DNA of 64,000 nucleotides from Candidatus Mediterraneibacter quadrami (GTDB taxonomy: Bacteria > Bacillota > Clostridia > Lachnospirales > Lachnospiraceae). Position 1 is the stretch's first letter. Each line of letters begins with the position of its first letter. The stretch covers positions 40,244 through 104,243 of the forward strand of contig DWUU01000022.1 in the NCBI GenBank assembly GCA_019120575.1, in the 5' to 3' direction. Positions 1 to 64,000 of the stretch are shown one piece after another. The translations under genes were made by a program, and so were the position numbers. Below the pieces are notes generated by a model. It did no database searches. It worked only from the letters and a program-made list of their open reading frames with translations, and was not told where the DNA came from.

Positions 1-759
1 CACTTTATACGGGGAGAGTTCTCTGATCCGCTTCTCCCATACCTCGTCCGGCTCGCCCATGGATACCCACACATCCGTGTAGATGACGTCGGCGTCTTTC
101 GTTCCTTCTTTTACGTCGCTGGTCAGCGTGATCGTGGAACCGGATGCCTTTGCATACTCCTCGCACTGGGCCACCAGCTCCGGGTTCGGGAAATACTCTT
201 CTGTCGTGCACGCCACGAAATCAAGTCCCAGTTTGGAGCATGCCACCATCAGGGAATTGCCCATGTTGTAGCGGGCGTCTCCCATATAGACCAGTTTCAG
301 TCCTTTCAGCGTCCCGAAGTTCTCACGGATAGTCAGCATATCGGCCAGCATCTGGGTCGGGTGGTATTCATTCGTCAGGCCGTTCCACACCGGCACGCCG
401 GCATATTTCGCCAGTTCTTCCACAAGTTCCTGGCCGAAGCCGCGGTACTCGATGCCGTCAAACATCCGGCCAAGCACGCGGGCGGTATCCTCGATGCTCT
501 CCTTCTTGCCGATCTGGGAGCCCGTCGGGCCGAGATAGGTCGTGCCCATGCCCATGTCATGCGCCGCCACTTCAAATGCACAGCGGGTCCTGGTACTGTC
601 TTTCTCAAAGATCAGCGCCACATTTTTCCCATGCCAGTTGTCCACCGGCTCGCCGTTTTTCTTTTTTGCCTTTACTTCCGCCGAAAGGTCGATCAGGTAA
701 GTGATCTCCTCCGGTGTAAAATCTTTTAATGTAAGAAAATTACGTCCTTTTAAATTCAT
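1..759 (-). CDS. argF: Ornithine carbamoyltransferase (partial, C-terminus off the window)
   Basis: This enzyme joins carbamoyl phosphate and ornithine to give citrulline, in arginine synthesis or catabolic arginine deiminase pathways in the cytosol. About 253 N-terminal residues are present. The carbamoyl-phosphate motif STRTR follows FEKD near residue 56, HPTQ lies near residue 133, and [13 protein letters not shown] is typical of OTCases rather than ATCases. The start is the ATG at 759, reading [14 protein letters not shown], preceded by a GAGGGAT ribosome binding site. The 3' end, including the ornithine-binding SMG-loop/HCLP region, lies beyond the left edge. It has its own promoter and is followed upstream by the terminator of the next operon, so it is transcribed separately from trmH-ktrAB. 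The anabolic or catabolic role cannot be told from this fragment. Confidence 0.95.
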
Positions 760-796
760 GATCTTATCCCTCGCTCTTCTGTATGAAACATGATTT

Positions 797-826
797 ATTA
801 TACATTCCCGCTTACGGGAAATGCAA
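797..826 (-). promoter_or_regulatory. argF promoter with palindrome in the spacer
   Basis: On the minus strand a TTGCAT -35 and a perfect TATAAT -10 are separated by 18 bases. The spacer itself holds the inverted repeat TTCCCG-TAAG-CGGGAA, so a dimeric repressor bound there would block polymerase. The start codon of argF lies about 38 bases downstream. The palindrome does not look like a classical ARG box. Confidence 0.6.
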
Positions 827-850
827 TACCCGCGCATATATTTTCATATA

Positions 851-884
851 AAAAGACAGAGCCAGCTTCCATGCTCTGTCTTTT
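851..884 (-). terminator. Rho-independent terminator of the ktr/trmH operon
   Basis: Twelve-base arms AAAAGACAGAGC and GCTCTGTCTTTT flank a 10-base loop, just past the trmH stop codon. The minus strand continues into a T-rich run. Confidence 0.85.
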
Positions 885-892
885 GTTCCGAT

Positions 893-1696
893 CTATTTTC
901 TTCTCTGCCTGCCCGCTTCAAACATCAGAACGGCCGCTGCCACCGCAGCGTTCAGCGATTCCGCTCTCCCGCACATGGGGATCAGGATCCGCCGGTCCGC
1001 GCATGCGGCCACTTCGTCCCGCAACCCGTTCCCCTCATTCCCAATGAGGAACGCGCAGCCGGTTGTATAATCCTCCTCATCATATGCGCGTTCACCGGCG
1101 AGATGCGCGGCATAGACGAGGATCCCTTCCTTCTTCAGCTCACCGATGGCACCCGGCAGGTCCTCCACATAAAGGAACGGCATCCTGAGCACCGCGCCCA
1201 TGGTGGAGCGCACCACCTTCGGGTTATAAATATCCACGCAGTCACTGCTCAGAATGATCCCGGTCACCCCTGCCGCCTCCGCGGTGCGGAAAATGGTCCC
1301 GAGGTTGCCCGGGTCCTGCAAATTATCCAGTACGAGCACATGGGCTTTCGCCGGCTCTGCGCCGAGGATATCCGGCATGCGGTAGTCTCTGCGTTCCACG
1401 ACCGCCAGGATCCCCTGGGGCGTCTTCGTCCCGGACACATGGTCGAATACCGGGTCCGCCAGGATCTCCGTCAGCCCGGCCCTTTTAAGCCCTTCCGCTT
1501 CCGCCGCATTTTTCTTCGCATAACTTTCCGACAGGTAGATCTTCCGGATCTTCCCCTGCCATGCAGGATCAGCCGTCAGTTCCCCCGCCATCCGCGGTCC
1601 TTCTATCAGAAATACGCCCGCTTCGTCTCTTGCCCGGCTTTTTTTCATCAGCCGGACCAGTTCTTTCACCTGCGCGTTGGCTGTACTTGTGATCAT
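893..1696 (-). CDS. TrmH/SpoU-family 23S rRNA or tRNA 2'-O-methyltransferase
   Basis: 267 residues. The N-terminal part (about 1-95, beginning MITSTANAQVKELVRLMKK) is the RNA-binding SpoU_sub_bind-type domain. The C-terminal part is a SPOUT knot methyltransferase with LDNLQDPGNLGTIFRTAEAAG (motif 1), the FLIGNEGNGL SAM-binding segment and MCGRAESLNAAVAAAVLMFE (motif 3). The family transfers a methyl group from SAM to a ribose 2'-OH in rRNA or tRNA; the exact nucleotide cannot be told from sequence. Its ATG overlaps the TGA of the preceding ktrA-like gene (TGATG), so it is translationally coupled as the last gene of the potassium uptake operon, a frequent arrangement in Clostridia. Confidence 0.9.
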   Translation of the reverse strand: MITSTANAQVKELVRLMKKSRARDEAGVFLIEGPRMAGELTADPAWQGKIRKIYLSESYAKKNAAEAEGLKRAGLTEILADPVFDHVSGTKTPQGILAVVERRDYRMPDILGAEPAKAHVLVLDNLQDPGNLGTIFRTAEAAGVTGIILSSDCVDIYNPKVVRSTMGAVLRMPFLYVEDLPGAIGELKKEGILVYAAHLAGERAYDEEDYTTGCAFLIGNEGNGLRDEVAACADRRILIPMCGRAESLNAAVAAAVLMFEAGRQRRK

Positions 1697-2358
1697 CAGC
1701 GTTTACCTTTCCTTGCATCAAACTTCTGCAGAATATCATTTGCTCCGATCATGATCAGGATGGCGTTCTCCGGCAGCGGCTCCATCGGGTCAAATGTAAC
1801 GTCAACCTGTTTGTTGATGATAATGCCGACCACGTTGATGCCGAAGCGTTCACGAACGCGGAGCTCCGCAAGACATTTGCCCTGCCACGGTTCCGGCACG
1901 ACCGCTTCGACCATGCTGTAATCGTCGGACAGCTCGATCCAGTCGGAAAATTCCTTTGCCACCAGGTTCTTCGCCACGCGGCTGCCCATCTCGATCTCCG
2001 GATATACGACCGCGTCCGCACCCACTTTCTTCAGGATCGTGCCCTGAAGCTTATCTTTTGCCTTCGCCAGCACCTTTGGGATTCCCATGTCCTTGCAGAG
2101 CATGGTCGCCATAATGCTCGCCTCAAAGTTCTCGGAAACGGCCACGACCGCTCCGTCCAGATTCCTTCCGCCCAGCGCTTCCAGCGCCTCCGGGTCGGAT
2201 ACGTCCGCCTTCAGTGCGTAAGACACCTCCTCTGAGATCTCCTGGATCTTCTCAGCGGAATCATCCACCACCAGCACATCCGCGCCCATCTTCTCCAGTG
2301 TCAGCGCCACGCTCCATCCGAAGCTTCCCAGTCCAAGTACTGCAAATTGTTTACTCAT
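1696..2358 (-). CDS. ktrA: Potassium uptake regulatory subunit, TrkA/KtrA family
   Basis: 220 residues. An N-terminal Rossmann RCK_N domain carries the nucleotide-binding signature GLGSFG and the acidic end of beta-2 (VVDDSAE); a C-terminal RCK_C domain occupies about residues 135-220. KtrA forms a cytoplasmic octameric ring that gates the KtrB channel in response to ATP/ADP, and often to c-di-AMP through RCK_C. It lies 65 bp downstream of the ktrB gene on the same strand, which fits a bicistronic KtrAB system. No c-di-AMP riboswitch is visible in the leader. Confidence 0.93.
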   Translation of the reverse strand: MSKQFAVLGLGSFGWSVALTLEKMGADVLVVDDSAEKIQEISEEVSYALKADVSDPEALEALGGRNLDGAVVAVSENFEASIMATMLCKDMGIPKVLAKAKDKLQGTILKKVGADAVVYPEIEMGSRVAKNLVAKEFSDWIELSDDYSMVEAVVPEPWQGKCLAELRVRERFGINVVGIIINKQVDVTFDPMEPLPENAILIMIGANDILQKFDARKGKR

Positions 2359-2423
2359 TTTTCTGTTCTCCTGTTTTTATTATTGTTATTATAAAGAACC
2401 ATTTCTTTTCAAATGCATCACGT

Positions 2424-3809
2424 TTAGCCGAGCATAACCTTCTTCTCCGGCAGTTCGCGGAACTGAGCGCTCCTGTGCGATTTGCCGGCAAACACAAGGG
2501 CCATGGTCATCGGTCCGATACGACCCACATACATGAGGATCATAAGCACCACATGGCTCGCCCGCGTAAGGTGCGGCGTCAGGTCCGCCGAAAGCCCGAC
2601 TGTACCGATCGCCGAGGAGGCTTCGTACATCAGGTTCAGGAACTCGGCCTGCGGATCGAAGATCGACATGGCCGCAACCGCTGTCAGCCAGAATGTAAAG
2701 GTGATCATCGTGATCGTCAGCGCCGACCGGATGCTTTCCATCGCCAGTTTCCGGCCAAAACATTCCGTATCCTTATGCCCTCTCAGGACCGAGATGACGG
2801 TCAGGGCAACCAGCGCGAAGGTGGTCGTTTTGATACCGCCCGCCGTACCCGCCGGGGAACCTCCGATAAACATCAGGATACAGCCCAGCAGCCGGGAGCT
2901 CTCCGTCAGCCCCGACTGGGACACGGATGCAAATCCCGCCGTACGCGTGGTCACCGACTGGAACGCGGAAGCCAGCACCTTCTCCGGTACGCTTAAGTCC
3001 GCCATGGTCTCCGGGTTATTGAACTCCAGCAGGAAATACCCAAGCGTACCGCCCAGGATCAGAACCGCCGTCATGAGCAGGACGATCTTGCTCTGAAGAC
3101 CGAGCCTTGTGAAGATCCTTCGTTTCGCGCCGCTCTCACCCGCACCTTTCTTCGCCGTCACGAAGATGTCATGCCACACCGGGAATCCGAGACCGCCCAT
3201 CACGATCAAAAACATGGTCGTCAGGCTCACCAGCGGCGAATCCACATACTGCATAAAGCTGGTGGAACCGATAATGTCGATCCCGGCGTTGCAGAAACCG
3301 GAGATGGAATGAAACACCCCGTACCAGATCCCTTTTGCAAGACCGAACTCCGGCACAAATTTAATTGAAAAAAGAACTGCTCCGATCCCTTCCACGATAA
3401 ACGTTCCCCGGATAATCCGGATGATGAACTTCACCAGCCCGGAAAGCGTATCGAGCCCGTAGGCCTCCTGGATCAGCACCCTGCTCTTCATGGAGATCTT
3501 CTTGCCAAGCAGCAGGAAGAAAAGCACCGTGCAGGCGATCACCCCCAGACCTCCGATCTGGATGAGAAGCATAACCACGATCTGTCCGGCCAGCGTAAAC
3601 TGTTCCGCCGGAATGACTGTAACCAGTCCGGTCACACACACGGATGTGACAGATGTAAAAAGCGCATCGATAAATGCAATCGGCTGCCGGTTGCAGAATG
3701 GCAGCCACAGGATAAAGCCGCCCAGAAAAATCACCCCGAAGAATCCGAGCGCCACGATCTGCATCGTGTTCAGCCGCACTCTTCTGGGGCTTTTATCTCT
3801 CCTGTCCAT
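2424..3809 (-). CDS. ktrB: Potassium uptake transmembrane subunit, KtrB/TrkH family
   Basis: 461 residues starting at MDRRDKSPRRVRLN. An in-frame upstream ATG at 3863 is rejected because GGGAGG stands directly before the chosen start. The protein is highly hydrophobic, with the four M1-P-M2 repeats of the SKT family. Filter loops are visible as TSVTSVCVTGL, HSISGFCNAGI, SVTTRTAGF and SSAIGTVGL, each with the conserved glycine that binds K+. It takes up K+ (often Na+-dependent) across the membrane together with the KtrA-type protein encoded next. It is the first gene of a ktrB-ktrA-trmH operon. Confidence 0.93.
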   Translation of the reverse strand: MDRRDKSPRRVRLNTMQIVALGFFGVIFLGGFILWLPFCNRQPIAFIDALFTSVTSVCVTGLVTVIPAEQFTLAGQIVVMLLIQIGGLGVIACTVLFFLLLGKKISMKSRVLIQEAYGLDTLSGLVKFIIRIIRGTFIVEGIGAVLFSIKFVPEFGLAKGIWYGVFHSISGFCNAGIDIIGSTSFMQYVDSPLVSLTTMFLIVMGGLGFPVWHDIFVTAKKGAGESGAKRRIFTRLGLQSKIVLLMTAVLILGGTLGYFLLEFNNPETMADLSVPEKVLASAFQSVTTRTAGFASVSQSGLTESSRLLGCILMFIGGSPAGTAGGIKTTTFALVALTVISVLRGHKDTECFGRKLAMESIRSALTITMITFTFWLTAVAAMSIFDPQAEFLNLMYEASSAIGTVGLSADLTPHLTRASHVVLMILMYVGRIGPMTMALVFAGKSHRSAQFRELPEKKVMLG

Positions 3810-3867
3810 AATATCCTCCCAATTCAAGAAAACGAATGTACTGACATCCGTTTCGCATTGCATTGCT

Positions 3868-3896
3868 ATATTAGCACAGGGTTATGAAATATTCAA
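3868..3896 (-). promoter_or_regulatory. Probable promoter of the ktrB operon
   Basis: TTGAAT, a 17-base spacer and TAATAT on the minus strand, about 60 bases before the ktrB start. A second TATAAT further upstream (near 3911-3916) has a poorly spaced -35. Confidence 0.5.
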
Positions 3897-3995
3897 TTTA
3901 CTAAACACATTATAAACGGTTTTCAGCGATTTCTTTGCAACTTCTTAACTCCCCGCCTGACCCGGATCTGTTCCGGCACAGGGATCCGGATTCCG

Positions 3996-4217
3996 CTAAT
4001 AGACCTTCTCTATCTCTCCCGTGATCCCGTACTCTTCGCGGAAAACCGCCAGATCTGCATCGTTCCGGATCAGCATGACCTCCTCAAACTTCCCGTCGTC
4101 AAAGTGTCGGAAGCCCGCCACCTGCTCCCCGGTGCAGATGCTGCAGCGGAGGACCGGACGGCAGACGGACGGATCATACTGTCTGGATGATGACATTTTC
4201 TTCTTACGGTGAAACAT
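3996..4217 (-). CDS. Small conserved-looking protein, unknown function
   Basis: 73 residues, MFHRKKKMSSSRQYDPS..., with AGGAGG seven bases before the ATG. It has a basic N-terminus and a middle segment RCSICTGEQVAGF with two cysteines, followed by an acidic half. No transmembrane segment or signal peptide is evident. The CxxC pair could bind metal, but with only two clear cysteines (plus one at residue 19) this is a guess. It is followed upstream at 18 bp by the DUF6472-like gene in the same direction, so the two are probably co-transcribed. I do not recognise the family. Confidence 0.7.
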   Translation of the reverse strand: MFHRKKKMSSSRQYDPSVCRPVLRCSICTGEQVAGFRHFDDGKFEEVMLIRNDADLAVFREEYGITGEIEKVY

Positions 4218-4231
4218 GATGGCCTCCTGTT

Positions 4232-4420
4232 CTACATCTGCTTCCGCACAACCGCGTATTCATCCCCGTTCCTGTAATACGGGCACTGATAATATCGGTC
4301 TGACATAATCCTCACATAATCATCTTCATCCATATTCATATCGCACAGATATGCGCCATACTCATCATCATATACATAAAAAGCGCATGTCTCGCAGCTT
4401 ACCCGTTCTTTCTTCTTCAA
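4232..4420 (-). CDS. Small cysteine-containing protein, DUF6472-like
   Basis: About 62 residues. The reading frame has no ATG start. TTG at 4420 lies nine bases after AAGGAG, and another TTG at 4426 lies only three bases after it, so 4420 is preferred. The protein has SCETCAFYVYDDEYGAYLCDMNMDEDD followed by YYQCPYY: four cysteines (CxxC, C, C) spaced like a small zinc or iron-binding knot in a very acidic, tyrosine-rich chain. This resembles the DUF6472 proteins of Lachnospiraceae, whose function is unknown. The start lies just downstream of the 128-bp repeat array, whose last GGTATAAT points toward this gene. Confidence 0.65.
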   Translation of the reverse strand: MKKKERVSCETCAFYVYDDEYGAYLCDMNMDEDDYVRIMSDRYYQCPYYRNGDEYAVVRKQM

Positions 4421-4455
4421 TTTCAAATGCTCCTTGTTTCTTACTCTTGCAGAGT

Positions 4456-4850
4456 ATTATACCACGTGCGCAGAGAAGGAAGCGCTGCGAAGCAGCATTT
4501 ACTTCTCAAGCCGTGGCTTGCCGGTATAATCTCCGCGCAGCGGAGCAGCCCGGGACCGGGCTGGATTACACGTATGTGCAACCATTATACCACGTGCGCA
4601 GAGAAGGAAGCGCTGCGAAGCAGCATTTACTTCTCAAGCCGTGGCTTGCCGGTATAATCTCCGCGCAGCGGAGCAGCCCGGGACCGGGCTGGATTGCACG
4701 TATGTGCAACCATTATACCACGTGCGCAGAGAAGGAAGCGCTGCGAAGCAGCATTTACTTCTCAAGCCGTGGCTTGCTGGTATAATCTCCGCGCAGCGGA
4801 GCAGCCCGGGACCGGGCTGGATTGCACGTATGTGCAATCATTATACCACG
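4456..4850. repeat. Tandem array of three 128-bp hairpin-rich units
   Basis: The unit beginning ATTATACCAC recurs at exactly 128-bp intervals (4456, 4584, 4712), with the final boundary at 4840-4850; units are nearly identical. Each unit contains five short perfect hairpins: GCTGC-GAA-GCAGC, AAGCC-GT-GGCTT, CTCCGC-GCA-GCGGAG, CAGCCCG-GGAC-CGGGCTG and TTGCAC-GTAT-GTGCAA. The open reading frames across it are by-products of its 128-bp period. Minus-strand GGTATAAT at each unit boundary looks like a -10 element. A related partial copy lies near 16450-16503. It is not CRISPR-like: there are no spacers. Confidence 0.9.
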
Positions 4851-4943
4851 CGCTGTGTATATTTAGCGAACAAAATGCAAAACCTATCTCCAGCACTTTC
4901 CTGTGCTAAAACATAAATTTCCAAAATCTCAAGGAGGATCACC

Positions 4944-5375
4944 ATGGACGAACAGACCAGAAAACTGCTGGAAGAATGCTGCTCCGGCTGCCGGATGGCC
5001 ATTGAGAGCTTCAGGCAGGTACAGGAATATGTAAAGGACACCGGCTTAAAGCAGCTGATCCACACTTACACGGAGAAGCACTGTCAGCTGGAGGAAGAGG
5101 CCGCCTCTCTCCTGAAGGAATCCGGCAATCCGGAGAAATCTCCGGGCATTATGGCAAGCGCCATGTCGCACTTTACCACGGATATTAAACTTACGCTGAA
5201 CAGTGACAATACACAGATCGCCAAACTGCTCATCGACGGATGCGCCATGGGCATCAAGACGCTCGGGGAGAAATCCCACCAGTACGGCCAGGCCGATAAA
5301 AAGGCGGTCAGCCTGACAGACCGGATCATCCGCACCGAGGAAGATCTGATGAAAAAGCTGAAAGATTTTCTGTAA
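4944..5375 (+). CDS. DUF2383-type four-helix (ferritin-like) protein
   Basis: 143 residues, with AAGGAGG ahead of the ATG. The sequence is almost all helix, with four predicted amphipathic helices (about 1-30, 36-60, 68-97, 102-143) and the pattern MAIESFRQVQEYVKDTGLKQLIHTYTEKHCQLEEEA. This resembles the PA2169/DUF2383 four-helix bundle family, distantly related to ferritin-like proteins. No signal peptide or membrane segment is seen. Molecular function is unknown; such proteins are often linked to stress in other bacteria. It is followed on the same strand by an exonuclease gene with its own promoter. Confidence 0.7.
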   Translation: MDEQTRKLLEECCSGCRMAIESFRQVQEYVKDTGLKQLIHTYTEKHCQLEEEAASLLKESGNPEKSPGIMASAMSHFTTDIKLTLNSDNTQIAKLLIDGCAMGIKTLGEKSHQYGQADKKAVSLTDRIIRTEEDLMKKLKDFL

Positions 5376-5377
5376 TA

Positions 5378-5407
5378 TTGTATTTCCCGCTCCTTTTCAT
5401 GTATAAT
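5378..5407 (+). promoter_or_regulatory. Promoter of the DnaQ-like exonuclease gene
   Basis: TTGTAT, 18-base spacer and TATAAT, about 28 bases before the start codon. The -35 begins only a few bases after the preceding stop codon. Confidence 0.65.
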
Positions 5408-5435
5408 GTGCAGGAAGAAAAGGAGTATCGGAATT

Positions 5436-6131
5436 ATGCTGAGATCATATATCGCTTTCGATGTGGAGACAACGGGGCTCAATCCCCAGGAAAATGAGAT
5501 CATAGAGATCGGCGCTTTGAAGGTGCGCGACGGCAGAGTGGCCGAACGGTTCATGGAATTCATCAGACCGTCCGCGCCCCTCGCCCCCGCCATCACAAAC
5601 CTCACCGGCATCACCGATGAAATGGTCGCCGGCGCCCGGCCAAGGTGCAGCGTCATTGCGGATTTTCTTGATTTCTGCGAGGATGACGTGCTGATCGGGC
5701 ACAATGTCATTTTTGATTACAGCTTTATGAAATGCAGCGCCTCCGCAGAAAATCTTCCCTTCGAAAAATCCGGCATCGATACGCTGAAGATCGCCCAGAA
5801 AGTACACAAAGATCTTCCCTCCAAAAGCCTGGGCAGCCTGTGCGACTATTATCATATCGAAAACAGATCCGCCCACCGGGCTTATCACGATGCCCTGGCC
5901 ACAGCCAAACTGTACCAGACGCTGGCCCATCACTTCGAGGAGAAGGACCCGAAGCTCTTTAAGCCTGTCCAGCTTACATATAAGATAAAGAAGCCCCAGC
6001 CCGCCACGCCCAAACAGCTCACGCTGCTGGACAACCTGATCCGCAAAACAAAAACTGAAGTCATATGGGATGCAAAGACGCTTACGAGGAGCGAGGCATC
6101 ACGGATCATTGACCGGCTTCTGAAAAAGTAA
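5436..6131 (+). CDS. DEDDh 3'-5' exonuclease, DnaQ/PolC-epsilon family
   Basis: 231 residues; start ATG at 5436 preceded by AAAAGGAG. Exo I is FDVETTGLNPQENEIIEIGA (catalytic D and E), Exo II is LIGHNVIFDYSF, and Exo III epsilon is HRAYHDALATAKLY with the DEDDh histidine and aspartate. The family removes nucleotides from DNA or RNA 3' ends using two metal ions; stand-alone members act in proofreading or repair. The C-terminal 60 residues (KPQPATPKQLTLLDNLIRK...SEASRIIDRLLKK) look like a small DUF3072-type helical tail. It is monocistronic between a promoter and a terminator. Confidence 0.88.
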   Translation: MLRSYIAFDVETTGLNPQENEIIEIGALKVRDGRVAERFMEFIRPSAPLAPAITNLTGITDEMVAGARPRCSVIADFLDFCEDDVLIGHNVIFDYSFMKCSASAENLPFEKSGIDTLKIAQKVHKDLPSKSLGSLCDYYHIENRSAHRAYHDALATAKLYQTLAHHFEEKDPKLFKPVQLTYKIKKPQPATPKQLTLLDNLIRKTKTEVIWDAKTLTRSEASRIIDRLLKK

Positions 6132-6141
6132 CATAATAATC

Positions 6142-6178
6142 GAGCCCTGCATGGATTCCATGCGGGGCTCATTTTATT
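6142..6178 (+). terminator. Terminator after the exonuclease gene
   Basis: Hairpin with arms GAGCCCTGCATGG and CCATGCGGGGCTC (one G-T pair) around ATT, followed by ATTTTATT on the plus strand. It lies between the convergent pheT and exonuclease genes. Confidence 0.85.
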
Positions 6179-6192
6179 AATCAACCTATATT

Positions 6193-8637
6193 TTACTGTG
6201 TTCTCAGTTCTGCGTTCATCTTCTTGCCAAGCTTCTTCATCACCTGGTTTGCCGCGCTCTCGATCTCCTGGGAAGTCAGTGTCTTCTCATCGGATCCGAT
6301 GGTCAGCCTGATGGTCACGGATTTCTTGTCAGCCGGGATCTGTTTTCCTCTGTATTCATCTACAAAGGAAGCATCCTTAAGAAGCGCGCTTGCTTTCTTC
6401 TTACCCATGATCGCATCGTAAATGTCATGCCATGCCGCATCTGTGTCAAAGAGCATCGAGATATCGTAATCTGTCTCCGGATACTCGGCAAGATGCGTAA
6501 ACTTATTTGTTCTGGATTTGAGCGGTTTCAGCTTCGTTGCATCCATCTCAAACAGCATGACAGAAAGATTCTTGATGCCGCATTCCATGGAAACTTTCTT
6601 TGCGACCAGACCCATATCTCCGATCTTCTCATCGCCCAGATAAATGTTCAGCCATACCACATTGTCCGCCCATACCGGCTTCTCTTCTTTTCTGAACTCA
6701 CAGGCTTCCATGTGCGTATACCGCGGCATATTTTCAAGGACGCCTTTGGCCTCTCTGAACAGCCTGTTCACGTCCTTAACACTGCTTGCGAAAGCTGCGC
6801 CGATGTGTCTGCGCTGCTCCGGAAGAGACTCCGTTGCATCATATACAGAAGTATAGTTCTTATCGAAGAATACCTGCGCCTCTTCAAAGATCGCAAAATC
6901 ATTGTAATAGCGCTCATTCTTCACGACAGCCTCGCACAGGTTCGGGAGCAGGGATGAACGGATATATCCCAGGTCCGGCGCCGGCGGGGTTGAAAGCCGC
7001 AGGATGCCGTCCGTGTTCTGAAGGACCGCATTTACGAATACATCATTCATCCACGGATAGGTGTAAATCTCCTGCATGCCGCAGCGGATGGCCAGATATT
7101 CCTTAATGCTCCTGACAAGGGTCTTGTCTTTCTGATTGATCGCGCCGGTAAATGAGGTTGTGAACTCGGTCGCATCGAAATTGTCATAGCCGTACATTCT
7201 GGCAACCTCTTCCATCACATCGTCCTTGATGGAAATGTCGCCGGTGGAACGCCAGGTCGGCGCGGTCACATGCATGTTGTCGCCGTCAATCTGCACGTCA
7301 AAGCCGAGCTTCTCAAGTTTGCCCTGGATCTCATCATTGGTCAGATGTTTTCCAAGCCGCTTCTCAAGCCATGCAAGGCTTACATCGATCTGCGCGCGCT
7401 CCAGTTTCTTCACATAGTTATCGCAGAATCCGGTCACTTTCAGTTCCGGATAGAGCTCTTTGAAATACTGCATGGAAAGGGCAAGCGCCTGGTCGCACCG
7501 CTCCGGATCAATGGCTTTCTCATATCTGGATGAAGCCTCGGTACGGGTGTCATAGCGAAGCGCCGTGCGGCGGATGCCTGCCGCTTCAAAGTTGGCAACC
7601 TCCAGGATCACCCGCTCTGTTTTCGGCAGGATCGAGTCTTTTGCCCCGCCCATCACGCCGGCAAGCGCAACCGGTCCTTCAGAGTCTGTGATCACCAGAT
7701 CGTCGTCGCAGAGCGTAAGTTCATTGTCATTTAACAGAAGAAGCTTCTCGCCCTCCGAAGCGTGCCTTACTAGAATGTGATCGGAAATATTGTCCGCGTC
7801 AAATGCATGGGTCGGGTTGCCCACCGCGAGCATGACATAGTTTGTAATATCCACAAGGGCGTTGATCGGACGCATGCCCGCTTTCCAGATCCGGTTCTGC
7901 ATCTGATACGGCGAAGGCTTTACACTGACGCCTGACATCTCCACGCCGATGTATCTCGTACATCGGTCCGGAGAATCGATCTCAACCCGGAAGTCAGACT
8001 GGACGTCCGTCTCAAACGGTTCGATCTTTTTAAGGGGCAGGTCGTAAAGCGCCGCGATCTCACGGGCGATGCCGTAATGTCCCCAGAGGTCCGGTCTGTT
8101 TGTCATTGATTTATTGTCAATCTCCAGAAGGACGTCGTTCATATCCAGCGCATCCGCCAGCGGCGTACCTGCCGGCACGTCAAAAGCAGACAGATCCAGG
8201 ATCTCCGCCTCCTGCTCTGCCGGGAAGAGTTCGCCCAGGCCGATCTCTTCGGAAGCGCAGATCATACCGTATGACTCCACGCCGCGGAGTTTGGAATTCT
8301 TGATCTCGACCGGCTCGCCTTCCCCGTGCCAGCGGACGATGGCGCCCGGGCAGGATACCGCGACACGCATGCCTTCTGTCAGGTTGATGCCGCCGCAGAC
8401 GATGTCTTTGATCTCGCCGTTTCCGATATCTACTTTGCACACTCTCAGTCTGTCCGCATTCGGATGCGGCTCGATCTTCTCGATCACTCCGACGATCATA
8501 TGGTCAAAACGGCGTGCAAGATATTCTACATCCTCCACTTCGACGGTGGACATGGTCAGGTCGTACGCCAGTTTTTTCAGGTCCGCATCTTCCGGGATAT
8601 TCACATAATCCTTGATCCATGATAATGATAACTTCAT
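6193..8637 (-). CDS. pheT: Phenylalanyl-tRNA synthetase beta chain
   Basis: 814 residues, the usual length for the beta subunit of the alpha2-beta2 enzyme that charges tRNA-Phe. Domains in order: N-terminal MKLSLSWIKDYVNI start; EMAP/tRNA-binding OB fold at about 45-150 (GVIEKIEPHPNADRLRVCKVD); B3/B4 editing domain at about 215-390; B5 DNA-binding-like domain near 400-470; catalytic-like core at about 480-690; and an anticodon-binding FDX-ACB domain at the C-terminus. AGGAGAG precedes the ATG. It lies 11 bp downstream of pheS and shares its T-box control. Confidence 0.97.
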   Translation of the reverse strand: MKLSLSWIKDYVNIPEDADLKKLAYDLTMSTVEVEDVEYLARRFDHMIVGVIEKIEPHPNADRLRVCKVDIGNGEIKDIVCGGINLTEGMRVAVSCPGAIVRWHGEGEPVEIKNSKLRGVESYGMICASEEIGLGELFPAEQEAEILDLSAFDVPAGTPLADALDMNDVLLEIDNKSMTNRPDLWGHYGIAREIAALYDLPLKKIEPFETDVQSDFRVEIDSPDRCTRYIGVEMSGVSVKPSPYQMQNRIWKAGMRPINALVDITNYVMLAVGNPTHAFDADNISDHILVRHASEGEKLLLLNDNELTLCDDDLVITDSEGPVALAGVMGGAKDSILPKTERVILEVANFEAAGIRRTALRYDTRTEASSRYEKAIDPERCDQALALSMQYFKELYPELKVTGFCDNYVKKLERAQIDVSLAWLEKRLGKHLTNDEIQGKLEKLGFDVQIDGDNMHVTAPTWRSTGDISIKDDVMEEVARMYGYDNFDATEFTTSFTGAINQKDKTLVRSIKEYLAIRCGMQEIYTYPWMNDVFVNAVLQNTDGILRLSTPPAPDLGYIRSSLLPNLCEAVVKNERYYNDFAIFEEAQVFFDKNYTSVYDATESLPEQRRHIGAAFASSVKDVNRLFREAKGVLENMPRYTHMEACEFRKEEKPVWADNVVWLNIYLGDEKIGDMGLVAKKVSMECGIKNLSVMLFEMDATKLKPLKSRTNKFTHLAEYPETDYDISMLFDTDAAWHDIYDAIMGKKKASALLKDASFVDEYRGKQIPADKKSVTIRLTIGSDEKTLTSQEIESAANQVMKKLGKKMNAELRTQ

Positions 8638-8648
8638 TTTCTCTCTCC

Positions 8649-9686
8649 TTATCTAAACTGTTTCAGGAATCTCAAGTCCGCGCTGTGGAACAGCCGCACG
8701 TCATCCACGCCGTAGCGCATCATGACAAGTCTGTCCAGTCCGATATTTACATAGAATCCCGTATACTCGTCCGGATCCAGGCCTGCCGCCCTCAGTACAT
8801 TCGGGTGCGGCGAACCGCCCGGCATAACTTCGATCCAGCCCACGTGCTTGCATACGCTGCAGCCTTTGCCGCCGCACACCTGGCACTGCATGTCGATCTC
8901 AAATCCCGGCTCCACGAACGGGAAGAAACCGGAACGCATCCGCACCGGCACGTCCGTTCCGAACACCTTGCTGAGGATGCTCTTGATCAGGACTTTACCT
9001 GATGTAAATGTGATATCTTTGTCAACGATCAGCGCTTCATACTGGAAGAAGGCTCTCTCGTGATGGGCGTCGGTCGTCTCATTTCTGTAAACGCGTCCCG
9101 GATACACGAAACGGTACGGCGGTTTGTGCGTCTGCATATAGCGCACGCTTCCGCCTGTCAGGTGCGGGCGCAGGCAGAGCTTCTCATTGGTGCTGCCGCT
9201 GTCATGTCCTTCCAGCCAGTAGGTGTCCATGCTCTCGCGGGCCGGATGGTTCGGCGGGAAGTTCAGTTTATCAAAGGCATACATTTCGCTCGTGATCTCA
9301 TCTTCCTCAAAGATCTCAAATCCCATCGAGCGGAATGCATCGTTCAGGTCATAGCACATCTGTGTGATCGGATGCAGGCCGCCGCCGGACGGCAGGAGTC
9401 CCGGAACGGAGCAGTCAAAATCCGCAGACACTTCCGAAGCCTTGAGCTTCAACTCCACCCGCTTCTCATCGATCCGTTCCTTCACTTCATTCTTAGCCTG
9501 ATTCAGAAGTTTTCCCATCTCAGGACGAAGAGCCACATCCAGCGTCGGGATCTCTTTCATCAGAAGGCTCAACGCCCCCTGCTTCCCGATATACGCGCTC
9601 TTCACATTCTGCAGCTCGTTCTCACTCGCCGCTTCAGAAACCTTGTTTTTTGCTTCTGATAAAATACCGTTGATTTTATCTTTCAT
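8649..9686 (-). CDS. pheS: Phenylalanyl-tRNA synthetase alpha chain
   Basis: 345 residues starting MKDKINGILSEAKNKV, with AAAGGAG before the ATG. The reading frame extends upstream but has no ribosome binding site there. A coiled-coil tRNA-binding arm occupies about residues 1-95. The class II core has motif 2 around RVYRNETTDAHHERAFFQ and motif 3 around YTGFYVNIGLDRLVMMRYGVDDVRLF. The cysteine-rich CQVCGGKGCSVCKHVGW, between motifs 2 and 3, is a common insertion in clostridial PheS. First gene of pheST, controlled by the upstream T-box. Confidence 0.97.
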   Translation of the reverse strand: MKDKINGILSEAKNKVSEAASENELQNVKSAYIGKQGALSLLMKEIPTLDVALRPEMGKLLNQAKNEVKERIDEKRVELKLKASEVSADFDCSVPGLLPSGGGLHPITQMCYDLNDAFRSMGFEIFEEDEITSEMYAFDKLNFPPNHPARESMDTYWLEGHDSGSTNEKLCLRPHLTGGSVRYMQTHKPPYRFVYPGRVYRNETTDAHHERAFFQYEALIVDKDITFTSGKVLIKSILSKVFGTDVPVRMRSGFFPFVEPGFEIDMQCQVCGGKGCSVCKHVGWIEVMPGGSPHPNVLRAAGLDPDEYTGFYVNIGLDRLVMMRYGVDDVRLFHSADLRFLKQFR

Positions 9687-9727
9687 TACGCTTCTCCTTT
9701 CAATCCGTGTAAGGGGTTCCTGTAAAA

Positions 9728-9995
9728 TAAAAAACACCGCCACCTGTTATTTCACAAATAACAAGGGACGATGTTGATCGCGGTACCACCCTATTTCAGG
9801 ACAGATCCTCTGCCCTGCACTCTTCCATGTGCAATCTTCTGCTGCACGGGCATCCGGCTTAACGCACGGGGCTTTTCGCCGGAGAGCTCCTATACTGAAA
9901 CTTCGGGGAGATTCACGCAGGATGCTTTCAGCCGGTGACATCCTGTCTCTGATCCGCTACGCCTTCCTTACTCACGTATATTCACAGCTCAAAAA
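9728..9995 (-). promoter_or_regulatory. T-box riboswitch leader of pheST
   Basis: The minus strand carries the T-box core GGGTGGTACCGCG (9779-9792), whose bulge pairs with the uncharged tRNA 3' end. It is followed by a terminator whose arms include TTGTTATTT and AAATAACA and which ends in a run of T (9728-9775). Upstream lies a long folded stem I region (about 9850-9990). A UUC (Phe) triplet sits in GAAGTTTCAG near 9897, the likely specifier, consistent with pheST control; the specifier loop was placed by eye. Uncharged tRNA-Phe would stabilise the antiterminator and allow pheST transcription. Confidence 0.93.
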
Positions 9996-10002
9996 CATAA
10001 GT

Positions 10003-10031
10003 ATTATTGCATATATTCTGTCATCTGTCAA
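10003..10031 (-). promoter_or_regulatory. pheST promoter
   Basis: TTGACA, 17-base spacer, AATAAT on the minus strand, immediately before the T-box leader. It diverges from the ABC operon promoter only about 20 bases away. Confidence 0.75.
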
Positions 10032-10049
10032 ATAAAGTCTTGCTCTCTA

Positions 10050-10078
10050 TTGACATTTATCTCTGGTGTATATATACT
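10050..10078 (+). promoter_or_regulatory. Promoter of the YtrA-type ABC operon
   Basis: Perfect TTGACA, 17-base spacer and TATACT. The operator palindrome begins inside the -10 element. Confidence 0.88.
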
Positions 10079-10099
10079 GTATATATAGATATATACAGT
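10076..10099. promoter_or_regulatory. GntR/YtrA operator palindrome
   Basis: A perfect inverted repeat with 11-base arms, ACTGTATATAT and its complement, around a central AG. It overlaps the -10 and start region of the operon that encodes a YtrA-subfamily GntR repressor. YtrA-type operators are typically TA-rich palindromes at this position, so autoregulation is very likely. Confidence 0.82.
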
Positions 10100-10165
10100 T
10101 AAAATTCAACGCAACTAATAACATCAATACACATAACTCAATTACAAATGAAAGGAGGTCCCGCC

Positions 10166-11023
10166 ATGACGCCATTGCTTGAAGTCAGCCATCTCGACAA
10201 ACAGATCGGCGCCCTGCACCTGCAGGATATCTCTTTCACGCTGGACCCCGGCTATATCTTCGGACTGATCGGGCGAAACGGGGCCGGCAAGACATCCCTC
10301 ATCCGCACGCTCCTGAACCTGTACCGCATGGATTCCGGAAGCGTTACTGTAGACGGCTGCCCCATGAGCACCATGGAGCGGGAGGCCAAAGACCGGATCG
10401 GCTTTGTCCTTGATGATTTTCTCTTTGAGGAGCGGATGACCCTCTCCGCCAACGGCAGGCTCTTCGGCGCATCCTACACCGGATACAGCCACGAACTGTT
10501 CCTGAAGTTCTGCGAACGGTTCGGGCTGGACCCGAAGCAGAAGGCCGGGCGCCTCTCCCGCGGACAGAAGACCCGCTTCCAGCTGGCATTCGCCCTCTCC
10601 CACCAGGCAAAGCTGTACATCATGGATGAGCCGGCAGCCGGGCTGGACCCGCTCTTCCGGAAAGAGCTGACCGGTTACATGCAGGAGCTGGTGGAGGACG
10701 GCACAAGGAGCGTCCTCTTCTCCACCCATCTGACCTCCGACCTGGACCAGATCGGGGATTACATCGCCCTTATCGACGAGGGTCGGCTCTGCTTCTGCAT
10801 GGACAGGGAGAGCCTGCGCGAACGGTTCGTCCTCCTTCGGGGAACGGAAGCGCAGATTCGCGCCCTGCACAGTCCGAAGATCCTTTCCGCCGTGCATGAG
10901 CCTTACGGCAGCACGGCGCTGGCCGAATATCCGGACGAAGCGATGACTGCCGGGCTGGAAGCTTCTGCGCCCACCCTGGCGGAACTCCTCTTCCATCTGC
11001 AGAAAGGAGGGTGCATCTCATGA
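10166..11023 (+). CDS. ABC transporter ATP-binding protein (YtrB-like), first of two
   Basis: 285 residues from MTPLLEVSHLDKQIG, with AAAGGAGG before the ATG (an upstream in-frame ATG lies inside that site). Walker A is GRNGAGKTSL, the signature is LSRGQKTRF, Walker B is KLYIMDEPAAGLDP and the switch histidine is in STHLTSDL. The last 70 residues form the variable tail seen in bacitracin/YtrB-type exporters. It overlaps the next gene by ATGA and presumably pairs with that membrane protein. Substrate unknown; YtrA-controlled ABC systems in Firmicutes commonly answer cell-wall antibiotics. Confidence 0.88.
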   Translation: MTPLLEVSHLDKQIGALHLQDISFTLDPGYIFGLIGRNGAGKTSLIRTLLNLYRMDSGSVTVDGCPMSTMEREAKDRIGFVLDDFLFEERMTLSANGRLFGASYTGYSHELFLKFCERFGLDPKQKAGRLSRGQKTRFQLAFALSHQAKLYIMDEPAAGLDPLFRKELTGYMQELVEDGTRSVLFSTHLTSDLDQIGDYIALIDEGRLCFCMDRESLRERFVLLRGTEAQIRALHSPKILSAVHEPYGSTALAEYPDEAMTAGLEASAPTLAELLFHLQKGGCIS

Positions 11024-11841
11024 AGAAGCTTGCCATTTACCGGTTCCTGTATGCGCTCCGCCATAACCTTCCGGTACTGCTCCTTTATCTGGCCGGCGGG
11101 TATCTGCTGAGCAGTATACTGTTCACCTTTACTATTAGAACTTTATTCGGCGATTATGTCTGGCAGCACAATATCGAACTCCCGGATCTCTCCGCCCAAA
11201 GCGAGCGGAAAGCCCGGGTGCAGGAACTCCTTTACACCGTCATGACCGATAATTACAACCTTCTCCTGTGCGAGGCCATGCTGGTCCTGCTGGTCGTGGT
11301 CTGGCTCATCGCCCGGAGACTGCCGCTCGCCCTGCCGAAAGCACTGTACGTCTGTCCGGCCGGGCCCCGGGAGAAGCTCCGTTACCTGCGGATCTACCTG
11401 ACCGTAAAGGCGGTCTTCCTGGCGCTCCTGCTGGCGGCCCTGACCCTCTTCTGGACCGGGACGCTGATCCTGCCGGCCCCTGTCCTGGCTGTCCAGGTCA
11501 GCCTGACCGTCTTTACTGTCATTGCATTCAGCCTGAACCCGGATCCGGGCAACCGGAAGGAAGCGCTGAAAAAATGTCCCGACAGGGTCACGGAAAAGAG
11601 CAGCCAGACCGTTGTGAACGTCTACTGGAGCGGGCTTCTGCTCCTGGAAAACACGGTTTTTTACGCCTGCATGTACGCCCTGCCTTCATTTGGCTGGCTC
11701 ACGGCCGCATGCTGGATCCCCGCGCTGCTCATCAACATCTGGATCGCGAAGAAGCACCTCACGCCGGTGCTTTGCACCATGCTGGATTACGAGAAAATCT
11801 ATTACCCGCTGCCCGACGACGGATCCGCCGGGCCGCAGTAA
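11020..11841 (+). CDS. ABC transporter membrane subunit (unknown substrate)
   Basis: 273 residues from MKKLAIYRFLYALRHN; an alternative GTG nine bases upstream exists, but AAAGGAGG is well spaced to the ATG. Six or so hydrophobic segments are visible, at roughly 20-40, 85-105, 130-155, 160-180, 215-235 and 235-250, with a soluble loop at about 45-80. No family motif is recognised by eye; its place between an ABC ATPase and the regulator makes it the permease partner. Confidence 0.75.
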   Translation: MKKLAIYRFLYALRHNLPVLLLYLAGGYLLSSILFTFTIRTLFGDYVWQHNIELPDLSAQSERKARVQELLYTVMTDNYNLLLCEAMLVLLVVVWLIARRLPLALPKALYVCPAGPREKLRYLRIYLTVKAVFLALLLAALTLFWTGTLILPAPVLAVQVSLTVFTVIAFSLNPDPGNRKEALKKCPDRVTEKSSQTVVNVYWSGLLLLENTVFYACMYALPSFGWLTAACWIPALLINIWIAKKHLTPVLCTMLDYEKIYYPLPDDGSAGPQ

Positions 11842-11871
11842 AAACGGGAAATTCACATAAGGAAGTCTGAT

Positions 11872-12258
11872 ATGAAGATCTTTATCAATGAGAACAGCCC
11901 CCGCCCGATCTATGAACAGATCATGCTGGCGGTACAAAATTCCATCGCGAACCGGGAACTTGCTTCCGGCGATATGCTTCCCTCCATCCGTTCCCTCGCC
12001 CGGGAGCTGGGCATCAGCGTCATCACCACCAAGCGGGCGTACGAGGAACTGGAGAAGCAGGGCCTGATCTACTCCGAACAGGGGAAGGGCTTCTTCGTCA
12101 GCGAGGTGAACCAGAACCGGCTGATGGAGGGACGGCTCCGGGAGTACGAGCGGCGTCTGCGCGATATGCTCGGGGAAGCACGGGAACTCGGCCTGTCGCC
12201 GGAAGATATCACGGACATGGTCCGGATGTTCTGGGACAAAGGAGGTGATCCGAAATGA
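11872..12258 (+). CDS. ytrA: GntR-family regulator, YtrA subfamily
   Basis: 128 residues. The N-terminal winged helix reads IYEQIMLAVQNSIANRELASGDMLPSIRSLARELGISVITTKRAYEELEKQGLIYSEQGKGFFV. The C-terminal 50-residue helical tail is short, as in the YtrA subgroup, with no ligand-binding FCD or UTRA domain. It should bind the palindrome at 10076-10099 and repress its own operon. AAGGAAG precedes the start, and its end overlaps the second ATPase gene by ATGA. Confidence 0.9.
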   Translation: MKIFINENSPRPIYEQIMLAVQNSIANRELASGDMLPSIRSLARELGISVITTKRAYEELEKQGLIYSEQGKGFFVSEVNQNRLMEGRLREYERRLRDMLGEARELGLSPEDITDMVRMFWDKGGDPK

Positions 12259-13004
12259 CCACATTTTCATGTATCGATATAACCCGCCGGTACCGGCACT
12301 TTCTGCTGGACCATGTATCTTTTACCATGGAAAGCGGATATTTCTACGTCCTCGCCGGTGTGAACGGCTCCGGCAAGACGACCCTGCTGGACTGCTTAAG
12401 TGGCACAGCCCTGTCTTCCGCCCCCGGTTTTACCGGCGACGCGCGGCTCGGCGGCCTGTCGCTGAGGCAGGATCCGGAAGCCTTCCGCCGCAGGATCGGA
12501 TACATCAGCGAGAAATGTCCCTTCTTCACGGAAGCGTCTGTCGCGGAAAACGGCCTGACCTACGGCGCGTTCTACCCGGACTGGTCCGTGAAGGAATATT
12601 CATCCTGGCTGATGCGCCTGGGTGTGGACGCATCGAAACGGGTCTTCCAGCTCTCCAAAGGAGAATTCATGAAGATACAGATCTGCTTCGCCCTGGCCCA
12701 TCACCCGGACTTTCTCTTTCTGGATGAGCCGCTGGAAGGATTCGACCCGGTATTCCGCAGGGAATTCCTGGAACTCCTGGGTGAACTTCTGGAGCATGAC
12801 ATGGGGATCCTGCTGTCCACCCACATCACCGAGGATGTGGATCGGCTGGCGGATTACGTCCTCATCCTGGAAAACGGCCGGCTGGCCGCCAACGCCACGA
12901 AAGAAGAACTGAGCGACCGGTATGCCTCCGTCTCCGGGACTGCCGCCCCGCACATCCGCGATCTGCTGGAACTGGAACACCGAAAAGAAGGAGGTGCGCC
13001 ATGA
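12255..13004 (+). CDS. ABC transporter ATP-binding protein, second of two
   Basis: 249 residues. Walker A is GVNGSGKTTL, the signature is LSKGEFMKIQ (an LSKGE variant of LSGGQ), Walker B is DFLFLDEPLEGFDP, and the H-loop is STHITEDVDR. It overlaps ytrA and the following membrane gene by four bases each (ATGA). It probably energises the membrane protein encoded next, or forms a heterodimer with the first ATPase. Confidence 0.88.
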   Translation: MTTFSCIDITRRYRHFLLDHVSFTMESGYFYVLAGVNGSGKTTLLDCLSGTALSSAPGFTGDARLGGLSLRQDPEAFRRRIGYISEKCPFFTEASVAENGLTYGAFYPDWSVKEYSSWLMRLGVDASKRVFQLSKGEFMKIQICFALAHHPDFLFLDEPLEGFDPVFRREFLELLGELLEHDMGILLSTHITEDVDRLADYVLILENGRLAANATKEELSDRYASVSGTAAPHIRDLLELEHRKEGGAP

Positions 13005-13573
13005 AAACCGCAAAAGACCAGAAAATTAATTATCTGAAATATGAAAAAGAGCACCGGAAGCCGGCCATGAGCCGTGTCCTCACGGCCGCCTGCCTGCTCT
13101 GGATGTTCATTACCGCCGCTGCGGAGGCGTCTTCCGCGTCGCAGGCATCCCTGGCGCTCCAGTCGGCGGCCGCAGCAGGAACGGCACAGACATTCACGAT
13201 GAACACATTCCGGTACGTGGTCCTGTTCACCATTGCGGCCACCGTTCCCTACAACGACCTCTTCTATATCAGTGAGCAGGGAAAAACGGTTCCTGTTCTG
13301 TCCAAATACCGGTTTGCGCCCGTGGATATCAGAAAAATGCGCCGCGCAAAAACATTTCTGCTCCTGCGCGGCGCGGGTTTCTTCTATATATGCAGCCTGA
13401 TCATTTATATCGCCACAGGCCTTGGCTATTTCGGCTCAGGCATCCCACTGCAGATGCTCATGCCCCGGTTCGGGTTTGCCCTGCTCTTCTCAGTCTGCCT
13501 GACTGCCGTGATGCTGGTCAGCGAGCGGATCCGTTTTCAGCTTTACGCTTCACAAGCTCCTTCCCGGACGTAA
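13001..13573 (+). CDS. ABC operon membrane protein, last gene
   Basis: 190 residues. A charged N-terminus (residues 1-22) is followed by hydrophobic segments at about 25-42, 66-82, 120-140 and 150-172. The segment NDLFYISEQGKTVPVLSKYRFAPVDIRKMRRAK lies between the second and third. No family is recognised. GGAGG precedes the ATG. Its last 56 bases overlap the end of the convergent cstA gene, so the two stop codons lie inside each other's reading frames and no terminator separates them. Confidence 0.7.
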   Translation: MKTAKDQKINYLKYEKEHRKPAMSRVLTAACLLWMFITAAAEASSASQASLALQSAAAAGTAQTFTMNTFRYVVLFTIAATVPYNDLFYISEQGKTVPVLSKYRFAPVDIRKMRRAKTFLLLRGAGFFYICSLIIYIATGLGYFGSGIPLQMLMPRFGFALLFSVCLTAVMLVSERIRFQLYASQAPSRT

Positions 13574-15218
13574 CCACGATGGTCACGCCAAGCACCATCA
13601 GGAGCACCGCGACGATCAGCTGAAGGCCTTCCACCATGAACACACCTGTCCCGGCTGAAAATGCTTTGACCAGCGAGATGAACCGCTGTACCAGCGCCGT
13701 GAATGTCACGATCAGCATGATCACGAACGGCGGAACCAGTGTCTTCAGGGTCCGGCCTGTCACCTTCAGGAATACGCAGAGGGTGATCAGAACCAGCGCG
13801 CTCAGCAGCTGGTTGGCGCTTCCGAACAGCGGCCAGATATTGGAGTAGCCCACCTGTGTCAGGATGTAGCCGAATACAAGGGTGATCACCGTTGCAAAAT
13901 ATTTGTTGCAGAGCACTTTTCTCCAGCTCTCGGCGTGCTCCATATCATCCGTGCTGAAAAGTTCCTGGAAGGACATCCTTCCGATACGGGCCACGGAGTC
14001 CAGTGTTGTAAATGCCAGCGCGGACACGCACATGGTCATAAAGCTCTGCGCCACATAGACCGGGATGCCGAACATCTCCAGGAATCCGGCAACGCCAGAG
14101 GAGAAGATCTGGAACGGGGTTCCCACGGCCGCCGTGCCGTCCGCCGCTGCCGCCGCGCCCGCCACACAGAGGGCGATGACCGCCAGAAGGCTTTCCAGCA
14201 CCATTGCGCCGTAGCCGACTTTCAGCATATCCTTCTCATTGGAGATCGTCTTTGAGGACGTTCCGGACGATACCAGGCTGTGGAATCCGGACACCGCACC
14301 GCAGGCCACCGTCACGAAGAGGATCGGGAACAGCGTCCCCAGGCTCTCATTCTGGAATCCTGTGAATGCCGGAAGGTTCATCGTCGGGTGGGCGAATACA
14401 AGGCCCAGCACCGCGCCGGCGATCATGCCGGCGAACATGAAGGTGGACATATAGTCACGGGGCTGCATCACGAACCACATGGGCAGCACGGCCGCCAGGA
14501 AGATATAGATAAACGCGATATAAACCCACATGTCTTTGCCCAGGATCACCGGGAAATTCATACCGAATACAAAAGCAAGCACCGTGCACACCAGGCCGAA
14601 GACCACTTCTTTCCATCCGGTCAGCTGTACCTTATGCTGCACTACGCCGAATGCAACGGCAAACAGGATAAAAAACAGGGAAATGCTTCCCGCCGCACCG
14701 TTTACCGTAGCATTCTCTGACAGCGTCTGCACGCCGTCCGTCACCACATAGGCGTTAAATGTATCCGCCACCATATCCGCGAACGCCGCGATGACGATCA
14801 GGCAGAACAGCCAGCAGAACCCGAGGAACAGCTTCCGTCCCGCTTTGCCGATGTATTTCTCGATCAACAGTCCCATGGACTTGCCGTCGTTCTTCACACT
14901 GGCATACAGCGCTCCGAAGTCTGTCACCGCTCCGAAGAAGATGCCGCCCAAGATGATCCACAGAAGGACCGGCAGCCATCCGAATGCCGCCGCCTGGATC
15001 GCTCCGGTGACCGGTCCGGCCCCCGCGATGGACGAGAACTGATGGGCAAATACCGTCCATCCGTCTGTCGGCACATAGTCCTGTCCGTCATTATGAAGGA
15101 CAGCCGGCGTCTTCGCCTTCGGATCGATCCCCCACTTCTTTGCCAGCCACCGGCCGTACAGCGCATAGGCAGCGATCAGGCACACGGCGGCGATCAGTAC
15201 GATTACTAAGGTGTTCAT
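13518..15218 (-). CDS. cstA: CstA-family carbon starvation / peptide or pyruvate transporter
   Basis: 566 residues from MNTLVIVLIAAVCLIAAY; a GTGGAGA site precedes this ATG, whereas the longer frame starts inside the leader. Conserved CstA blocks are present: GWTVFAHQFSSIAGAGPVTG, WIILGGIFFGAVTDFGALYASVKNDGKSMG, and PWG-type GFHSLVSSGTSSKTI. Around 16 hydrophobic segments span the length. CstA proteins of E. coli were first tied to peptide uptake and later to pyruvate uptake. Here the gene stands directly behind a T-box, which argues for a substrate tied to amino acid supply. Confidence 0.92.
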   Translation of the reverse strand: MNTLVIVLIAAVCLIAAYALYGRWLAKKWGIDPKAKTPAVLHNDGQDYVPTDGWTVFAHQFSSIAGAGPVTGAIQAAAFGWLPVLLWIILGGIFFGAVTDFGALYASVKNDGKSMGLLIEKYIGKAGRKLFLGFCWLFCLIVIAAFADMVADTFNAYVVTDGVQTLSENATVNGAAGSISLFFILFAVAFGVVQHKVQLTGWKEVVFGLVCTVLAFVFGMNFPVILGKDMWVYIAFIYIFLAAVLPMWFVMQPRDYMSTFMFAGMIAGAVLGLVFAHPTMNLPAFTGFQNESLGTLFPILFVTVACGAVSGFHSLVSSGTSSKTISNEKDMLKVGYGAMVLESLLAVIALCVAGAAAAADGTAAVGTPFQIFSSGVAGFLEMFGIPVYVAQSFMTMCVSALAFTTLDSVARIGRMSFQELFSTDDMEHAESWRKVLCNKYFATVITLVFGYILTQVGYSNIWPLFGSANQLLSALVLITLCVFLKVTGRTLKTLVPPFVIMLIVTFTALVQRFISLVKAFSAGTGVFMVEGLQLIVAVLLMVLGVTIVVTSGKELVKRKAENGSAR

Positions 15219-15317
15219 AATTCTCCACACTCCTTTTCTGATAGAACAACAGGTTGTAATGATAAGGATCAGAGCCAATACTAACTTTGTTTTTATTTCA
15301 TAGGAAAGCAATTTCCT

Positions 15318-15632
15318 ATGAAATAAAAAAAGCGCCCTCCGGCAGATCGCTCTGCCAGAAGACGAAATAAATATTCCGCGTTACCACTTCTCTTGCCGGA
15401 AACAGCTCCGGCCGCTCATCCCCGTCGTCCGCGCTGCGGATTAACAGGTTTCCTTCTAACGGTGGAATACCGGTCCGGGTTACTTAAGGCTGCGCCTTTC
15501 TTCACCCTGACTGCTCGCAGGGGATAGCTCTCACGGTCATGCTGTTCCCTCACACCATCCGGGAACTCTCTGAAAACATGGATATCCTGAAAGTCATGTC
15601 CTGTTCTTCGCATTGGCTTATTTCTTAATCCT
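15318..15632 (-). promoter_or_regulatory. T-box leader of the cstA transporter gene
   Basis: On the minus strand the core GTGGTAACGCGG (about 15393-15382) is a variant of the T-box sequence. It is followed by a terminator with arms around CTGGCAGAGCGATCTGCCGG and a seven-base T run. Upstream are a stem I with GTTCCC/GGGAAC arms around GGATGGTGTGA, and a stem II/III region rich in CCGG. The specifier triplet could not be fixed by eye; candidates lie in GAGAGCUAUC near 15525-15535. Confidence 0.85.
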
Positions 15633-15637
15633 GTTCC

Positions 15638-15665
15638 ATTATAACTCAGAATTTCCGAATGTCAA
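15638..15665 (-). promoter_or_regulatory. cstA leader promoter
   Basis: Perfect TTGACA, 16-base spacer and perfect TATAAT on the minus strand, just before the T-box leader. Confidence 0.85.
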
Positions 15666-15707
15666 TAGGAAATTAGAGCATACTCTGTTTTTATTTTGAA
15701 AATCAAA

Positions 15708-16406
15708 TCATTTCGTGCATCTCCGATTCACTTCCACTTTGTCCAGGATCCCGTGGGCCGACACTCCCGGATGTGTTACCCGGATCCGGCAGGTCTGCTC
15801 CGCAAACTCCGGATCGATCTTCAGCGCCCGCGCGATCTCCTGTACCTGCTGCCCTTTATCCATCCTCTTCAGGATCTGTTCGATGATCCCGAGAAGATCC
15901 CCCTCCGGAATATCAGCATCCGCCCCGGACATGCCGGCCGGCTCATGAGGGATATCAAGCCGCTCCACTGCCCACATCCCGTTATTGATCTCCAGTACCG
16001 CCATCGTAATATCCTGATGGAAGCGCCGCTTCCCGCAGCTTCCGGGATTAAGATACAGGCGTCCTTCCCTGACCTCTTCAGAATATTTGTGAGAGTGACC
16101 GAAAATGATCACCTGTCTGTCCCCCGGATCCTTCGGCAGATCCTTTTTATTGTGAACCATATAGAAGTTCACACCGCCCAGCGTAAACTCCAGATGATGC
16201 GGCAGATACTCCGCCCACTCTTTATCATTATTACCTCTGACAATATAGACCGGCGTATCTTCCCCGGCCGCTTCTTTCATCTGATCAACGATCTTCTGCG
16301 AATTGATATCTCCCGCGTGGAGCACGGCGTCGCACTCTCCGATCACCTTTATCACTTCCGGCCGGAGCAGGCCGTGTGTATCCGATAAAACTGCTATCTT
16401 CATCAT
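15708..16406 (-). CDS. MJ0936/YfcE-type metallophosphoesterase with C-terminal helical extension
   Basis: 232 residues starting MMKIAVLSDTHG; GGAGG lies five bases before the first ATG and eight before the second. Metal ligands of the calcineurin-like fold are visible as SDTHG, LHAGDI, RGNND, VHNKKD and FGHSHK. YfcE-type enzymes hydrolyse phosphodiesters with Mn2+. The core ends near residue 155; the remaining 75 residues (IPEGDLLGIIEQILKRMDKGQQVQEIARALKIDPEFAEQTCRI) look like a small helix-turn-helix-like domain, which is not usual for YfcE. Function of the extension is unknown. Confidence 0.85.
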   Translation of the reverse strand: MMKIAVLSDTHGLLRPEVIKVIGECDAVLHAGDINSQKIVDQMKEAAGEDTPVYIVRGNNDKEWAEYLPHHLEFTLGGVNFYMVHNKKDLPKDPGDRQVIIFGHSHKYSEEVREGRLYLNPGSCGKRRFHQDITMAVLEINNGMWAVERLDIPHEPAGMSGADADIPEGDLLGIIEQILKRMDKGQQVQEIARALKIDPEFAEQTCRIRVTHPGVSAHGILDKVEVNRRCTK

Positions 16407-16449
16407 ATATCCCTCCCGGATCTCTGTGCAGAGATAAGGCCATGATCCC

Positions 16450-16503
16450 GCCCCGGCTGCACATATGTGCAATCATTGTACCACTTGCGCGCAGAATAAG
16501 AAG
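16450..16503. repeat. Partial copy of the 128-bp repeat unit
   Basis: About 25 of 27 bases at 16458-16484 match the TTGCAC-hairpin/TACCAC junction of the array at 4456-4850, and the following GCGCAGA...AAGAAGG also resembles it. As in the array, it stands immediately upstream of a minus-strand gene, with a -10-like GGTACAAT pointing at that gene. Confidence 0.7.
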
Positions 16504-16596
16504 GTATAAAAAGCATTTCCTGTATCTGATATTTTGTTTATATTTTCTAAATATTCTGTTTATTTATAATTAATTATATTTTTTTCTGATTATGTG

Positions 16597-16628
16597 TTGA
16601 CATATCCATTATTATGAGTTATTATAAT
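16597..16628 (+). promoter_or_regulatory. Promoter of an unexplained short transcription unit
   Basis: Perfect TTGACA with TATTAT at a 17-base spacing, or TATAAT at 20 bases, in an AT-rich setting. No normal-length gene follows on the plus strand. Confidence 0.65.
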
Positions 16629-16634
16629 GACATC

Positions 16635-16868
16635 AAAAGAACAGAAAAAAAAACAAAGGAGGACGGACCACCGAAAACATAATCGTAACCTAATAATTTA
16701 AGAAAAGAGAGGTAGAGTCCAATGGGAAGGTAACATAAAATCCGAAAACACTATTCAGATGAATAGTTTTATATAGATAAAAAACAAAATAAAGGAGGCT
16801 AGATCCAATGGATGGAATAAGCTGAAAAATCCACTGTACGAAATACCAACGATACAGTGGATTTTTCA
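16635..16868 (+). ncRNA. Candidate small RNA or micro-peptide transcript
   Basis: Between the promoter and a strong terminator there are three Shine-Dalgarno-like blocks in a similar context: AAAGGAGGACGGACCA (16655), GAGAGGTAGAGTCCAATGG (16707) and AAAGGAGGCTAGATCCAATGG (16791). The second and third lead into tiny reading frames, 16722-16733 (MGR) and 16808-16825 (MDGIS). A weak hairpin CTATTC-AGAT-GAATAG with a T run at 16750-16770 divides the unit. I know no family matching this. It could be a regulatory RNA exposing repeated GGA motifs or a leader with micro-ORFs. Confidence 0.45.
16825..16868 (+). terminator. Terminator of the short transcription unit
   Basis: Perfect arms AAAAATCCACTGTA and TACAGTGGATTTTT around a 14-base loop. 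The hairpin starts at the stop codon of the second micro-ORF. Confidence 0.85.
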
Positions 16869-17009
16869 TGTCCTGTTTTATTTACAGACAAAACGCCGCA
16901 TACAGCGGGATTGATTTCATCCCGTCCTCATCTTTCCCCAAATTCCTGGCCGTCAGCCGGACCGCAGTCTCCGGATGATACATGCGGATGTAATGCTTTA
17001 TTTCAAGAA

Positions 17010-17033
17010 AAAAATCATTTTAAAATGATTTTT
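17010..17033. other. 24-bp perfect AT-rich palindrome
   Basis: Arms AAAAATCATTTT and its complement meet without a spacer; the sequence AAAATGATTTTTT recurs at 17055-17067. It lies just past the end of the minus-strand DUF2812 gene. It could be a terminator core or a protein-binding site; the hairpin would have no free loop unless the centre opens. Confidence 0.6.
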
Positions 17034-17074
17034 CCCAACAGAAATATCACTCTAAAATGATTTTTTACTAATTT

Positions 17075-17599
17075 TTATTGCTCAATCCCGTTTTTCTCCG
17101 CCTCGAGCCTGCTGATCACTTTCTGCATCTTGAACGCCGCTCTACCGCAGGCCGCTGTTAAAACAGCGATCAGCACAGCGAATCCCCAGGCGATCCCAGT
17201 GCCCGTAACCCCTCCGATCACTTCTACCAGAAAGCAGATCAGCTCCAGCGCGATCACGCCCATGAACATCTTCAGTATCTTCCGGTAATGTCCGATCATG
17301 GACTCCGTGTCCGTATACAGTTCAAAGGGTCCATCCGCCGCCCGCTTCCTCAGGATGATCCAGAATCCCCAAAGCGCAACTATCTCGATCCCCAGGTCTG
17401 TCATCAGTTCCCGATACTCATCGCTGACATGATAGGCGTGGTCTCCAAAGTCGATCTGGTAGATCCACTCCCCTTTCTCGCATCTTTCAAAACTGTAAAA
17501 TCCGGCAAAAAATCCTTTCAGCGCCCAACCATCCGACACCATCTGATTCAGCCATTTTGTCTCCTGATCTTTATCAAAATATAACCGGAATCTGATCAT
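17075..17599 (-). CDS. DUF2812 membrane protein
   Basis: 174 residues from MIRFRLYFDKDQETKWLNQMV, with GAGGAGGTGG in front; an ATG seven codons upstream overlaps the padR stop and is rejected. The N-terminal 85 residues form the soluble DUF2812 domain (QMVSDGWALKGFFAGFYSFERCEKGEWIYQIDFG). Two membrane helices at about 110-130 and 138-155 follow, then a short coiled tail. DUF2812 proteins are regularly encoded directly after a PadR regulator, as here, and are thought to act with it; their biochemical role is unknown. Confidence 0.85.
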   Translation of the reverse strand: MIRFRLYFDKDQETKWLNQMVSDGWALKGFFAGFYSFERCEKGEWIYQIDFGDHAYHVSDEYRELMTDLGIEIVALWGFWIILRKRAADGPFELYTDTESMIGHYRKILKMFMGVIALELICFLVEVIGGVTGTGIAWGFAVLIAVLTAACGRAAFKMQKVISRLEAEKNGIEQ

Positions 17600-17612
17600 A
17601 ACATCCACCTCC

Positions 17613-17930
17613 TCATGCACGGTCCATCAGGCCCGCATTTCCAAGCAGTTCCGCAAGCCGCGCCCGCTCCGTCTCAAATACTTCTTTTCCCGCTTCTGTG
17701 ATAATATATTCCTTCTTCTTCCTTGACTCAGTCTCCTGGCTCACCACGCGGATCCACCCGCGCTTCTGCATGGTCTGCAACGCTCCGTAGAGCGTACCCG
17801 CCCCGAGACTCACCCGCCCCTTTGTCAGTTCCTCCACTTCCTGGATCACGCCGTATCCGTGATTCGGATGACGTAAGGAAAGAAGGATATAGAAAAAAGC
17901 TTCGGTAAGAGGATTATCTTTCTCCGACAT
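17613..17930 (-). CDS. PadR-family transcriptional regulator
   Basis: 105 residues of the short PadR-s1 class. The winged helix reads EAFFYILLSLRHPNHGYGVIQEVEELTKGRVSLGAGTLYGALQTMQKRGWIRVV, with the conserved Tyr-Gly pair and LGAGTLYGAL recognition helix. A short C-terminal dimer helix follows. AAGGAG lies before the ATG. It is 13 bp upstream of the DUF2812 gene, and its own promoter carries a palindrome, so it probably represses itself and DUF2812 until an unknown signal arrives. Confidence 0.9.
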   Translation of the reverse strand: MSEKDNPLTEAFFYILLSLRHPNHGYGVIQEVEELTKGRVSLGAGTLYGALQTMQKRGWIRVVSQETESRKKKEYIITEAGKEVFETERARLAELLGNAGLMDRA

Positions 17931-17962
17931 AAGACCACTCCCTTCTCGATATATCGTTCAAT

Positions 17963-18007
17963 GATATATTATGATTATAATATATCGCCTTACGTTATAT
18001 TTGTCAA
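17963..18007 (-). promoter_or_regulatory. padR promoter with overlapping operator
   Basis: TTGACA, 17-base spacer and TATATT on the minus strand. The -10 lies inside a perfect inverted repeat at 17963-17986 with ten-base arms GATATATTAT and ATAATATATC around GATT. A second palindrome, CGATATATCG, is at 17947-17956. This suggests PadR autorepression through two sites. Confidence 0.72.
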
Positions 18008-18040
18008 GAAAAAACGGCAGATATTTTTTAATATCTGCCG
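18008..18040 (-). terminator. Terminator of the broken AAA-ATPase gene
   Basis: Arms CGGCAGATATT and AATATCTGCCG, followed on the minus strand by six T. The T run abuts the -35 of the padR promoter. Confidence 0.88.
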
Positions 18041-18060
18041 CCGCATAAGCACAATGTCGA

Positions 18061-19150
18061 TCATTCCTTATTTTCTTCCTCGATCCTGCATTGATGCTTC
18101 CTTGTCTTTCTATCATAATTGATCCCCACAAGAAGGATTTTCCCCCGATAGTCTTCCAGACTTTTACAGTATTCCTTTTCCCGGATCTGGCTGATCGCCG
18201 TCTCCGTATCCTGGTTCCATTTCAATTCCACAACGATCGCCGGCTTCTCCGGATATTTTTTTCTCGGGATATATACCATATCCGCAAAGCCTTTCCCCGT
18301 CGGAAATTCCCTGTGGACTGTATAAAAAGCCCGCGCCGCATACAACGCAAGAGAGATCGTATAACTCAGCGCATTTTCATCATTATACTGCAGATGCGCT
18401 GTTTCCAGATGTGCCTGCTCGATGCCCCGAACGGCCAGACTTTCATTTTTCTGCAGTATTGCGTTTAGTGTATCCGCAGAATCTTTCAGCGCTTTTGAAA
18501 CCGGTCCCCAGTCCGAAGCAGAAACGGCATTTACATACTCACTGCGGATCTCGTTATTGGGGATAAATGCCGCGCGGTTCTTCTCGTCATACGCCAGATA
18601 TCCCAGATGGATAAGCAGCGTCAGGACATCATCCTCTGTCCGGAATGTCGTCATATCATTCGTGAAGCTGCCTGTATTTACCGGAACGGCTTCACCTGCG
18701 ATCATGCTTAACACGTCGTCCCGCAGTCCGTCAAAATTCATATCAATATATAGTTTCAACGCCTCAAAAGACTCCGTCTGGTTCCAGTAATTCGCCACTT
18801 TTCCGAACTGCATGCAGTTGACCACCGACCGGGGGCTGTACACCGACAGATCATCACCCAGACTGTACCCGTCATACCAGTTCTTTACTTCATCAGGAGC
18901 GATCCCATACCGGTCGCATAGTCCGCTGACTTCATTTTCTGTAAAGCCGACCTGCCCGGCTGTAATATGCTGAAAGCATGTTTGCCGCCATAGATTTGCC
19001 AAAACGACGCGGACGGCTTACACAGATGTTCTGCTGCTGGGTATTGATGACTTTATTCGTATACCGGATCAGATCCGTCTTATCCACATAGATTTCCGAA
19101 TTCAGCGCTCTTATGAAATTGTCATTTGAAGGATTCAGATAACTCCCCAT
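18061..19150 (-). pseudogene. Broken AAA-ATPase / PD-(D/E)XK nuclease family gene
   Basis: The N-terminal piece (18932-19150) reads MGSYLNPSNDNFIRALNSEIYVDKT...SRPRRFGKSMAANMLSAYYSR, with a Walker A of type RRFGKS. It then runs out of frame at RAGRLYRK and stops. The rest of the protein continues in another frame from about 18962 as GQVGFTENEVSGLCDRYGIAPDEVKNWYDGY through KFVVELKWN-type nuclease residues (PAIVVELKWNQD) to 18061. Family members normally have roughly 150-170 residues between these blocks, including Walker B and sensor segments, so an internal deletion plus frameshift removed most of the ATPase domain. A ribosome binding site (GGGAGG) is still present. Confidence 0.85.
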
Positions 19151-19211
19151 ATCCCTGCACCTCCCTGCGTTTTAACTGCCGTTCTGCCGGCTGCATACTC
19201 GCCGGCTGTGA

Positions 19212-19904
19212 TCACACTTTGAACCGGTATCCCACGCCCCAGATCGTCTCGATATACTGCGGATGTGAGGTGTCATACTCAATCTTCTCGCGGATCTTCT
19301 TGATATGCACGGTCACGGTCGCGATGTCGCCCACGGACTCCATATCCCAGATCTCCCGGAACAGTTCTTCCTTCGTATACACATGGTTCGGATGCCCTGC
19401 CAGGAATGTCAGCAGGTCGAATTCCTTGGTCGTAAAGGACCGTTCCTCGCCGTTCACCCACACGCGCCGCGCGGTGGTGTCGATCTTCAGGCCGCGGATC
19501 TCGATCACTTTATTCTCCTCCACGTTGCTGCCGATCAGCCGCTCATAACGGGCCAGATGCGCCTTCACACGGGCAACCAGTTCGCTGGGGCTGAAAGGCT
19601 TGGTCATATAGTCATCCGCGCCGAGCCCCAGGCCGCGGATCTTGTCGATATCGTCCTTCTTCGCGGACACCATGATGATCGGAGTGTTCTTCTTATCCCG
19701 GATCTGCCTGCAGATCTCAAATCCGTCCACGCCGGGCAGCATCAGGTCCAGAATGATCAGGTCAAAGTCCCCGTTAAGCCCCATCTCAAGGCCGGTCTGA
19801 CCGTCATTGGCCACTTCCACTTTAAAGCTGCTCAGTTCCAGATAGTCTTTCTCAAGATCAGCGATGCTCTCTTCATCTTCTACAATCAAAATACGCTTAC
19901 TCAT
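19212..19904 (-). CDS. OmpR-family response regulator
   Basis: 230 residues. The receiver domain (1-120) has DEES-type acidic pocket EDEES, phosphoacceptor Asp in LIILDLMLPGVDG, and Lys in MTKPFSPSELVARV. The C-terminal winged helix (about 135-230) includes EFDLLTFLAGHPNHVYTKEELFREIW and TVTVHIKKIREKIE. It is the first gene of a two-gene signalling operon: its stop overlaps the start region of the kinase on the opposite reading order, i.e. kinase and regulator frames overlap by eight bases at 19897-19904. Target genes are not evident locally. Confidence 0.93.
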   Translation of the reverse strand: MSKRILIVEDEESIADLEKDYLELSSFKVEVANDGQTGLEMGLNGDFDLIILDLMLPGVDGFEICRQIRDKKNTPIIMVSAKKDDIDKIRGLGLGADDYMTKPFSPSELVARVKAHLARYERLIGSNVEENKVIEIRGLKIDTTARRVWVNGEERSFTTKEFDLLTFLAGHPNHVYTKEELFREIWDMESVGDIATVTVHIKKIREKIEYDTSHPQYIETIWGVGYRFKV

Positions 19905-20952
19905 CGATCGGTACCTCCTGATATTTTCTGATCACAAAATACATTGTCGTACCAGCGCCCTCATCACTGGTGGCCCAGATATTGCCTCCGTGCTCCTCGA
20001 CGATCTTTTTTACAATGGAAAGGCCGATGCCGCTTCCGCCCTTGGATGAATTTCTGGATGCATCCGTGCGGTAGAACCGGTCGAAGATGTACGGCAGATC
20101 CTTTGCCGCGATGCCCTTGCCATTGTCACCCAGTTCAACCTGGATAAAGTCTCCCACGTCCTTTATTTCCATCGTCACCTTTCCCTGCTCCTTGTCCATG
20201 TATTTCAGGGAATTGGAGACGATATTATTGATAACCCGCCTCAGCTGTTCCGGATCCACGATCACCTTGCAGTCCTCCGGCATGGTGTTCCGGTAGGTAA
20301 ATGCGACGCCCTTTCCGTCCAGCTCCATGCGCAGATCCTCCGCACAGTCCTCAAAATAATCCCGCGCCGAAATGGTGGCGAAATTATAGGGGATCCTGTT
20401 CGTATCGATCTTAGAATAAAAGGTCAGCTCGTTGATCAGCAGATCCATCTCGCTGGTCTTATTATATATTGTCCGGATATATCTGTCCATCTTTTCCGGC
20501 GTGTCCGCCACCCCGTCCATAATGCCTTCCACATACCCCTTGATGGTCGTGATCGGCGTCTTCAGGTCATGGGAAATATTGCTGATCAGCTCTTTATTTT
20601 CCCGGTCGAACCGGACCCGCTCCTCCGCCTGGCTCTTCAGACGCATGCGCATCTCCTCAAAGTCCTGGCAGAGCTGCCCGATCTCGTCGTCCGATTCCTG
20701 CCGGATCTCAAAGTCCAGATTTCCTTCCTTTATGTTGCGCGCCGCCTTCTGAAGCCTTGACAGCGGCACGGACACGGACCGGTAGATCCAGTAGATCAGA
20801 AGCGCGGTCGTGATAAATACGAGCAGCATATAGAGCTGCAGCACCTCGCCGGCCTCGCCCGGGCCGATGGCGTACACCGCGATGGTCATGAAGATGACCG
20901 GCAGGATCATGACGGTCAGAAAAACGATAACCAGTTTTGTTCTCAGTTTCAT
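19897..20952 (-). CDS. Sensor histidine kinase
   Basis: 351 residues from MKLRTKLVIVFLTVMIL, with AGAGGAAC in front; an upstream in-frame ATG lies inside the preceding terminator. Two close membrane helices (about 7-28 and 38-58) leave almost no extracellular part. HAMP is at about 58-112, HisKA has the phosphorylated histidine in NISHDLKTPITTIKGY, and the N-box is INNIVSNSLKYM, G1 DNGKGIA and G2 GSGIGLSIV. The near absence of an external domain suggests sensing within the membrane. Transcribed before and overlapping the response regulator gene. Confidence 0.92.
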   Translation of the reverse strand: MKLRTKLVIVFLTVMILPVIFMTIAVYAIGPGEAGEVLQLYMLLVFITTALLIYWIYRSVSVPLSRLQKAARNIKEGNLDFEIRQESDDEIGQLCQDFEEMRMRLKSQAEERVRFDRENKELISNISHDLKTPITTIKGYVEGIMDGVADTPEKMDRYIRTIYNKTSEMDLLINELTFYSKIDTNRIPYNFATISARDYFEDCAEDLRMELDGKGVAFTYRNTMPEDCKVIVDPEQLRRVINNIVSNSLKYMDKEQGKVTMEIKDVGDFIQVELGDNGKGIAAKDLPYIFDRFYRTDASRNSSKGGSGIGLSIVKKIVEEHGGNIWATSDEGAGTTMYFVIRKYQEVPIDE

Positions 20953-21000
20953 GGACTGTTCCTCTTTTCCGCACATTATATGCACAAAGTCTGTTACCGG

Positions 21001-21036
21001 ATAAAAGAAGCCGGGCACATACTCAGATGCGCCCGG
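21001..21036 (-). terminator. metK terminator
   Basis: Arms GCCGGGC and GCCCGGC with an imperfect extension, followed by TTCTTTTAT on the minus strand, 24 bases after the metK stop. Confidence 0.82.
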
Positions 21037-21060
21037 CACTCTGAAATACCTGTAAATATT

Positions 21061-22248
21061 TTACAGATATTTCTTTAATGCGTCAACTTTGTCCAGTTTT
21101 TCCCACGGCAGATCCAGATCCGTGCGTCCGAAGTGTCCGTACGCCGCCGTCTGTTTGTAGATCGGCCTGCGCAGGTCCAGCATGCGGATGATGCCCGCCG
21201 GACGGAAATCAAAGTTCTCTCTTAAGATCTCAACCAGTTTCTCGTCGGACACCTTGCCGGTCCCGAATGTATTTACGGAAATGGATGTCGGATGCGCCAC
21301 GCCGATGGCATAGGACAGCTGGATCTCGCACCGCTTCGCCAGTCCCGCCGCCACGATGTTCTTCGCCGCGTACCGCGCCGCATAAGCCGCAGAACGGTCT
21401 ACCTTCGTGCAGTCCTTTCCGGAAAATGCACCGCCGCCGTGACGCGCCATTCCGCCGTATGTATCAACGATGATCTTGCGTCCGGTCAGGCCGCTGTCGC
21501 CGTGAGGTCCGCCGATCACGAACCGGCCCGTCGGATTGATGAAGAATTTAGTCGCCTCATCAGTCATGCCTGCCGGGATCACCGCATCAAATACATGCTT
21601 CCTGATATCCGCATGGATCTGCTCCTGGGTCACATCCGGGTCGTGCTGGGTGGAAAGCACCACCGCATCCAGTCGTTTCGGCATATGGCTTTCATCGTAC
21701 TCGACCGTTACCTGCGTCTTGCCGTCCGGACGGAGATAGGGCAGCGTGCCGTTCTTTCTCACTTCGGTCAGTCGGCGCGCCAGCTTGTGCGCCAGTGCGA
21801 TCGGATAGGGCATATATTCCTCCGTCTCATCGGAAGCATAGCCGAACATCATACCCTGGTCGCCCGCGCCGATGGCATCAATGTCATCCTCAGACATGGT
21901 ATGCTCTTTCGCCTCCAGCGCTCTGTCAACGCCCAGCGCAATATCCGCCGACTGCTCGTCGATAGTCGTGATCACACCGCAGGTGTCCGCGTCAAACCCG
22001 AATTTACCTCTCGTATATCCGATCTCGCGCACCGTATCGCGCACGATCTTCGGGATGTCCACATACGCCTGTGTGGTGATCTCTCCCATAACCATGACCA
22101 TGCCGGTCGTACAGCATGTCTCACATGCCACGCGGCTCATCGGATCCTGCTCCATCAGCGCATCCAGAATCGCGTCAGAGATGGCGTCGCACATCTTGTC
22201 CGGATGGCCTTCTGTAACCGATTCAGATGTAAACAATAATTTCTCCAT
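21061..22248 (-). CDS. metK: S-adenosylmethionine synthetase
   Basis: 395 residues from [30 protein letters not shown], with AAAGGAG before the ATG; the longer frame reads into the riboswitch terminator. It forms SAM from methionine and ATP. Signatures [12 protein letters not shown] and [19 protein letters not shown] are both intact. The gene is preceded by a SAM-I riboswitch that closes transcription when SAM is plentiful. Confidence 0.98.
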
Positions 22249-22345
22249 GTAAACTCTCCTTTCCACCGGGTTCCCCGGCATGACTTTCTCTTCGGACCGT
22301 CTGTCATGCGTCAGCCCGGATCTCCCGGCCGCATGAAATAAGAAA

Positions 22346-22487
22346 GCAGCCCGCACAAGCGGACTGCCGATATTATCATCCCAACAATCCTCTTATTGTT
22401 CGATCACTCGCTCAGGTTGGCACCTTCCTTGTCAGGGGTTGCCGCAGCTTCACAGATCCTTTGTATCTCCACTGCTCTGAATAAGAG
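22346..22487 (-). promoter_or_regulatory. SAM-I (S-box) riboswitch controlling metK
   Basis: The minus strand shows P1 arms CTTATT and AATAAG (22390-22487), CAGAGCAGTGGAGATA, the core GCTGCGGCAACC and AAGGTGCCAACCTGAGCG, all typical S-box elements. The aptamer is followed by a terminator with arms GCAGTCCGC and GCGGGCTGC and a T-rich tail (22346-22367). SAM binding is expected to favour the terminator. Confidence 0.95.
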
Positions 22488-22520
22488 AAAGTATTCTATA
22501 TATTTTTGCTACAGTAAGAA

Positions 22521-22549
22521 ACTTTACTATGTACGGTCATAAAAGTCAA
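22521..22549 (-). promoter_or_regulatory. metK leader promoter
   Basis: TTGACT, 17-base spacer and TAAAGT on the minus strand, about 30 bases before the riboswitch. Confidence 0.7.
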
Positions 22550-22581
22550 GAGAATTTATGGTTTTTTCATTTTTACAGTTC

Positions 22582-22611
22582 AAAAAAGGATACGGAAAAC
22601 TCCGTATCCTT
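22582..22611 (-). terminator. murA terminator
   Basis: Arms AAGGATACGGA and TCCGTATCCTT around a four-base loop, then a T run on the minus strand. Confidence 0.88.
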
Positions 22612-22627
22612 CTGCGCATTCCTGATT

Positions 22628-23920
22628 TCAGCCGACCTTCAGTCTGAACTTCTGGATCTCTTTTTCATTCGTCACTTTCTCAATCACACCGCCGAGGCTT
22701 CTGAGCTTCTCATCGAAGCGCTCATATCCTCTCTGGATATACACGATATCATCCACAATGGTGATGCCTTCCGCCGCAAGTCCGGCGATGCACAGCGCCG
22801 CTCCGGCTCTTAAATCCGGTGCGCTCACGCGGGCTCCGGAGAATTTCTCCACGCCTTCAATGGTCGCAGAATTGCCTTCCACTTTCGCCTGTGCGCCCAT
22901 ACGCGCCAGTTCGCCCAGATATTTGAAGCGGTTTTCAAAAATACTCTCTGTGATTGTGCTGGTTCCCTTTGCAAGGGCAAGCGCCACCCCGATCTGCGGC
23001 TGCATGTCCGTCGGATATCCCGGATACGGAAGGGTTTTTACCTGGGTACTCTTCAGGCGGCCTTTTGCCACAACGCGCACCGCATCGTCAAACTCTTCCA
23101 CCTCGCATCCGATGTCGATCAGTTTCGAGATCGTCGCCTCGAGATGTTTCGGGATCACATTCAGCACGGTGACATCCCCCCGGGTTGCCGCCGCGGCAAA
23201 CATAAATGTTCCCGCCTCGATCTGATCCGGAATGATCGGATATTCTGTCTTGTGAAGCTTACGCACGCCTCTGATCTTGATCACATCCGTGCCGGCCCCT
23301 CTGATATTTGCACCCATGCTGTTGAGGAAGTTGGCCACATCCACAACATGAGGCTCTTTCGCCACATTTTCCATGATGGTAAGTCCCTCGGACATTGCCG
23401 CGGCCATCATGACATTGATCGTCGCACCCACGGACACCACATCAAAATAGAGATGGGTTCCTTTCAGATGTTCTGCTTCTGCAACGATCTTTCCGTGCTC
23501 GATATCCACGTCCGCACCGAGTGCGCGGAACCCTTTCAGATGCTGATCGATCGGCCTGCTGCCGATATTGCATCCGCCCGGGAGGGCCACTTCCGCCCTC
23601 TTGTACTTGCCGAGCAGAGCACCCAGCAGGTAATAGGATGCGCGGATCTTCTTAATATAGTCATATTCAATATCAAAATTCGCGATTGTGCTGCCGTTGA
23701 TCCGGACCGTATGTCTGTCCAGTCTCTGTACCACTGCGCCGATCCCGCTGATGGCTTCAAGCATTACATTGATATCATTGACATCCGGCAGATTGTCGAT
23801 CTGAACAGTTTCGTCCGTCATGATCGCTGCAGCCAGGATGGCAAGAGCTGCATTTTTGGCGCCGCCGATCTCCACTTCACCGACAAGCGGGTTACCGCCC
23901 TTGATAATATATTGCTCCAT
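22628..23920 (-). CDS. murA: UDP-N-acetylglucosamine 1-carboxyvinyltransferase
   Basis: 430 residues. It transfers enolpyruvate from PEP to UDP-GlcNAc, the first committed step of peptidoglycan synthesis. IKGGNPLVGEVEIGGAKNAALAILAA contains the conserved Lys-Asn. The active-site loop reads ALPGGCNIGSRPIDQH with the catalytic cysteine present, so it should be fosfomycin-sensitive in principle. Many Firmicutes carry two copies (murA1, murA2); this may be either. GAGGTG precedes the ATG. Confidence 0.96.
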   Translation of the reverse strand: MEQYIIKGGNPLVGEVEIGGAKNAALAILAAAIMTDETVQIDNLPDVNDINVMLEAISGIGAVVQRLDRHTVRINGSTIANFDIEYDYIKKIRASYYLLGALLGKYKRAEVALPGGCNIGSRPIDQHLKGFRALGADVDIEHGKIVAEAEHLKGTHLYFDVVSVGATINVMMAAAMSEGLTIMENVAKEPHVVDVANFLNSMGANIRGAGTDVIKIRGVRKLHKTEYPIIPDQIEAGTFMFAAAATRGDVTVLNVIPKHLEATISKLIDIGCEVEEFDDAVRVVAKGRLKSTQVKTLPYPGYPTDMQPQIGVALALAKGTSTITESIFENRFKYLGELARMGAQAKVEGNSATIEGVEKFSGARVSAPDLRAGAALCIAGLAAEGITIVDDIVYIQRGYERFDEKLRSLGGVIEKVTNEKEIQKFRLKVG

Positions 23921-24002
23921 ATTGCACCTCGACTCTGATCTTATTATCTTATTTGTATTCCCCTTAGTAATTCAAGTCTGGTATATTTTTGCTCATATGC
24001 AA

Positions 24003-24563
24003 TTATTGTAGTGTTCTCCCGGGCTTCTTGTCAAGTTTTTTCCGGGAATACGTCTTCTTTTTATATTTTTTTACCGCTCTGAGCACATTTCCGATGGTAT
24101 CTTCAATCCGGCAGCCGTCCTCGCATACGGTAATATCCGCGTACTTTTCGAAATACGGAACGCGCTCCCAGTACAGATCTTTGAGCGACTGACCCTCTTT
24201 CAGGACTACCCCCCGCTTCTTCGGATTACGGATCCTCCTTTTTATTGTCGGATAGGACGCCTTTAAATATACGATTATTCCGATCTTTTTATAATGCCGC
24301 ATAGCCTCTTCGCAGTATATCACGCTTCCGCCCGGAGAGATCACGGAATTCTCCGCCTGAAGCGAAGCATTGATCCGGTTCTCGATCTTCAGGAAGCCTT
24401 CCTGCCCCTCTTCTGCGATAATCTCACGCAGCAGTTTATGTTCCTGTTCCTGGATCAGCAGATCCCCATCGATAAAATTCATCCCCAGCCGTTTTGCGAC
24501 TACGATGCCGACCGTGCTTTTTCCGACAGCCGGCATACCGATAAATACAAGGTTCTTTTTCAT
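24003..24563 (-). CDS. aroK: Shikimate kinase-like enzyme
   Basis: 186 residues. Walker A is GMPAVGKST, followed by AKRLGMNFIDGDLLIQ with the shikimate-binding Asp, and SPGGSVIYCEEAM resembles the GGG-V motif. Shikimate kinase phosphorylates shikimate at O3 in aromatic amino acid synthesis. Differences from the family (FIDGD in place of FxDxD, and a lysine-rich tail KKYKKKTYSRKKLDKK) leave some doubt; a related small-molecule kinase is possible. It is isolated from other aro genes. AGGAG precedes the ATG. Confidence 0.75.
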   Translation of the reverse strand: MKKNLVFIGMPAVGKSTVGIVVAKRLGMNFIDGDLLIQEQEHKLLREIIAEEGQEGFLKIENRINASLQAENSVISPGGSVIYCEEAMRHYKKIGIIVYLKASYPTIKRRIRNPKKRGVVLKEGQSLKDLYWERVPYFEKYADITVCEDGCRIEDTIGNVLRAVKKYKKKTYSRKKLDKKPGRTLQ

Positions 24564-24602
24564 ATTATTTCTCCTGTTGTATGCCGCCGGATCTTCCGCT
24601 GT

Positions 24603-24962
24603 TTACCAGAACCTCCGGCTTCTTCTCCTCTGTCCGCATCTCCGGCGGTAGAGCTCTTCGCAGAGCATCACCCCGGTCAGTTCCATAAGCCGTTCTTCAT
24701 CCAGATCTTTCTCATGCGCCGCTGCGTTCTCGCAGGCTCTCCTGCACATCAGACGGATCTGCAGCTTATCCGGATATCGGTCATAGATCATACTGTTCTC
24801 ATATTCCATACGGTCGCACTCCTCCTCCACATAGGGAAGGATCCGCCGCGGCATATCCGGATACAGACTTTTCAGATACTCCGCATCCAGTCGCTCCGTC
24901 CGGTCGTCATCATAAGAAAAAGGCATCGGATACGCCATATAATACGGCAGTTTCTCGTACAT
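24603..24962 (-). CDS. Hypothetical protein, 119 residues
   Basis: MYEKLPYYMAYPMPFSYDDDRTERLDAEYLKSLYPDMPRRILPYVEEECDRMEYENSMIYDRYPDKLQIRLMCRR... . The N-terminus is tyrosine/proline-rich, the middle helical and acidic, and the C-terminus strongly basic (RRRCGQRRRSRRF). It has GGGAG before the ATG. No membrane segment or known motif is seen. The PYVEEECDRMEYENSMIYDRYPD pattern recalls small uncharacterised clostridial proteins with spore or cell-surface contexts, but I do not recognise the family. Confidence 0.65.
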   Translation of the reverse strand: MYEKLPYYMAYPMPFSYDDDRTERLDAEYLKSLYPDMPRRILPYVEEECDRMEYENSMIYDRYPDKLQIRLMCRRACENAAAHEKDLDEERLMELTGVMLCEELYRRRCGQRRRSRRFW

Positions 24963-25018
24963 GCGCTTCTCACTCCCGAAATAGATTTCTCTACGGATAC
25001 TATATGCGGATACAAAGA

Positions 25019-25040
25019 CAGCGGTGAACGCTCACCGCTG
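25019..25040 (-). terminator. Terminator after the FHA gene
   Basis: Arms CAGCGGTGA and TCACCGCTG, then TCTTTGT on the minus strand. Confidence 0.7.
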
Positions 25041-25054
25041 CATAATCAACTGCA

Positions 25055-25633
25055 CTAATAACGGGCCCTCTGCGCACCGGGATCCGGGCTTTCCCGAAGG
25101 ATCTTCTGTACCTCCAGCCGGGTCTCACCGATCCCGATGATATCATCCCTCTGGATCACAACCGGCTTGTCGATGCGCACGCCGTTCAGATAAGTTCCGT
25201 TCCGCGACCCTTCATCTTTCAGATAGAGCTTATCCCCGCGGCGGATGATCGCACAGTGCAGTTTCGAAACTCTGCCGTCTCCGATGACCGGAAGAAACTT
25301 CTCATACATGTTTCCCTCCTGGCTGCGTCCGATCCCGACCGCATCATAGAATGTAAAGCTGTACTTATCCCAGCTGTCAATATCTTCCATGAGGATCTTC
25401 CAGCGAAGCTTCTGCTTCCTAGCGCGGCGGTCCTGTGCCGGCGCGGCTGCCGCCTGCTGCCTGCGCCTCGGCGGCTCGTCATATTCGTCTTCTTCATCCT
25501 CGTCATATCCGCCGCGGCCGCGTCTTCCGCGCGATACGCCTGCCGCACTGTTCTTCTTCATGCCTGCAAATGATACACTGAGCATAAGGATGCATCCGGC
25601 GGCAAGTATAAACATTATAATCCAGTAAAACAT
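25055..25633 (-). CDS. Membrane-anchored FHA-domain protein
   Basis: 192 residues. One membrane helix (about 2-24) is followed by a low-complexity linker rich in Arg, Gly, Asp and Glu (about 30-75). The FHA domain at about 95-180 has the phosphothreonine-binding signature GRS...RVSKLHCAI...DEGSRNGTYLNGVRI. FHA domains bind phosphothreonine peptides made by Hanks-type Ser/Thr kinases, so this protein probably collects phosphorylated partners at the membrane, perhaps in cell-wall or division control. No kinase gene is in the window. Confidence 0.88.
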   Translation of the reverse strand: MFYWIIMFILAAGCILMLSVSFAGMKKNSAAGVSRGRRGRGGYDEDEEDEYDEPPRRRQQAAAAPAQDRRARKQKLRWKILMEDIDSWDKYSFTFYDAVGIGRSQEGNMYEKFLPVIGDGRVSKLHCAIIRRGDKLYLKDEGSRNGTYLNGVRIDKPVVIQRDDIIGIGETRLEVQKILRESPDPGAQRARY

Positions 25634-25790
25634 ATTATTTTCACTCCTCTAAGGTTTAATACTACTATACTTTTCTTTCCCGGGCAAGTAAAAGGTCACT
25701 TTTTGTCAAAACATGCGGTAGTAAAAGCCCCTTTTCTGTGTTAGAATATGTGTGGTTGCAACGAATTTACAAATGTTTCAGGAGATGATT

Positions 25791-27026
25791 ATGAGTACCG
25801 TCCGACCGTTTAAGGGGATCCGTCCCCGCCGGGATCTCGCGGCTTCGATCGCCGCACTTCCCTACGATGTATATAATACAGAAGAGGCGCGCGTTGTCGT
25901 GGAGGCCAACCCGCTTTCTTTTCTGAAGATAGACCGTGCAGAAACGCTTTTCCCGGAAGGGATCAACATTTATTCATCCGAAGTCTATCTGAAAGCGCGG
26001 GATACGCTGGATGACATGATCCGGGAGGGCCAGTTCGTGCAGGATGAAGAACCCTGCTTCTATATTTATGCCCTGACCATGAACGGCAGGACCCAGACCG
26101 GGCTGGTCGGATGCGCGTCCATTGACGACTATGTAAACAACGTGATCCTGAAACATGAAAATACACTGGAGGCCAAGGAGGCGGACCGCATCCGCCATGT
26201 GGATGCATGCAGCGCCCAGACCGGGCCCATCTTCCTGGCTTACCGCCCCTGCGATGAGCTGCGCGGGATCATCCGCTCTGTCTGCGCATCGGCGCCGATG
26301 TACGACTTCATCTCGGACGACGGCATCCGACATCAGGCGTGGAAGATCAGCGAAGCCGGCACCATTTCACACATTTCACAGCTGTTTGCGGGTATTCCGC
26401 ATTTATACATCGCCGACGGCCATCACCGGGCCGCCTCGGCCGTCAAGGTCGGGTTAAAGAGAAGGGCTGAAGATCCGGGATTCTCCGGCGACGAGGAATA
26501 CAACTATTTCCTCAGCGTCCTTTTCCCGGCGGACGAACTGTGCATCTACGACTACAACCGGGTTGTGACAAACCGGAACGGCTGTACATTCGAAGCGTTT
26601 CCTGATATGATAAAGGACGGATTTGAGATCAGCGGACCCGCAGACGCGCCCTGCCGGCCTTCTGTTAAAGGTGAGTTCGGACTGTGCTGGGACGGACGGT
26701 GGTACCGGATGAAAGCGCGACCTTCCCTGTACAGCGGGGACCCGGTTCATGATCTGGACGTGTCCATTCTTCAGGACCATATCCTGGAACCCGTATTCGG
26801 GATCAAAGATCCGAAGAAAGATCCCCGCATCCGCTTCATCGGAGGCATCCGCGGACTGGAGGCGCTGGAACAGGCTTCAAAAGAAACCGGCGGCGTGGCA
26901 TTTGCCATGTATCCCACATCCATGGATGAACTGTTGTCCGTGGCGGACGCCGGACGGCTGATGCCGCCCAAATCCACCTGGTTTGAACCCAAACTTCGCA
27001 GCGGGCTTTTCATCCACCGTTTCTGA
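25791..27026 (+). CDS. DUF1015 family protein (COG4198)
   Basis: 411 residues from MSTVRPFKGIRPRRDLAASIAALPYDVYN; CAGGAGA precedes this ATG. The opening ALPYDV and the central LYIADGHHRAASA are diagnostic of DUF1015. The HHRAAS segment recalls ParB/Srx-fold nucleotide-binding proteins, so a nucleotide- or phosphate-using enzyme is possible, but no reaction is established for this family to my knowledge. In other Clostridia such genes often neighbour serA/serC, which are absent here. It is followed by map 57 bp downstream. Confidence 0.85.
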   Translation: MSTVRPFKGIRPRRDLAASIAALPYDVYNTEEARVVVEANPLSFLKIDRAETLFPEGINIYSSEVYLKARDTLDDMIREGQFVQDEEPCFYIYALTMNGRTQTGLVGCASIDDYVNNVILKHENTLEAKEADRIRHVDACSAQTGPIFLAYRPCDELRGIIRSVCASAPMYDFISDDGIRHQAWKISEAGTISHISQLFAGIPHLYIADGHHRAASAVKVGLKRRAEDPGFSGDEEYNYFLSVLFPADELCIYDYNRVVTNRNGCTFEAFPDMIKDGFEISGPADAPCRPSVKGEFGLCWDGRWYRMKARPSLYSGDPVHDLDVSILQDHILEPVFGIKDPKKDPRIRFIGGIRGLEALEQASKETGGVAFAMYPTSMDELLSVADAGRLMPPKSTWFEPKLRSGLFIHRF

Positions 27027-27083
27027 TGAAAAAGCTTTCTGCCCCGGATTTTCATATTTAAAATATAAGGAGATGTAATTTAC

Positions 27084-27947
27084 ATGGAAAGAAATGAGCT
27101 TTGCTGGTGCGGCAGCGGCAGGAAATACAAAAAATGCCACATGCCCATCGAGGAAAAAATGATGCTTCACGCAGAAAAGGGCGAGATCGTCCCGACCCGG
27201 CAGCTTCTGAAGACGCCGGCGCAGATCGAGAAGATCCGGATCAGCGCCGCGCTCAACACCGCGGTCCTTGACGAAGTGGCAAAGCAGATCCATATCGGCA
27301 TGAGCACCGCCGAGATCGACGATATCGTGTACCGCTACACCACAGAGCACGGCGGCATCCCCGCCCCGCTCAATTACCAGGGCTTCCCGAAGAGCGTGTG
27401 CACATCCCTGAACAACGAGATCTGCCACGGCATCCCGGATGAAAACATCATCCTGCAGGAAGGCGACATCATCAACGTGGATGTATCCACCATCGTAGAC
27501 GGCTACTTTTCCGACGCATCAAGGATGTTCAAAATGGGGAAAATCTCCGAACGCGCGGAAAAACTGATCCGCGTCACCGAAGAATGTGTGGAACGCGGAC
27601 TGGCAGCCGCAAAACCGTGGGGACACCTGGGCGACATCGCCGACGCCATCAACAGCCACGCAAAAGCCAACGGCTACTCCGTCGTGGAAGAGATCGGCGG
27701 CCACGGCATCGGCCTTGCATTCCACGAAGATCCCTTCGTAAGTTATGTGACCCCGAAGGGCAGCGAGATGCTCCTGGTACCCGGCATGATGTTCACTATC
27801 GAGCCCATGATCAACGAGGGCAGCCCGGACTTCTTCGTAGACGAGGACAACGGCTGGACCGTGTACACCATCGACGACGGACTGTCCGCCCAGATCGAAT
27901 ATATGGTGCTTGTAAAAGAAGACGGAATAGAAGTACTTACGAAATAA
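27084..27947 (+). CDS. map: Methionine aminopeptidase with N-terminal SEC-C zinc motif
   Basis: 287 residues. An N-terminal SEC-C motif ELCWCGSGRKYKKCH (residues 5-19) binds zinc and in other proteins contacts ribosome or SecA partners. The type I MetAP core follows. Metal ligands are visible as the Asp of INVDVSTIVDGYFSDASRMF (two Asp), the His of GGHGIGLAFHEDP, the Glu of FTIEPM and the C-terminal Glu of AQIEYM. The enzyme removes the initiator methionine from nascent proteins. AAGGAG precedes the ATG. Confidence 0.95.
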   Translation: MERNELCWCGSGRKYKKCHMPIEEKMMLHAEKGEIVPTRQLLKTPAQIEKIRISAALNTAVLDEVAKQIHIGMSTAEIDDIVYRYTTEHGGIPAPLNYQGFPKSVCTSLNNEICHGIPDENIILQEGDIINVDVSTIVDGYFSDASRMFKMGKISERAEKLIRVTEECVERGLAAAKPWGHLGDIADAINSHAKANGYSVVEEIGGHGIGLAFHEDPFVSYVTPKGSEMLLVPGMMFTIEPMINEGSPDFFVDEDNGWTVYTIDDGLSAQIEYMVLVKEDGIEVLTK

Positions 27948-27949
27948 CC

Positions 27950-27994
27950 CAATTTGGGACGTAGTAAAATTCAATTTTACTACGTCCCAAATTG
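27950..27994. terminator. Very long perfect palindrome acting as terminator
   Basis: Two 22-base arms, starting CAATTTGGGACGTAGTAAAA, are perfect complements around a single central C, followed by AGTTTTG. It separates the convergent map and radical SAM genes. Such a long flawless inverted repeat is more than a terminator needs and resembles dispersed palindromic elements of Lachnospiraceae. Confidence 0.75.
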
Positions 27995-28013
27995 AGTTTT
28001 GCCCTGTCCCTTT

Positions 28014-28613
28014 TTAAGCATAATGCCTTACTCTCAGTCCGATCCCCATGGATTCGGCCAGATTCCGGCTGGCTTCGATGTCTTTTTCCGGCAGTACGTC
28101 CACCACCGTGAACCGTACGTCCGGGATCTTCTTCGCGCATTCTGCGGCAAACTCCAGCATCCCTTCAAATGCATGATCGAATTTCGGCCGGGTCACCGCC
28201 GTATACTCTTCCGCTGTCGGCGCGTTCAGGCTAATGGATACGCAGTCCACGACCGCCGCCAGCTCCGGGATAACGTCCCGTCCGTAATAGAGGTTTGCCA
28301 GTCCGTTGGTGTTCACCCGGATCTTCACCCCGTACTTTTCTTTTGCATATTCCGCCGACTGGATCAGAATATCGAGCGCACAGGTCGGTTCGCCGTACCC
28401 GCAATAGACCAGCTCCTCATATCCGGTGAAATCAAACGCATCCAGCGCCGCGGTTACTTCTTCCAGCGTCGGATCCGTCTTATGCCAGAGGGTATCCGCC
28501 GAGTCTCCCACGCTTTCCTGATGGCTGCGGATGCAGAACGTGCACGCGCAGTCGCATTTATTTGTCAGGTTCACATAAACCTGGTTCTTATAAGTATATA
28601 AAATGTCCGCCAT
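28014..28613 (-). CDS. Radical SAM protein, TatD-linked type
   Basis: 199 residues from MADILYTYKNQVYVNLTNKC, with AAGGAG in front; the longer frame runs through the next gene. The cluster motif CDCACTFC gives CX3CX2C binding a [4Fe-4S] and SAM, and GYGEPT is the GGE-like segment. The protein is small for the superfamily and resembles the TatD family-associated radical SAM proteins (TIGR04038), whose reaction is unknown. Usually tatD is adjacent; here it is not in view. It is encoded 26 bp after an ECF transporter gene. Confidence 0.8.
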   Translation of the reverse strand: MADILYTYKNQVYVNLTNKCDCACTFCIRSHQESVGDSADTLWHKTDPTLEEVTAALDAFDFTGYEELVYCGYGEPTCALDILIQSAEYAKEKYGVKIRVNTNGLANLYYGRDVIPELAAVVDCVSISLNAPTAEEYTAVTRPKFDHAFEGMLEFAAECAKKIPDVRFTVVDVLPEKDIEASRNLAESMGIGLRVRHYA

Positions 28614-28639
28614 CTCTGTTTCTCCTTCCGTCTCTCTCC

Positions 28640-29161
28640 TTACGTCTCTCCGCCCAGAAGCTGCCGGATCCGCACATTCGCATGAGACCGCTCCAGAAGC
28701 ACCGCCATCGCGTAGAAGAGGGCCGCGCTTCCGCCGGACTGGATCACGCTTCCCGCGACAGACGCAAGGGGCGCCGCAAATGAACCGAAGATCAGTCCTT
28801 CCGCCACATAGTACCCCGTCGCAGAGATCACAAGCGCCAGGAACGGCGCCGCGATATTCCGCCGGCACAACAGTTTCCCGTTCTTTCCGGAAAACGGAAG
28901 CACAATCAGCATCTTAATGATGACCGTGGCGGGCATCCACACCGGCGCCGTCAGAAGGTCGGCCATCCCGCCTCCGATTGCCGCGGCCGCAAGTGCGCAC
29001 GGCCGCGGGAGAAATACAGCCGCCAGATAGATCAGGGTGTCCCCGAAATGGATGTACCCGCCGTTCATCCCGTACGGAATATGGCAGATATATGCCGTCA
29101 TGACCGTGATCATGGCTGCGAAAATCCCGGTTGTAACAAGTTTCACAGTCTGTTTCCGCAT
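28640..29161 (-). CDS. ECF transporter S component (probable pyridoxine/B6 precursor)
   Basis: 173 residues, MRKQTVKLVTTGIFAAMITVMTAYIC, with GAGGAG in front. Six hydrophobic segments are evident and HIPYGMNGGYIHFGDTLIYLAAVFLP is a typical S-component signature with GDxxI. It resembles the TIGR04002/PdxU-like S components. Being 19 bp downstream of a pyridoxal kinase gene, its substrate is probably a vitamin B6 form. It needs the shared EcfAA'T module, which is not in this window. Confidence 0.85.
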   Translation of the reverse strand: MRKQTVKLVTTGIFAAMITVMTAYICHIPYGMNGGYIHFGDTLIYLAAVFLPRPCALAAAAIGGGMADLLTAPVWMPATVIIKMLIVLPFSGKNGKLLCRRNIAAPFLALVISATGYYVAEGLIFGSFAAPLASVAGSVIQSGGSAALFYAMAVLLERSHANVRIRQLLGGET

Positions 29162-29180
29162 CTGATTCTCTCCTCTCTCT

Positions 29181-30083
29181 TTACACGCCGTCCCCCGTGC
29201 CGGATCCCCCGGCATCCGCCTGCCGGTTCTTCTCGCCCAGCATCCACAGATACCGTTCATACTCCACTCCATCATTTCTCGGTACGCCGTCCCGTACCGC
29301 GTCTTCGATGGCCCGCCCGATCATGACGCCGGCCAGTTCCATCGCCTGCGCCAGGGCGTCTCCCCGGGCTCTGCCCGCTGCCACGATGGAGGCGAACAGA
29401 TCGCCGGTGCCGGAATAACTGTCCCCGATAAACGGGAATGCCGAGAAGGAAGTCCCTTCTTCCGTCACGGCAAGGTTTCCCATCATCTCCCGCCCCGTCG
29501 TTTCTTCAATATAACGGATCCCGGTAACAACCGTCTCTTTTGTCTTTCCGGTCATCAGTTCTCCGGCCATCTCTTCCGCGGCCGCAATGATTTCCTCTTT
29601 GTTCCGAACTGCTTCTGTCAACCGGCAGTCCCGTCCTGTCAGCAGACAGAGCTCCGTAAGATTCGGGGTAATAATATCCGCCCGTTCCGTCAGTACCTTC
29701 ATCTCCGCCTCCATCCGGGATGTAAATACCGGATAACGGCTCCCGTTATCCCCCATGACCGGATCCACCAGAAGAAATGTATCGTCTTTACAAAAAATAT
29801 CAAGAAACTCCAGCACCTTGCGGATCTGGTGCTCCCCGGAAAGAAAGCCCGTGTAAATGCCGTCAAAGCGCACGTTCATCTTCCGCCATTCCTCTGTAAT
29901 ATTCCCCATCCGGTCTGTATAATCGTCACAGTAATAGCTGGCATATCCCGTCTGGGCGCTCAGGACCGCCGTGGGCAGCGGACAGGGCTGGACGCCCATC
30001 GCCGCCACCGCCGATATGGCGGCCGTAAGAGAACATTTCCCGAATCCGGACAGGTCATTAATCACTGCTATCTTCTTTATCAT
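29181..30083 (-). CDS. pdxK: Pyridoxal/pyridoxine kinase
   Basis: 300 residues from MIKKIAVINDLSGFGKCSLTAAISA; CAGGAG lies eight bases before this ATG, and an ATG three codons upstream is less well placed. Ribokinase-fold features include the N-terminal SGFGKCSLT, FLLVDPVMGDNGSRY, and the anion hole/catalytic base region GDSYSGTGDLFAS. The enzyme phosphorylates B6 vitamers to their 5'-phosphates (PLP salvage). With the ECF S component immediately downstream, this makes an uptake-and-trap pair. Confidence 0.92.
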   Translation of the reverse strand: MIKKIAVINDLSGFGKCSLTAAISAVAAMGVQPCPLPTAVLSAQTGYASYYCDDYTDRMGNITEEWRKMNVRFDGIYTGFLSGEHQIRKVLEFLDIFCKDDTFLLVDPVMGDNGSRYPVFTSRMEAEMKVLTERADIITPNLTELCLLTGRDCRLTEAVRNKEEIIAAAEEMAGELMTGKTKETVVTGIRYIEETTGREMMGNLAVTEEGTSFSAFPFIGDSYSGTGDLFASIVAAGRARGDALAQAMELAGVMIGRAIEDAVRDGVPRNDGVEYERYLWMLGEKNRQADAGGSGTGDGV

Positions 30084-30244
30084 ATCCTGCACTCCTGTCT
30101 GTCGCTGATGCGATCTGTTCTGCGGTCAATCTTAGCACTCATCTGGTTGTTCTGAAACAGCCAGTTATTTCATTTTTAACCATGCCAGTTTTTAATCTGC
30201 AAAAAAGGACCGTTCTTTTTCAGACCGGCCCCATTGCCTCATAC

Positions 30245-32299
30245 TTATCCGTATATGCTTGTGTCGATCGGCTTGAGCACGATGGCCGAGTGGCGTCCCA
30301 TATTCAGAACGACCTCGCCGTCTTCCACAATATACTCATCGTAAGCCGTCGTATAACCTTCTTCATATGTATACATCAGACGCTTCATCCGGCCTTCTTT
30401 ATGAACGCCGGACAGCCACACCGGTACGGTCACACGTTTCAGCTCCTTGCTGTTGTTAAGCACAACCACGATCTGCTCATCTCCCTGGAAACGGGCGTAT
30501 GCCAGCACATTGTAATCCGCGTGGAGCAGTTTGACCGATCCTTTGCGGAGCGGCTTCTCTTCCTTGTGGATGCGGATCATCTCTTTGTGAAACTCCAGCA
30601 GTTCCTGATCTTCACGTCCCCACGGATAGGTCCTGCGGCTGTCCGGATCGGTAAATCCGCACAGGCCGGCCTCGTCGCCGTAGTAGATCGTCGGTGCGCC
30701 CACCCATGTAAACTGAACGATCACCGCCTCCCGGAGAACCGCCTTGTTGACACCTTCCTCCGCCGCTTTATGTCCCACATGTTCGGCCCGGCCCACGATG
30801 TGGTTCGTCCGGGTCAGGAACCGGGAATGATCGTGATTGGACAGCTCGTTCATGGCCACCTGAAGGGACGGCGTAAGCATGCTCGCCATAAAATGCCGCA
30901 TCGCGCCGACAAAGTTGTCCGGATTTCCCCACAGATCGGTCCGCCGCTCGTCGCTGTGCTTCTCCATGCCGGTCAGGAACCAGGTCAGCGGCTCCATGAA
31001 CGCGTCATAGTTCATCACACTGTCCCACTCATCCCCCTGGAGCCAGTCCACGGGATCCCCATAGTGCTCCGCCAGGATAATAGCCTCCGGATTTGCTTTC
31101 TTCACCTCTTGGCGGAAGCGCTTCCAGAACATGTGGTTATACTCGTTGCTACAGCCGAGATCGGCAGCCACATCAAGCCTCCACCCGTCCACGTTGTACG
31201 GAGGAGAAACCCATTTCTTTCCTATGTTCATTATATATTGCTCAAGTTCCGGTGAATCCTCATACGCCAGCTTTGGCAGCGTATCGTGCCCCCACCATCC
31301 GTCGTAACTTCCGTTATACGGCCATGCCTCCGGCCGATCATCATGAAAATGGAAGAAATCATGGTACGGGCTGTCTTCGCTCACATAGGCCCCTTTCGGA
31401 TATTCCGGACGCTGCTCATAGATCCGTTCCCGGTCCAGCCATTTATTAAATGAACCGCAGTGATTGAACACACCGTCCAGAATCACCCGCATGCCGCGCC
31501 GGTGCATCTCCTCGACAAGCCTGATAAAAAGGCGGTTGCTTGCCTCCAGGTTGTCAATGTCACCTGCCCGCTTCTGATATTTCGTCGCATGGACATTGTC
31601 CTGCGCGCCCTCCGTCAGCACCTCGCCGCCGTCCTCCACGATCACACCGTAATGGGGATCGATATAATCATAATCCTGTATGTCATATTTATGGTTGGAC
31701 GGGGAGACAAACAACGGGTTAAAATAGATCACTTCAACCCCCAGGTCCTGGAGATAATCCAGCTTATCCATCACGCCCTGCAGGTCGCCGCCGTAGAAAT
31801 TGCGGATATCCATGGCCGCCGGCACCTGATCCCAGTCCCGGATCTTCCGGCTGGGCGCCCCGATATAAATATATTCCCCGTCCTCCACGTCGTTGGACGG
31901 ATCCCCGTTATAGAAACGGTCCACAAAAATCTGATACATGACTGCGCCCTTGGCCCAGTCCGGCGTCTTAAACCCGGGTACGACAGCAAAATTATAATAA
32001 TCCTCCCGCCGGTCAGACACGCCGCAGCGGTTAAAAAACCAGATCTGTTCGCCCTTCTTGATCTCGAAAGAATAGCGGAACGGCTCTGCATCCAGCTGCC
32101 ACTCGATTTCATAGTAGTCGAATTCATCCCCGGAAAGAGCCTTCCACATTGTATAGCTTCTGGCGCCGACGAGCAGGCACACCTCCTCCACGTCGTTGTG
32201 CGCTGTGCGGAAACGCAGCCGGATCTTCTCATTCTTCTCCGGTTCCGCCGGGATCACATAATCCTGCGTACCGTCACAGAACAGCGCATCTCTGTTCAT
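30245..32299 (-). CDS. GH13 alpha-glucan hydrolase (neopullulanase/cyclomaltodextrinase type)
   Basis: 684 residues, without signal peptide, so cytoplasmic. The N-terminal 120 residues form a CBM34-like beta domain. The (beta/alpha)8 barrel begins at WAKGAVMYQIFVDRFYNGD. Region I is DGVFNHCG, region II is GWRLDVAADLG with the nucleophile Asp, region III is IILAEHYGD with the acid Glu, and region IV is LSNHDHSRF with the third Asp. A C-terminal beta domain ends at SAIVLKP. It hydrolyses cyclodextrin, pullulan or maltodextrin brought into the cell. No sugar transporter lies beside it. Confidence 0.92.
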   Translation of the reverse strand: MNRDALFCDGTQDYVIPAEPEKNEKIRLRFRTAHNDVEEVCLLVGARSYTMWKALSGDEFDYYEIEWQLDAEPFRYSFEIKKGEQIWFFNRCGVSDRREDYYNFAVVPGFKTPDWAKGAVMYQIFVDRFYNGDPSNDVEDGEYIYIGAPSRKIRDWDQVPAAMDIRNFYGGDLQGVMDKLDYLQDLGVEVIYFNPLFVSPSNHKYDIQDYDYIDPHYGVIVEDGGEVLTEGAQDNVHATKYQKRAGDIDNLEASNRLFIRLVEEMHRRGMRVILDGVFNHCGSFNKWLDRERIYEQRPEYPKGAYVSEDSPYHDFFHFHDDRPEAWPYNGSYDGWWGHDTLPKLAYEDSPELEQYIMNIGKKWVSPPYNVDGWRLDVAADLGCSNEYNHMFWKRFRQEVKKANPEAIILAEHYGDPVDWLQGDEWDSVMNYDAFMEPLTWFLTGMEKHSDERRTDLWGNPDNFVGAMRHFMASMLTPSLQVAMNELSNHDHSRFLTRTNHIVGRAEHVGHKAAEEGVNKAVLREAVIVQFTWVGAPTIYYGDEAGLCGFTDPDSRRTYPWGREDQELLEFHKEMIRIHKEEKPLRKGSVKLLHADYNVLAYARFQGDEQIVVVLNNSKELKRVTVPVWLSGVHKEGRMKRLMYTYEEGYTTAYDEYIVEDGEVVLNMGRHSAIVLKPIDTSIYG

Positions 32300-32302
32300 A
32301 TA

Positions 32303-34144
32303 TTAAGCCTCCTCTTTTCCCCCGTTTTCAAAAAGCGCCTCAAACTCCGCCCGCGTAATCTTCTCTTTCTCGAGCAGAAGCTGCGCACAGGCATCCAGCA
32401 CGTCATGATATTCACTGATGATATTGCGCGCCTTCAGATAACATTCATCGATGATCCGCTTTACCTCCTCATCAATGGTTCCGGCCACTTTCTCTCCGTA
32501 ACCTCTCGACATATGGCCGAAATCCCGGCCGATAAATACTTCGTCGCTGTCATTGTCATAGTTGATCAGGCCCAGCCGTTCAGACATACCGAACTTTGTG
32601 ATCATGGATTTCGCGATCGCCGTTGCCTGTTTGATATCCTGTGACGCACCGGTGGTAATGTCGTCGAAGATCTCCTCCTCGGCCACACGGCCGCCCAGGG
32701 ATACCGTGATCTCCTGAAGCATATGCCCCTTCGTGTTGAACATATCATCCCGCTCCGGAAGAGGCATCGTATATCCGCCGGCCCCGCCGGTCGGGATAAT
32801 GGACACGCTGTAGACCGGTCCCACATCCGGAAGCACATGGAACAGGATCGCATGACCCGCCTCATGGTAAGCCGTGATCCGGCGCTCTTTCTCGGATACG
32901 ACGCGGCTCTTCTTCTCCGGTCCGATGCCGACTTTCACAAATGCATGCCGGATATCCTGCTGCTGTACATATACCCGGTTGTCCTTTGCCGCCAGGATCG
33001 CCGCCTCATTGAGCAGATTCTCCAGATCCGCCCCGGTAAATCCTGCGGTTGTCTGCGCGATCTGTCTGAGATCTACATCCTCGCCGAGCGGTTTATTTTT
33101 CGCGTGAACTTTCAGGATCTCCTCCCGTCCGGCCACGTCCGGGCGTCCCACAATCACATTCCGGTCAAAACGTCCGGGACGCAGGATGGCCGGATCCAGG
33201 ATGTCCTTCCGGTTGGTCGCCGCCATCACGATGATGCCTTCATTGACGCCAAAGCCGTCCATCTCCACCAGGAGCTGGTTGAGCGTCTGCTCTCGCTCAT
33301 CATGGCCGCCGCCCAGACCGCTGCCGCGCCGTCTGGCAACCGCGTCAATCTCATCGATAAAGACGATGCAGGGCGCATTCTTCTTCGCATCCTGGAAGAG
33401 ATCCCGGACGCGGGACGCACCTACACCGACGAACATTTCCACAAAATCCGAACCGGAGATGCTGAAAAACGGCACCCCGGCTTCACCTGCCACCGCCTTG
33501 GCAAGCAGCGTCTTGCCGGTTCCCGGAGGTCCCTCCAGGAGCACGCCCTTGGGGATCCTCGCCCCCACCTGTACATATTTCTTCGGGGCCTTCAGGAAAT
33601 CCACGATCTCCTCCAGCTCCTCTTTTTCTTCTTTCAGGCCCGCCACGTCCGCAAAGGTCACTTTGATCTCATTCTGGCCGGCCATCCGCGCCCGGCTCTT
33701 GCCGAAGCTCATGGCTTTCGCATTGGCGCCTCCGCTCTGCCGGTTCATCAGGAAGAACAGAAGGAACACTGCCGCCAGCGTGATCATGAGCGGCAGGAGC
33801 ACCGTTGTCAGCATCGAATCCTCCGGTATGGCCGACATCCCGTAGGCGATGCCGTGCTCATCCAGCAGGCTCTCCACCTTCTCCACATCCGACACATTGA
33901 CCGTCTTCGTCACGCTGTCGTCCTTCCGCATAAAGGACACCGTACCTGTAGGCACGGCGCTGTTCTGGTCAATGTATACGTCTTTTACATTTTCCGCTTC
34001 AACTTCAGACACAAAGTCCGTATATGCTACTTCCTGCCGGTGCACCTGCATCCGGCTCGCCATCCAGAGCGCGGCGATCACGACCAGAACAAACATCAGA
34101 ATGGTCGAACCGTTCACGCTCCTGTAGTTTTTATTATTGTCCAA
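32303..34144 (-). CDS. ftsH: ATP-dependent zinc metalloprotease FtsH (TTG start)
   Basis: 613 residues. The start codon is TTG, eight bases after AGGAG; no ATG is available. A membrane helix (15-32), an extracellular FtsH_ext domain (about 35-110) and a second helix (about 111-131) precede the AAA module: Walker A GPPGTGKT, Walker [33 protein letters not shown]. The M41 protease has HEAGH with the distal Asp in [11 protein letters not shown]. It degrades membrane and short-lived cytoplasmic proteins. It ends the conserved tilS-hpt-ftsH block. Confidence 0.97.
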
Positions 34145-34161
34145 AACCGATACTCCTCCTG

Positions 34162-34689
34162 TTATTCCAGGCCTTCCACCACACCGATGTATGGCAGGTT
34201 CCTGTATTTCTGGGCATAGTCAAGTCCATAGCCCACGATGAACTCATCCGGCACTTCAAATCCGCAGTAATCCGCTTTCACATCCTTCTCCCGGCGCTCC
34301 GGTTTATCAAGGAGCGTGCACAGCCGGATGCTGGCCGGATTGCGCTTCTTCATAACATCCATCAGGTAATACAGCGTATTCCCCGAATCCACAATATCCT
34401 CCACAATGAGCACTTCCTTATTCTCAATCGTTTCGTCAAGATCTTTCGCGATGCGCACCACGCCGCTTGACTTCGTGCCGTCGCCGTAGCTTCCCACGCA
34501 CATGAAATCCATGGTCACCGGCACGGTGATCCGTTTCGCAAGCTCGCACATAAAGAATACGCCGCCTTTCAGCACACAGATCAGATGAACCTGCTTCCCC
34601 GCATAGTCCTCGCTGATCTTTTTTCCAAGTTCCCGGATCCTCTCGTCAACTTTCTCTTCCGGGATCAATACTCTGATCGTCTCTGACAT
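34162..34689 (-). CDS. hpt: Hypoxanthine phosphoribosyltransferase
   Basis: 175 residues from [24 protein letters not shown] lies nine bases before this ATG, better than the in-frame ATG three codons upstream. The PRPP loop is [17 protein letters not shown], the PPi loop is CVLKGGVFF, and the purine-binding segment is [13 protein letters not shown]. It salvages hypoxanthine and guanine to IMP and GMP. Its start overlaps the end of tilS by 44 bases, which is larger than usual and implies translational coupling. Confidence 0.95.
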
Positions 34690-36079
34690 TTGTTCCATCC
34701 TCCGTAATTTTTATCTCCAGGATCCGCTCTGTGCTTTCCGTCACATAGTATGCACAGTTCATCCTGTATCCGGGAATCCACACGATCTCCGGACCGTCCG
34801 CGATGAGCCACAGTTTATCGCGCTCTTCGCGTGGTATCTTTTCGTTTATAAAATAAGTTTTCAGTTTCTGTCGGCTCCCTGTGTTATCAATTCTCAGATA
34901 ATCACCCGGGCGCCTTTTCCTTATCGAAAGGCTGTTTTTTATTATATCATAATCAAGCCACTTCGTGTAGCCTTTTTGCGGGATATCCTCCGGCAGCCTG
35001 ACGTCCCTTTGCTCTATGATCCTGGTGATGATGCGGGGCGCGTCCCCTGACTCCGGAGCCGGTGAAAACCCGCGCCTGCTTTCTGCGGCTTCCCGTCTGC
35101 CGATCCGGATTCCCCCGCAGATTCTGTCCGCACAGACGCCGCCCGGCAGCGTCACCATCCGGCCGCTCTGCCTGCCGGACAGAGCGAGTACATCCCGCAC
35201 ATGGACGGCTGCAATATCTTTTTCCGATCCGAGCACACCGGCTATACAGCATTTCACGAGCTGTTTCCGGACCGCCGGATGCTCTGCTTCAAGCGCGGTG
35301 ATATCCAGGATAAGCCGTCCGCTTTCATCCGTATGCACGCAGCGGTCCCTCGCCTCCTGTGTCTTCTGTTCCAGCAGATCCCACAGTTCCCGCGCCTGGC
35401 CGGACAGCTCTGTCAGATGGACCGCTGCAGCGGGATTGACGTCGCGCTCCAGCAGCGGGATCACGCGATGCCGGATCCGGTTGCGCGTATAGATATCCTC
35501 TTCATTCGTGGCATCTGTACGCCACTCAGTCCCCTGCTCCCGCAGAAATTCCTCGATCTCCCGGCGCCCGGCCCAGAGAAGCGGACGGATCCAGTTCCCG
35601 CGTACCGGCCAGATCCCGCACAGGCCCCGCAGACCCGTACCTCTGGCAATATTCAGAAGAACGGTTTCTGCATTGTCATCCCGGTGGTGGGCCGTGGCAA
35701 TCTTCGTACAGTTATCTTCAGCGCACATTTTCTCCAGAGCCGCCCGACGCACCATGCGCCCCGCCTCCTCCAGAGATTGTTTCCGTTTTGCGGCGATTAA
35801 TTCCACATTTTCATGAAAAAGCCTGCATTCCACGCCAAGCCGCCTGCACAGTTCTTTCACATAACGCTCGTCAGCATCCGCATCCGCTCCCCGCAGGCCG
35901 TGGTTCACATGACACACTTTCACCGTGAAACCGATCTGCTCCCGCAGCGCACAGAGCACAAAAAGCAGGCATACCGAATCCGCTCCGCCCGATACGCCCG
36001 CTGCCACGACATCGTCTCTTCCGATCATTCCCAGCTTCTTTACATATTTCTCTGTCTGTTCCACAAAACGATTCATCAT
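34646..36079 (-). CDS. tilS: tRNA(Ile)-lysidine synthetase
   Basis: 477 residues. PP-loop motif GVSGGADSVCLLF near residue 28 activates the tRNA with ATP. HHRDDNAETVLLNIARGTGLRGL is a second signature, followed by TilS linker and C-terminal substrate-binding domain around LRIDNTGSRQKLKTYFINEKIPREERDKLW. It turns the wobble C of tRNA-Ile(CAU) into lysidine. The start (two ATG at 36079/36076) has only a weak, distant AAGGA upstream. Position between spoIIE and hpt matches the order in Bacillus and other Clostridia. Confidence 0.95.
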   Translation of the reverse strand: MMNRFVEQTEKYVKKLGMIGRDDVVAAGVSGGADSVCLLFVLCALREQIGFTVKVCHVNHGLRGADADADERYVKELCRRLGVECRLFHENVELIAAKRKQSLEEAGRMVRRAALEKMCAEDNCTKIATAHHRDDNAETVLLNIARGTGLRGLCGIWPVRGNWIRPLLWAGRREIEEFLREQGTEWRTDATNEEDIYTRNRIRHRVIPLLERDVNPAAAVHLTELSGQARELWDLLEQKTQEARDRCVHTDESGRLILDITALEAEHPAVRKQLVKCCIAGVLGSEKDIAAVHVRDVLALSGRQSGRMVTLPGGVCADRICGGIRIGRREAAESRRGFSPAPESGDAPRIITRIIEQRDVRLPEDIPQKGYTKWLDYDIIKNSLSIRKRRPGDYLRIDNTGSRQKLKTYFINEKIPREERDKLWLIADGPEIVWIPGYRMNCAYYVTESTERILEIKITEDGTNVRDDQSIDPGRES

Positions 36080-36135
36080 ATGTAAACTATAACCAATCCT
36101 TCGCCAAAAGTAAAGCGTTCCCTGTCTCCCGCCGC

Positions 36136-37539
36136 CTACTGCTGTTCGCGCCAGATGCCGGCGGCAAGAACCGTCATGTCATCCGCCGGCTCTCTGCCCG
36201 TAAACGCCAGCACCTGCTCCAGCACATGGTGGGCCATTTCTTTCGGATTGCGTATATCCGTCCCCTGGATGATCGTCTCCAGCAGAATATCCTGCTCGCC
36301 CGCCGGAAGCGCATCCAGCACCCCGTCCGTGACCATGATGACGAAATCACCGTCATCCAGCTGACGGCTCACCGCATCGATCTCAATCCGGTTCACCACG
36401 CCGATCGGCAGGCTGGAAGAGCTCAGGTGCTCGACCTGGCCCCCCTTTTTTATAAATGTGGCGGAGGCGCCTGCCTTCACGATCTCACACGCTCCGGTGT
36501 ACAGATCGAATATGGTCATATCCACCGTCGAATAACGGATTTCCTCCCGCCCCATCACCATTGCGGCATTCAGCATCCGGATGGCGTCCTTTTCCGGGAA
36601 ACCGGCCCCGAGCAGTTCTTCCAGAAGTTCGATCACCATCGTGCTCTCCCGGCACGCCGCCTCGCCGGCTCCCATCCCGTCTGAAAGGAGGGCGGCCTGC
36701 CTGCCGCCGGGCATGTCCAGCAGCGCGAAATTATCGCCAGATATACGGGCGCATCCCTTGCCGATCCGGGCCGTTCCCTGCATGGTATAGAAGGCCGGGC
36801 CCTCCAGACACACGATCGTCATATACTCCTGTCCGATCACCCCGGCGCTCCCGGGCGGAAGAATAAAACTCCGCCCGGTAACATCCGCCGCTGTTTTCAG
36901 GATTTCCTTTACCGGCAGTTTCTGTTTCACCAGCATCCGGGCGGTTATATGAATCTCATATTTCCCTTCCGCATTCATGAAAAACCGGATATCCAGCACC
37001 CGCAGCTCTTTTTTCCGCAGGGCGGACTCCAGCCTTTTTTTCAATCTTTCATCTCTGTATATGCTTTTCTCAAGTTCCCGGGCCGAGCTGCGGATCATAT
37101 CTGCAAATGTGTCCATCTGAATCGCGCAGCACTCCCTGCTTCTGGCCATCCGGTTGACCCAGATAATATTCTGACGCGCCTCGTGAAAACCGGACAGCAT
37201 CTCCCGGAGAAACCTGGGCGCCCTCACGCACCGCTGCATAAGCCTGCGCTTAACTTCTGTGTTAAGGTCATTTCCGTAGTGATCCACCGCCGACAGAATA
37301 TCGTACCCCATCTGATATGTATGCACAAAGTTCTCGCCCCAGCACCAGCTGCATTTTACACACCGACCGCACACCTTTTCCCGGACGCGGGAAAACATAT
37401 CCTCCACCTCCTCATTTGAAAAGGCGTCCTTTTTCTCCTCCAGGCGGAGGAAGACCCGCGTCATCCGCTGCAGCGAATCTGCATATTTTTCAATCTGCTC
37501 CACAAAAGGACTTTCATGGAGTATCTGTCCTTCATTCAT
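36136..37539 (-). CDS. spoIIE: SpoIIE-type PP2C phosphatase without the membrane domain
   Basis: 467 residues. Region II is at about 1-220, with CGRCVKCSWCWGENF and coiled helices. The PPM/SpoIIE phosphatase domain is at about 250-465, with metal-binding Asp residues in LLSDGMGAGEAA, MVTDGVLDALPAG and DDMTVLAAG. SpoIIE dephosphorylates SpoIIAA to release sigma-F in the forespore. Normal SpoIIE is about 800 residues, with around ten membrane helices before this part; none is present here, and GGGAG eight bases before the ATG supports this as the true start. Context (divIC-spoIIE-tilS) makes orthology secure. Confidence 0.9.
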   Translation of the reverse strand: MNEGQILHESPFVEQIEKYADSLQRMTRVFLRLEEKKDAFSNEEVEDMFSRVREKVCGRCVKCSWCWGENFVHTYQMGYDILSAVDHYGNDLNTEVKRRLMQRCVRAPRFLREMLSGFHEARQNIIWVNRMARSRECCAIQMDTFADMIRSSARELEKSIYRDERLKKRLESALRKKELRVLDIRFFMNAEGKYEIHITARMLVKQKLPVKEILKTAADVTGRSFILPPGSAGVIGQEYMTIVCLEGPAFYTMQGTARIGKGCARISGDNFALLDMPGGRQAALLSDGMGAGEAACRESTMVIELLEELLGAGFPEKDAIRMLNAAMVMGREEIRYSTVDMTIFDLYTGACEIVKAGASATFIKKGGQVEHLSSSSLPIGVVNRIEIDAVSRQLDDGDFVIMVTDGVLDALPAGEQDILLETIIQGTDIRNPKEMAHHVLEQVLAFTGREPADDMTVLAAGIWREQQ

Positions 37540-37567
37540 CCGCCTTCTCCCTTCGCATTCACGCAGA

Positions 37568-37597
37568 AAGACTCCGGGAGAATTCTCCCGGAGTCTT
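37568..37597 (-). terminator. Palindromic hairpin between divIC and spoIIE
   Basis: Arms AAGACTCCGGGAGAA and TTCTCCCGGAGTCTT are perfect. The minus-strand tail CTTTCTG has few T, so termination may be partial. Confidence 0.65.
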
Positions 37598-37611
37598 CTT
37601 TCGTAATCCGT

Positions 37612-37947
37612 CTACTCGGACGGTTTAAATACAATCTCATTCGGATCAACAAGGTTCAGCCTGTCCTCAGCCATCTCCTTGATATAGTCATCCGTCTTCA
37701 CATATTCCTCAAATTCGTCGATCTCTTTTGCGCGGTCTTCCTGTTCCCGGATCTGTTCCTGCAGTTCCGCTTCCTGCGCCTTATACTGTGCATTTTTCGC
37801 CTGAAGCCGCATCGATCCGACCGCAAGCATCACCGTCATACAGACGAGCACCGCACAGATCATAAGTATGCTTCTTCTGTACCGGCTCAGTTTCCGGTTC
37901 CGTCTGCCCCATCGTGCATCCAGGCCCGGATGTCTACCCTTTTTCAT
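37612..37947 (-). CDS. divIC: Septum formation initiator, DivIC/FtsL family
   Basis: 111 residues from MKKGRHPGLDARWGRRNRKLSRYRRS; the in-frame ATG 12 codons upstream lacks a ribosome binding site, while GGGTGG precedes the chosen ATG weakly. A basic cytoplasmic N-terminus is followed by one membrane helix (about 28-46) and an external coiled coil (AKNAQYKAQEAELQEQIREQEDRAKEIDEFEEYVKTDDYIKEMAEDRLNLVDPNEIVF). The C-terminal YIKEMAEDRLNLV is characteristic. DivIC acts with FtsL and DivIB in the divisome. Confidence 0.92.
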   Translation of the reverse strand: MKKGRHPGLDARWGRRNRKLSRYRRSILMICAVLVCMTVMLAVGSMRLQAKNAQYKAQEAELQEQIREQEDRAKEIDEFEEYVKTDDYIKEMAEDRLNLVDPNEIVFKPSE

Positions 37948-38001
37948 TAATATACCACCCTGCTTATCAATATTTTTATACACCCCGCTAATAAAAATAT
38001 C

Positions 38002-38334
38002 TTATCTGTTTTTACCGGACTTTTCAAGTTTTTTCTTAATCTTTGTACAAATTTTACCGAACAGGCTCAGAATTATTCCGGACAGGGCCGCGCCGGCCAG
38101 CATCCCGGCTATAAAAAACCACCGGATCCTCCCCTGCGACACCACATAAATCCGGTGAAACATCCACCCGCTGCTCCCGATCCAGAAGAGCAGATCTTCC
38201 AGGCCGACCGCCGCCATGCTGTGCGGAACAAGCCTCCTCACGCACCGGAGCAAATGATAAGCGGACAGCAGCACAGCGCCGCTTACAACTGCGTACAGAA
38301 AAATATATGCTTCTTTCCCGATTCCGGATATCAT
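38002..38334 (-). CDS. yabQ: Spore cortex protein YabQ
   Basis: 110 residues with three membrane segments (about 8-27, 43-62 and 70-92) and a lysine-rich tail. LEDLLFWIGSSGWMFHRIYVVSQGRIRWFFIAGMLAGA matches the YabQ pattern, with the conserved WF. In Bacillus, YabQ is a membrane protein needed for spore cortex formation and is sigma-E controlled. It lies six bases after yabP and before divIC, as in Bacillus. Confidence 0.88.
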   Translation of the reverse strand: MISGIGKEAYIFLYAVVSGAVLLSAYHLLRCVRRLVPHSMAAVGLEDLLFWIGSSGWMFHRIYVVSQGRIRWFFIAGMLAGAALSGIILSLFGKICTKIKKKLEKSGKNR

Positions 38335-38340
38335 AAGCGT

Positions 38341-38625
38341 CTACTTAAAAAGCCTGGACAGAAAACTGCCGTCCTGCTTCCCCGTCTGGGCAATCCCTGA
38401 ATATGCGATGCTGTCAATATTTCCGGACAGATCAACCTCCCCCTTTTCCACACTGAGTCGGTTGACGTGAAGATCCGTCCCTTTTACCATCAGCATCCCC
38501 TGCTCCGTCTCCAGCAGGATCTCGTTCAGATCAAACGACAGCACGTCCAGAACGCCTGTTACCATGCTGGTCTTCCGGTTATTGAGCACCAGCTTGTGCG
38601 GCTTTGCCGTCCGCTGTTCTTCCAT
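38341..38625 (-). CDS. yabP: Sporulation protein YabP
   Basis: 94 residues from MEEQRTAKPHKLVLNNRKTSMVTGVLDVLSFDLNEILLETEQGMLMVKGTDLHVNRLSVEKGEVDLSGNID..., a compact YabP/YqfC beta protein. GGAGG lies eight bases before this ATG, while the ATG two codons upstream would be too close. YabP is a sigma-E-dependent protein needed for later spore development, acting near the spore coat/cortex. Confidence 0.9.
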   Translation of the reverse strand: MEEQRTAKPHKLVLNNRKTSMVTGVLDVLSFDLNEILLETEQGMLMVKGTDLHVNRLSVEKGEVDLSGNIDSIAYSGIAQTGKQDGSFLSRLFK

Positions 38626-38677
38626 CCGCATCCCCTCCCCACATCTGATATATATGTGGGACGGGCAGGATTTATTC

Positions 38678-38917
38678 CTAGAGATATCTGAAAAGTTCGG
38701 ATGCCTCTTCTTTCTTTGTCGTATCCTGAAGCTTCAGCACCTCGGCCTTCACAGTCCGCGTGCCGAACCGGATCTCGATCACGTCCCCGGGCTTCACCTG
38801 AGCGGACGCCTTTGCCGGCTTGTCATTTACCATGACGCGCCCCGCATCGCACGCCTCATTTGCCACAGTTCTTCTCTTGATCAGTCTGGACACCTTCAGA
38901 AATTTATCAAGTCTCAT
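38678..38917 (-). CDS. rqcP: S4-domain protein RqcP (YabO/YlmH-like)
   Basis: 79 residues, MRLDKFLKVSRLIKRRTVANEACDAGRVMVNDKPAKASAQVKPGDVIEIRF..., one S4 RNA-binding domain. RqcP stabilises peptidyl-tRNA in the P site during RqcH-driven C-terminal alanine tailing in ribosome quality control (established in Bacillus). GGGAGAG precedes the ATG. Its location before yabP matches B. subtilis yabO. Confidence 0.93.
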   Translation of the reverse strand: MRLDKFLKVSRLIKRRTVANEACDAGRVMVNDKPAKASAQVKPGDVIEIRFGTRTVKAEVLKLQDTTKKEEASELFRYL

Positions 38918-38951
38918 CTGTCTCTCCCTTCTTTGTCTTTCCCCGTCCGTT

Positions 38952-38986
38952 GCAAAAAAGCACCTGTGATTCCTCATCACAGGTGC
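38952..38986 (-). terminator. hup terminator
   Basis: Arms GCACCTGTGAT and ATCACAGGTGC around five bases, followed by TTTTTTGC on the minus strand. Confidence 0.9.
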
Positions 38987-39019
38987 CTGTACCGGTCTCT
39001 TTATACAAATCCGAAAGGA

Positions 39020-39292
39020 TTAGTTGATAGCATCTTTTAAAGCTTTGCCGGCTTTGAACTTCGGAGCCTTGCAAGCTGCGATCTTCATTGTTTTGCCTGT
39101 CTGCGGATTTCTTCCTTCTCTTGCTGCTCTCTCGCTTACTTCAAATGTACCGAAGCCTACAAGCTGTACTTTGTCGCCTTTTTTAAGCTGCTCTGTAACA
39201 ACATCGATAAAAGCCTTTAATGCTTTTTCAGAATCCTTTTTGGAAATCTCTGCCTGCTCTGCAACAGCTGCGATTAATTCTGTTTTGTTCAT
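39020..39292 (-). CDS. hup: HU family DNA-binding protein
   Basis: 90 residues, [28 protein letters not shown]... , with GGAGG before the ATG. The signature [28 protein letters not shown] carries the beta arms that grip the DNA minor groove. HU bends and compacts the chromosome. It has its own strong promoter and terminator, ahead of rqcP. Confidence 0.97.
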
Positions 39293-39391
39293 GGATAAAT
39301 TCCTCCTCTTTATTGTATACACATACAATATTCATTCTGTTTTTTAAACGGAAAAGCGCCCAGAACAGGCGTTTTTCCGTCTTTATGTACT

Positions 39392-39420
39392 GTTATAACG
39401 GTTCACGGCATCTTTGTCAA
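39392..39420 (-). promoter_or_regulatory. hup promoter
   Basis: Perfect TTGACA, 17-base spacer and TATAAC on the minus strand, about 100 bases before the start codon. Confidence 0.82.
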
Positions 39421-39466
39421 GATTTTTCACCGTTTTTTGAACTATTCTACCATATTCGACCGTTCT

Positions 39467-41149
39467 TTACGCCATTACCGGCTTCAGCGCCTCCGCCAGT
39501 TTCTCTTTCTCCGCTTCCGCCTCTGCCAGATCCTTCCCTAATGTCGTGTAATAGATCTTGATCTTCGGCTCTGTTCCGGACGGACGCACGATCACAGTCT
39601 CATTGTTCTCCAGCTTGTAGATCAGAACGTTTGCCGGTGGAAGCCCCGTCTCTTCCGGCTTTGTGTAATCTGTTACAGATACAACTTTATATCCCGCCAC
39701 CTCTGTCAGCGGATTGTCTCTCAGGCCCTGCATGATGCCGGCCATCTTGTCCATGCCGCTCAGGCCGGGGAATTCAAAGCTGTCCACCTTATTAAGATAA
39801 CGGCCGTACTGTGCATAGATCTCTTCCATCCTGGCCTTCAGGGAGCTTCCGATGCTTCTGTAGTAGGCTGCCATCTCGCAGATCAGCATGGATCCGATGA
39901 CTGCGTCTTTGTCACGCACATACGGTCCCGCAAGATATCCGTAGCTCTCCTCAAATCCGAAAATAAAGCGGTCGACCTCGCCTGCAGCCTCCAGCTGTGC
40001 GATCTGGTCGCCGATCCATTTGAATCCGGTAAGAACGTTCCGAAGCTCTACGCCGTAATGCTCCGCCACAGCGTCTGCAAGCGGTGTGGAAACAATGGAT
40101 TTCACTGCAACCGGATTGGCCGGCATGGTTCCCTTCTCAATGCGGCCTGCGCAGATATAGTCAAGCAGGAGTACGCCTACTTCATTACCGCTTACCAGCT
40201 CATAGGAGCCGTCCGGGCATTTCATTGCGATGCCCACACGGTCTGCATCCGGATCCGTCGCAAGCATCAGGTCCGCGCCGGTTTCCTTCGCCAGGTTCAG
40301 CCCCTGCTCCAGCGCCTCGAAGATCTCCGGATTCGGGTAGCTGCATGTGGTGAAATAGCCGTTCGGATATTCCTGATCCGGAACAATCGTGATGTCCGTC
40401 ACACCAATGTCTTTCAGGATCTGGGTCACAGGCATCAGACCGGAGCCGTTGAGCGGGCTGTACACCAGTTTCAGTCCTGCAGTCCTGCAGAGGCCCGGAC
40501 GAACCTGGCGGGACTCGATGGCATCGTAAAGCGCACGCTTGCAGTCTTCACCGACAAAGCGGATCAGTCCTTCCTCAACGCCCTGTGCAAACGGCATGTA
40601 TTTCGCGCCGTCCAGCACGTCCGTCTTCTGGATCTCCTCGTATACGATCGCCGCCGCATCGTCCGTCATCTGGCATCCGTCCGGCCCGTACGCTTTATAT
40701 CCGTTGTACTTCGCCGGGTTGTGGGACGCCGTCACCATAATGCCCGCGTTGCAGTTATAGTAGCGTGTCGCAAATGAAAGCGCCGGTACCGGCATCAGGG
40801 AATCATAGATCCTTACGTTGATCCCGTTGGCCGCCAGCACGCCTGCCGCCGTCTTGGCAAATACATCGCTCTTGATCCGGCTGTCGTAGCTGATCGCCAC
40901 GGTCTGTGTGCCGCCCTGGGTCTTCACCCAGTTGGCCAGTCCCTGGGTCGCCTGGCGCACCACATAAATATTCATGCGGTTCGTGCCTGCCCCGAGGACG
41001 CCGCGCAGTCCGGCTGTACCGAACTTCAGCGCCACTGCGAATCGCTCTTTGATTTCATCTTCGTTTCCCTCGATTTTCATTAATTCCGGCTTCAGATCCG
41101 GGTCTTCCAGATCGGCTGCCATCCAGCGCCTGTACTCTTCCTGATACAT
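39467..41149 (-). CDS. pgcA: Phospho-sugar mutase (phosphoglucomutase type)
   Basis: 560 residues from MYQEEYRRWMAADLEDPDLKPEL; GGAG lies eight bases before this ATG. The alpha-D-phosphohexomutase superfamily motifs are complete: TASHNPAKYNGYKAYG with the phosphoserine, metal loop LATDPDADRVG, sugar-binding GFEESYGYL, and phosphate-binding VRPSGTEPKIKIYY. It interconverts glucose 1- and 6-phosphate, with possible phosphomannomutase activity. Four domains of typical length are present. Confidence 0.94.
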   Translation of the reverse strand: MYQEEYRRWMAADLEDPDLKPELMKIEGNEDEIKERFAVALKFGTAGLRGVLGAGTNRMNIYVVRQATQGLANWVKTQGGTQTVAISYDSRIKSDVFAKTAAGVLAANGINVRIYDSLMPVPALSFATRYYNCNAGIMVTASHNPAKYNGYKAYGPDGCQMTDDAAAIVYEEIQKTDVLDGAKYMPFAQGVEEGLIRFVGEDCKRALYDAIESRQVRPGLCRTAGLKLVYSPLNGSGLMPVTQILKDIGVTDITIVPDQEYPNGYFTTCSYPNPEIFEALEQGLNLAKETGADLMLATDPDADRVGIAMKCPDGSYELVSGNEVGVLLLDYICAGRIEKGTMPANPVAVKSIVSTPLADAVAEHYGVELRNVLTGFKWIGDQIAQLEAAGEVDRFIFGFEESYGYLAGPYVRDKDAVIGSMLICEMAAYYRSIGSSLKARMEEIYAQYGRYLNKVDSFEFPGLSGMDKMAGIMQGLRDNPLTEVAGYKVVSVTDYTKPEETGLPPANVLIYKLENNETVIVRPSGTEPKIKIYYTTLGKDLAEAEAEKEKLAEALKPVMA

Positions 41150-41221
41150 TTTGACCACTCCTGTTTTTCTTGAAATTTTTCCGGTGATTTTCCATTAAAA
41201 AACCACGCTGAACATAGTCTT

Positions 41222-41250
41222 AATATATCATGTTTTTGCAGAAACGGCAA
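41222..41250 (-). promoter_or_regulatory. pgcA promoter
   Basis: TTGCCG, 17-base spacer and TATATT on the minus strand, about 75 bases before the start codon. Confidence 0.55.
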
Positions 41251-41260
41251 CCGATCATCC

Positions 41261-42274
41261 TTAGATCACAACAGAAAATATCTGCTCCAGAAACGCCTGC
41301 TTTTCCCCGCACTGACGAAGCACGAGCTGCAGTTTTTCCCGGTTCTTTTCCGGCATCCATGCCTTGTTGGAACGATAATAGTTCCCTGCGGTCTTCCAGT
41401 ATTTCTCCGGATAGGCCAGCATCAGACCGATATATTCCCGCTCGCCTGCGTCAAGAGGGCGGATGCGCTCATACGCCTCAAGAAGTTTTTGTCCTGTTTT
41501 TTGTTTCCATGAATATTTTTCCATGACTTTTCTGAGGAAATAGTAAAGATCATAAACCTGTATCCCGGACTTCATCCGTTCAAAATCTGTCACTGCGATC
41601 CCGTCTTCCTCCGCCAGCAGATTATGATAATTACATGCTCCATGAAACAGCCGGCCCTCACGGACGCTCCTCCCGTACAGCGCGGCGCAGCCGGAATTTT
41701 TCATCCGGCCGGCCACCTGTTCCGCCATCCCGTACATCCGGTCAAAACTCTCAAGGAACAGATATTCAAACGCGCTTTTCACCGGCCTGCTCCGGATAAA
41801 CCGGCGGACTTTCTTCAGTTCCCGGTTATGGCGAAGAAGTTCATCCGCCGGATCCGGCGCCGTGCCGGCGATCTCCGGGCAGGCACGGCACAGTTCTGTG
41901 ATCCGCTCATCGTTCAGACCGTTGTGAAGCCGGGCCAGCTGCGCGGCGGCGCGGAGCGCCTCAGACTCCTGCCGGACATCGCACTCCCGGCCGTCGTACC
42001 ATTTCTTCAGCATAAATTTGCGTCCGTCCTCCCGGACAGCCAGAATCGATCCATCTGCCGTGAAGACCGGCGTGTCAACTTTCAGATCGCTTTCCGTCTC
42101 CAGGCGGCTGAGCACCTGATATAAAAAGAGGGCCCGCTGTTCCGAGAGTTTTGTCTCCCGCAGCAGCATTGCGCCCTCATTCGTATCGCAAAAAAACGCA
42201 CCCCTTATCCGCCGGGTGCCTCTTACTTCCAGATCATACTTTTCCAATACTTCCAGTTCGTATTCTTCTCTCAT
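41261..42274 (-). CDS. CotS/YutH-like kinase-fold spore protein
   Basis: 337 residues with an aminoglycoside-phosphotransferase-like fold. FMLKKWYDG holds the ATP-binding Lys region, LARLHNGLN the helical linker, FHGACNYHNLLAEEDGIAVTDFERM the catalytic loop (HGxxxxHN, in which the usual Asp is Ala) and the metal-binding DFE. Loss of the catalytic Asp suggests a pseudokinase, as is common among spore coat CotS proteins. The two Arg/Lys-rich segments KKVRRFIRSR fit the family. AGGGGG precedes the ATG. Confidence 0.78.
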   Translation of the reverse strand: MREEYELEVLEKYDLEVRGTRRIRGAFFCDTNEGAMLLRETKLSEQRALFLYQVLSRLETESDLKVDTPVFTADGSILAVREDGRKFMLKKWYDGRECDVRQESEALRAAAQLARLHNGLNDERITELCRACPEIAGTAPDPADELLRHNRELKKVRRFIRSRPVKSAFEYLFLESFDRMYGMAEQVAGRMKNSGCAALYGRSVREGRLFHGACNYHNLLAEEDGIAVTDFERMKSGIQVYDLYYFLRKVMEKYSWKQKTGQKLLEAYERIRPLDAGEREYIGLMLAYPEKYWKTAGNYYRSNKAWMPEKNREKLQLVLRQCGEKQAFLEQIFSVVI

Positions 42275-42339
42275 GGCTGCCCCCTGTCACCGCCTGTTCT
42301 GACTCTTTCTAATCTATGAGGGGGACAGCCATGGTATGA

Positions 42340-43674
42340 TCATTTATTCAGTTTTTCTTTCACATAATCGCACAGAATCTCCTTCCGGTTCCGTTCCGGA
42401 TCATCAATTACATATTCCAGCAGTTCACTGAGCATGGCCCCAAGCTCCCTTCCCGGCTTCATCCCGAGATTCATCAGGTCGCGTCCGCTTACCGCCAGCT
42501 GCCGCAGCGTCACACACTGGTCCTCCAGCAGCGCCTTCCGGTACAGTTCCCGGACTGTGATTATATTTTCAAGCTTCTCCCTTCTGCGGTACGGGCTCTG
42601 GGCCTTTACATCCGCCAGCCGGACCGCCAGATAATACGGGAACAGCTCCACCCCGATCCGGTTCATTGCACGGCGCACGTTCTTCGGCGTCGCCTCCATC
42701 CGGTAATCGTGATAGCACACCAGCCTGGATACATTTCGAATCGTATCATTATCAAATTTCAGCCGGTGCATGACTTTCCGGGCGATCTCCTCGCTTATCA
42801 GGGCATGCCCCTTGAAATGATCCCGGCCGTTCTCATCTGTCGTCTTCGCCTGTGGCTTGCCCATATCATGAAAGAGCATGGTCAGCCGCAGGATCTTGTC
42901 CCGCTTGACATTTTTCAGCGCGCGGACCGTATGTTCCGCCACTGTGTATTTGTGATGGGGCGTGTTCTGCTCCACGCCTTCCATGGCGTCCCATTCCGGC
43001 AGGATCACTTTCGTGATCCCCAGTTCATATGCATCCCGGATCCGCTCCGGATTCGGCGAAACGAGAAGCTTTACAAGCTCCGCTCGGATCCGCTCCGCGC
43101 TGATCTTCTGAAGATTCGGCGCCATTTCCCGCACTGCTTCCGCCGTCTCCGGCTCGATCGGAAAATCAAGCTGGGCGGAAAAACGGACCGCCCGCAGGAT
43201 TCGCAGCGCATCCTCGGAAAACCGTTCCCCGGGATCCCCCACGCACCGGATCAGGTGATGGTTCAGGTCCTGCATGCCGCCAAAGACGTCGACCAGACGG
43301 ACTTCATCGTTATAGGCCATTGCGTTGATCGTAAAATCCCGCCTCCTGAGGTCCTCCTCCAGGCTGGTTGTAAAATGCACTTCCTTCGGATGCCGGCCGT
43401 CCTCGTAAGTTCCGTCCACCCGGTACGTCGTCACCTCGTAGCTGTCCTTTCCCAGAAGAACCGTGACCGTTCCGTGCTCGATCCCGGTATCCACAGTCCT
43501 GCGGAAGATCCGCTTGATCTCCTCCGGCCGGGCGGAAGTCGTGATGTCCCAGTCCTCCGGACGCCTTGCCAGGATGGAATCGCGCACGCAGCCGCCCACC
43601 GCATACGCCTCGTAGCCGTGGAACTGCAGGTTATTAATGATCATCAGCACTTTTTCAGGCAGATTTATCTTCAT
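42340..43674 (-). CDS. cca: CCA tRNA nucleotidyltransferase
   Basis: 444 residues, class II. The head reads AVGGCVRDSILARRPEDWDITTSA with GG and DxD, followed by RRDFTINAMAYN and the ERxxxE neck ERFSEDALRILRAVRFSAQLDF. An HD domain is present as LTMLFHDMGKPQAKT. It builds or repairs the CCA end of tRNAs. Members with an HD domain may also have 2',3'-cyclic phosphatase activity. Its ribosome binding site (AAGAAGAG) is weak. Confidence 0.95.
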   Translation of the reverse strand: MKINLPEKVLMIINNLQFHGYEAYAVGGCVRDSILARRPEDWDITTSARPEEIKRIFRRTVDTGIEHGTVTVLLGKDSYEVTTYRVDGTYEDGRHPKEVHFTTSLEEDLRRRDFTINAMAYNDEVRLVDVFGGMQDLNHHLIRCVGDPGERFSEDALRILRAVRFSAQLDFPIEPETAEAVREMAPNLQKISAERIRAELVKLLVSPNPERIRDAYELGITKVILPEWDAMEGVEQNTPHHKYTVAEHTVRALKNVKRDKILRLTMLFHDMGKPQAKTTDENGRDHFKGHALISEEIARKVMHRLKFDNDTIRNVSRLVCYHDYRMEATPKNVRRAMNRIGVELFPYYLAVRLADVKAQSPYRRREKLENIITVRELYRKALLEDQCVTLRQLAVSGRDLMNLGMKPGRELGAMLSELLEYVIDDPERNRKEILCDYVKEKLNK

Positions 43675-43709
43675 CTGAAACTCTTCTTTCTCATTATTGA
43701 TAAGCCGCG

Positions 43710-45275
43710 TTATTCATGGTCTCCGCCCAGGATCTGCTCCTCGCGGCCATTGCAGGTCAGCAGGATCGCCTGCTCCTTCTCTCTGTTCAACCATTGTAAT
43801 ACAGAAGCCAGCCTTTTGTCATCATAAAATGCAAATACATCGTCCAGGATGACCGGGAACGGCTCCTCGAGAAGAACGTCCGCCGCCGCCATCCGGAGCG
43901 CAAAAAAGATCTGCTCCAGGGTTCCCCGGCTCAGACGGTCAGCTGGAATCCGCCGTTCTCCGTCCCATACCGTGATCCGGAATCCGTTCTTTGACCTTCC
44001 CGCTTCCACGGTCCGGTACCGTCCGTCTGTGATCCGGGCGAAAATATCCGACATCCGGCCGCTTATCCGCCGCTCCATCCCGTCCCCTGTCGCTTTCGCC
44101 GCTTCCCTCAGCTGTTCCTCCGCCAGGGCCAGCGCCCGGCACCGCTCCTCCAGCCTGCACCGGCGTTCGCTTTTCCCGGTTTCTTCATACTGCTCCCGGA
44201 GATTCCCGCGGCGCAGCTCCCTGTCCCGGTACTCCGCACGGATATGGGCCAGTTCCCCTGCCAGACGGCTGCGGGTTCTCTCCTCATCCTCCGCCGGCAC
44301 AGCTGCAGATCCCGGAATCTCATCAATACGCTCCGCGCGCCGCGTCGTCCATATCTTTCGAAACAGAATCATTGCTCCTGCGAGCAAAAGCGCGATCCCG
44401 ACAAACAGTACCGCCTCCTGCATCGCCTTTCCTGCCGGAAACGGAATCCCGGGCACGGCTCCGGTTCCGGCCATCGCCGCGCCGGCCAGTACAGCCACGA
44501 TCCCGGGGAGGACGGACCGGAGGCCCTGCCCTTTTCCATGCCTTTTTCCCGCCCCGCGCTTCTCCCTCACGTCTTTCTTCTCCGGCTGTCCATCATCCAG
44601 TCGTTCCTTCTTCTCCTTATACTCGGCCTCCAGGCGCTGCATATCCCGCTCCAGGTAGGAGATTTCCCGCTGAAGATCCGCGCGGGCCTCATTTTCCGCA
44701 TCCGTCTCCATCCGCAGTTCCCGCTCCGTCTCCCGCCGCTTCCCGTTAAGGACCTGCAGCGCGCCGCTCAGATTATAGGCGCCGCCTCCGGTCTCATAAT
44801 AATTCGCCGCGTAGTCCGCCAGCGCCTCAGACAGTTCCTTTCCCGGCTCCGACTTCAGCTGCCCTACCGACACCGTGCTGTCGAACACACCCGGCGTCAG
44901 ACCGCCCAGCAGCATCTCCAGGTCCCCGTCCTCCACGGACAGTTCCTCACCGTCATCCTCGCAGACCAGGGACGCCCGCCTCGTATAGCGGGCGAAATCA
45001 CGATCCAGCCTGAACCGCCTGCCGCCGCAAGTAAACCGCATCATACCCCCGTAGCTTCCCGGGTCGTCCCAGGGCTCATACCGCGTAAAATCGTCATTTG
45101 CCGCCGCCCGGCCCCGGCCCCGCTCCAGCCCGAAGAGCATCGCGCGGATGAACGCGTGCAGCGTCGTCTTGCCGAACTCATTGTCCCCGCTGATGATCTG
45201 AAGCCCCCTGCCCAGATAAAAATGCCGGTCCGAGAGCCTGCCGAATTTTCTGATGTAGAGTTCTGTAATTACCAT
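43710..45275 (-). CDS. YhaN-like AAA ATPase of a SbcC/Rad50-type complex
   Basis: 521 residues from MVITELYIRKFGRLSDRHFYLGRGLQIISGDNEFGKTTLHAF; the frame extends upstream into yhaO, but this ATG follows GAGGACGG. P-loop is GDNEFGKTT, the ABC signature-like RLSRGTLEQIFFALRMA and Walker B FPVILDDVFAFYDD lie at the C-terminus. Coiled-coil stretches (about 225-285 and 395-445) flank a hydrophobic pair (about 305-360) that probably forms a membrane hairpin, as in YhaN. It begins 11 bases after the yhaO stop, forming an SMC-type DNA processing pair. Confidence 0.88.
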   Translation of the reverse strand: MVITELYIRKFGRLSDRHFYLGRGLQIISGDNEFGKTTLHAFIRAMLFGLERGRGRAAANDDFTRYEPWDDPGSYGGMMRFTCGGRRFRLDRDFARYTRRASLVCEDDGEELSVEDGDLEMLLGGLTPGVFDSTVSVGQLKSEPGKELSEALADYAANYYETGGGAYNLSGALQVLNGKRRETERELRMETDAENEARADLQREISYLERDMQRLEAEYKEKKERLDDGQPEKKDVREKRGAGKRHGKGQGLRSVLPGIVAVLAGAAMAGTGAVPGIPFPAGKAMQEAVLFVGIALLLAGAMILFRKIWTTRRAERIDEIPGSAAVPAEDEERTRSRLAGELAHIRAEYRDRELRRGNLREQYEETGKSERRCRLEERCRALALAEEQLREAAKATGDGMERRISGRMSDIFARITDGRYRTVEAGRSKNGFRITVWDGERRIPADRLSRGTLEQIFFALRMAAADVLLEEPFPVILDDVFAFYDDKRLASVLQWLNREKEQAILLTCNGREEQILGGDHE

Positions 45276-45285
45276 TGTCCCGTCC

Positions 45286-46341
45286 TCACTGCCGCCTGCT
45301 CTCAAGCAGCGCTTCAACGCCTTCGCACAGCGCCTCATACTCCGTGCTTCCTTCCCGGCATCCCCGGAACCGCCCGATATATCTTCCAAGGATCGTATCG
45401 GCATGTTCCGCATAAAGCCGTTCAAAATCATAGGCCGGGCTTGTCTCATCCACGATCTCCAGAATATTCCTGCCTCCGGACATCCGGGATACATCGAACC
45501 GGACTTCCGGATCGCGCTTCCCTTTCAGCACGATCTTGTAAATATTCTGGTTGCCATGTTCATCCGTCAGTTTCCAGATATACCTTGCAATACTCCCGGT
45601 TGTATCCTCCGCCCCGACCTCAACCGGCAGGTGGATGTATTCTCTTGACGCGCAGGGCATCCATTCCGTGCGCACGCCCTGTCCGGTGATCTCTCCCTTC
45701 ACATACCCGTGCGGTCCGGTGTCATTCCGGTCCGACGGTTCAAGCGCCCCGGCGTATATGATCCGGTCCCGCGCAAGCACCTGCGGCTTATGGATATGTC
45801 CCAGCGCGATATAGTCAAAACCGGCCCCTTCCAGCTTCCGCCGGTCAAAGGGGATATGCCGGTCATCCCCGCCGTGGGCCAGCAGGATCTCATGCCTTCG
45901 CACGCCAGTGGCCTGCACAGAGTCATAGAGCGGCTCCGTGATCTCCCGGCTGTGGTAGCTCAGGCCGTACACCGCCGTATCAAGCTCCGGGAAATCGGCG
46001 TACTGCATCTTCTCCCCGAAGAGCGGGTACACATTTTCACCCCACCGGAACGTCCGGTAACCGGAATTCTTCCCGATATAATCATGATTGCCCGCGATCA
46101 GGACCACCTTCGTATGCGTCAGCTCCGAGAACAGGTAGTCCGCCTCCTTCAGTTCACGCACCAGCGGCTGCCGGTGGAACAGATCACCCGCGATCAGCAG
46201 GAGATCCGTCTGCTCCTCCTCACAGACCTCAAGCACATGTTCAAATGTCTCCCACAGTTCCCGCGGACGGCCTTCACTGTACAGCGGCCCCGCATCCGGC
46301 CGCGCGCCCAGATGGACGTCCGCAATATGGATAAACCGCAT
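45286..46341 (-). CDS. yhaO: SbcD/Mre11-like exonuclease subunit YhaO
   Basis: 351 residues from MRFIHIADVHLGARPD, with GGGGAGGAG before the ATG. Calcineurin-like metal ligands are visible in IADVHLG, LLIAGDLFHRQ, VLIAGNHDYIG, LLAHGG and ALGHIHKPQ. The C-terminal 90 residues are the cap that binds the partner ATPase. Together with YhaN it should form an Mre11-Rad50-like nuclease acting on blocked DNA ends. Confidence 0.9.
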   Translation of the reverse strand: MRFIHIADVHLGARPDAGPLYSEGRPRELWETFEHVLEVCEEEQTDLLLIAGDLFHRQPLVRELKEADYLFSELTHTKVVLIAGNHDYIGKNSGYRTFRWGENVYPLFGEKMQYADFPELDTAVYGLSYHSREITEPLYDSVQATGVRRHEILLAHGGDDRHIPFDRRKLEGAGFDYIALGHIHKPQVLARDRIIYAGALEPSDRNDTGPHGYVKGEITGQGVRTEWMPCASREYIHLPVEVGAEDTTGSIARYIWKLTDEHGNQNIYKIVLKGKRDPEVRFDVSRMSGGRNILEIVDETSPAYDFERLYAEHADTILGRYIGRFRGCREGSTEYEALCEGVEALLESRRQ

Positions 46342-46497
46342 CCTCTTCTCCTCCCCGCTGTAAAAGAAGGAGCGCACGACGGCCGCCATTCATGCCGGTC
46401 ATCCTGCGCCCGTATTTATCTTCATCCTGCACTTCTTTCTTCTGCACTGCCCTGTGTCGTTTCCCGTCATACCGGCCGGAATTTTCCGTCCGTTTGT

Positions 46498-47889
46498 CTA
46501 GAGCTCGCAGTTATTGACGGTTCTCGGGAACGGGATCACGTCACGGATATTGGACATTCCCGTCAGGTACATCACGCACCGCTCGAACCCGAGTCCGAAT
46601 CCCGCGTGGCGTGTAGAACCGTATTTTCTCAGATCCAGATAGAAGCCGTAGTCCTCTTCCTTCAGTCCCAGCTCTCTCATCCGGTTCAGGAGCTTGTCAT
46701 AATCATCCTCTCTCTGGCTGCCGCCGATGATCTCGCCGATCCCCGGCACCAGGCAGTCCACAGCCGCAACAGTCTTTCCGTCGTCGTTCTGCTTCATATA
46801 GAACGCCTTGATCTCCTTCGGATAGTCCGTCACGAATACCGGGCGCTTAAAGATCTGCTCGGTCAGGTAGCGCTCATGCTCCGTCTGCAGGTCGCAGCCC
46901 CAGGATACCTTGTACTCGAATTTATCATTATTCTTCTCCAGAAGTTCGATGGCCTCTGTGTACGTAATGCGCGCAAAATCAGACGTCGCAACGTTCTGAA
47001 GCCGCTCCAGCAGCCCCTTGTCCACGAAAGAATTGAAGAAAGCCATCTCCTCCGGTGCATTCTCCACAACGTAGTTGATGATATACTTCAGCATATCCTC
47101 CGCCAGATCCATGTCGTCCGCCAGATCCGCAAAGGCCATCTCCGGCTCGATCATCCAGAACTCCGCCGCGTGGCGCGTCGTATTGGAGTTCTCCGCGCGG
47201 AACGTGGGCCCGAATGTGTAAATGCTCCGGAATGCCTGCGCGTATGTCTCGCCGTTGAGCTGCCCGCTCACCGTAAGGCTGGTCTCTTTGCCGAAGAAGT
47301 CCTTCGTATAATCAACCGTGCCATCCTCATTCTTCGGCACATTTTCCATATCCAGCGTAGTCACACGGAACATCTCGCCCGCGCCCTCGCAGTCGCTTCC
47401 CGTGATCAGCGGCGTGTGCACATACACGAATCCCCGCTCCTGGAAGAACCGGTGGATGGCATAGGCCGCCAGCGAACGCACGCGGAATACCGCCTGGAAC
47501 GTATTCGTTCTCGGGCGGAGATGAGAAATCGTGCGGAGATATTCGAAACTATGGCGTTTCTTCTGGAGCGGGTAGTCCGGAGCGGACGCCCCCTCGATCT
47601 CCACCGTGTCCGCCTGAATCTCAAACGGCTGCTTCGCCTGGGGCGTAGCCACCAGCGTACCGGTCACGATGACCGCAGCGCCCACATTAAGCCTGGACAC
47701 CTCGGCAAAATTCTCCATCTTATCATGGTATACCACCTGCAGCGGCTGGAAATAAGATCCGTCGTTTACCACGATGAATCCGAACGTCTTCGAATCACGG
47801 ATGCTGCGGACCCAGCCGCCGACCGTGATCTTCTGGTCGATATATGCTTCCCTGTTCTTAAATAACTCTCTGATCGTTGTCAGTTCCAT
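46498..47889 (-). CDS. asnS: Asparaginyl-tRNA synthetase
   Basis: 463 residues. The N-terminal OB fold (about 15-105) recognises the anticodon ([23 protein letters not shown]). The class IIb core has motif 2 [27 protein letters not shown] and motif 3 [33 protein letters not shown] precedes the ATG. It charges tRNA-Asn directly. No T-box is visible before it; a simple promoter at about 47949-47977 serves it. Confidence 0.96.
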
Positions 47890-47948
47890 CTCTCAAACTC
47901 CTTATCATTCAGAGCCCCGGGAAGGGCCCGGCTATATTCACTCTCAAT

Positions 47949-47977
47949 AGTATAACACCTGAAAACGCCCGCGTAAA
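47949..47977 (-). promoter_or_regulatory. asnS promoter
   Basis: TTTACG, 17-base spacer and TATACT on the minus strand, overlapping the T run of the preceding PepSY terminator. Confidence 0.6.
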
Positions 47978-48012
47978 CAAAAGATTTCAGCGCAGCCGCC
48001 CGCGCTGAAATC
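47975..48012 (-). terminator. Terminator of the first PepSY lipoprotein gene
   Basis: Arms GATTTCAGCGC and GCGCTGAAATC around an eight-base loop, then TTTTGTTT on the minus strand. Confidence 0.88.
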
Positions 48013-48016
48013 CTTT

Positions 48017-48544
48017 CTACCATCTGTCTTCTTCCCATTTCAGGATATTGCCTGAATCGGCGTCGATCTCAAACTCATACTCCATCCCGTTGTAGAAGAT
48101 CTCGCCTTCATACACATACCAGCCGTCGTCCCGGTCCAACTCAATGGAAATATTTGACGCCGTTGCGCCTTCCACCCGTGCAAGAGCGATGTCCCGTGCT
48201 TCCTCAAGGCTGATCGCAACATCCGCCGTACCGCCACGGCCGCCATTACCGCCGTTGCCGGACTGCGCGTTCTGAGCGCTGTTCCCCTGAGAATTATCCA
48301 CCGCCTGATTCGAGCCCGTATTATCTGACGTCTGACTGTCATCCGCATTTCCCGACGCCTGGCTCTGCGCGCCCGCACCCTGGCTGTCCTGCCCCGCACG
48401 GAGGTCGTCGAGCTCCTGACGCAGTTCATGAATCTCATCCTGAAGCTCCGCCTCCCGCTCGGCCGCCCGCCGGCTGCCGCAGCCGGTGAAGAGCGCCATC
48501 GAAAGCACGATTCCTGTAAGTACAATCACATATCTTCTTCGCAT
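48017..48544 (-). CDS. PepSY-domain lipoprotein (single domain)
   Basis: 175 residues. A lipoprotein signal (MRRRYVIVLTGIVLSMALFTGC) gives the acylated Cys at 22. A short coiled coil (AAEREAELQDEIHELRQELDDLRAG) and a Gln/Ser/Asn/Gly-rich disordered linker (about 52-108) lead to one PepSY domain (about 112-175: SLEEARDIALARVEGATASNISIELDRDDGWYVYEGEIFYNGMEYEFEIDADSGNILKWEEDR). PepSY domains can inhibit peptidases or act in the cell envelope. The promoter carries the same direct repeat as the other PepSY gene, so both are probably controlled by the neighbouring two-component system. Confidence 0.87.
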   Translation of the reverse strand: MRRRYVIVLTGIVLSMALFTGCGSRRAAEREAELQDEIHELRQELDDLRAGQDSQGAGAQSQASGNADDSQTSDNTGSNQAVDNSQGNSAQNAQSGNGGNGGRGGTADVAISLEEARDIALARVEGATASNISIELDRDDGWYVYEGEIFYNGMEYEFEIDADSGNILKWEEDRW

Positions 48545-48575
48545 AACTGTACGCCTCCTTCCTTCCCGTAACTGT

Positions 48576-48608
48576 ATTATACAGGAAAAAGATTAAAGAA
48601 ACATTAAA
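48576..48608 (-). promoter_or_regulatory. Response-regulator site and promoter, PepSY gene 1
   Basis: Direct repeat TTTAAT-GTTTC-TTTAAT (11-base period, 48592-48608) ends ten bases before a perfect TATAAT (48576-48581); there is no good -35. This is the classic layout for an OmpR-type activator. An identical arrangement occurs at 49817-49849. Confidence 0.75.
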
Positions 48609-48721
48609 AAAATATCTTTTCGGGACATCAGAAGCCAGTCCCGATGCAGCCGGCCCCTCGGTGTAAAAAAGCAGTTGCTTCGGCTTGAACCGAAGAATTG
48701 ATAATCCAGGCCGAACAATGG

Positions 48722-48751
48722 AAAATCCCGGGAATCACTTCCCGGGATTTT
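48722..48751 (-). terminator. tRNA-Cys terminator
   Basis: Perfect arms AAAATCCCGGGAA and TTCCCGGGATTTT around GTGA, four bases after the tRNA 3' end. Confidence 0.88.
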
Positions 48752-48755
48752 GCAG

Positions 48756-48827
48756 AGGCGCAGACGAGATTTGAACTCGTGCATCAGGGTGTTGCAGACC
48801 CACGCCTTACCACTTGGCTACTGCGCC
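48756..48827 (-). tRNA. tRNA-Cys (anticodon GCA)
   Basis: Reading the minus strand: acceptor arms GGCGCAG and CTGCGCC with discriminator U, a D arm AGCC-AAGTGGTAA-GGC, anticodon stem GGGT/ACCC around CTGCAAC (anticodon GCA), and T arm ACGAG-TTCAAAT-CTCGT. CCA is not encoded. All cloverleaf arms fold. Confidence 0.96.
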
Positions 48828-48828
48828 T

Positions 48829-48962
48829 TGAGTATGAGCACTTGGCGACCGTCCTTTGGTCGCTTACGTGCGATCCATGTCGCCGCCGTTAGCGAGGTCT
48901 TCTCGAGCTTACCAGGCGACTGAGTATGAGCACTTAGCGACCGTTCTTTGGTCGCTTACGTG
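48829..48962 (-). repeat. Two 42-bp repeats in the tRNA-Cys leader
   Basis: 48829-48870 and 48921-48962 match at 40 of 42 positions. Each contains a hairpin GCGACC...GGTCGC. Between them lies another hairpin with arms GTCGCC and GGCGAC. All lie between the tRNA promoter and the tRNA, so they form a structured 5' leader of the precursor. Confidence 0.85.
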
Positions 48963-48966
48963 AAAA

Positions 48967-48995
48967 AGTATACCAGAGTCCGGTCTGTTCGTCAA
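48967..48995 (-). promoter_or_regulatory. Promoter of tRNA-Cys
   Basis: TTGACG, 17-base spacer and TATACT on the minus strand, followed by a T-rich start region. The -35 abuts the hairpin after the upstream PepSY gene. Confidence 0.8.
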
Positions 48996-49037
48996 GGCAG
49001 GGCCGGCGGATTTTCCCCGCCGGCCCCTGCCTTTTTT
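48994..49037. terminator. Strong GC hairpin between PepSY gene 2 and tRNA-Cys
   Basis: Arms AAGGCAGGGCCGGCGG and CCGCCGGCCCCTGCCTT (one bulged C). The T run is on the plus strand; the minus-strand transcript from the PepSY gene would have the hairpin but almost no U tail. Confidence 0.65.
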
Positions 49038-49046
49038 CCATTTAGC

Positions 49047-49760
49047 TTATCTTCTTTCTTCGCTCCACTCGATGATCTTTCCATTGTCCGCATCGATCTC
49101 GAAGTCATATTCGATCCCATTGTAAATGATATCGCCTTCATATTTGTATCTTCCGTCATCGTAGTCGAGTCCGATCCGGATGTCACGCTCCGTCGCCCCG
49201 GATACTTTCCCGAGCGCCGTCTTCACGGCTTCATCCCTGCTGACCGCCACATTTGCATTTGCCAGCCGGTTCCGGTCATCCCGGTCGTCGTTATCCCAGC
49301 GTTCCACGTCCGTGCTGATGATCCGTCCGCTCTGAGCGTCGATCTCGTAATCATATTCAGTCTCCGCCGCGTCGAACCTGACTTCATATACGAGCATCCC
49401 GTCGTCCCGGTCCGATGTCACCCGGATCCTTGACGCATCCGCTTCATTTACGCCCGCGTCCTTCAGTGCGGTCTGCAGAGCCGCCGCTTTCTGCTCATCC
49501 TCTGCGCCCGCCGGCTGGGTGGTCTGCTGCTGCGCCGCCTGATCTGCATTTGCCGCCTCGCTCCGGTCATCCTGCTGATCGTCGATCCGGTCATCCCTGT
49601 CGTCATACACTTCTCCGGACTGTACAGCCGCCTTCTGCGCTCCGTTTCCCTGTCCTGTCATCTGCGCCGCCGCGTCTGCATTTCTCTGCGTGCCTCCACA
49701 TCCTGTCATGATCCCCGCTGTCAGCCCTGCGATTACTGCTAATACTGCTAATTTCTTCAT
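49047..49760 (-). CDS. Lipoprotein with two PepSY domains
   Basis: 237 residues. Lipoprotein signal MKKLAVLAVIAGLTAGIMTGC with Cys at 21. A Gln/Asp/Ala-rich linker (about 25-90) is followed by PepSY 1 (about 90-150, ASRIRVTSDRDDGMLVYEVRFDAAETEYDYEIDAQSGRIIS) and PepSY 2 (about 165-237, DIRIGLDYDDGRYKYEGDIIYNGIEYDFEIDADNGKIIEW). The second domain is closely similar to that of the other lipoprotein, pointing to duplication. It lies 104 bp from the histidine kinase gene with its own activator-type promoter. Confidence 0.88.
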   Translation of the reverse strand: MKKLAVLAVIAGLTAGIMTGCGGTQRNADAAAQMTGQGNGAQKAAVQSGEVYDDRDDRIDDQQDDRSEAANADQAAQQQTTQPAGAEDEQKAAALQTALKDAGVNEADASRIRVTSDRDDGMLVYEVRFDAAETEYDYEIDAQSGRIISTDVERWDNDDRDDRNRLANANVAVSRDEAVKTALGKVSGATERDIRIGLDYDDGRYKYEGDIIYNGIEYDFEIDADNGKIIEWSEERR

Positions 49761-49816
49761 GTTGATTTCTCCCTTCTTATAAGTGAATTTTATTTTGTTT
49801 TTGTTTTGTTGATATC

Positions 49817-49849
49817 ACTATAAAGGGAAAAGATTAAACAAACATTAAA
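49817..49849 (-). promoter_or_regulatory. Response-regulator site and promoter, PepSY gene 2
   Basis: Direct repeat TTTAAT-GTTTG-TTTAAT (49833-49849) ends ten bases before TATAGT (49817-49822), the same spacing as at 48576-48608. Very likely the target of the response regulator at 51261-51938. Confidence 0.78.
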
Positions 49850-49863
49850 GAAAATAACTTTTT

Positions 49864-51264
49864 TTAATTTTTTTCATTTTCTTCCCGCGCCGGAAAATAA
49901 AAGGCAAATTCGCTGCCCTTCCCGGCCTCGCTGGCCACCGACACATCGCCGCCGTGGGCATGCGCGATCCAACGCACCATGGAAAGCCCAAGCCCGGAAT
50001 GGCTGGTTTCCGTCCTGGAGCTGTCCGCCCGGTAGAACCGTTCCCATATACGGGTCAGGTCCTCCGCCGCGATCCCGACGCCGTGATCCTTCACCCGGCC
50101 GCGGACTTCGCCGTCCCGCTCCTCCAGGATCACTTCCACTTTGCCGCCGTCATGACTGTACCGCACGGCGTTGGACAGCAGATTGGACACCATGCGGATA
50201 TAAAGAGTCTCATCCGCATCCGCCTCCACGCCCGGGCTGATCCGGCTTTCGATCCGGATGCCGCGGCCCGCGCCGTCGGCCAGCATCTGCTGTTCTTCTA
50301 CGATCATTTCCGTCAGTTCGCTTAAGTCAAGCCGTTCCCGGTGGATGGGCTGCCGCCCCTGATCCGCCCTGGACAGAAAGAGGAGCTGACTGATCATATC
50401 CGACATGCCCGCCGCTTTGCGCCGGATCAGCGCAAGCTGGCTCCTCTGATCCTTCGTCAGGCTCTCATCCGAAAGCATGGCGTCGCACTGAGCCAGGATC
50501 ACGCTCACCGGTGTGCGCAGTTCATGGGATGCATCGGACGTAAACTGCTGCTCCCGCCGGAAGACCTCTTCCAGTTCTTCCAGCATCCCGTCAAACGTCT
50601 CCGCCAGCGCATAAAACTCATCCCTGTGAACAGGCGCCTTCCTGTTATCCGCGTCTGTCAGGCCGACCCTCCGGGACAGGTCCGCATCCGACCGTATCTC
50701 CTTCACCGTCCCCGTGATCCGGCGCACCGGCAGGAGCACCCGCCGGGTGAACCGGTAGCCGGTCAATGCCGTCGCCAGCACCATCAGCGGGAGAAGGATC
50801 AGCGCCAGGCGCACCGTCACCGCGAAGCTCTCCTCCGCATCCGTCACCGAAGTCACGCCTCGCACATACACCGTCAGATCATCCGCAAGCCGGCAGGACA
50901 TATCATACACATACCATTCCCTGCTGCCGTCCCGGATCGTCCGCATTTCCCCGTTCGAAAACTCCGGCTGCGCGCGGAACCCGTGGGGCAGCCGTCCATA
51001 GAGGAAATACATTTTCTCATCATACATGGACAGATAAACATCATGGGATACCGAGTAGAAATCCGAATCCAGCCGGACCTCATCCCCCCGAAGATCAATA
51101 TTCTCCACACTGTCCTGTACCCGCTGCGTAAGCCTCGACTGAACAGACGACAGCATTTCCCTGCTGCTCAATGAAAACAGGATCGCCAGCGCCGCACAGG
51201 TCAGCAGCGCCATAAAAAATGTATATAATAATGTCAGTTTAACTTTCAGTGACAGTTTCTTCAT
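49864..51264 (-). CDS. Two-component sensor histidine kinase
   Basis: 466 residues. Two membrane helices (about 10-30 and 152-172) border an external sensor of about 120 residues. HAMP follows at about 172-235, HisKA has DASHELRTPVSVILAQCDAML, and the ATPase has N-box MVSNLLSNAVRYS, G1 DHGVGIAAEDL and G2 HSGLGLSMV. It overlaps the response regulator gene by ATGA. With PepSY lipoproteins alongside, envelope or extracellular stress is the likely signal. Confidence 0.94.
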   Translation of the reverse strand: MKKLSLKVKLTLLYTFFMALLTCAALAILFSLSSREMLSSVQSRLTQRVQDSVENIDLRGDEVRLDSDFYSVSHDVYLSMYDEKMYFLYGRLPHGFRAQPEFSNGEMRTIRDGSREWYVYDMSCRLADDLTVYVRGVTSVTDAEESFAVTVRLALILLPLMVLATALTGYRFTRRVLLPVRRITGTVKEIRSDADLSRRVGLTDADNRKAPVHRDEFYALAETFDGMLEELEEVFRREQQFTSDASHELRTPVSVILAQCDAMLSDESLTKDQRSQLALIRRKAAGMSDMISQLLFLSRADQGRQPIHRERLDLSELTEMIVEEQQMLADGAGRGIRIESRISPGVEADADETLYIRMVSNLLSNAVRYSHDGGKVEVILEERDGEVRGRVKDHGVGIAAEDLTRIWERFYRADSSRTETSHSGLGLSMVRWIAHAHGGDVSVASEAGKGSEFAFYFPAREENEKN

Positions 51265-51938
51265 CTCTTCTCCGCTCTCAACACATAGCCCGCGCCGCGC
51301 ACCGTATGGATCAGCTTCTCATCGTATCCCTCGTCAATCTTCCTGCGCAGATACCGGATATAAACGTCAATCACATTGGAGCCGCCCGCGTAGTCGAAGT
51401 TCCACAGATGCTGCTCCAGCCGCTCCCTCGACAGGACGATCCCTTCATTCTGGACCATGTACCGCAGCAGCGCAAACTCCTTGCCCGACAGGCGGATCAT
51501 TTTCCCGCCGCGACTCACCTCCTGCGTATCCATGTGGACTTCCAGATCCCCCACCCGGTAACAGGTCTTCGGCGTCTCCGCCGGTTTGCGCAGCAGCACC
51601 CGGATCCGCGCCAGCAGCTCCTCGAAAGCAAAGGGCTTCACCAGATAGTCATTGGCCCCCGCATCCAGCCCGGCCACCCGGTCCCCGATGCTGTCCTTCG
51701 CCGTCAGCAGGATCACCGGCGTGGCGTCATTGCGCCGCCGCATCTTCCGCAGCACTGTCAGCCCGTCCGTCACAGGCATCATAATATCCAGCACCACCGC
51801 ATCATACTCCGCGCTCTCCAGATACTCCAGCGCCTCCTGCCCGTCGTAACAGGAATCCACACTGTAATGCTCCTCTTTAAGCCGCCCGGCAATGATCCGG
51901 TTCAGGTCCTTTTCATCCTCTGCGATCAGTATCCTCAT
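51261..51938 (-). CDS. OmpR-family response regulator
   Basis: 225 residues. Receiver: acidic pair in AEDEKD, phosphoacceptor in AVVLDIMMPVTDG, Lys in LVKPFAFEELLARI. Winged helix (about 125-225): LSGKEFALLRYMVQNEGIVLSRERLEQHLWNFDYAGGSNVIDVYIRYLRRKID. The repeated TTTAAT sites before both PepSY genes have the 11-base period expected of an OmpR-family dimer. No own site was found by eye in its upstream region. Confidence 0.94.
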   Translation of the reverse strand: MRILIAEDEKDLNRIIAGRLKEEHYSVDSCYDGQEALEYLESAEYDAVVLDIMMPVTDGLTVLRKMRRRNDATPVILLTAKDSIGDRVAGLDAGANDYLVKPFAFEELLARIRVLLRKPAETPKTCYRVGDLEVHMDTQEVSRGGKMIRLSGKEFALLRYMVQNEGIVLSRERLEQHLWNFDYAGGSNVIDVYIRYLRRKIDEGYDEKLIHTVRGAGYVLRAEKR

Positions 51939-51982
51939 CTTTCATGCCCTCCATACCGTCAATCTGGTATCATTGTATCATC

Positions 51983-52011
51983 TTGACAAGCCCGAGTACA
52001 GATAATATGCT
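51983..52011 (+). promoter_or_regulatory. Promoter of the TIR-TPR gene
   Basis: TTGACA, 17-base spacer and TATGCT on the plus strand, about 80 bases before the start codon. The divergent response regulator gene starts only 45 bases away. Confidence 0.6.
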
Positions 52012-52092
52012 GAAAACAACAAATGAACCGTTCGGATATCCCCGACTGAAATATAAAGAAAGAGATGCACATTTTATGAGAGGAGGACACAT

Positions 52093-55000
52093 ATGAATAC
52101 ACTTCGATACCGGACACGGGCAGACTCTTCGCCCAACGGAAAGCCCCGCGTCTATTTCTGCTGTCACCCGGAAGATTTTTCCATTTACTTTGAACCTCTG
52201 TCCAGGGAGATCCTGGAACTCTGGGACTGTGCCATCTGGTACATGCTGGAATCCGGAGACATGCCGCTGGAAGACCAGGAAATGTTTACCGACAGCCTGC
52301 TGCAGATGCAACTGTTTGTCATCCCGGTTTCCGAAACATTTCTTTTTAAAGAAAGCAGCGCGCGGGTTCGTGAATTCCCGCTGGCCATAGAGCAGCACAT
52401 TCCCGTTCTCCCCATCCTGGTCGACAGCGGACTGGCGATGGATTTTAACCGGATCTGCGGAAACCTTCAGTTTCTGGACCGCACCTCCTCCGACCCGACG
52501 GAAATCCCGTATGCCGAAAAGCTGAAAAAATATCTGAAATCCGTCCTTGTGCCGGACGATCTCTCCCGTAAGATCCGGGCGGCTTTCGATGCCTACGTGT
52601 TTCTGAGCTACCGGAAAAAAGACCGGAAATACGCCCAGGAGCTGATGCGGCTGATTCATGAAAACGATTTCTGCCGGGACATTGCCATCTGGTATGACGA
52701 ATTTCTCACACCGGGCGAGAATTTCAACGACTCGATCCGGGAAGCGCTGGAAAAGAGCCGGCTTTTTGCACTGGCAGTAACGCCGAATCTGGTCAACGAA
52801 AAGAACTATGTCATGGACATCGAATACCCCCTGGCACTTCAGAGCGGAAAGAAGATCCTGCCCGCAGAGCTGTGCGCCACCGACCGGAAGCTTCTGGAAC
52901 AATGTTATGAAGACATCCCCCGCTGCGTAAGCGGCAGCGACAGGGCTTCTCTTTCGGATTCTCTGGTGGATGCATTCCGGGAGATCGCCGTCCGGGAAAA
53001 CCACAGTTCGCCGGAGCATCTTCTGTTCATCGGTCTTGCTTATTTAAACGGCATCGATGTGGAAGTGGATCATGCGCGCGGCCTCAGGCTCATCAAAGAA
53101 GCGGCCGAACAGGGGCTTGCAGCGGCCATGAAAAAGCTGGTTTCCATGTACCGCACCGGCGCAGGCGTCCCTCTGGATCAGGACAGCGCCGTTTTCTGGC
53201 AGAAAAAGCTCATCGCCCGGCTCGAAGAACAGTTCACGCAGACCGGCGGCGGATTTGAACCTCTGCTGAACAGCCTGCAGGATCTTGCAATCCTTTATTC
53301 CGAATGTCAGAACTATCCGATGGCAAACGAGGCCTGCCGGAAGCTGAAAGAAAAACTGGATGCGGCCGGAAACCGGCTGGAACCGGACGCCATGACGCAT
53401 TATATACTCTGGTACTACGACCGGCTGGGATCCGGTTATCAGGCCCAGGGACTCCTTACTGAGGCAAAAAAAGCCTTCCTGGAATACGAAAACACTGCCT
53501 TTTCATCCGCTCACAAAGACGCCCCGACGCTGAACGATCTCCGTCGTCAGATCATAAGCTGCGACCGGATGGGGCAGCTCCGCCTGACAGAAGGCAATCT
53601 GGCACAGGCCCTGCACTGCTTCCGGAAAGGCAAACAGCTCACGCTCCTTCTGGATCAGGCTCTAAACAGCGCAGATTCCCTTTCGCAGCGGTTTGTGATG
53701 GGAATCCAGTGTGCCAGAACGCTGCGCCAGCAGGAAAACCTGAGCGGCGCCTTGGAAGAATACGAAGAAGCGCTGGCTCTGGCCAGACGGCTGGCGGACG
53801 ACGGCTCTTCCAAAACCGCCAGACAGCTTTCCCTCTGTCTGCAGGATATAAGCCGCCTTTATTCTGATATGGGACAGTATCCGAAAGCTCTGGAATATGC
53901 GGAAAGCAGTTTCCGGACAGAACAGGAACTGACAGAAAAGGAACCTTCCGTATGCAATCTGCGAAATCTTTCCGTCATCTGCAATCTCTGCGGAGACATC
54001 CGGCTGAACGCCGGATCCGTCCTTTCTGTCCCGGATCAGGAAATCCTGGAATACTACCGGCGAAGCCTCGAGATCGACCGGCAGCTGGCAGACCGGACCG
54101 GTTCCATGCAGTCCTGGCTGGATCTTTCCCACTCCTGCGATCGCATCAGCCGATTCTTCGGGCTGAGCCGGAAACCGGAAAAAGAAAAGGATTTTCTTGC
54201 ACAGGCTGTAGAAGCTGCGGAACAGGCGGTGAGCATTTCCGGCGCGCCAGAAGCCAAACGAGCGCTTCTTTCCCATCTGCGCCGTTCTGCCCTTCTCGCT
54301 GCCGAAGACCAGGATACCGGCCTGGAGAAATATTACCAACAGAAATACTTTGATCTTGGCCGGCAGATCTATGAGGAGACGCAGTCTCCGGAAGACGCCC
54401 TTGTCCTCGCCTCTGAATATCACGATCTTAGCTCCCGGGCTGAGTTGGAGCAGGAATACCAGACTGCGCGGGAATACCAGGAAAAAAGTATCCGGATCCA
54501 CGAAGAGGCTTTTCAGGGAGATCATTCCTCCGCCAGATATCAGCGTATCCTCGCCAATGCTTACCGCAATATGGCAGAGCTCTGCCAGAATTGTAAAGAC
54601 ATTCCCGGAGAGCGTGAATATCTTGAAAAAGCGCTGAAGCTAGAAAATACGCTGTGCCAGAAGGAACCCCTCCGGGAAAAAACCTCCCTGGCAGCCTGCT
54701 GCAGATCACTTGGCGACAATTACTGCAAAGAAGGCGACTGGAATTCAGCGTGGGATTATTACCGGTATTATATCAAGCTTCATGAAACCCAAAAAGACGG
54801 ACAGTCCGAAGCCGATTTCTACAGCCAGGTTGCGGACACATGGGCACACTGCGCTTACCAGGCGCAGATCTGCGCTCCGCGCTCCCGCTACTGCAGCGCC
54901 TGCTATAATATGGCCAGGACCCTGTTCCGGCAGGAGTGCTGCATACGAAAACTCGCCTATGCGCAGGAAAAAGACAACATCGCCCTTTATGACAATCTTC

Positions 55001-55485
55001 TGCGCGTCTACCGGCATCTGGCGGAGCTTTGTCTGCTTCAGAAAGACCTTCCGCTGGCCAGATACTATGCAGAGTTCTGCTGCAAAATGGCGCGAAGGCT
55101 TACAGCGGCATTTCCGCACACGCCGGCATATCTGCACCATTCCCTTCCGGAATATGCCGGCATCTGCATCCGGCTCCTGATGCAGATCTTCTATGACCAG
55201 GGAAAACATTTTAAGGAGGAAGAGGACTATGAATATGCCGAAAAGGCATTCGAATCAGCCATCCATTACGGAGAAGTCTTTCTAGAATTGTTCCCTGACG
55301 ACCTGGACGGCCGAAACCGGCTGGCACTTCTGAACTACGCGTACGGAGATGTGCTGCCGGACGGTTACTACGCATACTATCTGGAGCAGGCACTCAGGCT
55401 CTGGGAACAGCTGGCGCAGGAATATCCGGAAGACGCCGAATATGCGCACAACATTCAGATATTGAAAAACATCCTGAAAGAATAA
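52093..55485 (+). CDS. Large TIR-TIR-Sel1/TPR protein
   Basis: 1130 residues, GAGAGGAGG before the ATG. Residues about 18-160 form a divergent TIR-like domain (KPRVYFCCHPEDFSIYFEPLSREI...LQMQLFVIPVSETFL). A clear second TIR lies at about 165-300 (DAYVFLSYRKKDRKYAQELMRLIHENDFCRDIAIWYDEFLTPGENFNDSIREALEKSRLFALAVTPNLVNEKNYVMDIEY). The Glu of MDIEYPLA sits where the TIR NADase glutamate is expected. A Sel1-type repeat pair follows (about 305-370), then a long helical TPR array to the end. No signal peptide or membrane segment. TIR enzymes break NAD+ or make NAD-derived signals in antiviral systems; the TPR array could sense the trigger. Similar TIR-Sel1-TPR proteins occur in gut Firmicutes. The convergent HD-RyR gene suggests a joint system. 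Confidence 0.85.
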   Translation: MNTLRYRTRADSSPNGKPRVYFCCHPEDFSIYFEPLSREILELWDCAIWYMLESGDMPLEDQEMFTDSLLQMQLFVIPVSETFLFKESSARVREFPLAIEQHIPVLPILVDSGLAMDFNRICGNLQFLDRTSSDPTEIPYAEKLKKYLKSVLVPDDLSRKIRAAFDAYVFLSYRKKDRKYAQELMRLIHENDFCRDIAIWYDEFLTPGENFNDSIREALEKSRLFALAVTPNLVNEKNYVMDIEYPLALQSGKKILPAELCATDRKLLEQCYEDIPRCVSGSDRASLSDSLVDAFREIAVRENHSSPEHLLFIGLAYLNGIDVEVDHARGLRLIKEAAEQGLAAAMKKLVSMYRTGAGVPLDQDSAVFWQKKLIARLEEQFTQTGGGFEPLLNSLQDLAILYSECQNYPMANEACRKLKEKLDAAGNRLEPDAMTHYILWYYDRLGSGYQAQGLLTEAKKAFLEYENTAFSSAHKDAPTLNDLRRQIISCDRMGQLRLTEGNLAQALHCFRKGKQLTLLLDQALNSADSLSQRFVMGIQCARTLRQQENLSGALEEYEEALALARRLADDGSSKTARQLSLCLQDISRLYSDMGQYPKALEYAESSFRTEQELTEKEPSVCNLRNLSVICNLCGDIRLNAGSVLSVPDQEILEYYRRSLEIDRQLADRTGSMQSWLDLSHSCDRISRFFGLSRKPEKEKDFLAQAVEAAEQAVSISGAPEAKRALLSHLRRSALLAAEDQDTGLEKYYQQKYFDLGRQIYEETQSPEDALVLASEYHDLSSRAELEQEYQTAREYQEKSIRIHEEAFQGDHSSARYQRILANAYRNMAELCQNCKDIPGEREYLEKALKLENTLCQKEPLREKTSLAACCRSLGDNYCKEGDWNSAWDYYRYYIKLHETQKDGQSEADFYSQVADTWAHCAYQAQICAPRSRYCSACYNMARTLFRQECCIRKLAYAQEKDNIALYDNLLRVYRHLAELCLLQKDLPLARYYAEFCCKMARRLTAAFPHTPAYLHHSLPEYAGICIRLLMQIFYDQGKHFKEEEDYEYAEKAFESAIHYGEVFLELFPDDLDGRNRLALLNYAYGDVLPDGYYAYYLEQALRLWEQLAQEYPEDAEYAHNIQILKNILKE

Positions 55486-55560
55486 TCATGACCACCCGTC
55501 AAATGGATAATATTTCGCACGCTTCGCGAGTTCAACAGGGTCACGACCCATAATAAAACA

Positions 55561-55604
55561 GGGCAGCGGAAGATCCACAGGATCCCGCTGCCCCGTCTCT
55601 TTTT
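55561..55604. terminator. Bidirectional terminator between TIR-TPR and HD-RyR genes
   Basis: Arms GGGCAGCGG and CCGCTGCCC with inner GATCC/GGATC. A long T run follows on the plus strand, and TGTTTTATT on the minus strand. Confidence 0.88.
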
Positions 55605-55673
55605 TCTTTTCTTTCTCCGTCAGACACTGCAGAAGCGCTTCGTCCGGATGTGCTTTTCCGGTCTGCGCCTTCC

Positions 55674-57326
55674 TTACTCCACGCGATAGATCCGCAGTCC
55701 GATCTCATGGAACAGCGGAAGAATATTTCCAATCGCATCGCGGTCAAGCTGGCGGATATCCTCCGGAAGTTCCTCATAGGGGACAAGATAGGGAGAAACT
55801 TTTCCAGCTGCATCCTTCTCCGGTCCGTACTTCCATCCATTGTCCCTGCGCTCGGCCATCCAGTTTTCATGCTCTTTCCGCGCAAGCGCCTCCGCCAGAT
55901 CCTCCGGGAATGACCGAACCTCCCGTGCCGCATCTCCGGTCCTGGCCGCATACATTCCTGCCGACTCCAGATATCCGAAATACGACCGCGCCTGACGGAT
56001 ATTGGAATATTTCAGATCGTCGCTTAAACGCTCCCAATCCGGATATGCCAGCGGACTGTCCGGATGTTCCGCTCTCCGGGCTTCGTTATAACGTTCATGG
56101 ATCCGTCTGGAAAGCTGCTCCACATTTTCCAGGAACGGACGGGGCAGCTGCTTCCCGTTGGCACGGATCTCCGACAGCAAAAGTTCCGAACGGGTCGTCG
56201 CCGAAACCCGGACGCCGCCCGGAAATACATCATCCAGTTTCAGAAGGCCGTGCAGTGTCCGTGTTTTCTTTTCGGAGAAATCCTCTGCAAGGATTCCCCT
56301 GCTGGTAATATAGTGAATCTGCAGAGCTCCGCCTTCCATTTCAATCCGGCTTGCCTCGGCGTGCGTTTTTTTACGGTCTGCGATCCCGTAAGCCTGCCGG
56401 TTCCATTCCTGAAGCTCATCGCACAGGATCAGAAGATATGCCAGCGGATGCAGGTACACAGACAACGGCGGAAGCGAAAACGGCGGTTTCTGCAGAACAT
56501 GCTTATAATAATTGTGCAAAAGGATCGCCGAAGCAGCATCCAGGATCGATTCTTCGTAGATCTTTCCGGAAACGGAAGATTTCTCCGCCATAAACCCGTA
56601 ATGCTGCATAAGCGCCAGCGCGCTGTAATAACCGTGATCTACATGTCCGCCCTGTTGCATATCCCCGATAAAGCCGGACAGTGTCTTCTCCAGAAGACCG
56701 GCCGGCACATGCAGTGTCTCCGCGATGTGGCCGCTGAGCATGGACACAAAATCCAGCGGCTGTTTTCCGACAGACAGAGTCGTCAGACAGGTTTCATCCT
56801 GATATCCGATATAGGGACCCGCGTCCCGTTCTCCGTCTTCCAGAACTGTCCGGATAAATTTATGCAGCTGACTGTTCGTAATCTCAACCGGATAACCGAT
56901 ATCATGGAACAGCGCCGCCATCCCCCAACGGAAAAAGAATTCCTCCTGCGTTCCGGAGAAATGCAGCGTCTGCTGTTTTTCCAGATACTGCTCTGCCGCA
57001 TCCCGGAAACCGGGACTGCTCTCCCAGATCTGTATTCCGAGGAGGAACACATTGACCGAATGTACATAATGATCTCTCTGTTTATCGATCAGAAGCGCGG
57101 CATTTTCCTCATACCCTCGCAGGATATCCAGAAGGTCCAGAAAATTATCATCTCCGCTCAGCATCTGTTTGTAACAGTCCAGAAATGTCTCATACACCTC
57201 TGATGCGGTCTGCTTTGTATCGTGCGCCGCAAACGCCTGCAGGGCCTCCTTCATGTAAATCCCGTAGCAGTGACTTCCGTCTCTGTCTGCCATCATCTGA
57301 AAAGACTGAAAAAAACGGTCGATCAT
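55674..57326 (-). CDS. HD-domain protein with C-terminal RyR domain
   Basis: 550 residues from MIDRFFQSFQMMADRDG (a GTG at 57350 is an alternative start). The N-terminal HD-type region has YVHSVNVFLLG and the HD pair in WGMAALFHDIGYPVE, followed by HVDHGYYSALAL and LLHNYYKH, consistent with a metal-dependent phosphohydrolase. The C-terminal 130 residues form an RyR domain: ALARKEHENWMAERRDNGWKYGPEKDAAGKVSPYLVPYEELPEDIRQLDRDAIGNILPLFHEIGLRI. RyR domains in bacteria are predicted nucleotide-binding modules found in conflict and signalling systems. Possible roles are degrading or sensing a TIR-made nucleotide; this is inference. Confidence 0.85.
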   Translation of the reverse strand: MIDRFFQSFQMMADRDGSHCYGIYMKEALQAFAAHDTKQTASEVYETFLDCYKQMLSGDDNFLDLLDILRGYEENAALLIDKQRDHYVHSVNVFLLGIQIWESSPGFRDAAEQYLEKQQTLHFSGTQEEFFFRWGMAALFHDIGYPVEITNSQLHKFIRTVLEDGERDAGPYIGYQDETCLTTLSVGKQPLDFVSMLSGHIAETLHVPAGLLEKTLSGFIGDMQQGGHVDHGYYSALALMQHYGFMAEKSSVSGKIYEESILDAASAILLHNYYKHVLQKPPFSLPPLSVYLHPLAYLLILCDELQEWNRQAYGIADRKKTHAEASRIEMEGGALQIHYITSRGILAEDFSEKKTRTLHGLLKLDDVFPGGVRVSATTRSELLLSEIRANGKQLPRPFLENVEQLSRRIHERYNEARRAEHPDSPLAYPDWERLSDDLKYSNIRQARSYFGYLESAGMYAARTGDAAREVRSFPEDLAEALARKEHENWMAERRDNGWKYGPEKDAAGKVSPYLVPYEELPEDIRQLDRDAIGNILPLFHEIGLRIYRVE

Positions 57327-57383
57327 TGTCCTTGTCTCCACATTCACCACCCCCTGTTATTCTGTTATTATCCTTACTCCCAC

Positions 57384-57405
57384 TCGACAAAGCCTAATCA
57401 ATTTT
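57384..57405 (-). repeat. 22-bp element before HD-RyR gene, copy 1
   Basis: Minus-strand AAAATTGATTAGGCTTTGTC plus GA, identical to 58487-58508. It lies about 58 bases before the HD-RyR start. TTGATT could be a -35 hexamer, but no good -10 is seen at 17 bases. Confidence 0.85.
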
Positions 57406-57897
57406 GTTTAGAGATTATTCTCTGTCATATGCGTGGTGCTTTTGATTATTTGATGTATCCATATTATCCTGCCTATATGGGCTAATGTTATCATTTTGTT
57501 ATCGGCATTGATAACACTAACTCTGAAACTGCGGATAATGGCAATATGTTTCGTACTCAAATTATAAGCTATTTTGTTAAGAAAATCCACACCAAATAGC
57601 TACAAAATTGTCTCACTCTTTTTGCAATAGCCGTTTATATGATACATCCATTCCCAGAGCATCCAAAGGGGCTGTAATCAAAATGGAAAGGACAGCAACC
57701 GACAGGACAATTCATCCGACCTATTCTGTTTGATTTTCTGCTTTGAGCGGTTCGGTTATACCTTCACGCTCTGCCCTCTGCATTTACCATCCGGAAGAAC
57801 ATATCTTCGCCTGTATGTCAATATCGGCAAGGTAACTGTTCAAGCTACAGGATGTAAGCGATCAACACAGGTCAGACAGGCTATTTGGGCAGAAAAT
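57406..57897. other. AT-rich gap between HD-RyR and GTPase genes
   Basis: About 490 bases with no convincing gene. A 63-codon plus-strand frame (57730-57921) reads RYTF-like CFERFGYTFTLCPLHLPSGRTYLRLYVNIGKVTVQATGCK, which looks more protein-like than the rest but has no ribosome binding site and may be the remnant of a lost gene. Nothing else is recognised. Confidence 0.4.
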
Positions 57898-58458
57898 TTA
57901 CTGCCGAATGATATCATCTAAAAAATCAGTTATCTCTACGTTGTAAGCCGAGCCCTGGATAAAGGTAAACTTCTCCGTAATGATATTGCATTCCTCTAGA
58001 TATCCCTCAATTTCCAATTGGAGGTCCTCAATGAACTCGGTATCTTCAAAAGAAAGGCAGTCGCTTTTACTCATAAAAACACCCCGGAATGGTAAAGCAA
58101 CGGCATCCTCCAGCACCTGATACAGATCGGCCGTCATTCCATCATCCACTCCAACTATAATATACCAAAAATCCGCATGAGGCACAGTCCTCTCTTTCAA
58201 TTGGCACAAATGAGTTTCCCATACTGTAATCTGCACGTCTTTCCAAAGCAAAACACAGCCGTCCTCCGTGTGTGAAGCCCCGGGGAATCCAGCAAACCGC
58301 TCCAGCGTATGTATCAAAGTGGATTTTCCTACACCCTCTGCTCCCAAAAGACAGACAGAAACTGACCGGGCCACTGTTGGCTGTTCTGGTGCGGAATTTT
58401 CTGCAGCTTTTTCCTCAGAATTTCCATTAACCTTTGATTTCCTCTTAAACAAACTCAT
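57898..58458 (-). CDS. Small P-loop GTPase-like protein
   Basis: 186 residues, with AAGGAG nine bases before the ATG. A charged, low-complexity N-terminus (1-30, FKRKSKVNGNSEEKAAENSAPEQ) precedes the P-loop domain: G1 LLGAEGVGKSTLIH, G4-like FMSKSDCLSF. A WETHLCQLKERTVPHADFWYIIVGVDDG segment replaces the usual DxxG/WD region, so switch II is unusual. It resembles stand-alone Ras-like or double-psi GTPases in conflict systems rather than translational GTPases. It is flanked by the 22-bp repeats that it shares with HD-RyR. Confidence 0.78.
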   Translation of the reverse strand: MSLFKRKSKVNGNSEEKAAENSAPEQPTVARSVSVCLLGAEGVGKSTLIHTLERFAGFPGASHTEDGCVLLWKDVQITVWETHLCQLKERTVPHADFWYIIVGVDDGMTADLYQVLEDAVALPFRGVFMSKSDCLSFEDTEFIEDLQLEIEGYLEECNIITEKFTFIQGSAYNVEITDFLDDIIRQ

Positions 58459-58486
58459 CTCTCATCGCTCCTTCTCTGAATTTTGA

Positions 58487-58508
58487 TCGACAAAGCCTAA
58501 TCAATTTT
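58487..58508 (-). repeat. 22-bp element before GTPase gene, copy 2
   Basis: Identical to 57384-57405, same orientation, about 29 bases before the GTPase start codon, and just after the guaA stop codon. Either a shared regulatory element or the direct repeat of an insertion. Confidence 0.85.
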
Positions 58509-58522
58509 TACGGTGCTTCGTT

Positions 58523-59503
58523 TTATTCGAATTCGATCGTTCCCGTCGGCTTCGGCGTCAGGTCATAGCACACCCGGTTCACGCCCGGCACTTCTTTTGT
58601 GATCCGGTCTGTGATGTGCTGCAGCAGGGAGAACGGCACGTCCTCAACCGTTGCCGTCATCGCGTCTTTTGTATTCACCGCCCGCAGGATCACCGGCCAC
58701 TCAAAGGAGCGTTTACCGTCCTTCACGCCGACAGATTTGAAATCCGGGATCACGGTAAAATACTGCCATACTTTACCTTCCAGGCCGTTCTTCGCAAACT
58801 CCTCTCTCAGGATCGCGTCAGACTCACGCACCGCTTCCAGACGGTCTCGGGTGATCGCGCCCAGGCATCTCACGCCAAGTCCCGGTCCCGGGAACGGCTG
58901 ACGGTAAACCATGCCGTCCGGAAGTCCCAGCGCCTTGCCCACAACACGCACCTCATCCTTGAAGAGCAGCTTCAACGGCTCAACCAGCTCGAACTGCAGG
59001 TCTTCCGGAAGTCCGCCAACATTGTGATGCGCTTTCACGCCGTCGCTTTCCAGAATATCCGGATAGATCGTGCCCTGTGCCAGGAACTCGATCCCCTCAA
59101 GTTTTCTCGCCTCTTCCTCGAATACGCGGATGAACTCCGCGCCGATGATCTTGCGCTTCTGCTCCGGCTCCTCCACGCCTTCCAGCTTGTCGAGGAAGCG
59201 GTCAATGGCATCCACATAGATCAGGTTGGCATCCATCTGATTGCGAAATACCTCAACCACCTGTTCCGGCTCGCCCTTGCGGAGCAGACCGTGGTTTACA
59301 TGCACGCACACCAGTTGCTTTCCGATGGCTCTGATCAGCAGCGCGGCAACAACGGAAGAATCCACGCCGCCGGACAGCGCCAGAAGCACCTTCTTATCCC
59401 CGACCTGCTCCTGGATCTCTTTTACCTGCTCTTCAATAAAAGCCTCTGCCAGTTCATTCGTTGTAATACGGACCATATCGTCCGGACGTTTGTTGTTATC
59501 CAT
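58523..59503 (-). CDS. guaA: GMP synthase, ATP-pyrophosphatase subunit only
   Basis: 326 residues, with AAAGGAG before the ATG. The N-terminus MDNNKRPDDMVRITTNELAEAFIEEQV leads directly to the PP-loop KKVLLALSGGVDSSVVAALL, then QGTIYPDILES, the XMP site RQPFPGPGLGVR and the dimerisation tail ending KPTGTIEFE. The usual N-terminal glutamine amidotransferase (about 190 residues) is missing. Like archaeal GuaAb, it needs ammonia from a separate glutaminase subunit or free ammonia. None is in the window. It makes GMP from XMP. Confidence 0.93.
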   Translation of the reverse strand: MDNNKRPDDMVRITTNELAEAFIEEQVKEIQEQVGDKKVLLALSGGVDSSVVAALLIRAIGKQLVCVHVNHGLLRKGEPEQVVEVFRNQMDANLIYVDAIDRFLDKLEGVEEPEQKRKIIGAEFIRVFEEEARKLEGIEFLAQGTIYPDILESDGVKAHHNVGGLPEDLQFELVEPLKLLFKDEVRVVGKALGLPDGMVYRQPFPGPGLGVRCLGAITRDRLEAVRESDAILREEFAKNGLEGKVWQYFTVIPDFKSVGVKDGKRSFEWPVILRAVNTKDAMTATVEDVPFSLLQHITDRITKEVPGVNRVCYDLTPKPTGTIEFE

Positions 59504-59565
59504 CGTTTTATCTCCTTTTCTGTGTGATTGATGAATCGTTTATACTGCTAAGAACATTATAGAAG

Positions 59566-59619
59566 AAAAATGACGGCCGGGCAACCGCATGTTATCATGC
59601 ATCTGCATTTCCGGCCGTC
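59566..59619 (-). terminator. Terminator after the DprA gene
   Basis: Arms GACGGCCGG and CCGGCCGTC with an imperfect middle, then ATTTTTCTTC on the minus strand. Confidence 0.85.
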
Positions 59620-59625
59620 TTCTGC

Positions 59626-60564
59626 CTATTGCAGCTTCAGACTGAGCTGTTCATATTCTCCGGTTGTTTCGGATTTATCCAGCACATAATAAACGCCTTT
59701 TAAAACCGGTTTCCCGGTTTTGTCGCCTCTGAGCGGATACGCCCCGCGCTGCAGGAAAAATCTGTTGCCCTGCGCCGTCGGTTTGTCCGTGCCATACTCC
59801 ACGACAAATAACGGCTTCCCGTTCTTCAGCGTCTGCTGCCCTGCATTGAACGTCCCGCCGTCCATAGCCGACTCAATCAGAAGCATCGCGTCAGACAATC
59901 CGATGATCGTGTTATTGCGCTTCATGGCATTTGAAGCATTCCATGTCAGATTCGGCGGAAACTGGGATACAAACAGATGATTCCCTTCATCGAGCAGTTC
60001 TTTTACTTCGCCCTTGATTCTGTTTTTCAGTATTCCTTCTACGATCACGAAAACCGTACTTCCGCCCGTCTGAAGCGCTGCCCTGTGGGCCGTAAGATCC
60101 ACGCCTTTCGCATACCCGCTGACCACCGTAACCCCGGCGGCCGCCAGCTGGCCGGCGGCACTGTCTGTTATCCTTATCCCGGACTCCGACACTTTTCTTG
60201 ATCCGGTAAAGCCGACGCATTTATTTTGCAGCAGACTGTAGTTCCCCCGATAGAAAAGCACCGCCGGGATATTGCCCTCACTCAGCTTCTTCAGCCCTTC
60301 CGGGAAGGCATCCTCTCCCATCCAGCACATATCAACGCCGTTCTGACAGAGCTGTTCCTCCAGGGCCAGCGCCGCGTCCCGGCACTCGTAAATATTCTGC
60401 GCCACATCCTGCCTGATCCCGAAAGATCTCATCAGATCCACGCTTTCACACACGTCGCTCAGCGGACAGGACGATGCGTCACTCATATGTTTTATGATTT
60501 TCTTCAGCGTCCCGTCCCCGGAACCTCTGGCCATAATAATCCTTAAAACATCTCTGTTGATCAT
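59626..60564 (-). CDS. DprA/Smf-like DNA-processing protein
   Basis: 312 residues. A short N-terminal helical part is followed by the Rossmann-like SLOG/DprA fold: VGFTGSRKVSESGIRITDSAAGQLAAAGVTVVSGYAKGVDLTAHRAAL is the signature, and ASNAMKRNNTIIGLSDAMLLIES matches the RNRxIAGLS block (here with K for R). The C-terminal winged helix of DprA is replaced by a short tail. DprA loads RecA on single-stranded DNA during transformation. Here it is coupled by ATGA to a phosphoribosyltransferase gene rather than to topA, suggesting a variant role. Confidence 0.88.
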   Translation of the reverse strand: MINRDVLRIIMARGSGDGTLKKIIKHMSDASSCPLSDVCESVDLMRSFGIRQDVAQNIYECRDAALALEEQLCQNGVDMCWMGEDAFPEGLKKLSEGNIPAVLFYRGNYSLLQNKCVGFTGSRKVSESGIRITDSAAGQLAAAGVTVVSGYAKGVDLTAHRAALQTGGSTVFVIVEGILKNRIKGEVKELLDEGNHLFVSQFPPNLTWNASNAMKRNNTIIGLSDAMLLIESAMDGGTFNAGQQTLKNGKPLFVVEYGTDKPTAQGNRFFLQRGAYPLRGDKTGKPVLKGVYYVLDKSETTGEYEQLSLKLQ

Positions 60565-61427
60565 ATATTGTCACTGTCCCTTAAAGATTTAACGCATACA
60601 ATGCCGAAAACGCATTTTACACCCAGCGATTTCAGATACCTTGCATATTCCCACATTGTTGTGCCGGACTGATACAGGTCGTCAACCACAATCACATTTT
60701 CTCCGAGCGGCTTCCCTTCAAGGGCAACGCCGTTGTCCTCATATATTTTGTTCCAGACTTCAATCCTTTCTGCTGCTGAAAGCTGTTTCATCTCCGGTTT
60801 GCTTACCCGCAGAACCGGTTCAACAAACGGAAGTTCCAGCTGGCCGGATATCTTTTCCGCCATTTTCCATGCAAATTTTTCTTTCCCGGACTCCGTGGCC
60901 GGCATCGGTGAAACGCACCAGCTCTCCCCGTTATCAACCGGTATGTACTTACAGCAGGCGGACATTCTGTTTCTTATGACATCACGGTATTTATTCCACT
61001 CGTCATCTGTCAGTTCAGCACTGTGATATTTCAGCCGGTACTCAGCCTCACCGGCTTCTGTCCTGTCTTCTCCGTAAACAATATTGAAATCCGAAGCGAT
61101 GCAGTAATCCAGCTCCCTGTCGAAATTCCCCCGTATATTTTTATTCAGGCCGATCCACAGGACATTATTGACCGCCTCTTCGCCCCATTTTAAAAATTTA
61201 TCCATGGCTTCCGGATTATACCTGTTTTCCGGAATCCAGAGGTTGCACATCCCCTCACGGGTTTTGCTCTGTTTCCACTTCGTCGGGCTGCAGGCCACAA
61301 TATCCGGGCAGAAATGACTGATAATACCGGTATATTTTTCATTTACGGATATGTTGTAATCCTGCTGTTCACGCTCATGAACAATTATCCAAAAATCGCT
61401 TCTTTTTCTTTCAAATCTGTAGTCCAT
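60561..61427 (-). CDS. Phosphoribosyltransferase-like protein paired with DprA
   Basis: 288 residues, with AAGGAG before the ATG. The C-terminal part has the PRPP loop NVIVVDDLYQSGTTMWEYARYL, typical of type I PRTases (ComF-like). The N-terminal 130 residues (including WIIVHEREQQDYNISVNEKYTGIISHFCPDIVACSPTKWKQ and VLWIGLNKNIRG) are unknown. It overlaps dprA by ATGA and is the first gene of the pair. DprA-PRTase pairs have been considered candidate defence or DNA-uptake modules; the reaction is unknown. Confidence 0.78.
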   Translation of the reverse strand: MDYRFERKRSDFWIIVHEREQQDYNISVNEKYTGIISHFCPDIVACSPTKWKQSKTREGMCNLWIPENRYNPEAMDKFLKWGEEAVNNVLWIGLNKNIRGNFDRELDYCIASDFNIVYGEDRTEAGEAEYRLKYHSAELTDDEWNKYRDVIRNRMSACCKYIPVDNGESWCVSPMPATESGKEKFAWKMAEKISGQLELPFVEPVLRVSKPEMKQLSAAERIEVWNKIYEDNGVALEGKPLGENVIVVDDLYQSGTTMWEYARYLKSLGVKCVFGIVCVKSLRDSDNI

Positions 61428-61443
61428 ATCCTGTCTCCTTTTT

Positions 61444-61494
61444 TGAAACTATTATAACTGAAACTATTATAATCCAAATAGAAAGTGCGGGCAA
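61444..61494 (-). promoter_or_regulatory. Promoter of the PRTase-DprA operon with tandem 15-bp repeat
   Basis: TTGCCC, 17-base spacer, TATAAT (61466-61494) on the minus strand. Two adjacent 15-base copies (61444-61458 and 61459-61473) each contain TATAATAGTTTCA, so the -10 region is duplicated. Confidence 0.6.
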
Positions 61495-61555
61495 CCGCCT
61501 GCTGCAGTTCCCGCACAATTGTTTTCTCCTGTAATGCACCCTTATGCCCTGACGC

Positions 61556-61683
61556 TTACTGCTCCTGATGCACCACAACCTGCGGGAACGGGATCTCGAT
61601 TCCGTTCCGGTCCAGCCGCTGCCCGGCGCTACGAGCTGCTCGCCCGCTTCCGGCGGAATATGGTATTCAAACTCTTTCATCAT
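61556..61683 (-). pseudogene. Remnant with MscS-like C-terminus
   Basis: The minus strand has MMKEFEYHIPPEAGEQLV from 61683, then in another frame QRLDRNGIEIPFPQVVVHQEQ ending at a TAA at 61556-61558. The latter is the usual C-terminus of small mechanosensitive (MscS) channels. The rest of a channel is missing, so this is the joined residue of one or two degraded genes. A hairpin with arms GTGCGGG/CCCGCAC lies downstream (61485-61516). Confidence 0.6.
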
Positions 61684-61783
61684 TATCTCTCTTTTTAATG
61701 TAGCCGGAGAATTATAGCACTCCGGTGAAGAGGGTTCAATAATTTTACCGGAAAACAGAGCAATTTTACACGTACTGCATTTC

Positions 61784-61812
61784 TTGACAGAGGCATCGGT
61801 AAAATATACACT
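61784..61812 (+). promoter_or_regulatory. Promoter of the 153-residue hypothetical
   Basis: Perfect TTGACA, 17-base spacer, TACACT, about 60 bases before the start codon. Confidence 0.6.
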
Positions 61813-61874
61813 TATTTCAGATCCGTTTCCGATGCGGGACGTACATTGAATAACCAAAGGAGATATCGACCGAA

Positions 61875-62336
61875 ATGACTCTTGCGGCCCTGAGAGATTA
61901 TTTAAAGAAAGCAAAGGAAAAATATCCTGTATCAACAGAATTTATAAAGAAATATCAGCAATCCCCGGCAAATAAAAACGGATATGTCTACTATGCCTGG
62001 GAATGCGGTCTGACCGTGTGCAAACAGACTGCCGACCCAAACCAGAAGTGGCATTTTCTCGAAGCGTACACCGGATTATTGTTAGCTGATCCTTCTAATA
62101 ATATTACCCCGTCAACGGACGCCCGGATCATTTATAACCGCATCCGCTGCCCGGAACTGCTGCTGTGGCTGGCTGAAGCGGCCGGGATCAGTCCGGAAAA
62201 GGTGCAGGAATGCGCTGACGCGGCACAGGAAATTATCAAAACCTCAGCCGGCAGCCGCTCAAGAAATGCTGCAGGGAACAAAATCCGGGAAATGATTCCG
62301 TGGGAGGAGATTGAAAAGGCAATTGACTTATTGTAA
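61875..62336 (+). CDS. Hypothetical protein, 153 residues
   Basis: MTLAALRDYLKKAKEKYPVSTEFIKKYQQSPANKNGYVYYAWECGLTVCKQTADPNQKWHFLEAYTGLLLADPSNNITPSTDARIIYNRIRCPELLLWLAEAAGISPEKVQECADAAQEIIK... . AAAGGAG lies 12 bases before the ATG, a little far. Mostly helical, soluble, with four tryptophans. The KYPVSTEFIKKY...NRIRCPELLLWLAEAAG pattern is not recognised. It has its own promoter, and base usage is like the chromosome average. Confidence 0.65.
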   Translation: MTLAALRDYLKKAKEKYPVSTEFIKKYQQSPANKNGYVYYAWECGLTVCKQTADPNQKWHFLEAYTGLLLADPSNNITPSTDARIIYNRIRCPELLLWLAEAAGISPEKVQECADAAQEIIKTSAGSRSRNAAGNKIREMIPWEEIEKAIDLL

Positions 62337-62750
62337 GCATCGTAGAGTATAACGTTTCCCTGCTCAACTGTCCCAAATTAATGATGAACAATGCAGACTT
62401 CGATCAAAAGTTTCACATCAGAATGTCCATTTGTATCCTTCAAACCATAACGATTACACAAAGCGTGCAGTGCTTCTTGCTTGCGTAAATGATATCAATA
62501 AATGTAGAAAATTAACGACTTTAATCATTATTCACGTAGGTATCTGCTTATGATTATCCATATTAAATCTGAAATAATCAAACTGACTTTTACGCAATTC
62601 ATTATATACTTTAGAAATAATCGTCATTTTCCTCTGCAGCTACTTTCGCAGACATATATTCCACCTATTTCTCAAGTTTCTCATTTAACCATTGTTGCTC
62701 AAAACAGTTAGGGAATTATTTCATCTGACTTTTCAAAAACCTTTTTCGTA
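62337..62750. other. AT-rich non-coding stretch
   Basis: About 410 bases with no reading frame of note and a clear drop in GC compared with the preceding gene. No repeat, tRNA or terminator was found by eye. It marks the entry into a foreign-looking segment that runs to the window end. Confidence 0.6.
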
Positions 62751-63452
62751 TTACTCAATAATTATGTTTCGATCACGTATCATCTGATTTAACATACTTC
62801 TTTCATCATTCATATATTTATATGGTTCTGTTGCCTTAAAGTATAATCCATATATTGTAAGCAGACAATTATACTTCAATCCTGAATGTGCGAAATATTT
62901 CATGCTAGGTCTATTCATAGAATATATTAGCTCTTTATCAAATTTTTTATACCATTTATGTATTCCTTCATACAGTGGAACACTAACCCAGCGTAATTCT
63001 TCATCCGAGAGTCCAGCTCTCTTACACTTTAAACCGAAATCTATTAAAAAATTTCTAATATACACTAAATAAATCACAGATGTATGTCTCAAACAATATC
63101 CCACTTCTCCATGTAAATCATTTAATATACATGAGATTTTACTAAGAGCTTCATAAGAATAGCAACAAGTTGGTGTATATATGTTTTTACCAATATTTTC
63201 AGGAATTAATGATTTTTCATCCTCAGTAATACTTAGATTTTCATATTGCGCTAGTATCCCAATCTCTTTCCTTATTTTTGTTATTCCCTCATACTTTTTT
63301 CGAGAAAGTTCACTCGTAATTTTCAATTTTTCTGTATAGCGTAATTTAAAATTACCTAAGAAGTGAGTTAATAAAGTAGTAAATAAAGCAACAACAAATG
63401 ATATAGTTGCTGTTACAATTTTACTTTGATATGTAATAAGAAAATCTTGCAT
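62751..63452 (-). CDS. Membrane-anchored hypothetical protein, AT-rich
   Basis: 233 residues, with GAGGAG before the ATG. One membrane helix (about 11-31, KIVTATISFVVALFTTLLTHFLG) with a short external N-terminus is followed by a large soluble helical domain with many Tyr, Lys and Leu. CLRHTSVIYLVYIRNFLIDFGLKCKRAGLSDEELRW and YSMNRPSMKYFAHSG have no family I recognise. Low GC and absence of neighbours in an operon point to horizontal transfer. A membrane-tethered accessory/defence role is possible but unsupported. Confidence 0.65.
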   Translation of the reverse strand: MQDFLITYQSKIVTATISFVVALFTTLLTHFLGNFKLRYTEKLKITSELSRKKYEGITKIRKEIGILAQYENLSITEDEKSLIPENIGKNIYTPTCCYSYEALSKISCILNDLHGEVGYCLRHTSVIYLVYIRNFLIDFGLKCKRAGLSDEELRWVSVPLYEGIHKWYKKFDKELIYSMNRPSMKYFAHSGLKYNCLLTIYGLYFKATEPYKYMNDERSMLNQMIRDRNIIIE

Positions 63453-63725
63453 GGTAAATATTTCTCCTCATTCAGATATACGATTACTCCCTAACACCAT
63501 GTACAATATATAAAATTCACACTGCACCTTAAGAGTCGGAAAATACACTGTTTATACAACTTTCCGACCCTCTGTCTACTATTCCAGATCCTCAGCTAAT
63601 AACTTGAACCACCTGATTTTCTATGGTTTTTGATGATTTTATTTTTCGTATTGTTTATAACTTCTTTTCGTATTTGTACCGGATTAATTTTAAATCCAAA
63701 CCAGACCAACCCGAAATACTATCTG

Positions 63726-64000
63726 CTATTTTAAATAATTTCCTTCGTATGGTCTCTTCATCATATTTTTTACCATATCACATATAATATTTGAATCTAA
63801 TTTAACATTATCAATATTTTGAAGATAATAACCAATGTTTTCTTCTGTAATACAAGTAGCTCTCTTGCTCAGTCCCATACATGCAATAAAAATTCCTTCA
63901 TTAGTACAATCATATATGTCTTTATCATTTTTCTTATCATATGTCATATCAAAAGCATTTAAAAACTTAGTAAACGTAGCATCTCCTAAAAATGTATTTA
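63726..64000 (-). CDS. Partial protein running off the right edge
   Basis: The frame is open from the stop at 63726 through the window end, giving at least 90 residues. An internal ATG at 63947 is not necessarily the start, since upstream codons NTFLGDATFTKFLNAFD are in frame. The C-terminus reads IGYYLQNIDNVKLDSNIICDMVKNMMKRPYEGNYLK. AT-rich. Family unknown. Confidence 0.6.
   Translation of the reverse strand, partial: NTFLGDATFTKFLNAFDMTYDKKNDKDIYDCTNEGIFIACMGLSKRATCITEENIGYYLQNIDNVKLDSNIICDMVKNMMKRPYEGNYLK

Follow-up and report, generated by a model that had tools for sequence, protein, structure and literature searches.

What is the 128-bp sequence that stands three times in a row ahead of a small gene in Candidatus Mediterraneibacter quadrami, and how did it come to lie there? 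We analyze a stretch of 64,000 nucleotides from this species (hereafter, the window), for which an initial annotation had proposed either a mobile promoter-bearing repeat or a source of structured RNA. Comparison with related genomes favors the first of these: the unit is probably a non-autonomous mobile element that sits at extended -10 promoter boxes and rebuilds them.

Background

Mobile elements in bacteria usually disrupt genes or activate them by accident. An element that used the -10 box as its integration site and regenerated it would follow an unusually host-friendly kind of targeting, akin to the homing on tRNA genes known from other systems. Such an element could sit upstream of even essential genes without obvious breakage, as the promoter box stays on both sides, and this would explain insertions upstream of murA, polA, pyrF and addB. 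A literature search (most subscription journals lay outside its scope) returned no described element targeting -10 boxes and no such repeat in Lachnospiraceae, and the family is apparently unnamed.

Results

Tandem Repeats Finder (TRF) reports an array at 4456-4850 with a period of 128, 3.1 copies, 98% matches and a score of 769, which outranks by far the other rows among the five that it gives for the window. The array had been described as three exact 128-bp units; the tandem repeat holds, and "exact" was a slight overstatement, as the later units share 99% and 97% identity with the first over 142 nt. We read the array on the minus strand (the "P-orientation"), towards a downstream gene for a DUF6472 small protein of 64 aa with a TTG start (4232-4426, minus strand; PF20076, E=1.9e-27). 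In this direction the whole array (4456-4849, minus strand, from TRF, repeat comparison and model matches) has the form R-body-R-body-R-body-R, that is, three 128-bp units, where R is an extended -10 promoter box, TGGTATAAT(GATTGC).

Each R lies on the minus strand, and in the window it reads GTGGTATAATGATTGC. The upstream-most copy, R1 (GTGGTATAATGATTGC, 4834-4849, from the R search and the logo), has its TATAAT at 4840-4845. Two internal copies (GTGGTATAATGGTTGC, from the R search) follow at 4706-4721, with TATAAT at 4712-4717, and at 4578-4593, with TATAAT at 4584-4589. The last, gene-proximal R, read from the sequence, comprises only GTGGTATAAT (4456-4465); its TATAAT, at 4456-4461, lies 29 nt ahead of the DUF6472 TTG start, with an AAGGAG ribosome site in between. 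No convincing -35 is found upstream of R1 at this site, where the extended -10 alone is evident; comparison with other loci indicates that R1 here is a -10 box older than the insertion.

The body of unit 1, on the same strand, begins with three hairpins whose pairing is marked by covariation: hairpin 1 (GATTGCACATACGTGCAATC, 4820-4839) has double changes in 6/7 pairs, hairpin 2 (CAGCCCGGTCCCGGGCTG, 4802-4819) in 6/8 and hairpin 3 (CTCCGCTGCGCGGAG, 4787-4801) in 4/6. Next comes a short "guide", ATTATACC (4779-4786, from covariation), which is complementary to the GGTATAAT of R1, with which it would close a cloverleaf, and also to the next R. Hairpin 4 (4718-4772), a long imperfect palindrome CCACGGC..AGTAAATG..CGCTTCCTT..GCACGTGG delineated by alignment and covariation, is the most conserved sequence of the unit.

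A partial relative of the unit, suspected near 16450 from the outset, proves to be real. Searches with R and with the hairpin 4 core identify a degenerate remnant of an old unit at 16469-16520 (minus strand), made up of the hairpin 4 3' arm, an R and hairpin 1; its R, GTGGTACAATGATTGC, lies at 16469-16484 on the minus strand and faces a minus-strand phosphoesterase-like gene (ORF 15708-16472). A similar remnant is present at the same locus in another genome (G019, L031). Altogether, the window holds 4 R-like matches versus 0.48 expected by chance, a number reached in 0/100 shuffles.

Is the array an artefact of assembly, as the initial annotation allowed? This is unlikely, because 2-3 copies in tandem recur in independent assemblies, that of the isolate Lachnoclostridium sp. 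An76 among them, and a relative has just one copy at the site that holds the window's array. Nor is the array without further copies elsewhere. The window's genome (G000) alone has seven array loci, namely the window triple, a pair on C19 and singles on C34, C25, C47, C44 and C9, in addition to remnants. The pair (L006) lies ahead of a ParA/Soj gene, beside several TGTTTCACGTGAAACA parS-type sites. By blastn, the unit is found in 22/36 other genomes of the genus and is absent from 24 genomes that each represent a different family of the order. A covariance model extends the range to 42/58 genus genomes (Mediterraneibacter and relatives), with up to 16 hits, and to 17/392 genomes sampled across the order Lachnospirales, in a patchy distribution. 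The named carriers are mostly chicken-gut Mediterraneibacter, along with Mordavella, Merdimonas and Lachnoclostridium sp. An76; further carriers are metagenome-assembled genomes labeled Blautia, Acetatifactor, Anaerobutyricum and Scybalocola. We found no matches to the element in 50,697 phages or 72,556 plasmids, and no exact match to its core in IMG/VR.

The element measures 128-132 bp at more than 100 loci. Partial elements, consisting of the cloverleaf alone or carrying internal deletions, are decay products of full units (L396 at murA in G036; L296, L299 and L303 at addB; L038 at DUF5685). Some of the orthologous copies are old ones that have been passed down vertically. For addB, the MDERER-type gene and DUF5685, the G000 copies have 0.92-0.95 identity to other G000 copies versus 0.77-0.82 to copies at the same gene elsewhere; other loci give the reverse pattern, same-gene copies being more alike than copies within a genome. 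This mixture fits a stock of old vertical copies together with repeated new insertions or conversion.

The hairpin 4 core, AAATGNCGC..GCGNCGCTT, also occurs in more distant repeats from other genera and families of the order. In the longer form GAAAA..AAATGNCGC..GCGNCGCTT..TTTTC it is common to a wider repeat superfamily in other Lachnospirales (L245-L250, L257 and L258 in G396, G428, G437 and G085; L251-L253 and L256 in G052, G305 and G374). The left halves of these repeats differ, reading CTCG[AC]AAGC..GCTTTCTCGTT or GCAGGCAAAGCCTGCTCAT, and several members have TATA-like ends.

The copies have a consistent relation to genes. Across about 107 loci, the element closely precedes a gene start and points the same way as the gene. 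We first looked for a same-strand downstream start at 109 array loci. Under a stricter definition, which required a ribosome site and 80 codons or more, such a start lies within 200 nt at 99/107 in the P direction; the other direction gives 31/103, and random positions 27%. The downstream genes are unrelated to one another; apart from DUF6472, they are what we take, from recognizing the translated start, to be addB, murA, pyrF, parA, MFS-like genes, AAA ATPases, DUF5685 and others.

Both ends of the element carry the box: TATAAT is perfect at 98/102 loci in R1 and at 83/102 in the second box, R2. Of the two boxes, only R1 is preceded by an enriched -35-like hexamer, at a spacing of 16-18 bp; among 53 independent loci, at least 4/6 -35 matches are seen in 40% at that spacing versus 16% at control spacings (p=4e-6). 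Upstream of R1, strong conservation ends at TGG, and beyond it the sequence is near background. Because the -35-like enrichment is confined to R1 and conservation stops at TGG, R1 can be identified as the extended -10 box of a native promoter. The proposal of a mobile promoter-bearing repeat is thereby borne out by dispersed copies, empty sites (below), the extended -10 box that bounds the element on either side and its constant direction with respect to the gene. At about 70% of loci GATTGC follows R2, meaning that element-derived sequence sometimes runs beyond it; the 3' boundary therefore differs between loci, and joining may involve something other than a clean transposition.

Empty sites allow the insertion point to be located. 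Three loci offer filled and empty pairs (addB, an MDERER-type gene and murA), and at all three a single 128-132 bp unit is inserted exactly at a TATAAT that is present in the pre-insertion site. At addB, which offers the best pair, comparison of G004 (L297) with G066 (L298) gives an exact 129-bp insertion at TATAAT, flanked by 29/30 matching bases to its left and 40/40 to its right; the insertion is clean to the base, without conversion, and the promoter is also empty in G020 and G027. The MDERER-type locus is empty in most of the 30 listed genomes and filled in 8; nearly all of its empty sites read TGTTATAAT, one TGGTATAAT and one GATATAAT. The murA site is empty in five genomes (G076, G074, G004, G066 and G002) and filled in G064, where 8 nt past R2 are replaced at equal length. 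It is conceivable that some of the empty sites arose by precise deletion. The comparison of copy number between relatives, suggested in the initial annotation, reveals that unit number changes between close relatives, since the DUF6472 promoter of the window has 3 units in G000, 1 in Ca. M. guildfordensis (G025) and 0 in Ca. M. excrementavium (G031). The unit-free promoter of the latter (L261) keeps a scar, GTGGTATGATGATTG/TATAAGAG.

The bases next to the box vary together with the guide. The two bases before the R1 TATAAT and the end of ATTATACC are GG/CC in 92 cases, GA/TC in 6 and GC/GC in 1, with about nine exceptions (p=1.5e-7 for the association of R1 flank and ATTATACC). At addB and murA, the A before TATAAT is native, as it is already there in the empty sites. 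In the empty sites of the MDERER-type locus this position is mostly T, and the filled sites have G (where the guide has C) or A (where the guide has T). Either the guide picks the site or the pairing is restored after insertion; ATTATACC would be a candidate guide that pairs with the target within a transposition complex.

The same observations bear on the main rival for the joining step, in which the element is the same and spreads by homologous recombination or gene conversion between promoter boxes, without a transposase, as R-body-R DNA anneals to native TGNTATAAT boxes. The variable 3' boundary and the equal-length swap of 8 nt at murA would suit this account, as would the G or A before the R1 box in filled MDERER sites as opposed to T in most empty ones, the homogenization of copies within G000 and the lack of any transposase among our findings. 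However, the six to nine bases shared between box and element are very short for homologous recombination, and the addB insertion is base-exact without conversion. We consider this route unlikely, if less so than the others discussed below, and prefer insertion of a mobile element at the -10 box.

If the element is mobile, which enzyme moves it? Our search recovered no mobilizing enzyme for it and no autonomous version. We examined 42 loci with Y1 genes; none of these genes has an element end or copy directly flanking it, and the hairpin 4 motif directly flanks no Y1 transposase gene outside two known element copies. One candidate is a REP-associated tyrosine transposase (RAYT, PF01797), of which G000 has a single RAYT-like gene (L349:2420-3380, G000:C47; PF01797, 1.9e-9; NF047646, 6.7e-21, 74.7 bits, below the cut-off of 80). 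RAYT/TnpA-REP enzymes work on hairpins with a short guide (PMC6006769), and a RAYT-like gene occurs in 29/36 of the genomes where the element gives strong hits, compared with 7/16 of those where it does not (Fisher p=0.02, phylogeny uncorrected). However, an element about 1.4 kb from a RAYT gene in G062 and G007 was set aside, as it lies at one syntenic locus in both, with an intervening gene in G062. Each TnpA-REP is reported to have its own REP family (PMC6006769), and the RAYT of G000 is bracketed on both sides by a different palindrome of the GTAG type, GGGACGTAGTAAAATT... Several element-bearing genomes, including G074 (98% complete) and G078 (90%), have no Y1 hit at all. With a palindrome of its own in G000 and a weak, phylogenetically uncorrected association, the RAYT was rejected as the mobilizer, and we hold it to be an improbable one. 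The palindrome beside the G000 gene, GGGACGTAGTAAAATTCAATTTTACTACGTCCC or near-identical on both sides, represents a separate REP-like system.

The fold of the unit, derived from an alignment of 33 units, speaks to whether it acts as DNA or RNA. In order, GGTATAAT of R1 is followed by hairpins 1, 2 and 3, which are adjacent, and by ATTATACC, which closes a four-way cloverleaf whose junction leaves hardly any base unpaired; a short linker then leads to hairpin 4, long and imperfect, which has CCACG/CGTGG at its foot and the next TATAAT directly after. Pairing is kept in 96.5% of cells and both sides change in 27/50 pairs, a result matched by 0/500 shuffles. Hairpins 1-3 vary freely in sequence while pairing is kept; in hairpin 4 the letters themselves are kept. 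Of the five hairpins first described, four are supported by covariation. The fifth, CAAGCC/GGCTTG, was dropped: it has no covariation, shuffles do as well in 208/500 cases, and its bases sit in the longer helix CCACGGC/GCACGTGG. Folding is much more favorable for either DNA strand of the array than for shuffled sequences (z -7.2 and -8.2; 0/200 shuffles), and in single-stranded DNA folding both take the covariation-supported structure (z -5.7 to -9.7).

Strong compensatory pairing and a constant position in the 5' leader are what one would expect of a cis-regulatory RNA leader, riboswitch-like or an attenuator, upstream of a regulon, with the tandem copies as repeated leaders. The pairs themselves, however, tell otherwise. 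Across 101 distinct units we counted 4718 Watson-Crick cells, 59 G-U and 89 A-C (one constant U-G pair excluded), whereas 70 TPP riboswitch sequences from the same genomes gave 14 G-U versus 3 A-C (Fisher p=0.001 versus the element, the cells not being independent). Because a functional P-strand RNA should favor G-U and A-C here exceeds G-U, the pairing looks as if it were constrained or generated at the DNA level rather than in an RNA leader. In addition, hairpin 1 and the closing stem take in the -10 box and the bases before the start, and so lie partly upstream of the expected transcription start. The downstream genes (addB, murA, pyrF, parA, MFS-like, AAA ATPases) form no related set, and close relatives have empty sites. 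Rfam covariance models at gathering scores return nothing at the array; below those scores there are just chance matches of the snoRNA type, which fall far short of the gathering level and none of which lies inside the repeat. The idea of a structured RNA source thus fares poorly, and we regard an RNA leader as very improbable. Ordinary Rfam features do occur on the minus strand of the window: a T-box leader (15355-15617), a SAM riboswitch (22390-22487) and a tRNA (48756-48827).

Finally, local duplication of an ordinary, immobile promoter would account for a promoter box at each junction of the tandem units, but it is already refuted by dispersed copies, the same body being found at over 100 loci that are unrelated to one another and spread over dozens of genomes, and being missing from empty sites, and has next to no chance of being correct.

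Discussion

Our preferred reading, a mobile element homing on promoters, can be laid out as follows. An element of about 128-132 bp would integrate site-specifically at extended -10 boxes (TGNTATAAT), in a single orientation, leaving the native -35 and -10 (R1) upstream. Its 3' end, CGTGGTATAAT, would set a second extended -10 at the old distance from the gene, which would so keep a -10 box at its original spacing. Promoter function could in this way survive the insertion, with the native -35/-10 then reading through the element, and the duplicated -10 box may drive transcription. Every copy thereby comes to lie between direct R repeats, and arrays of 1-3 or more change by whole R-to-R units. 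As DNA, the body folds into a closed four-way cloverleaf and a long imperfect hairpin, with ATTATACC pairing with the target box. Our comparisons demonstrate the dispersal, the empty sites, the exact insertion at TATAAT, the orientation, the variation in unit number and the covariation. Mobilization would occur in trans, probably as a folded single strand, the enzyme binding hairpin 4 and ATTATACC guiding it to TATAAT.

One may go further and see here a class of DNA-guided promoter-homing elements, in which an 8-nt guide on the folded strand pairs with TATAAT, the element inserts and the box is rebuilt, with a mobilizing enzyme common to the Lachnospirales superfamily that has the hairpin 4 core. 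We offer this only tentatively, and think it has less than an even chance of being right. In any case, more than 100 natural promoter insertions with 0, 1, 2 or 3 units are material for studying how -10 duplication tunes expression, and the element family is a clear lead to the mobilizing enzyme.

How does the element relate to known repeats? In being short (128-132 bp), non-autonomous and dispersed over more than 100 loci with empty sites, it resembles a MITE. It has no terminal inverted repeats, its termini being GATTGC... and ...CGTGG between direct TATAAT repeats. TATAAT is found on both sides of filled sites and once in empty ones; the second may be supplied by the element's own end, and the -1 base and the bases after R2 are not always duplicated. 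ERIC sequences, in an unrelated host group, are of similar size (about 127 bp), palindromic and intergenic, with conserved positions that show presence or absence; we know of no promoter-box termini or tandem R-to-R arrays among them.

The Correia elements (CREE/NEMIS) of Neisseria are small mobile repeats with sigma70-like promoters, often immediately upstream of genes (PMC10969869). Our element is likewise a small promoter-carrying mobile repeat upstream of genes, but Correia elements have terminal inverted repeats, whereas ours has none, sits in -10 boxes and has one orientation. Like BOX elements of Streptococcus, in which a variable number of tandem modules forms stable stem-loops with effects on neighboring genes (PMC3049150), it has stem-loops and tandem modules in variable number; BOX is modular (A-Bn-C) with terminal inverted repeats, in contrast to identical units that share R and are inserted at promoter boxes. 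REP, BIME and REPIN sequences with RAYT are also short, intergenic, palindromic and non-autonomous, in few to many copies per genome, but the present element is a 128-bp composite with promoter-box termini, fixed gene orientation and R-to-R tandem arrays, and in G000 the RAYT gene is flanked by a different palindrome rather than by this family. The unit works like a small non-autonomous mobile repeat, yet it lacks both the inverted repeats of a MITE and the RAYT association of a REP.

The layout also has a parallel in the IS200/IS605 group and its non-autonomous derivatives. IS608 has subterminal imperfect hairpins, keeps a fixed short sequence in its left flank, lacks terminal inverted repeats and inserts 3' of a short target recognized through pairing with an internal guide (PMC5934647). 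Hairpins, insertion 3' of a fixed target, an internal target-complementary sequence and the lack of terminal inverted repeats are all features of the element too, which keeps TATAAT in 98/102 left junctions and in empty sites. The differences are that it targets the TATAAT of a promoter where IS608 targets TTAC, that its possible guide has 8 nt with ordinary pairing, that a three-hairpin cloverleaf replaces the single left hairpin and that the target box doubles as the right terminus; no TnpA was found, and the 42 Y1 loci yielded neither a cognate enzyme nor a full-length element with the same ends. The element has one orientation and inserts on the 3' side of TATAAT; within it, the complementary stretch precedes the foot of hairpin 4, and TATAAT follows again on the 3' side. 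This arrangement can be likened to that of IS608, and by this analogy an IS608-like, guide-paired single-strand mechanism is plausible.
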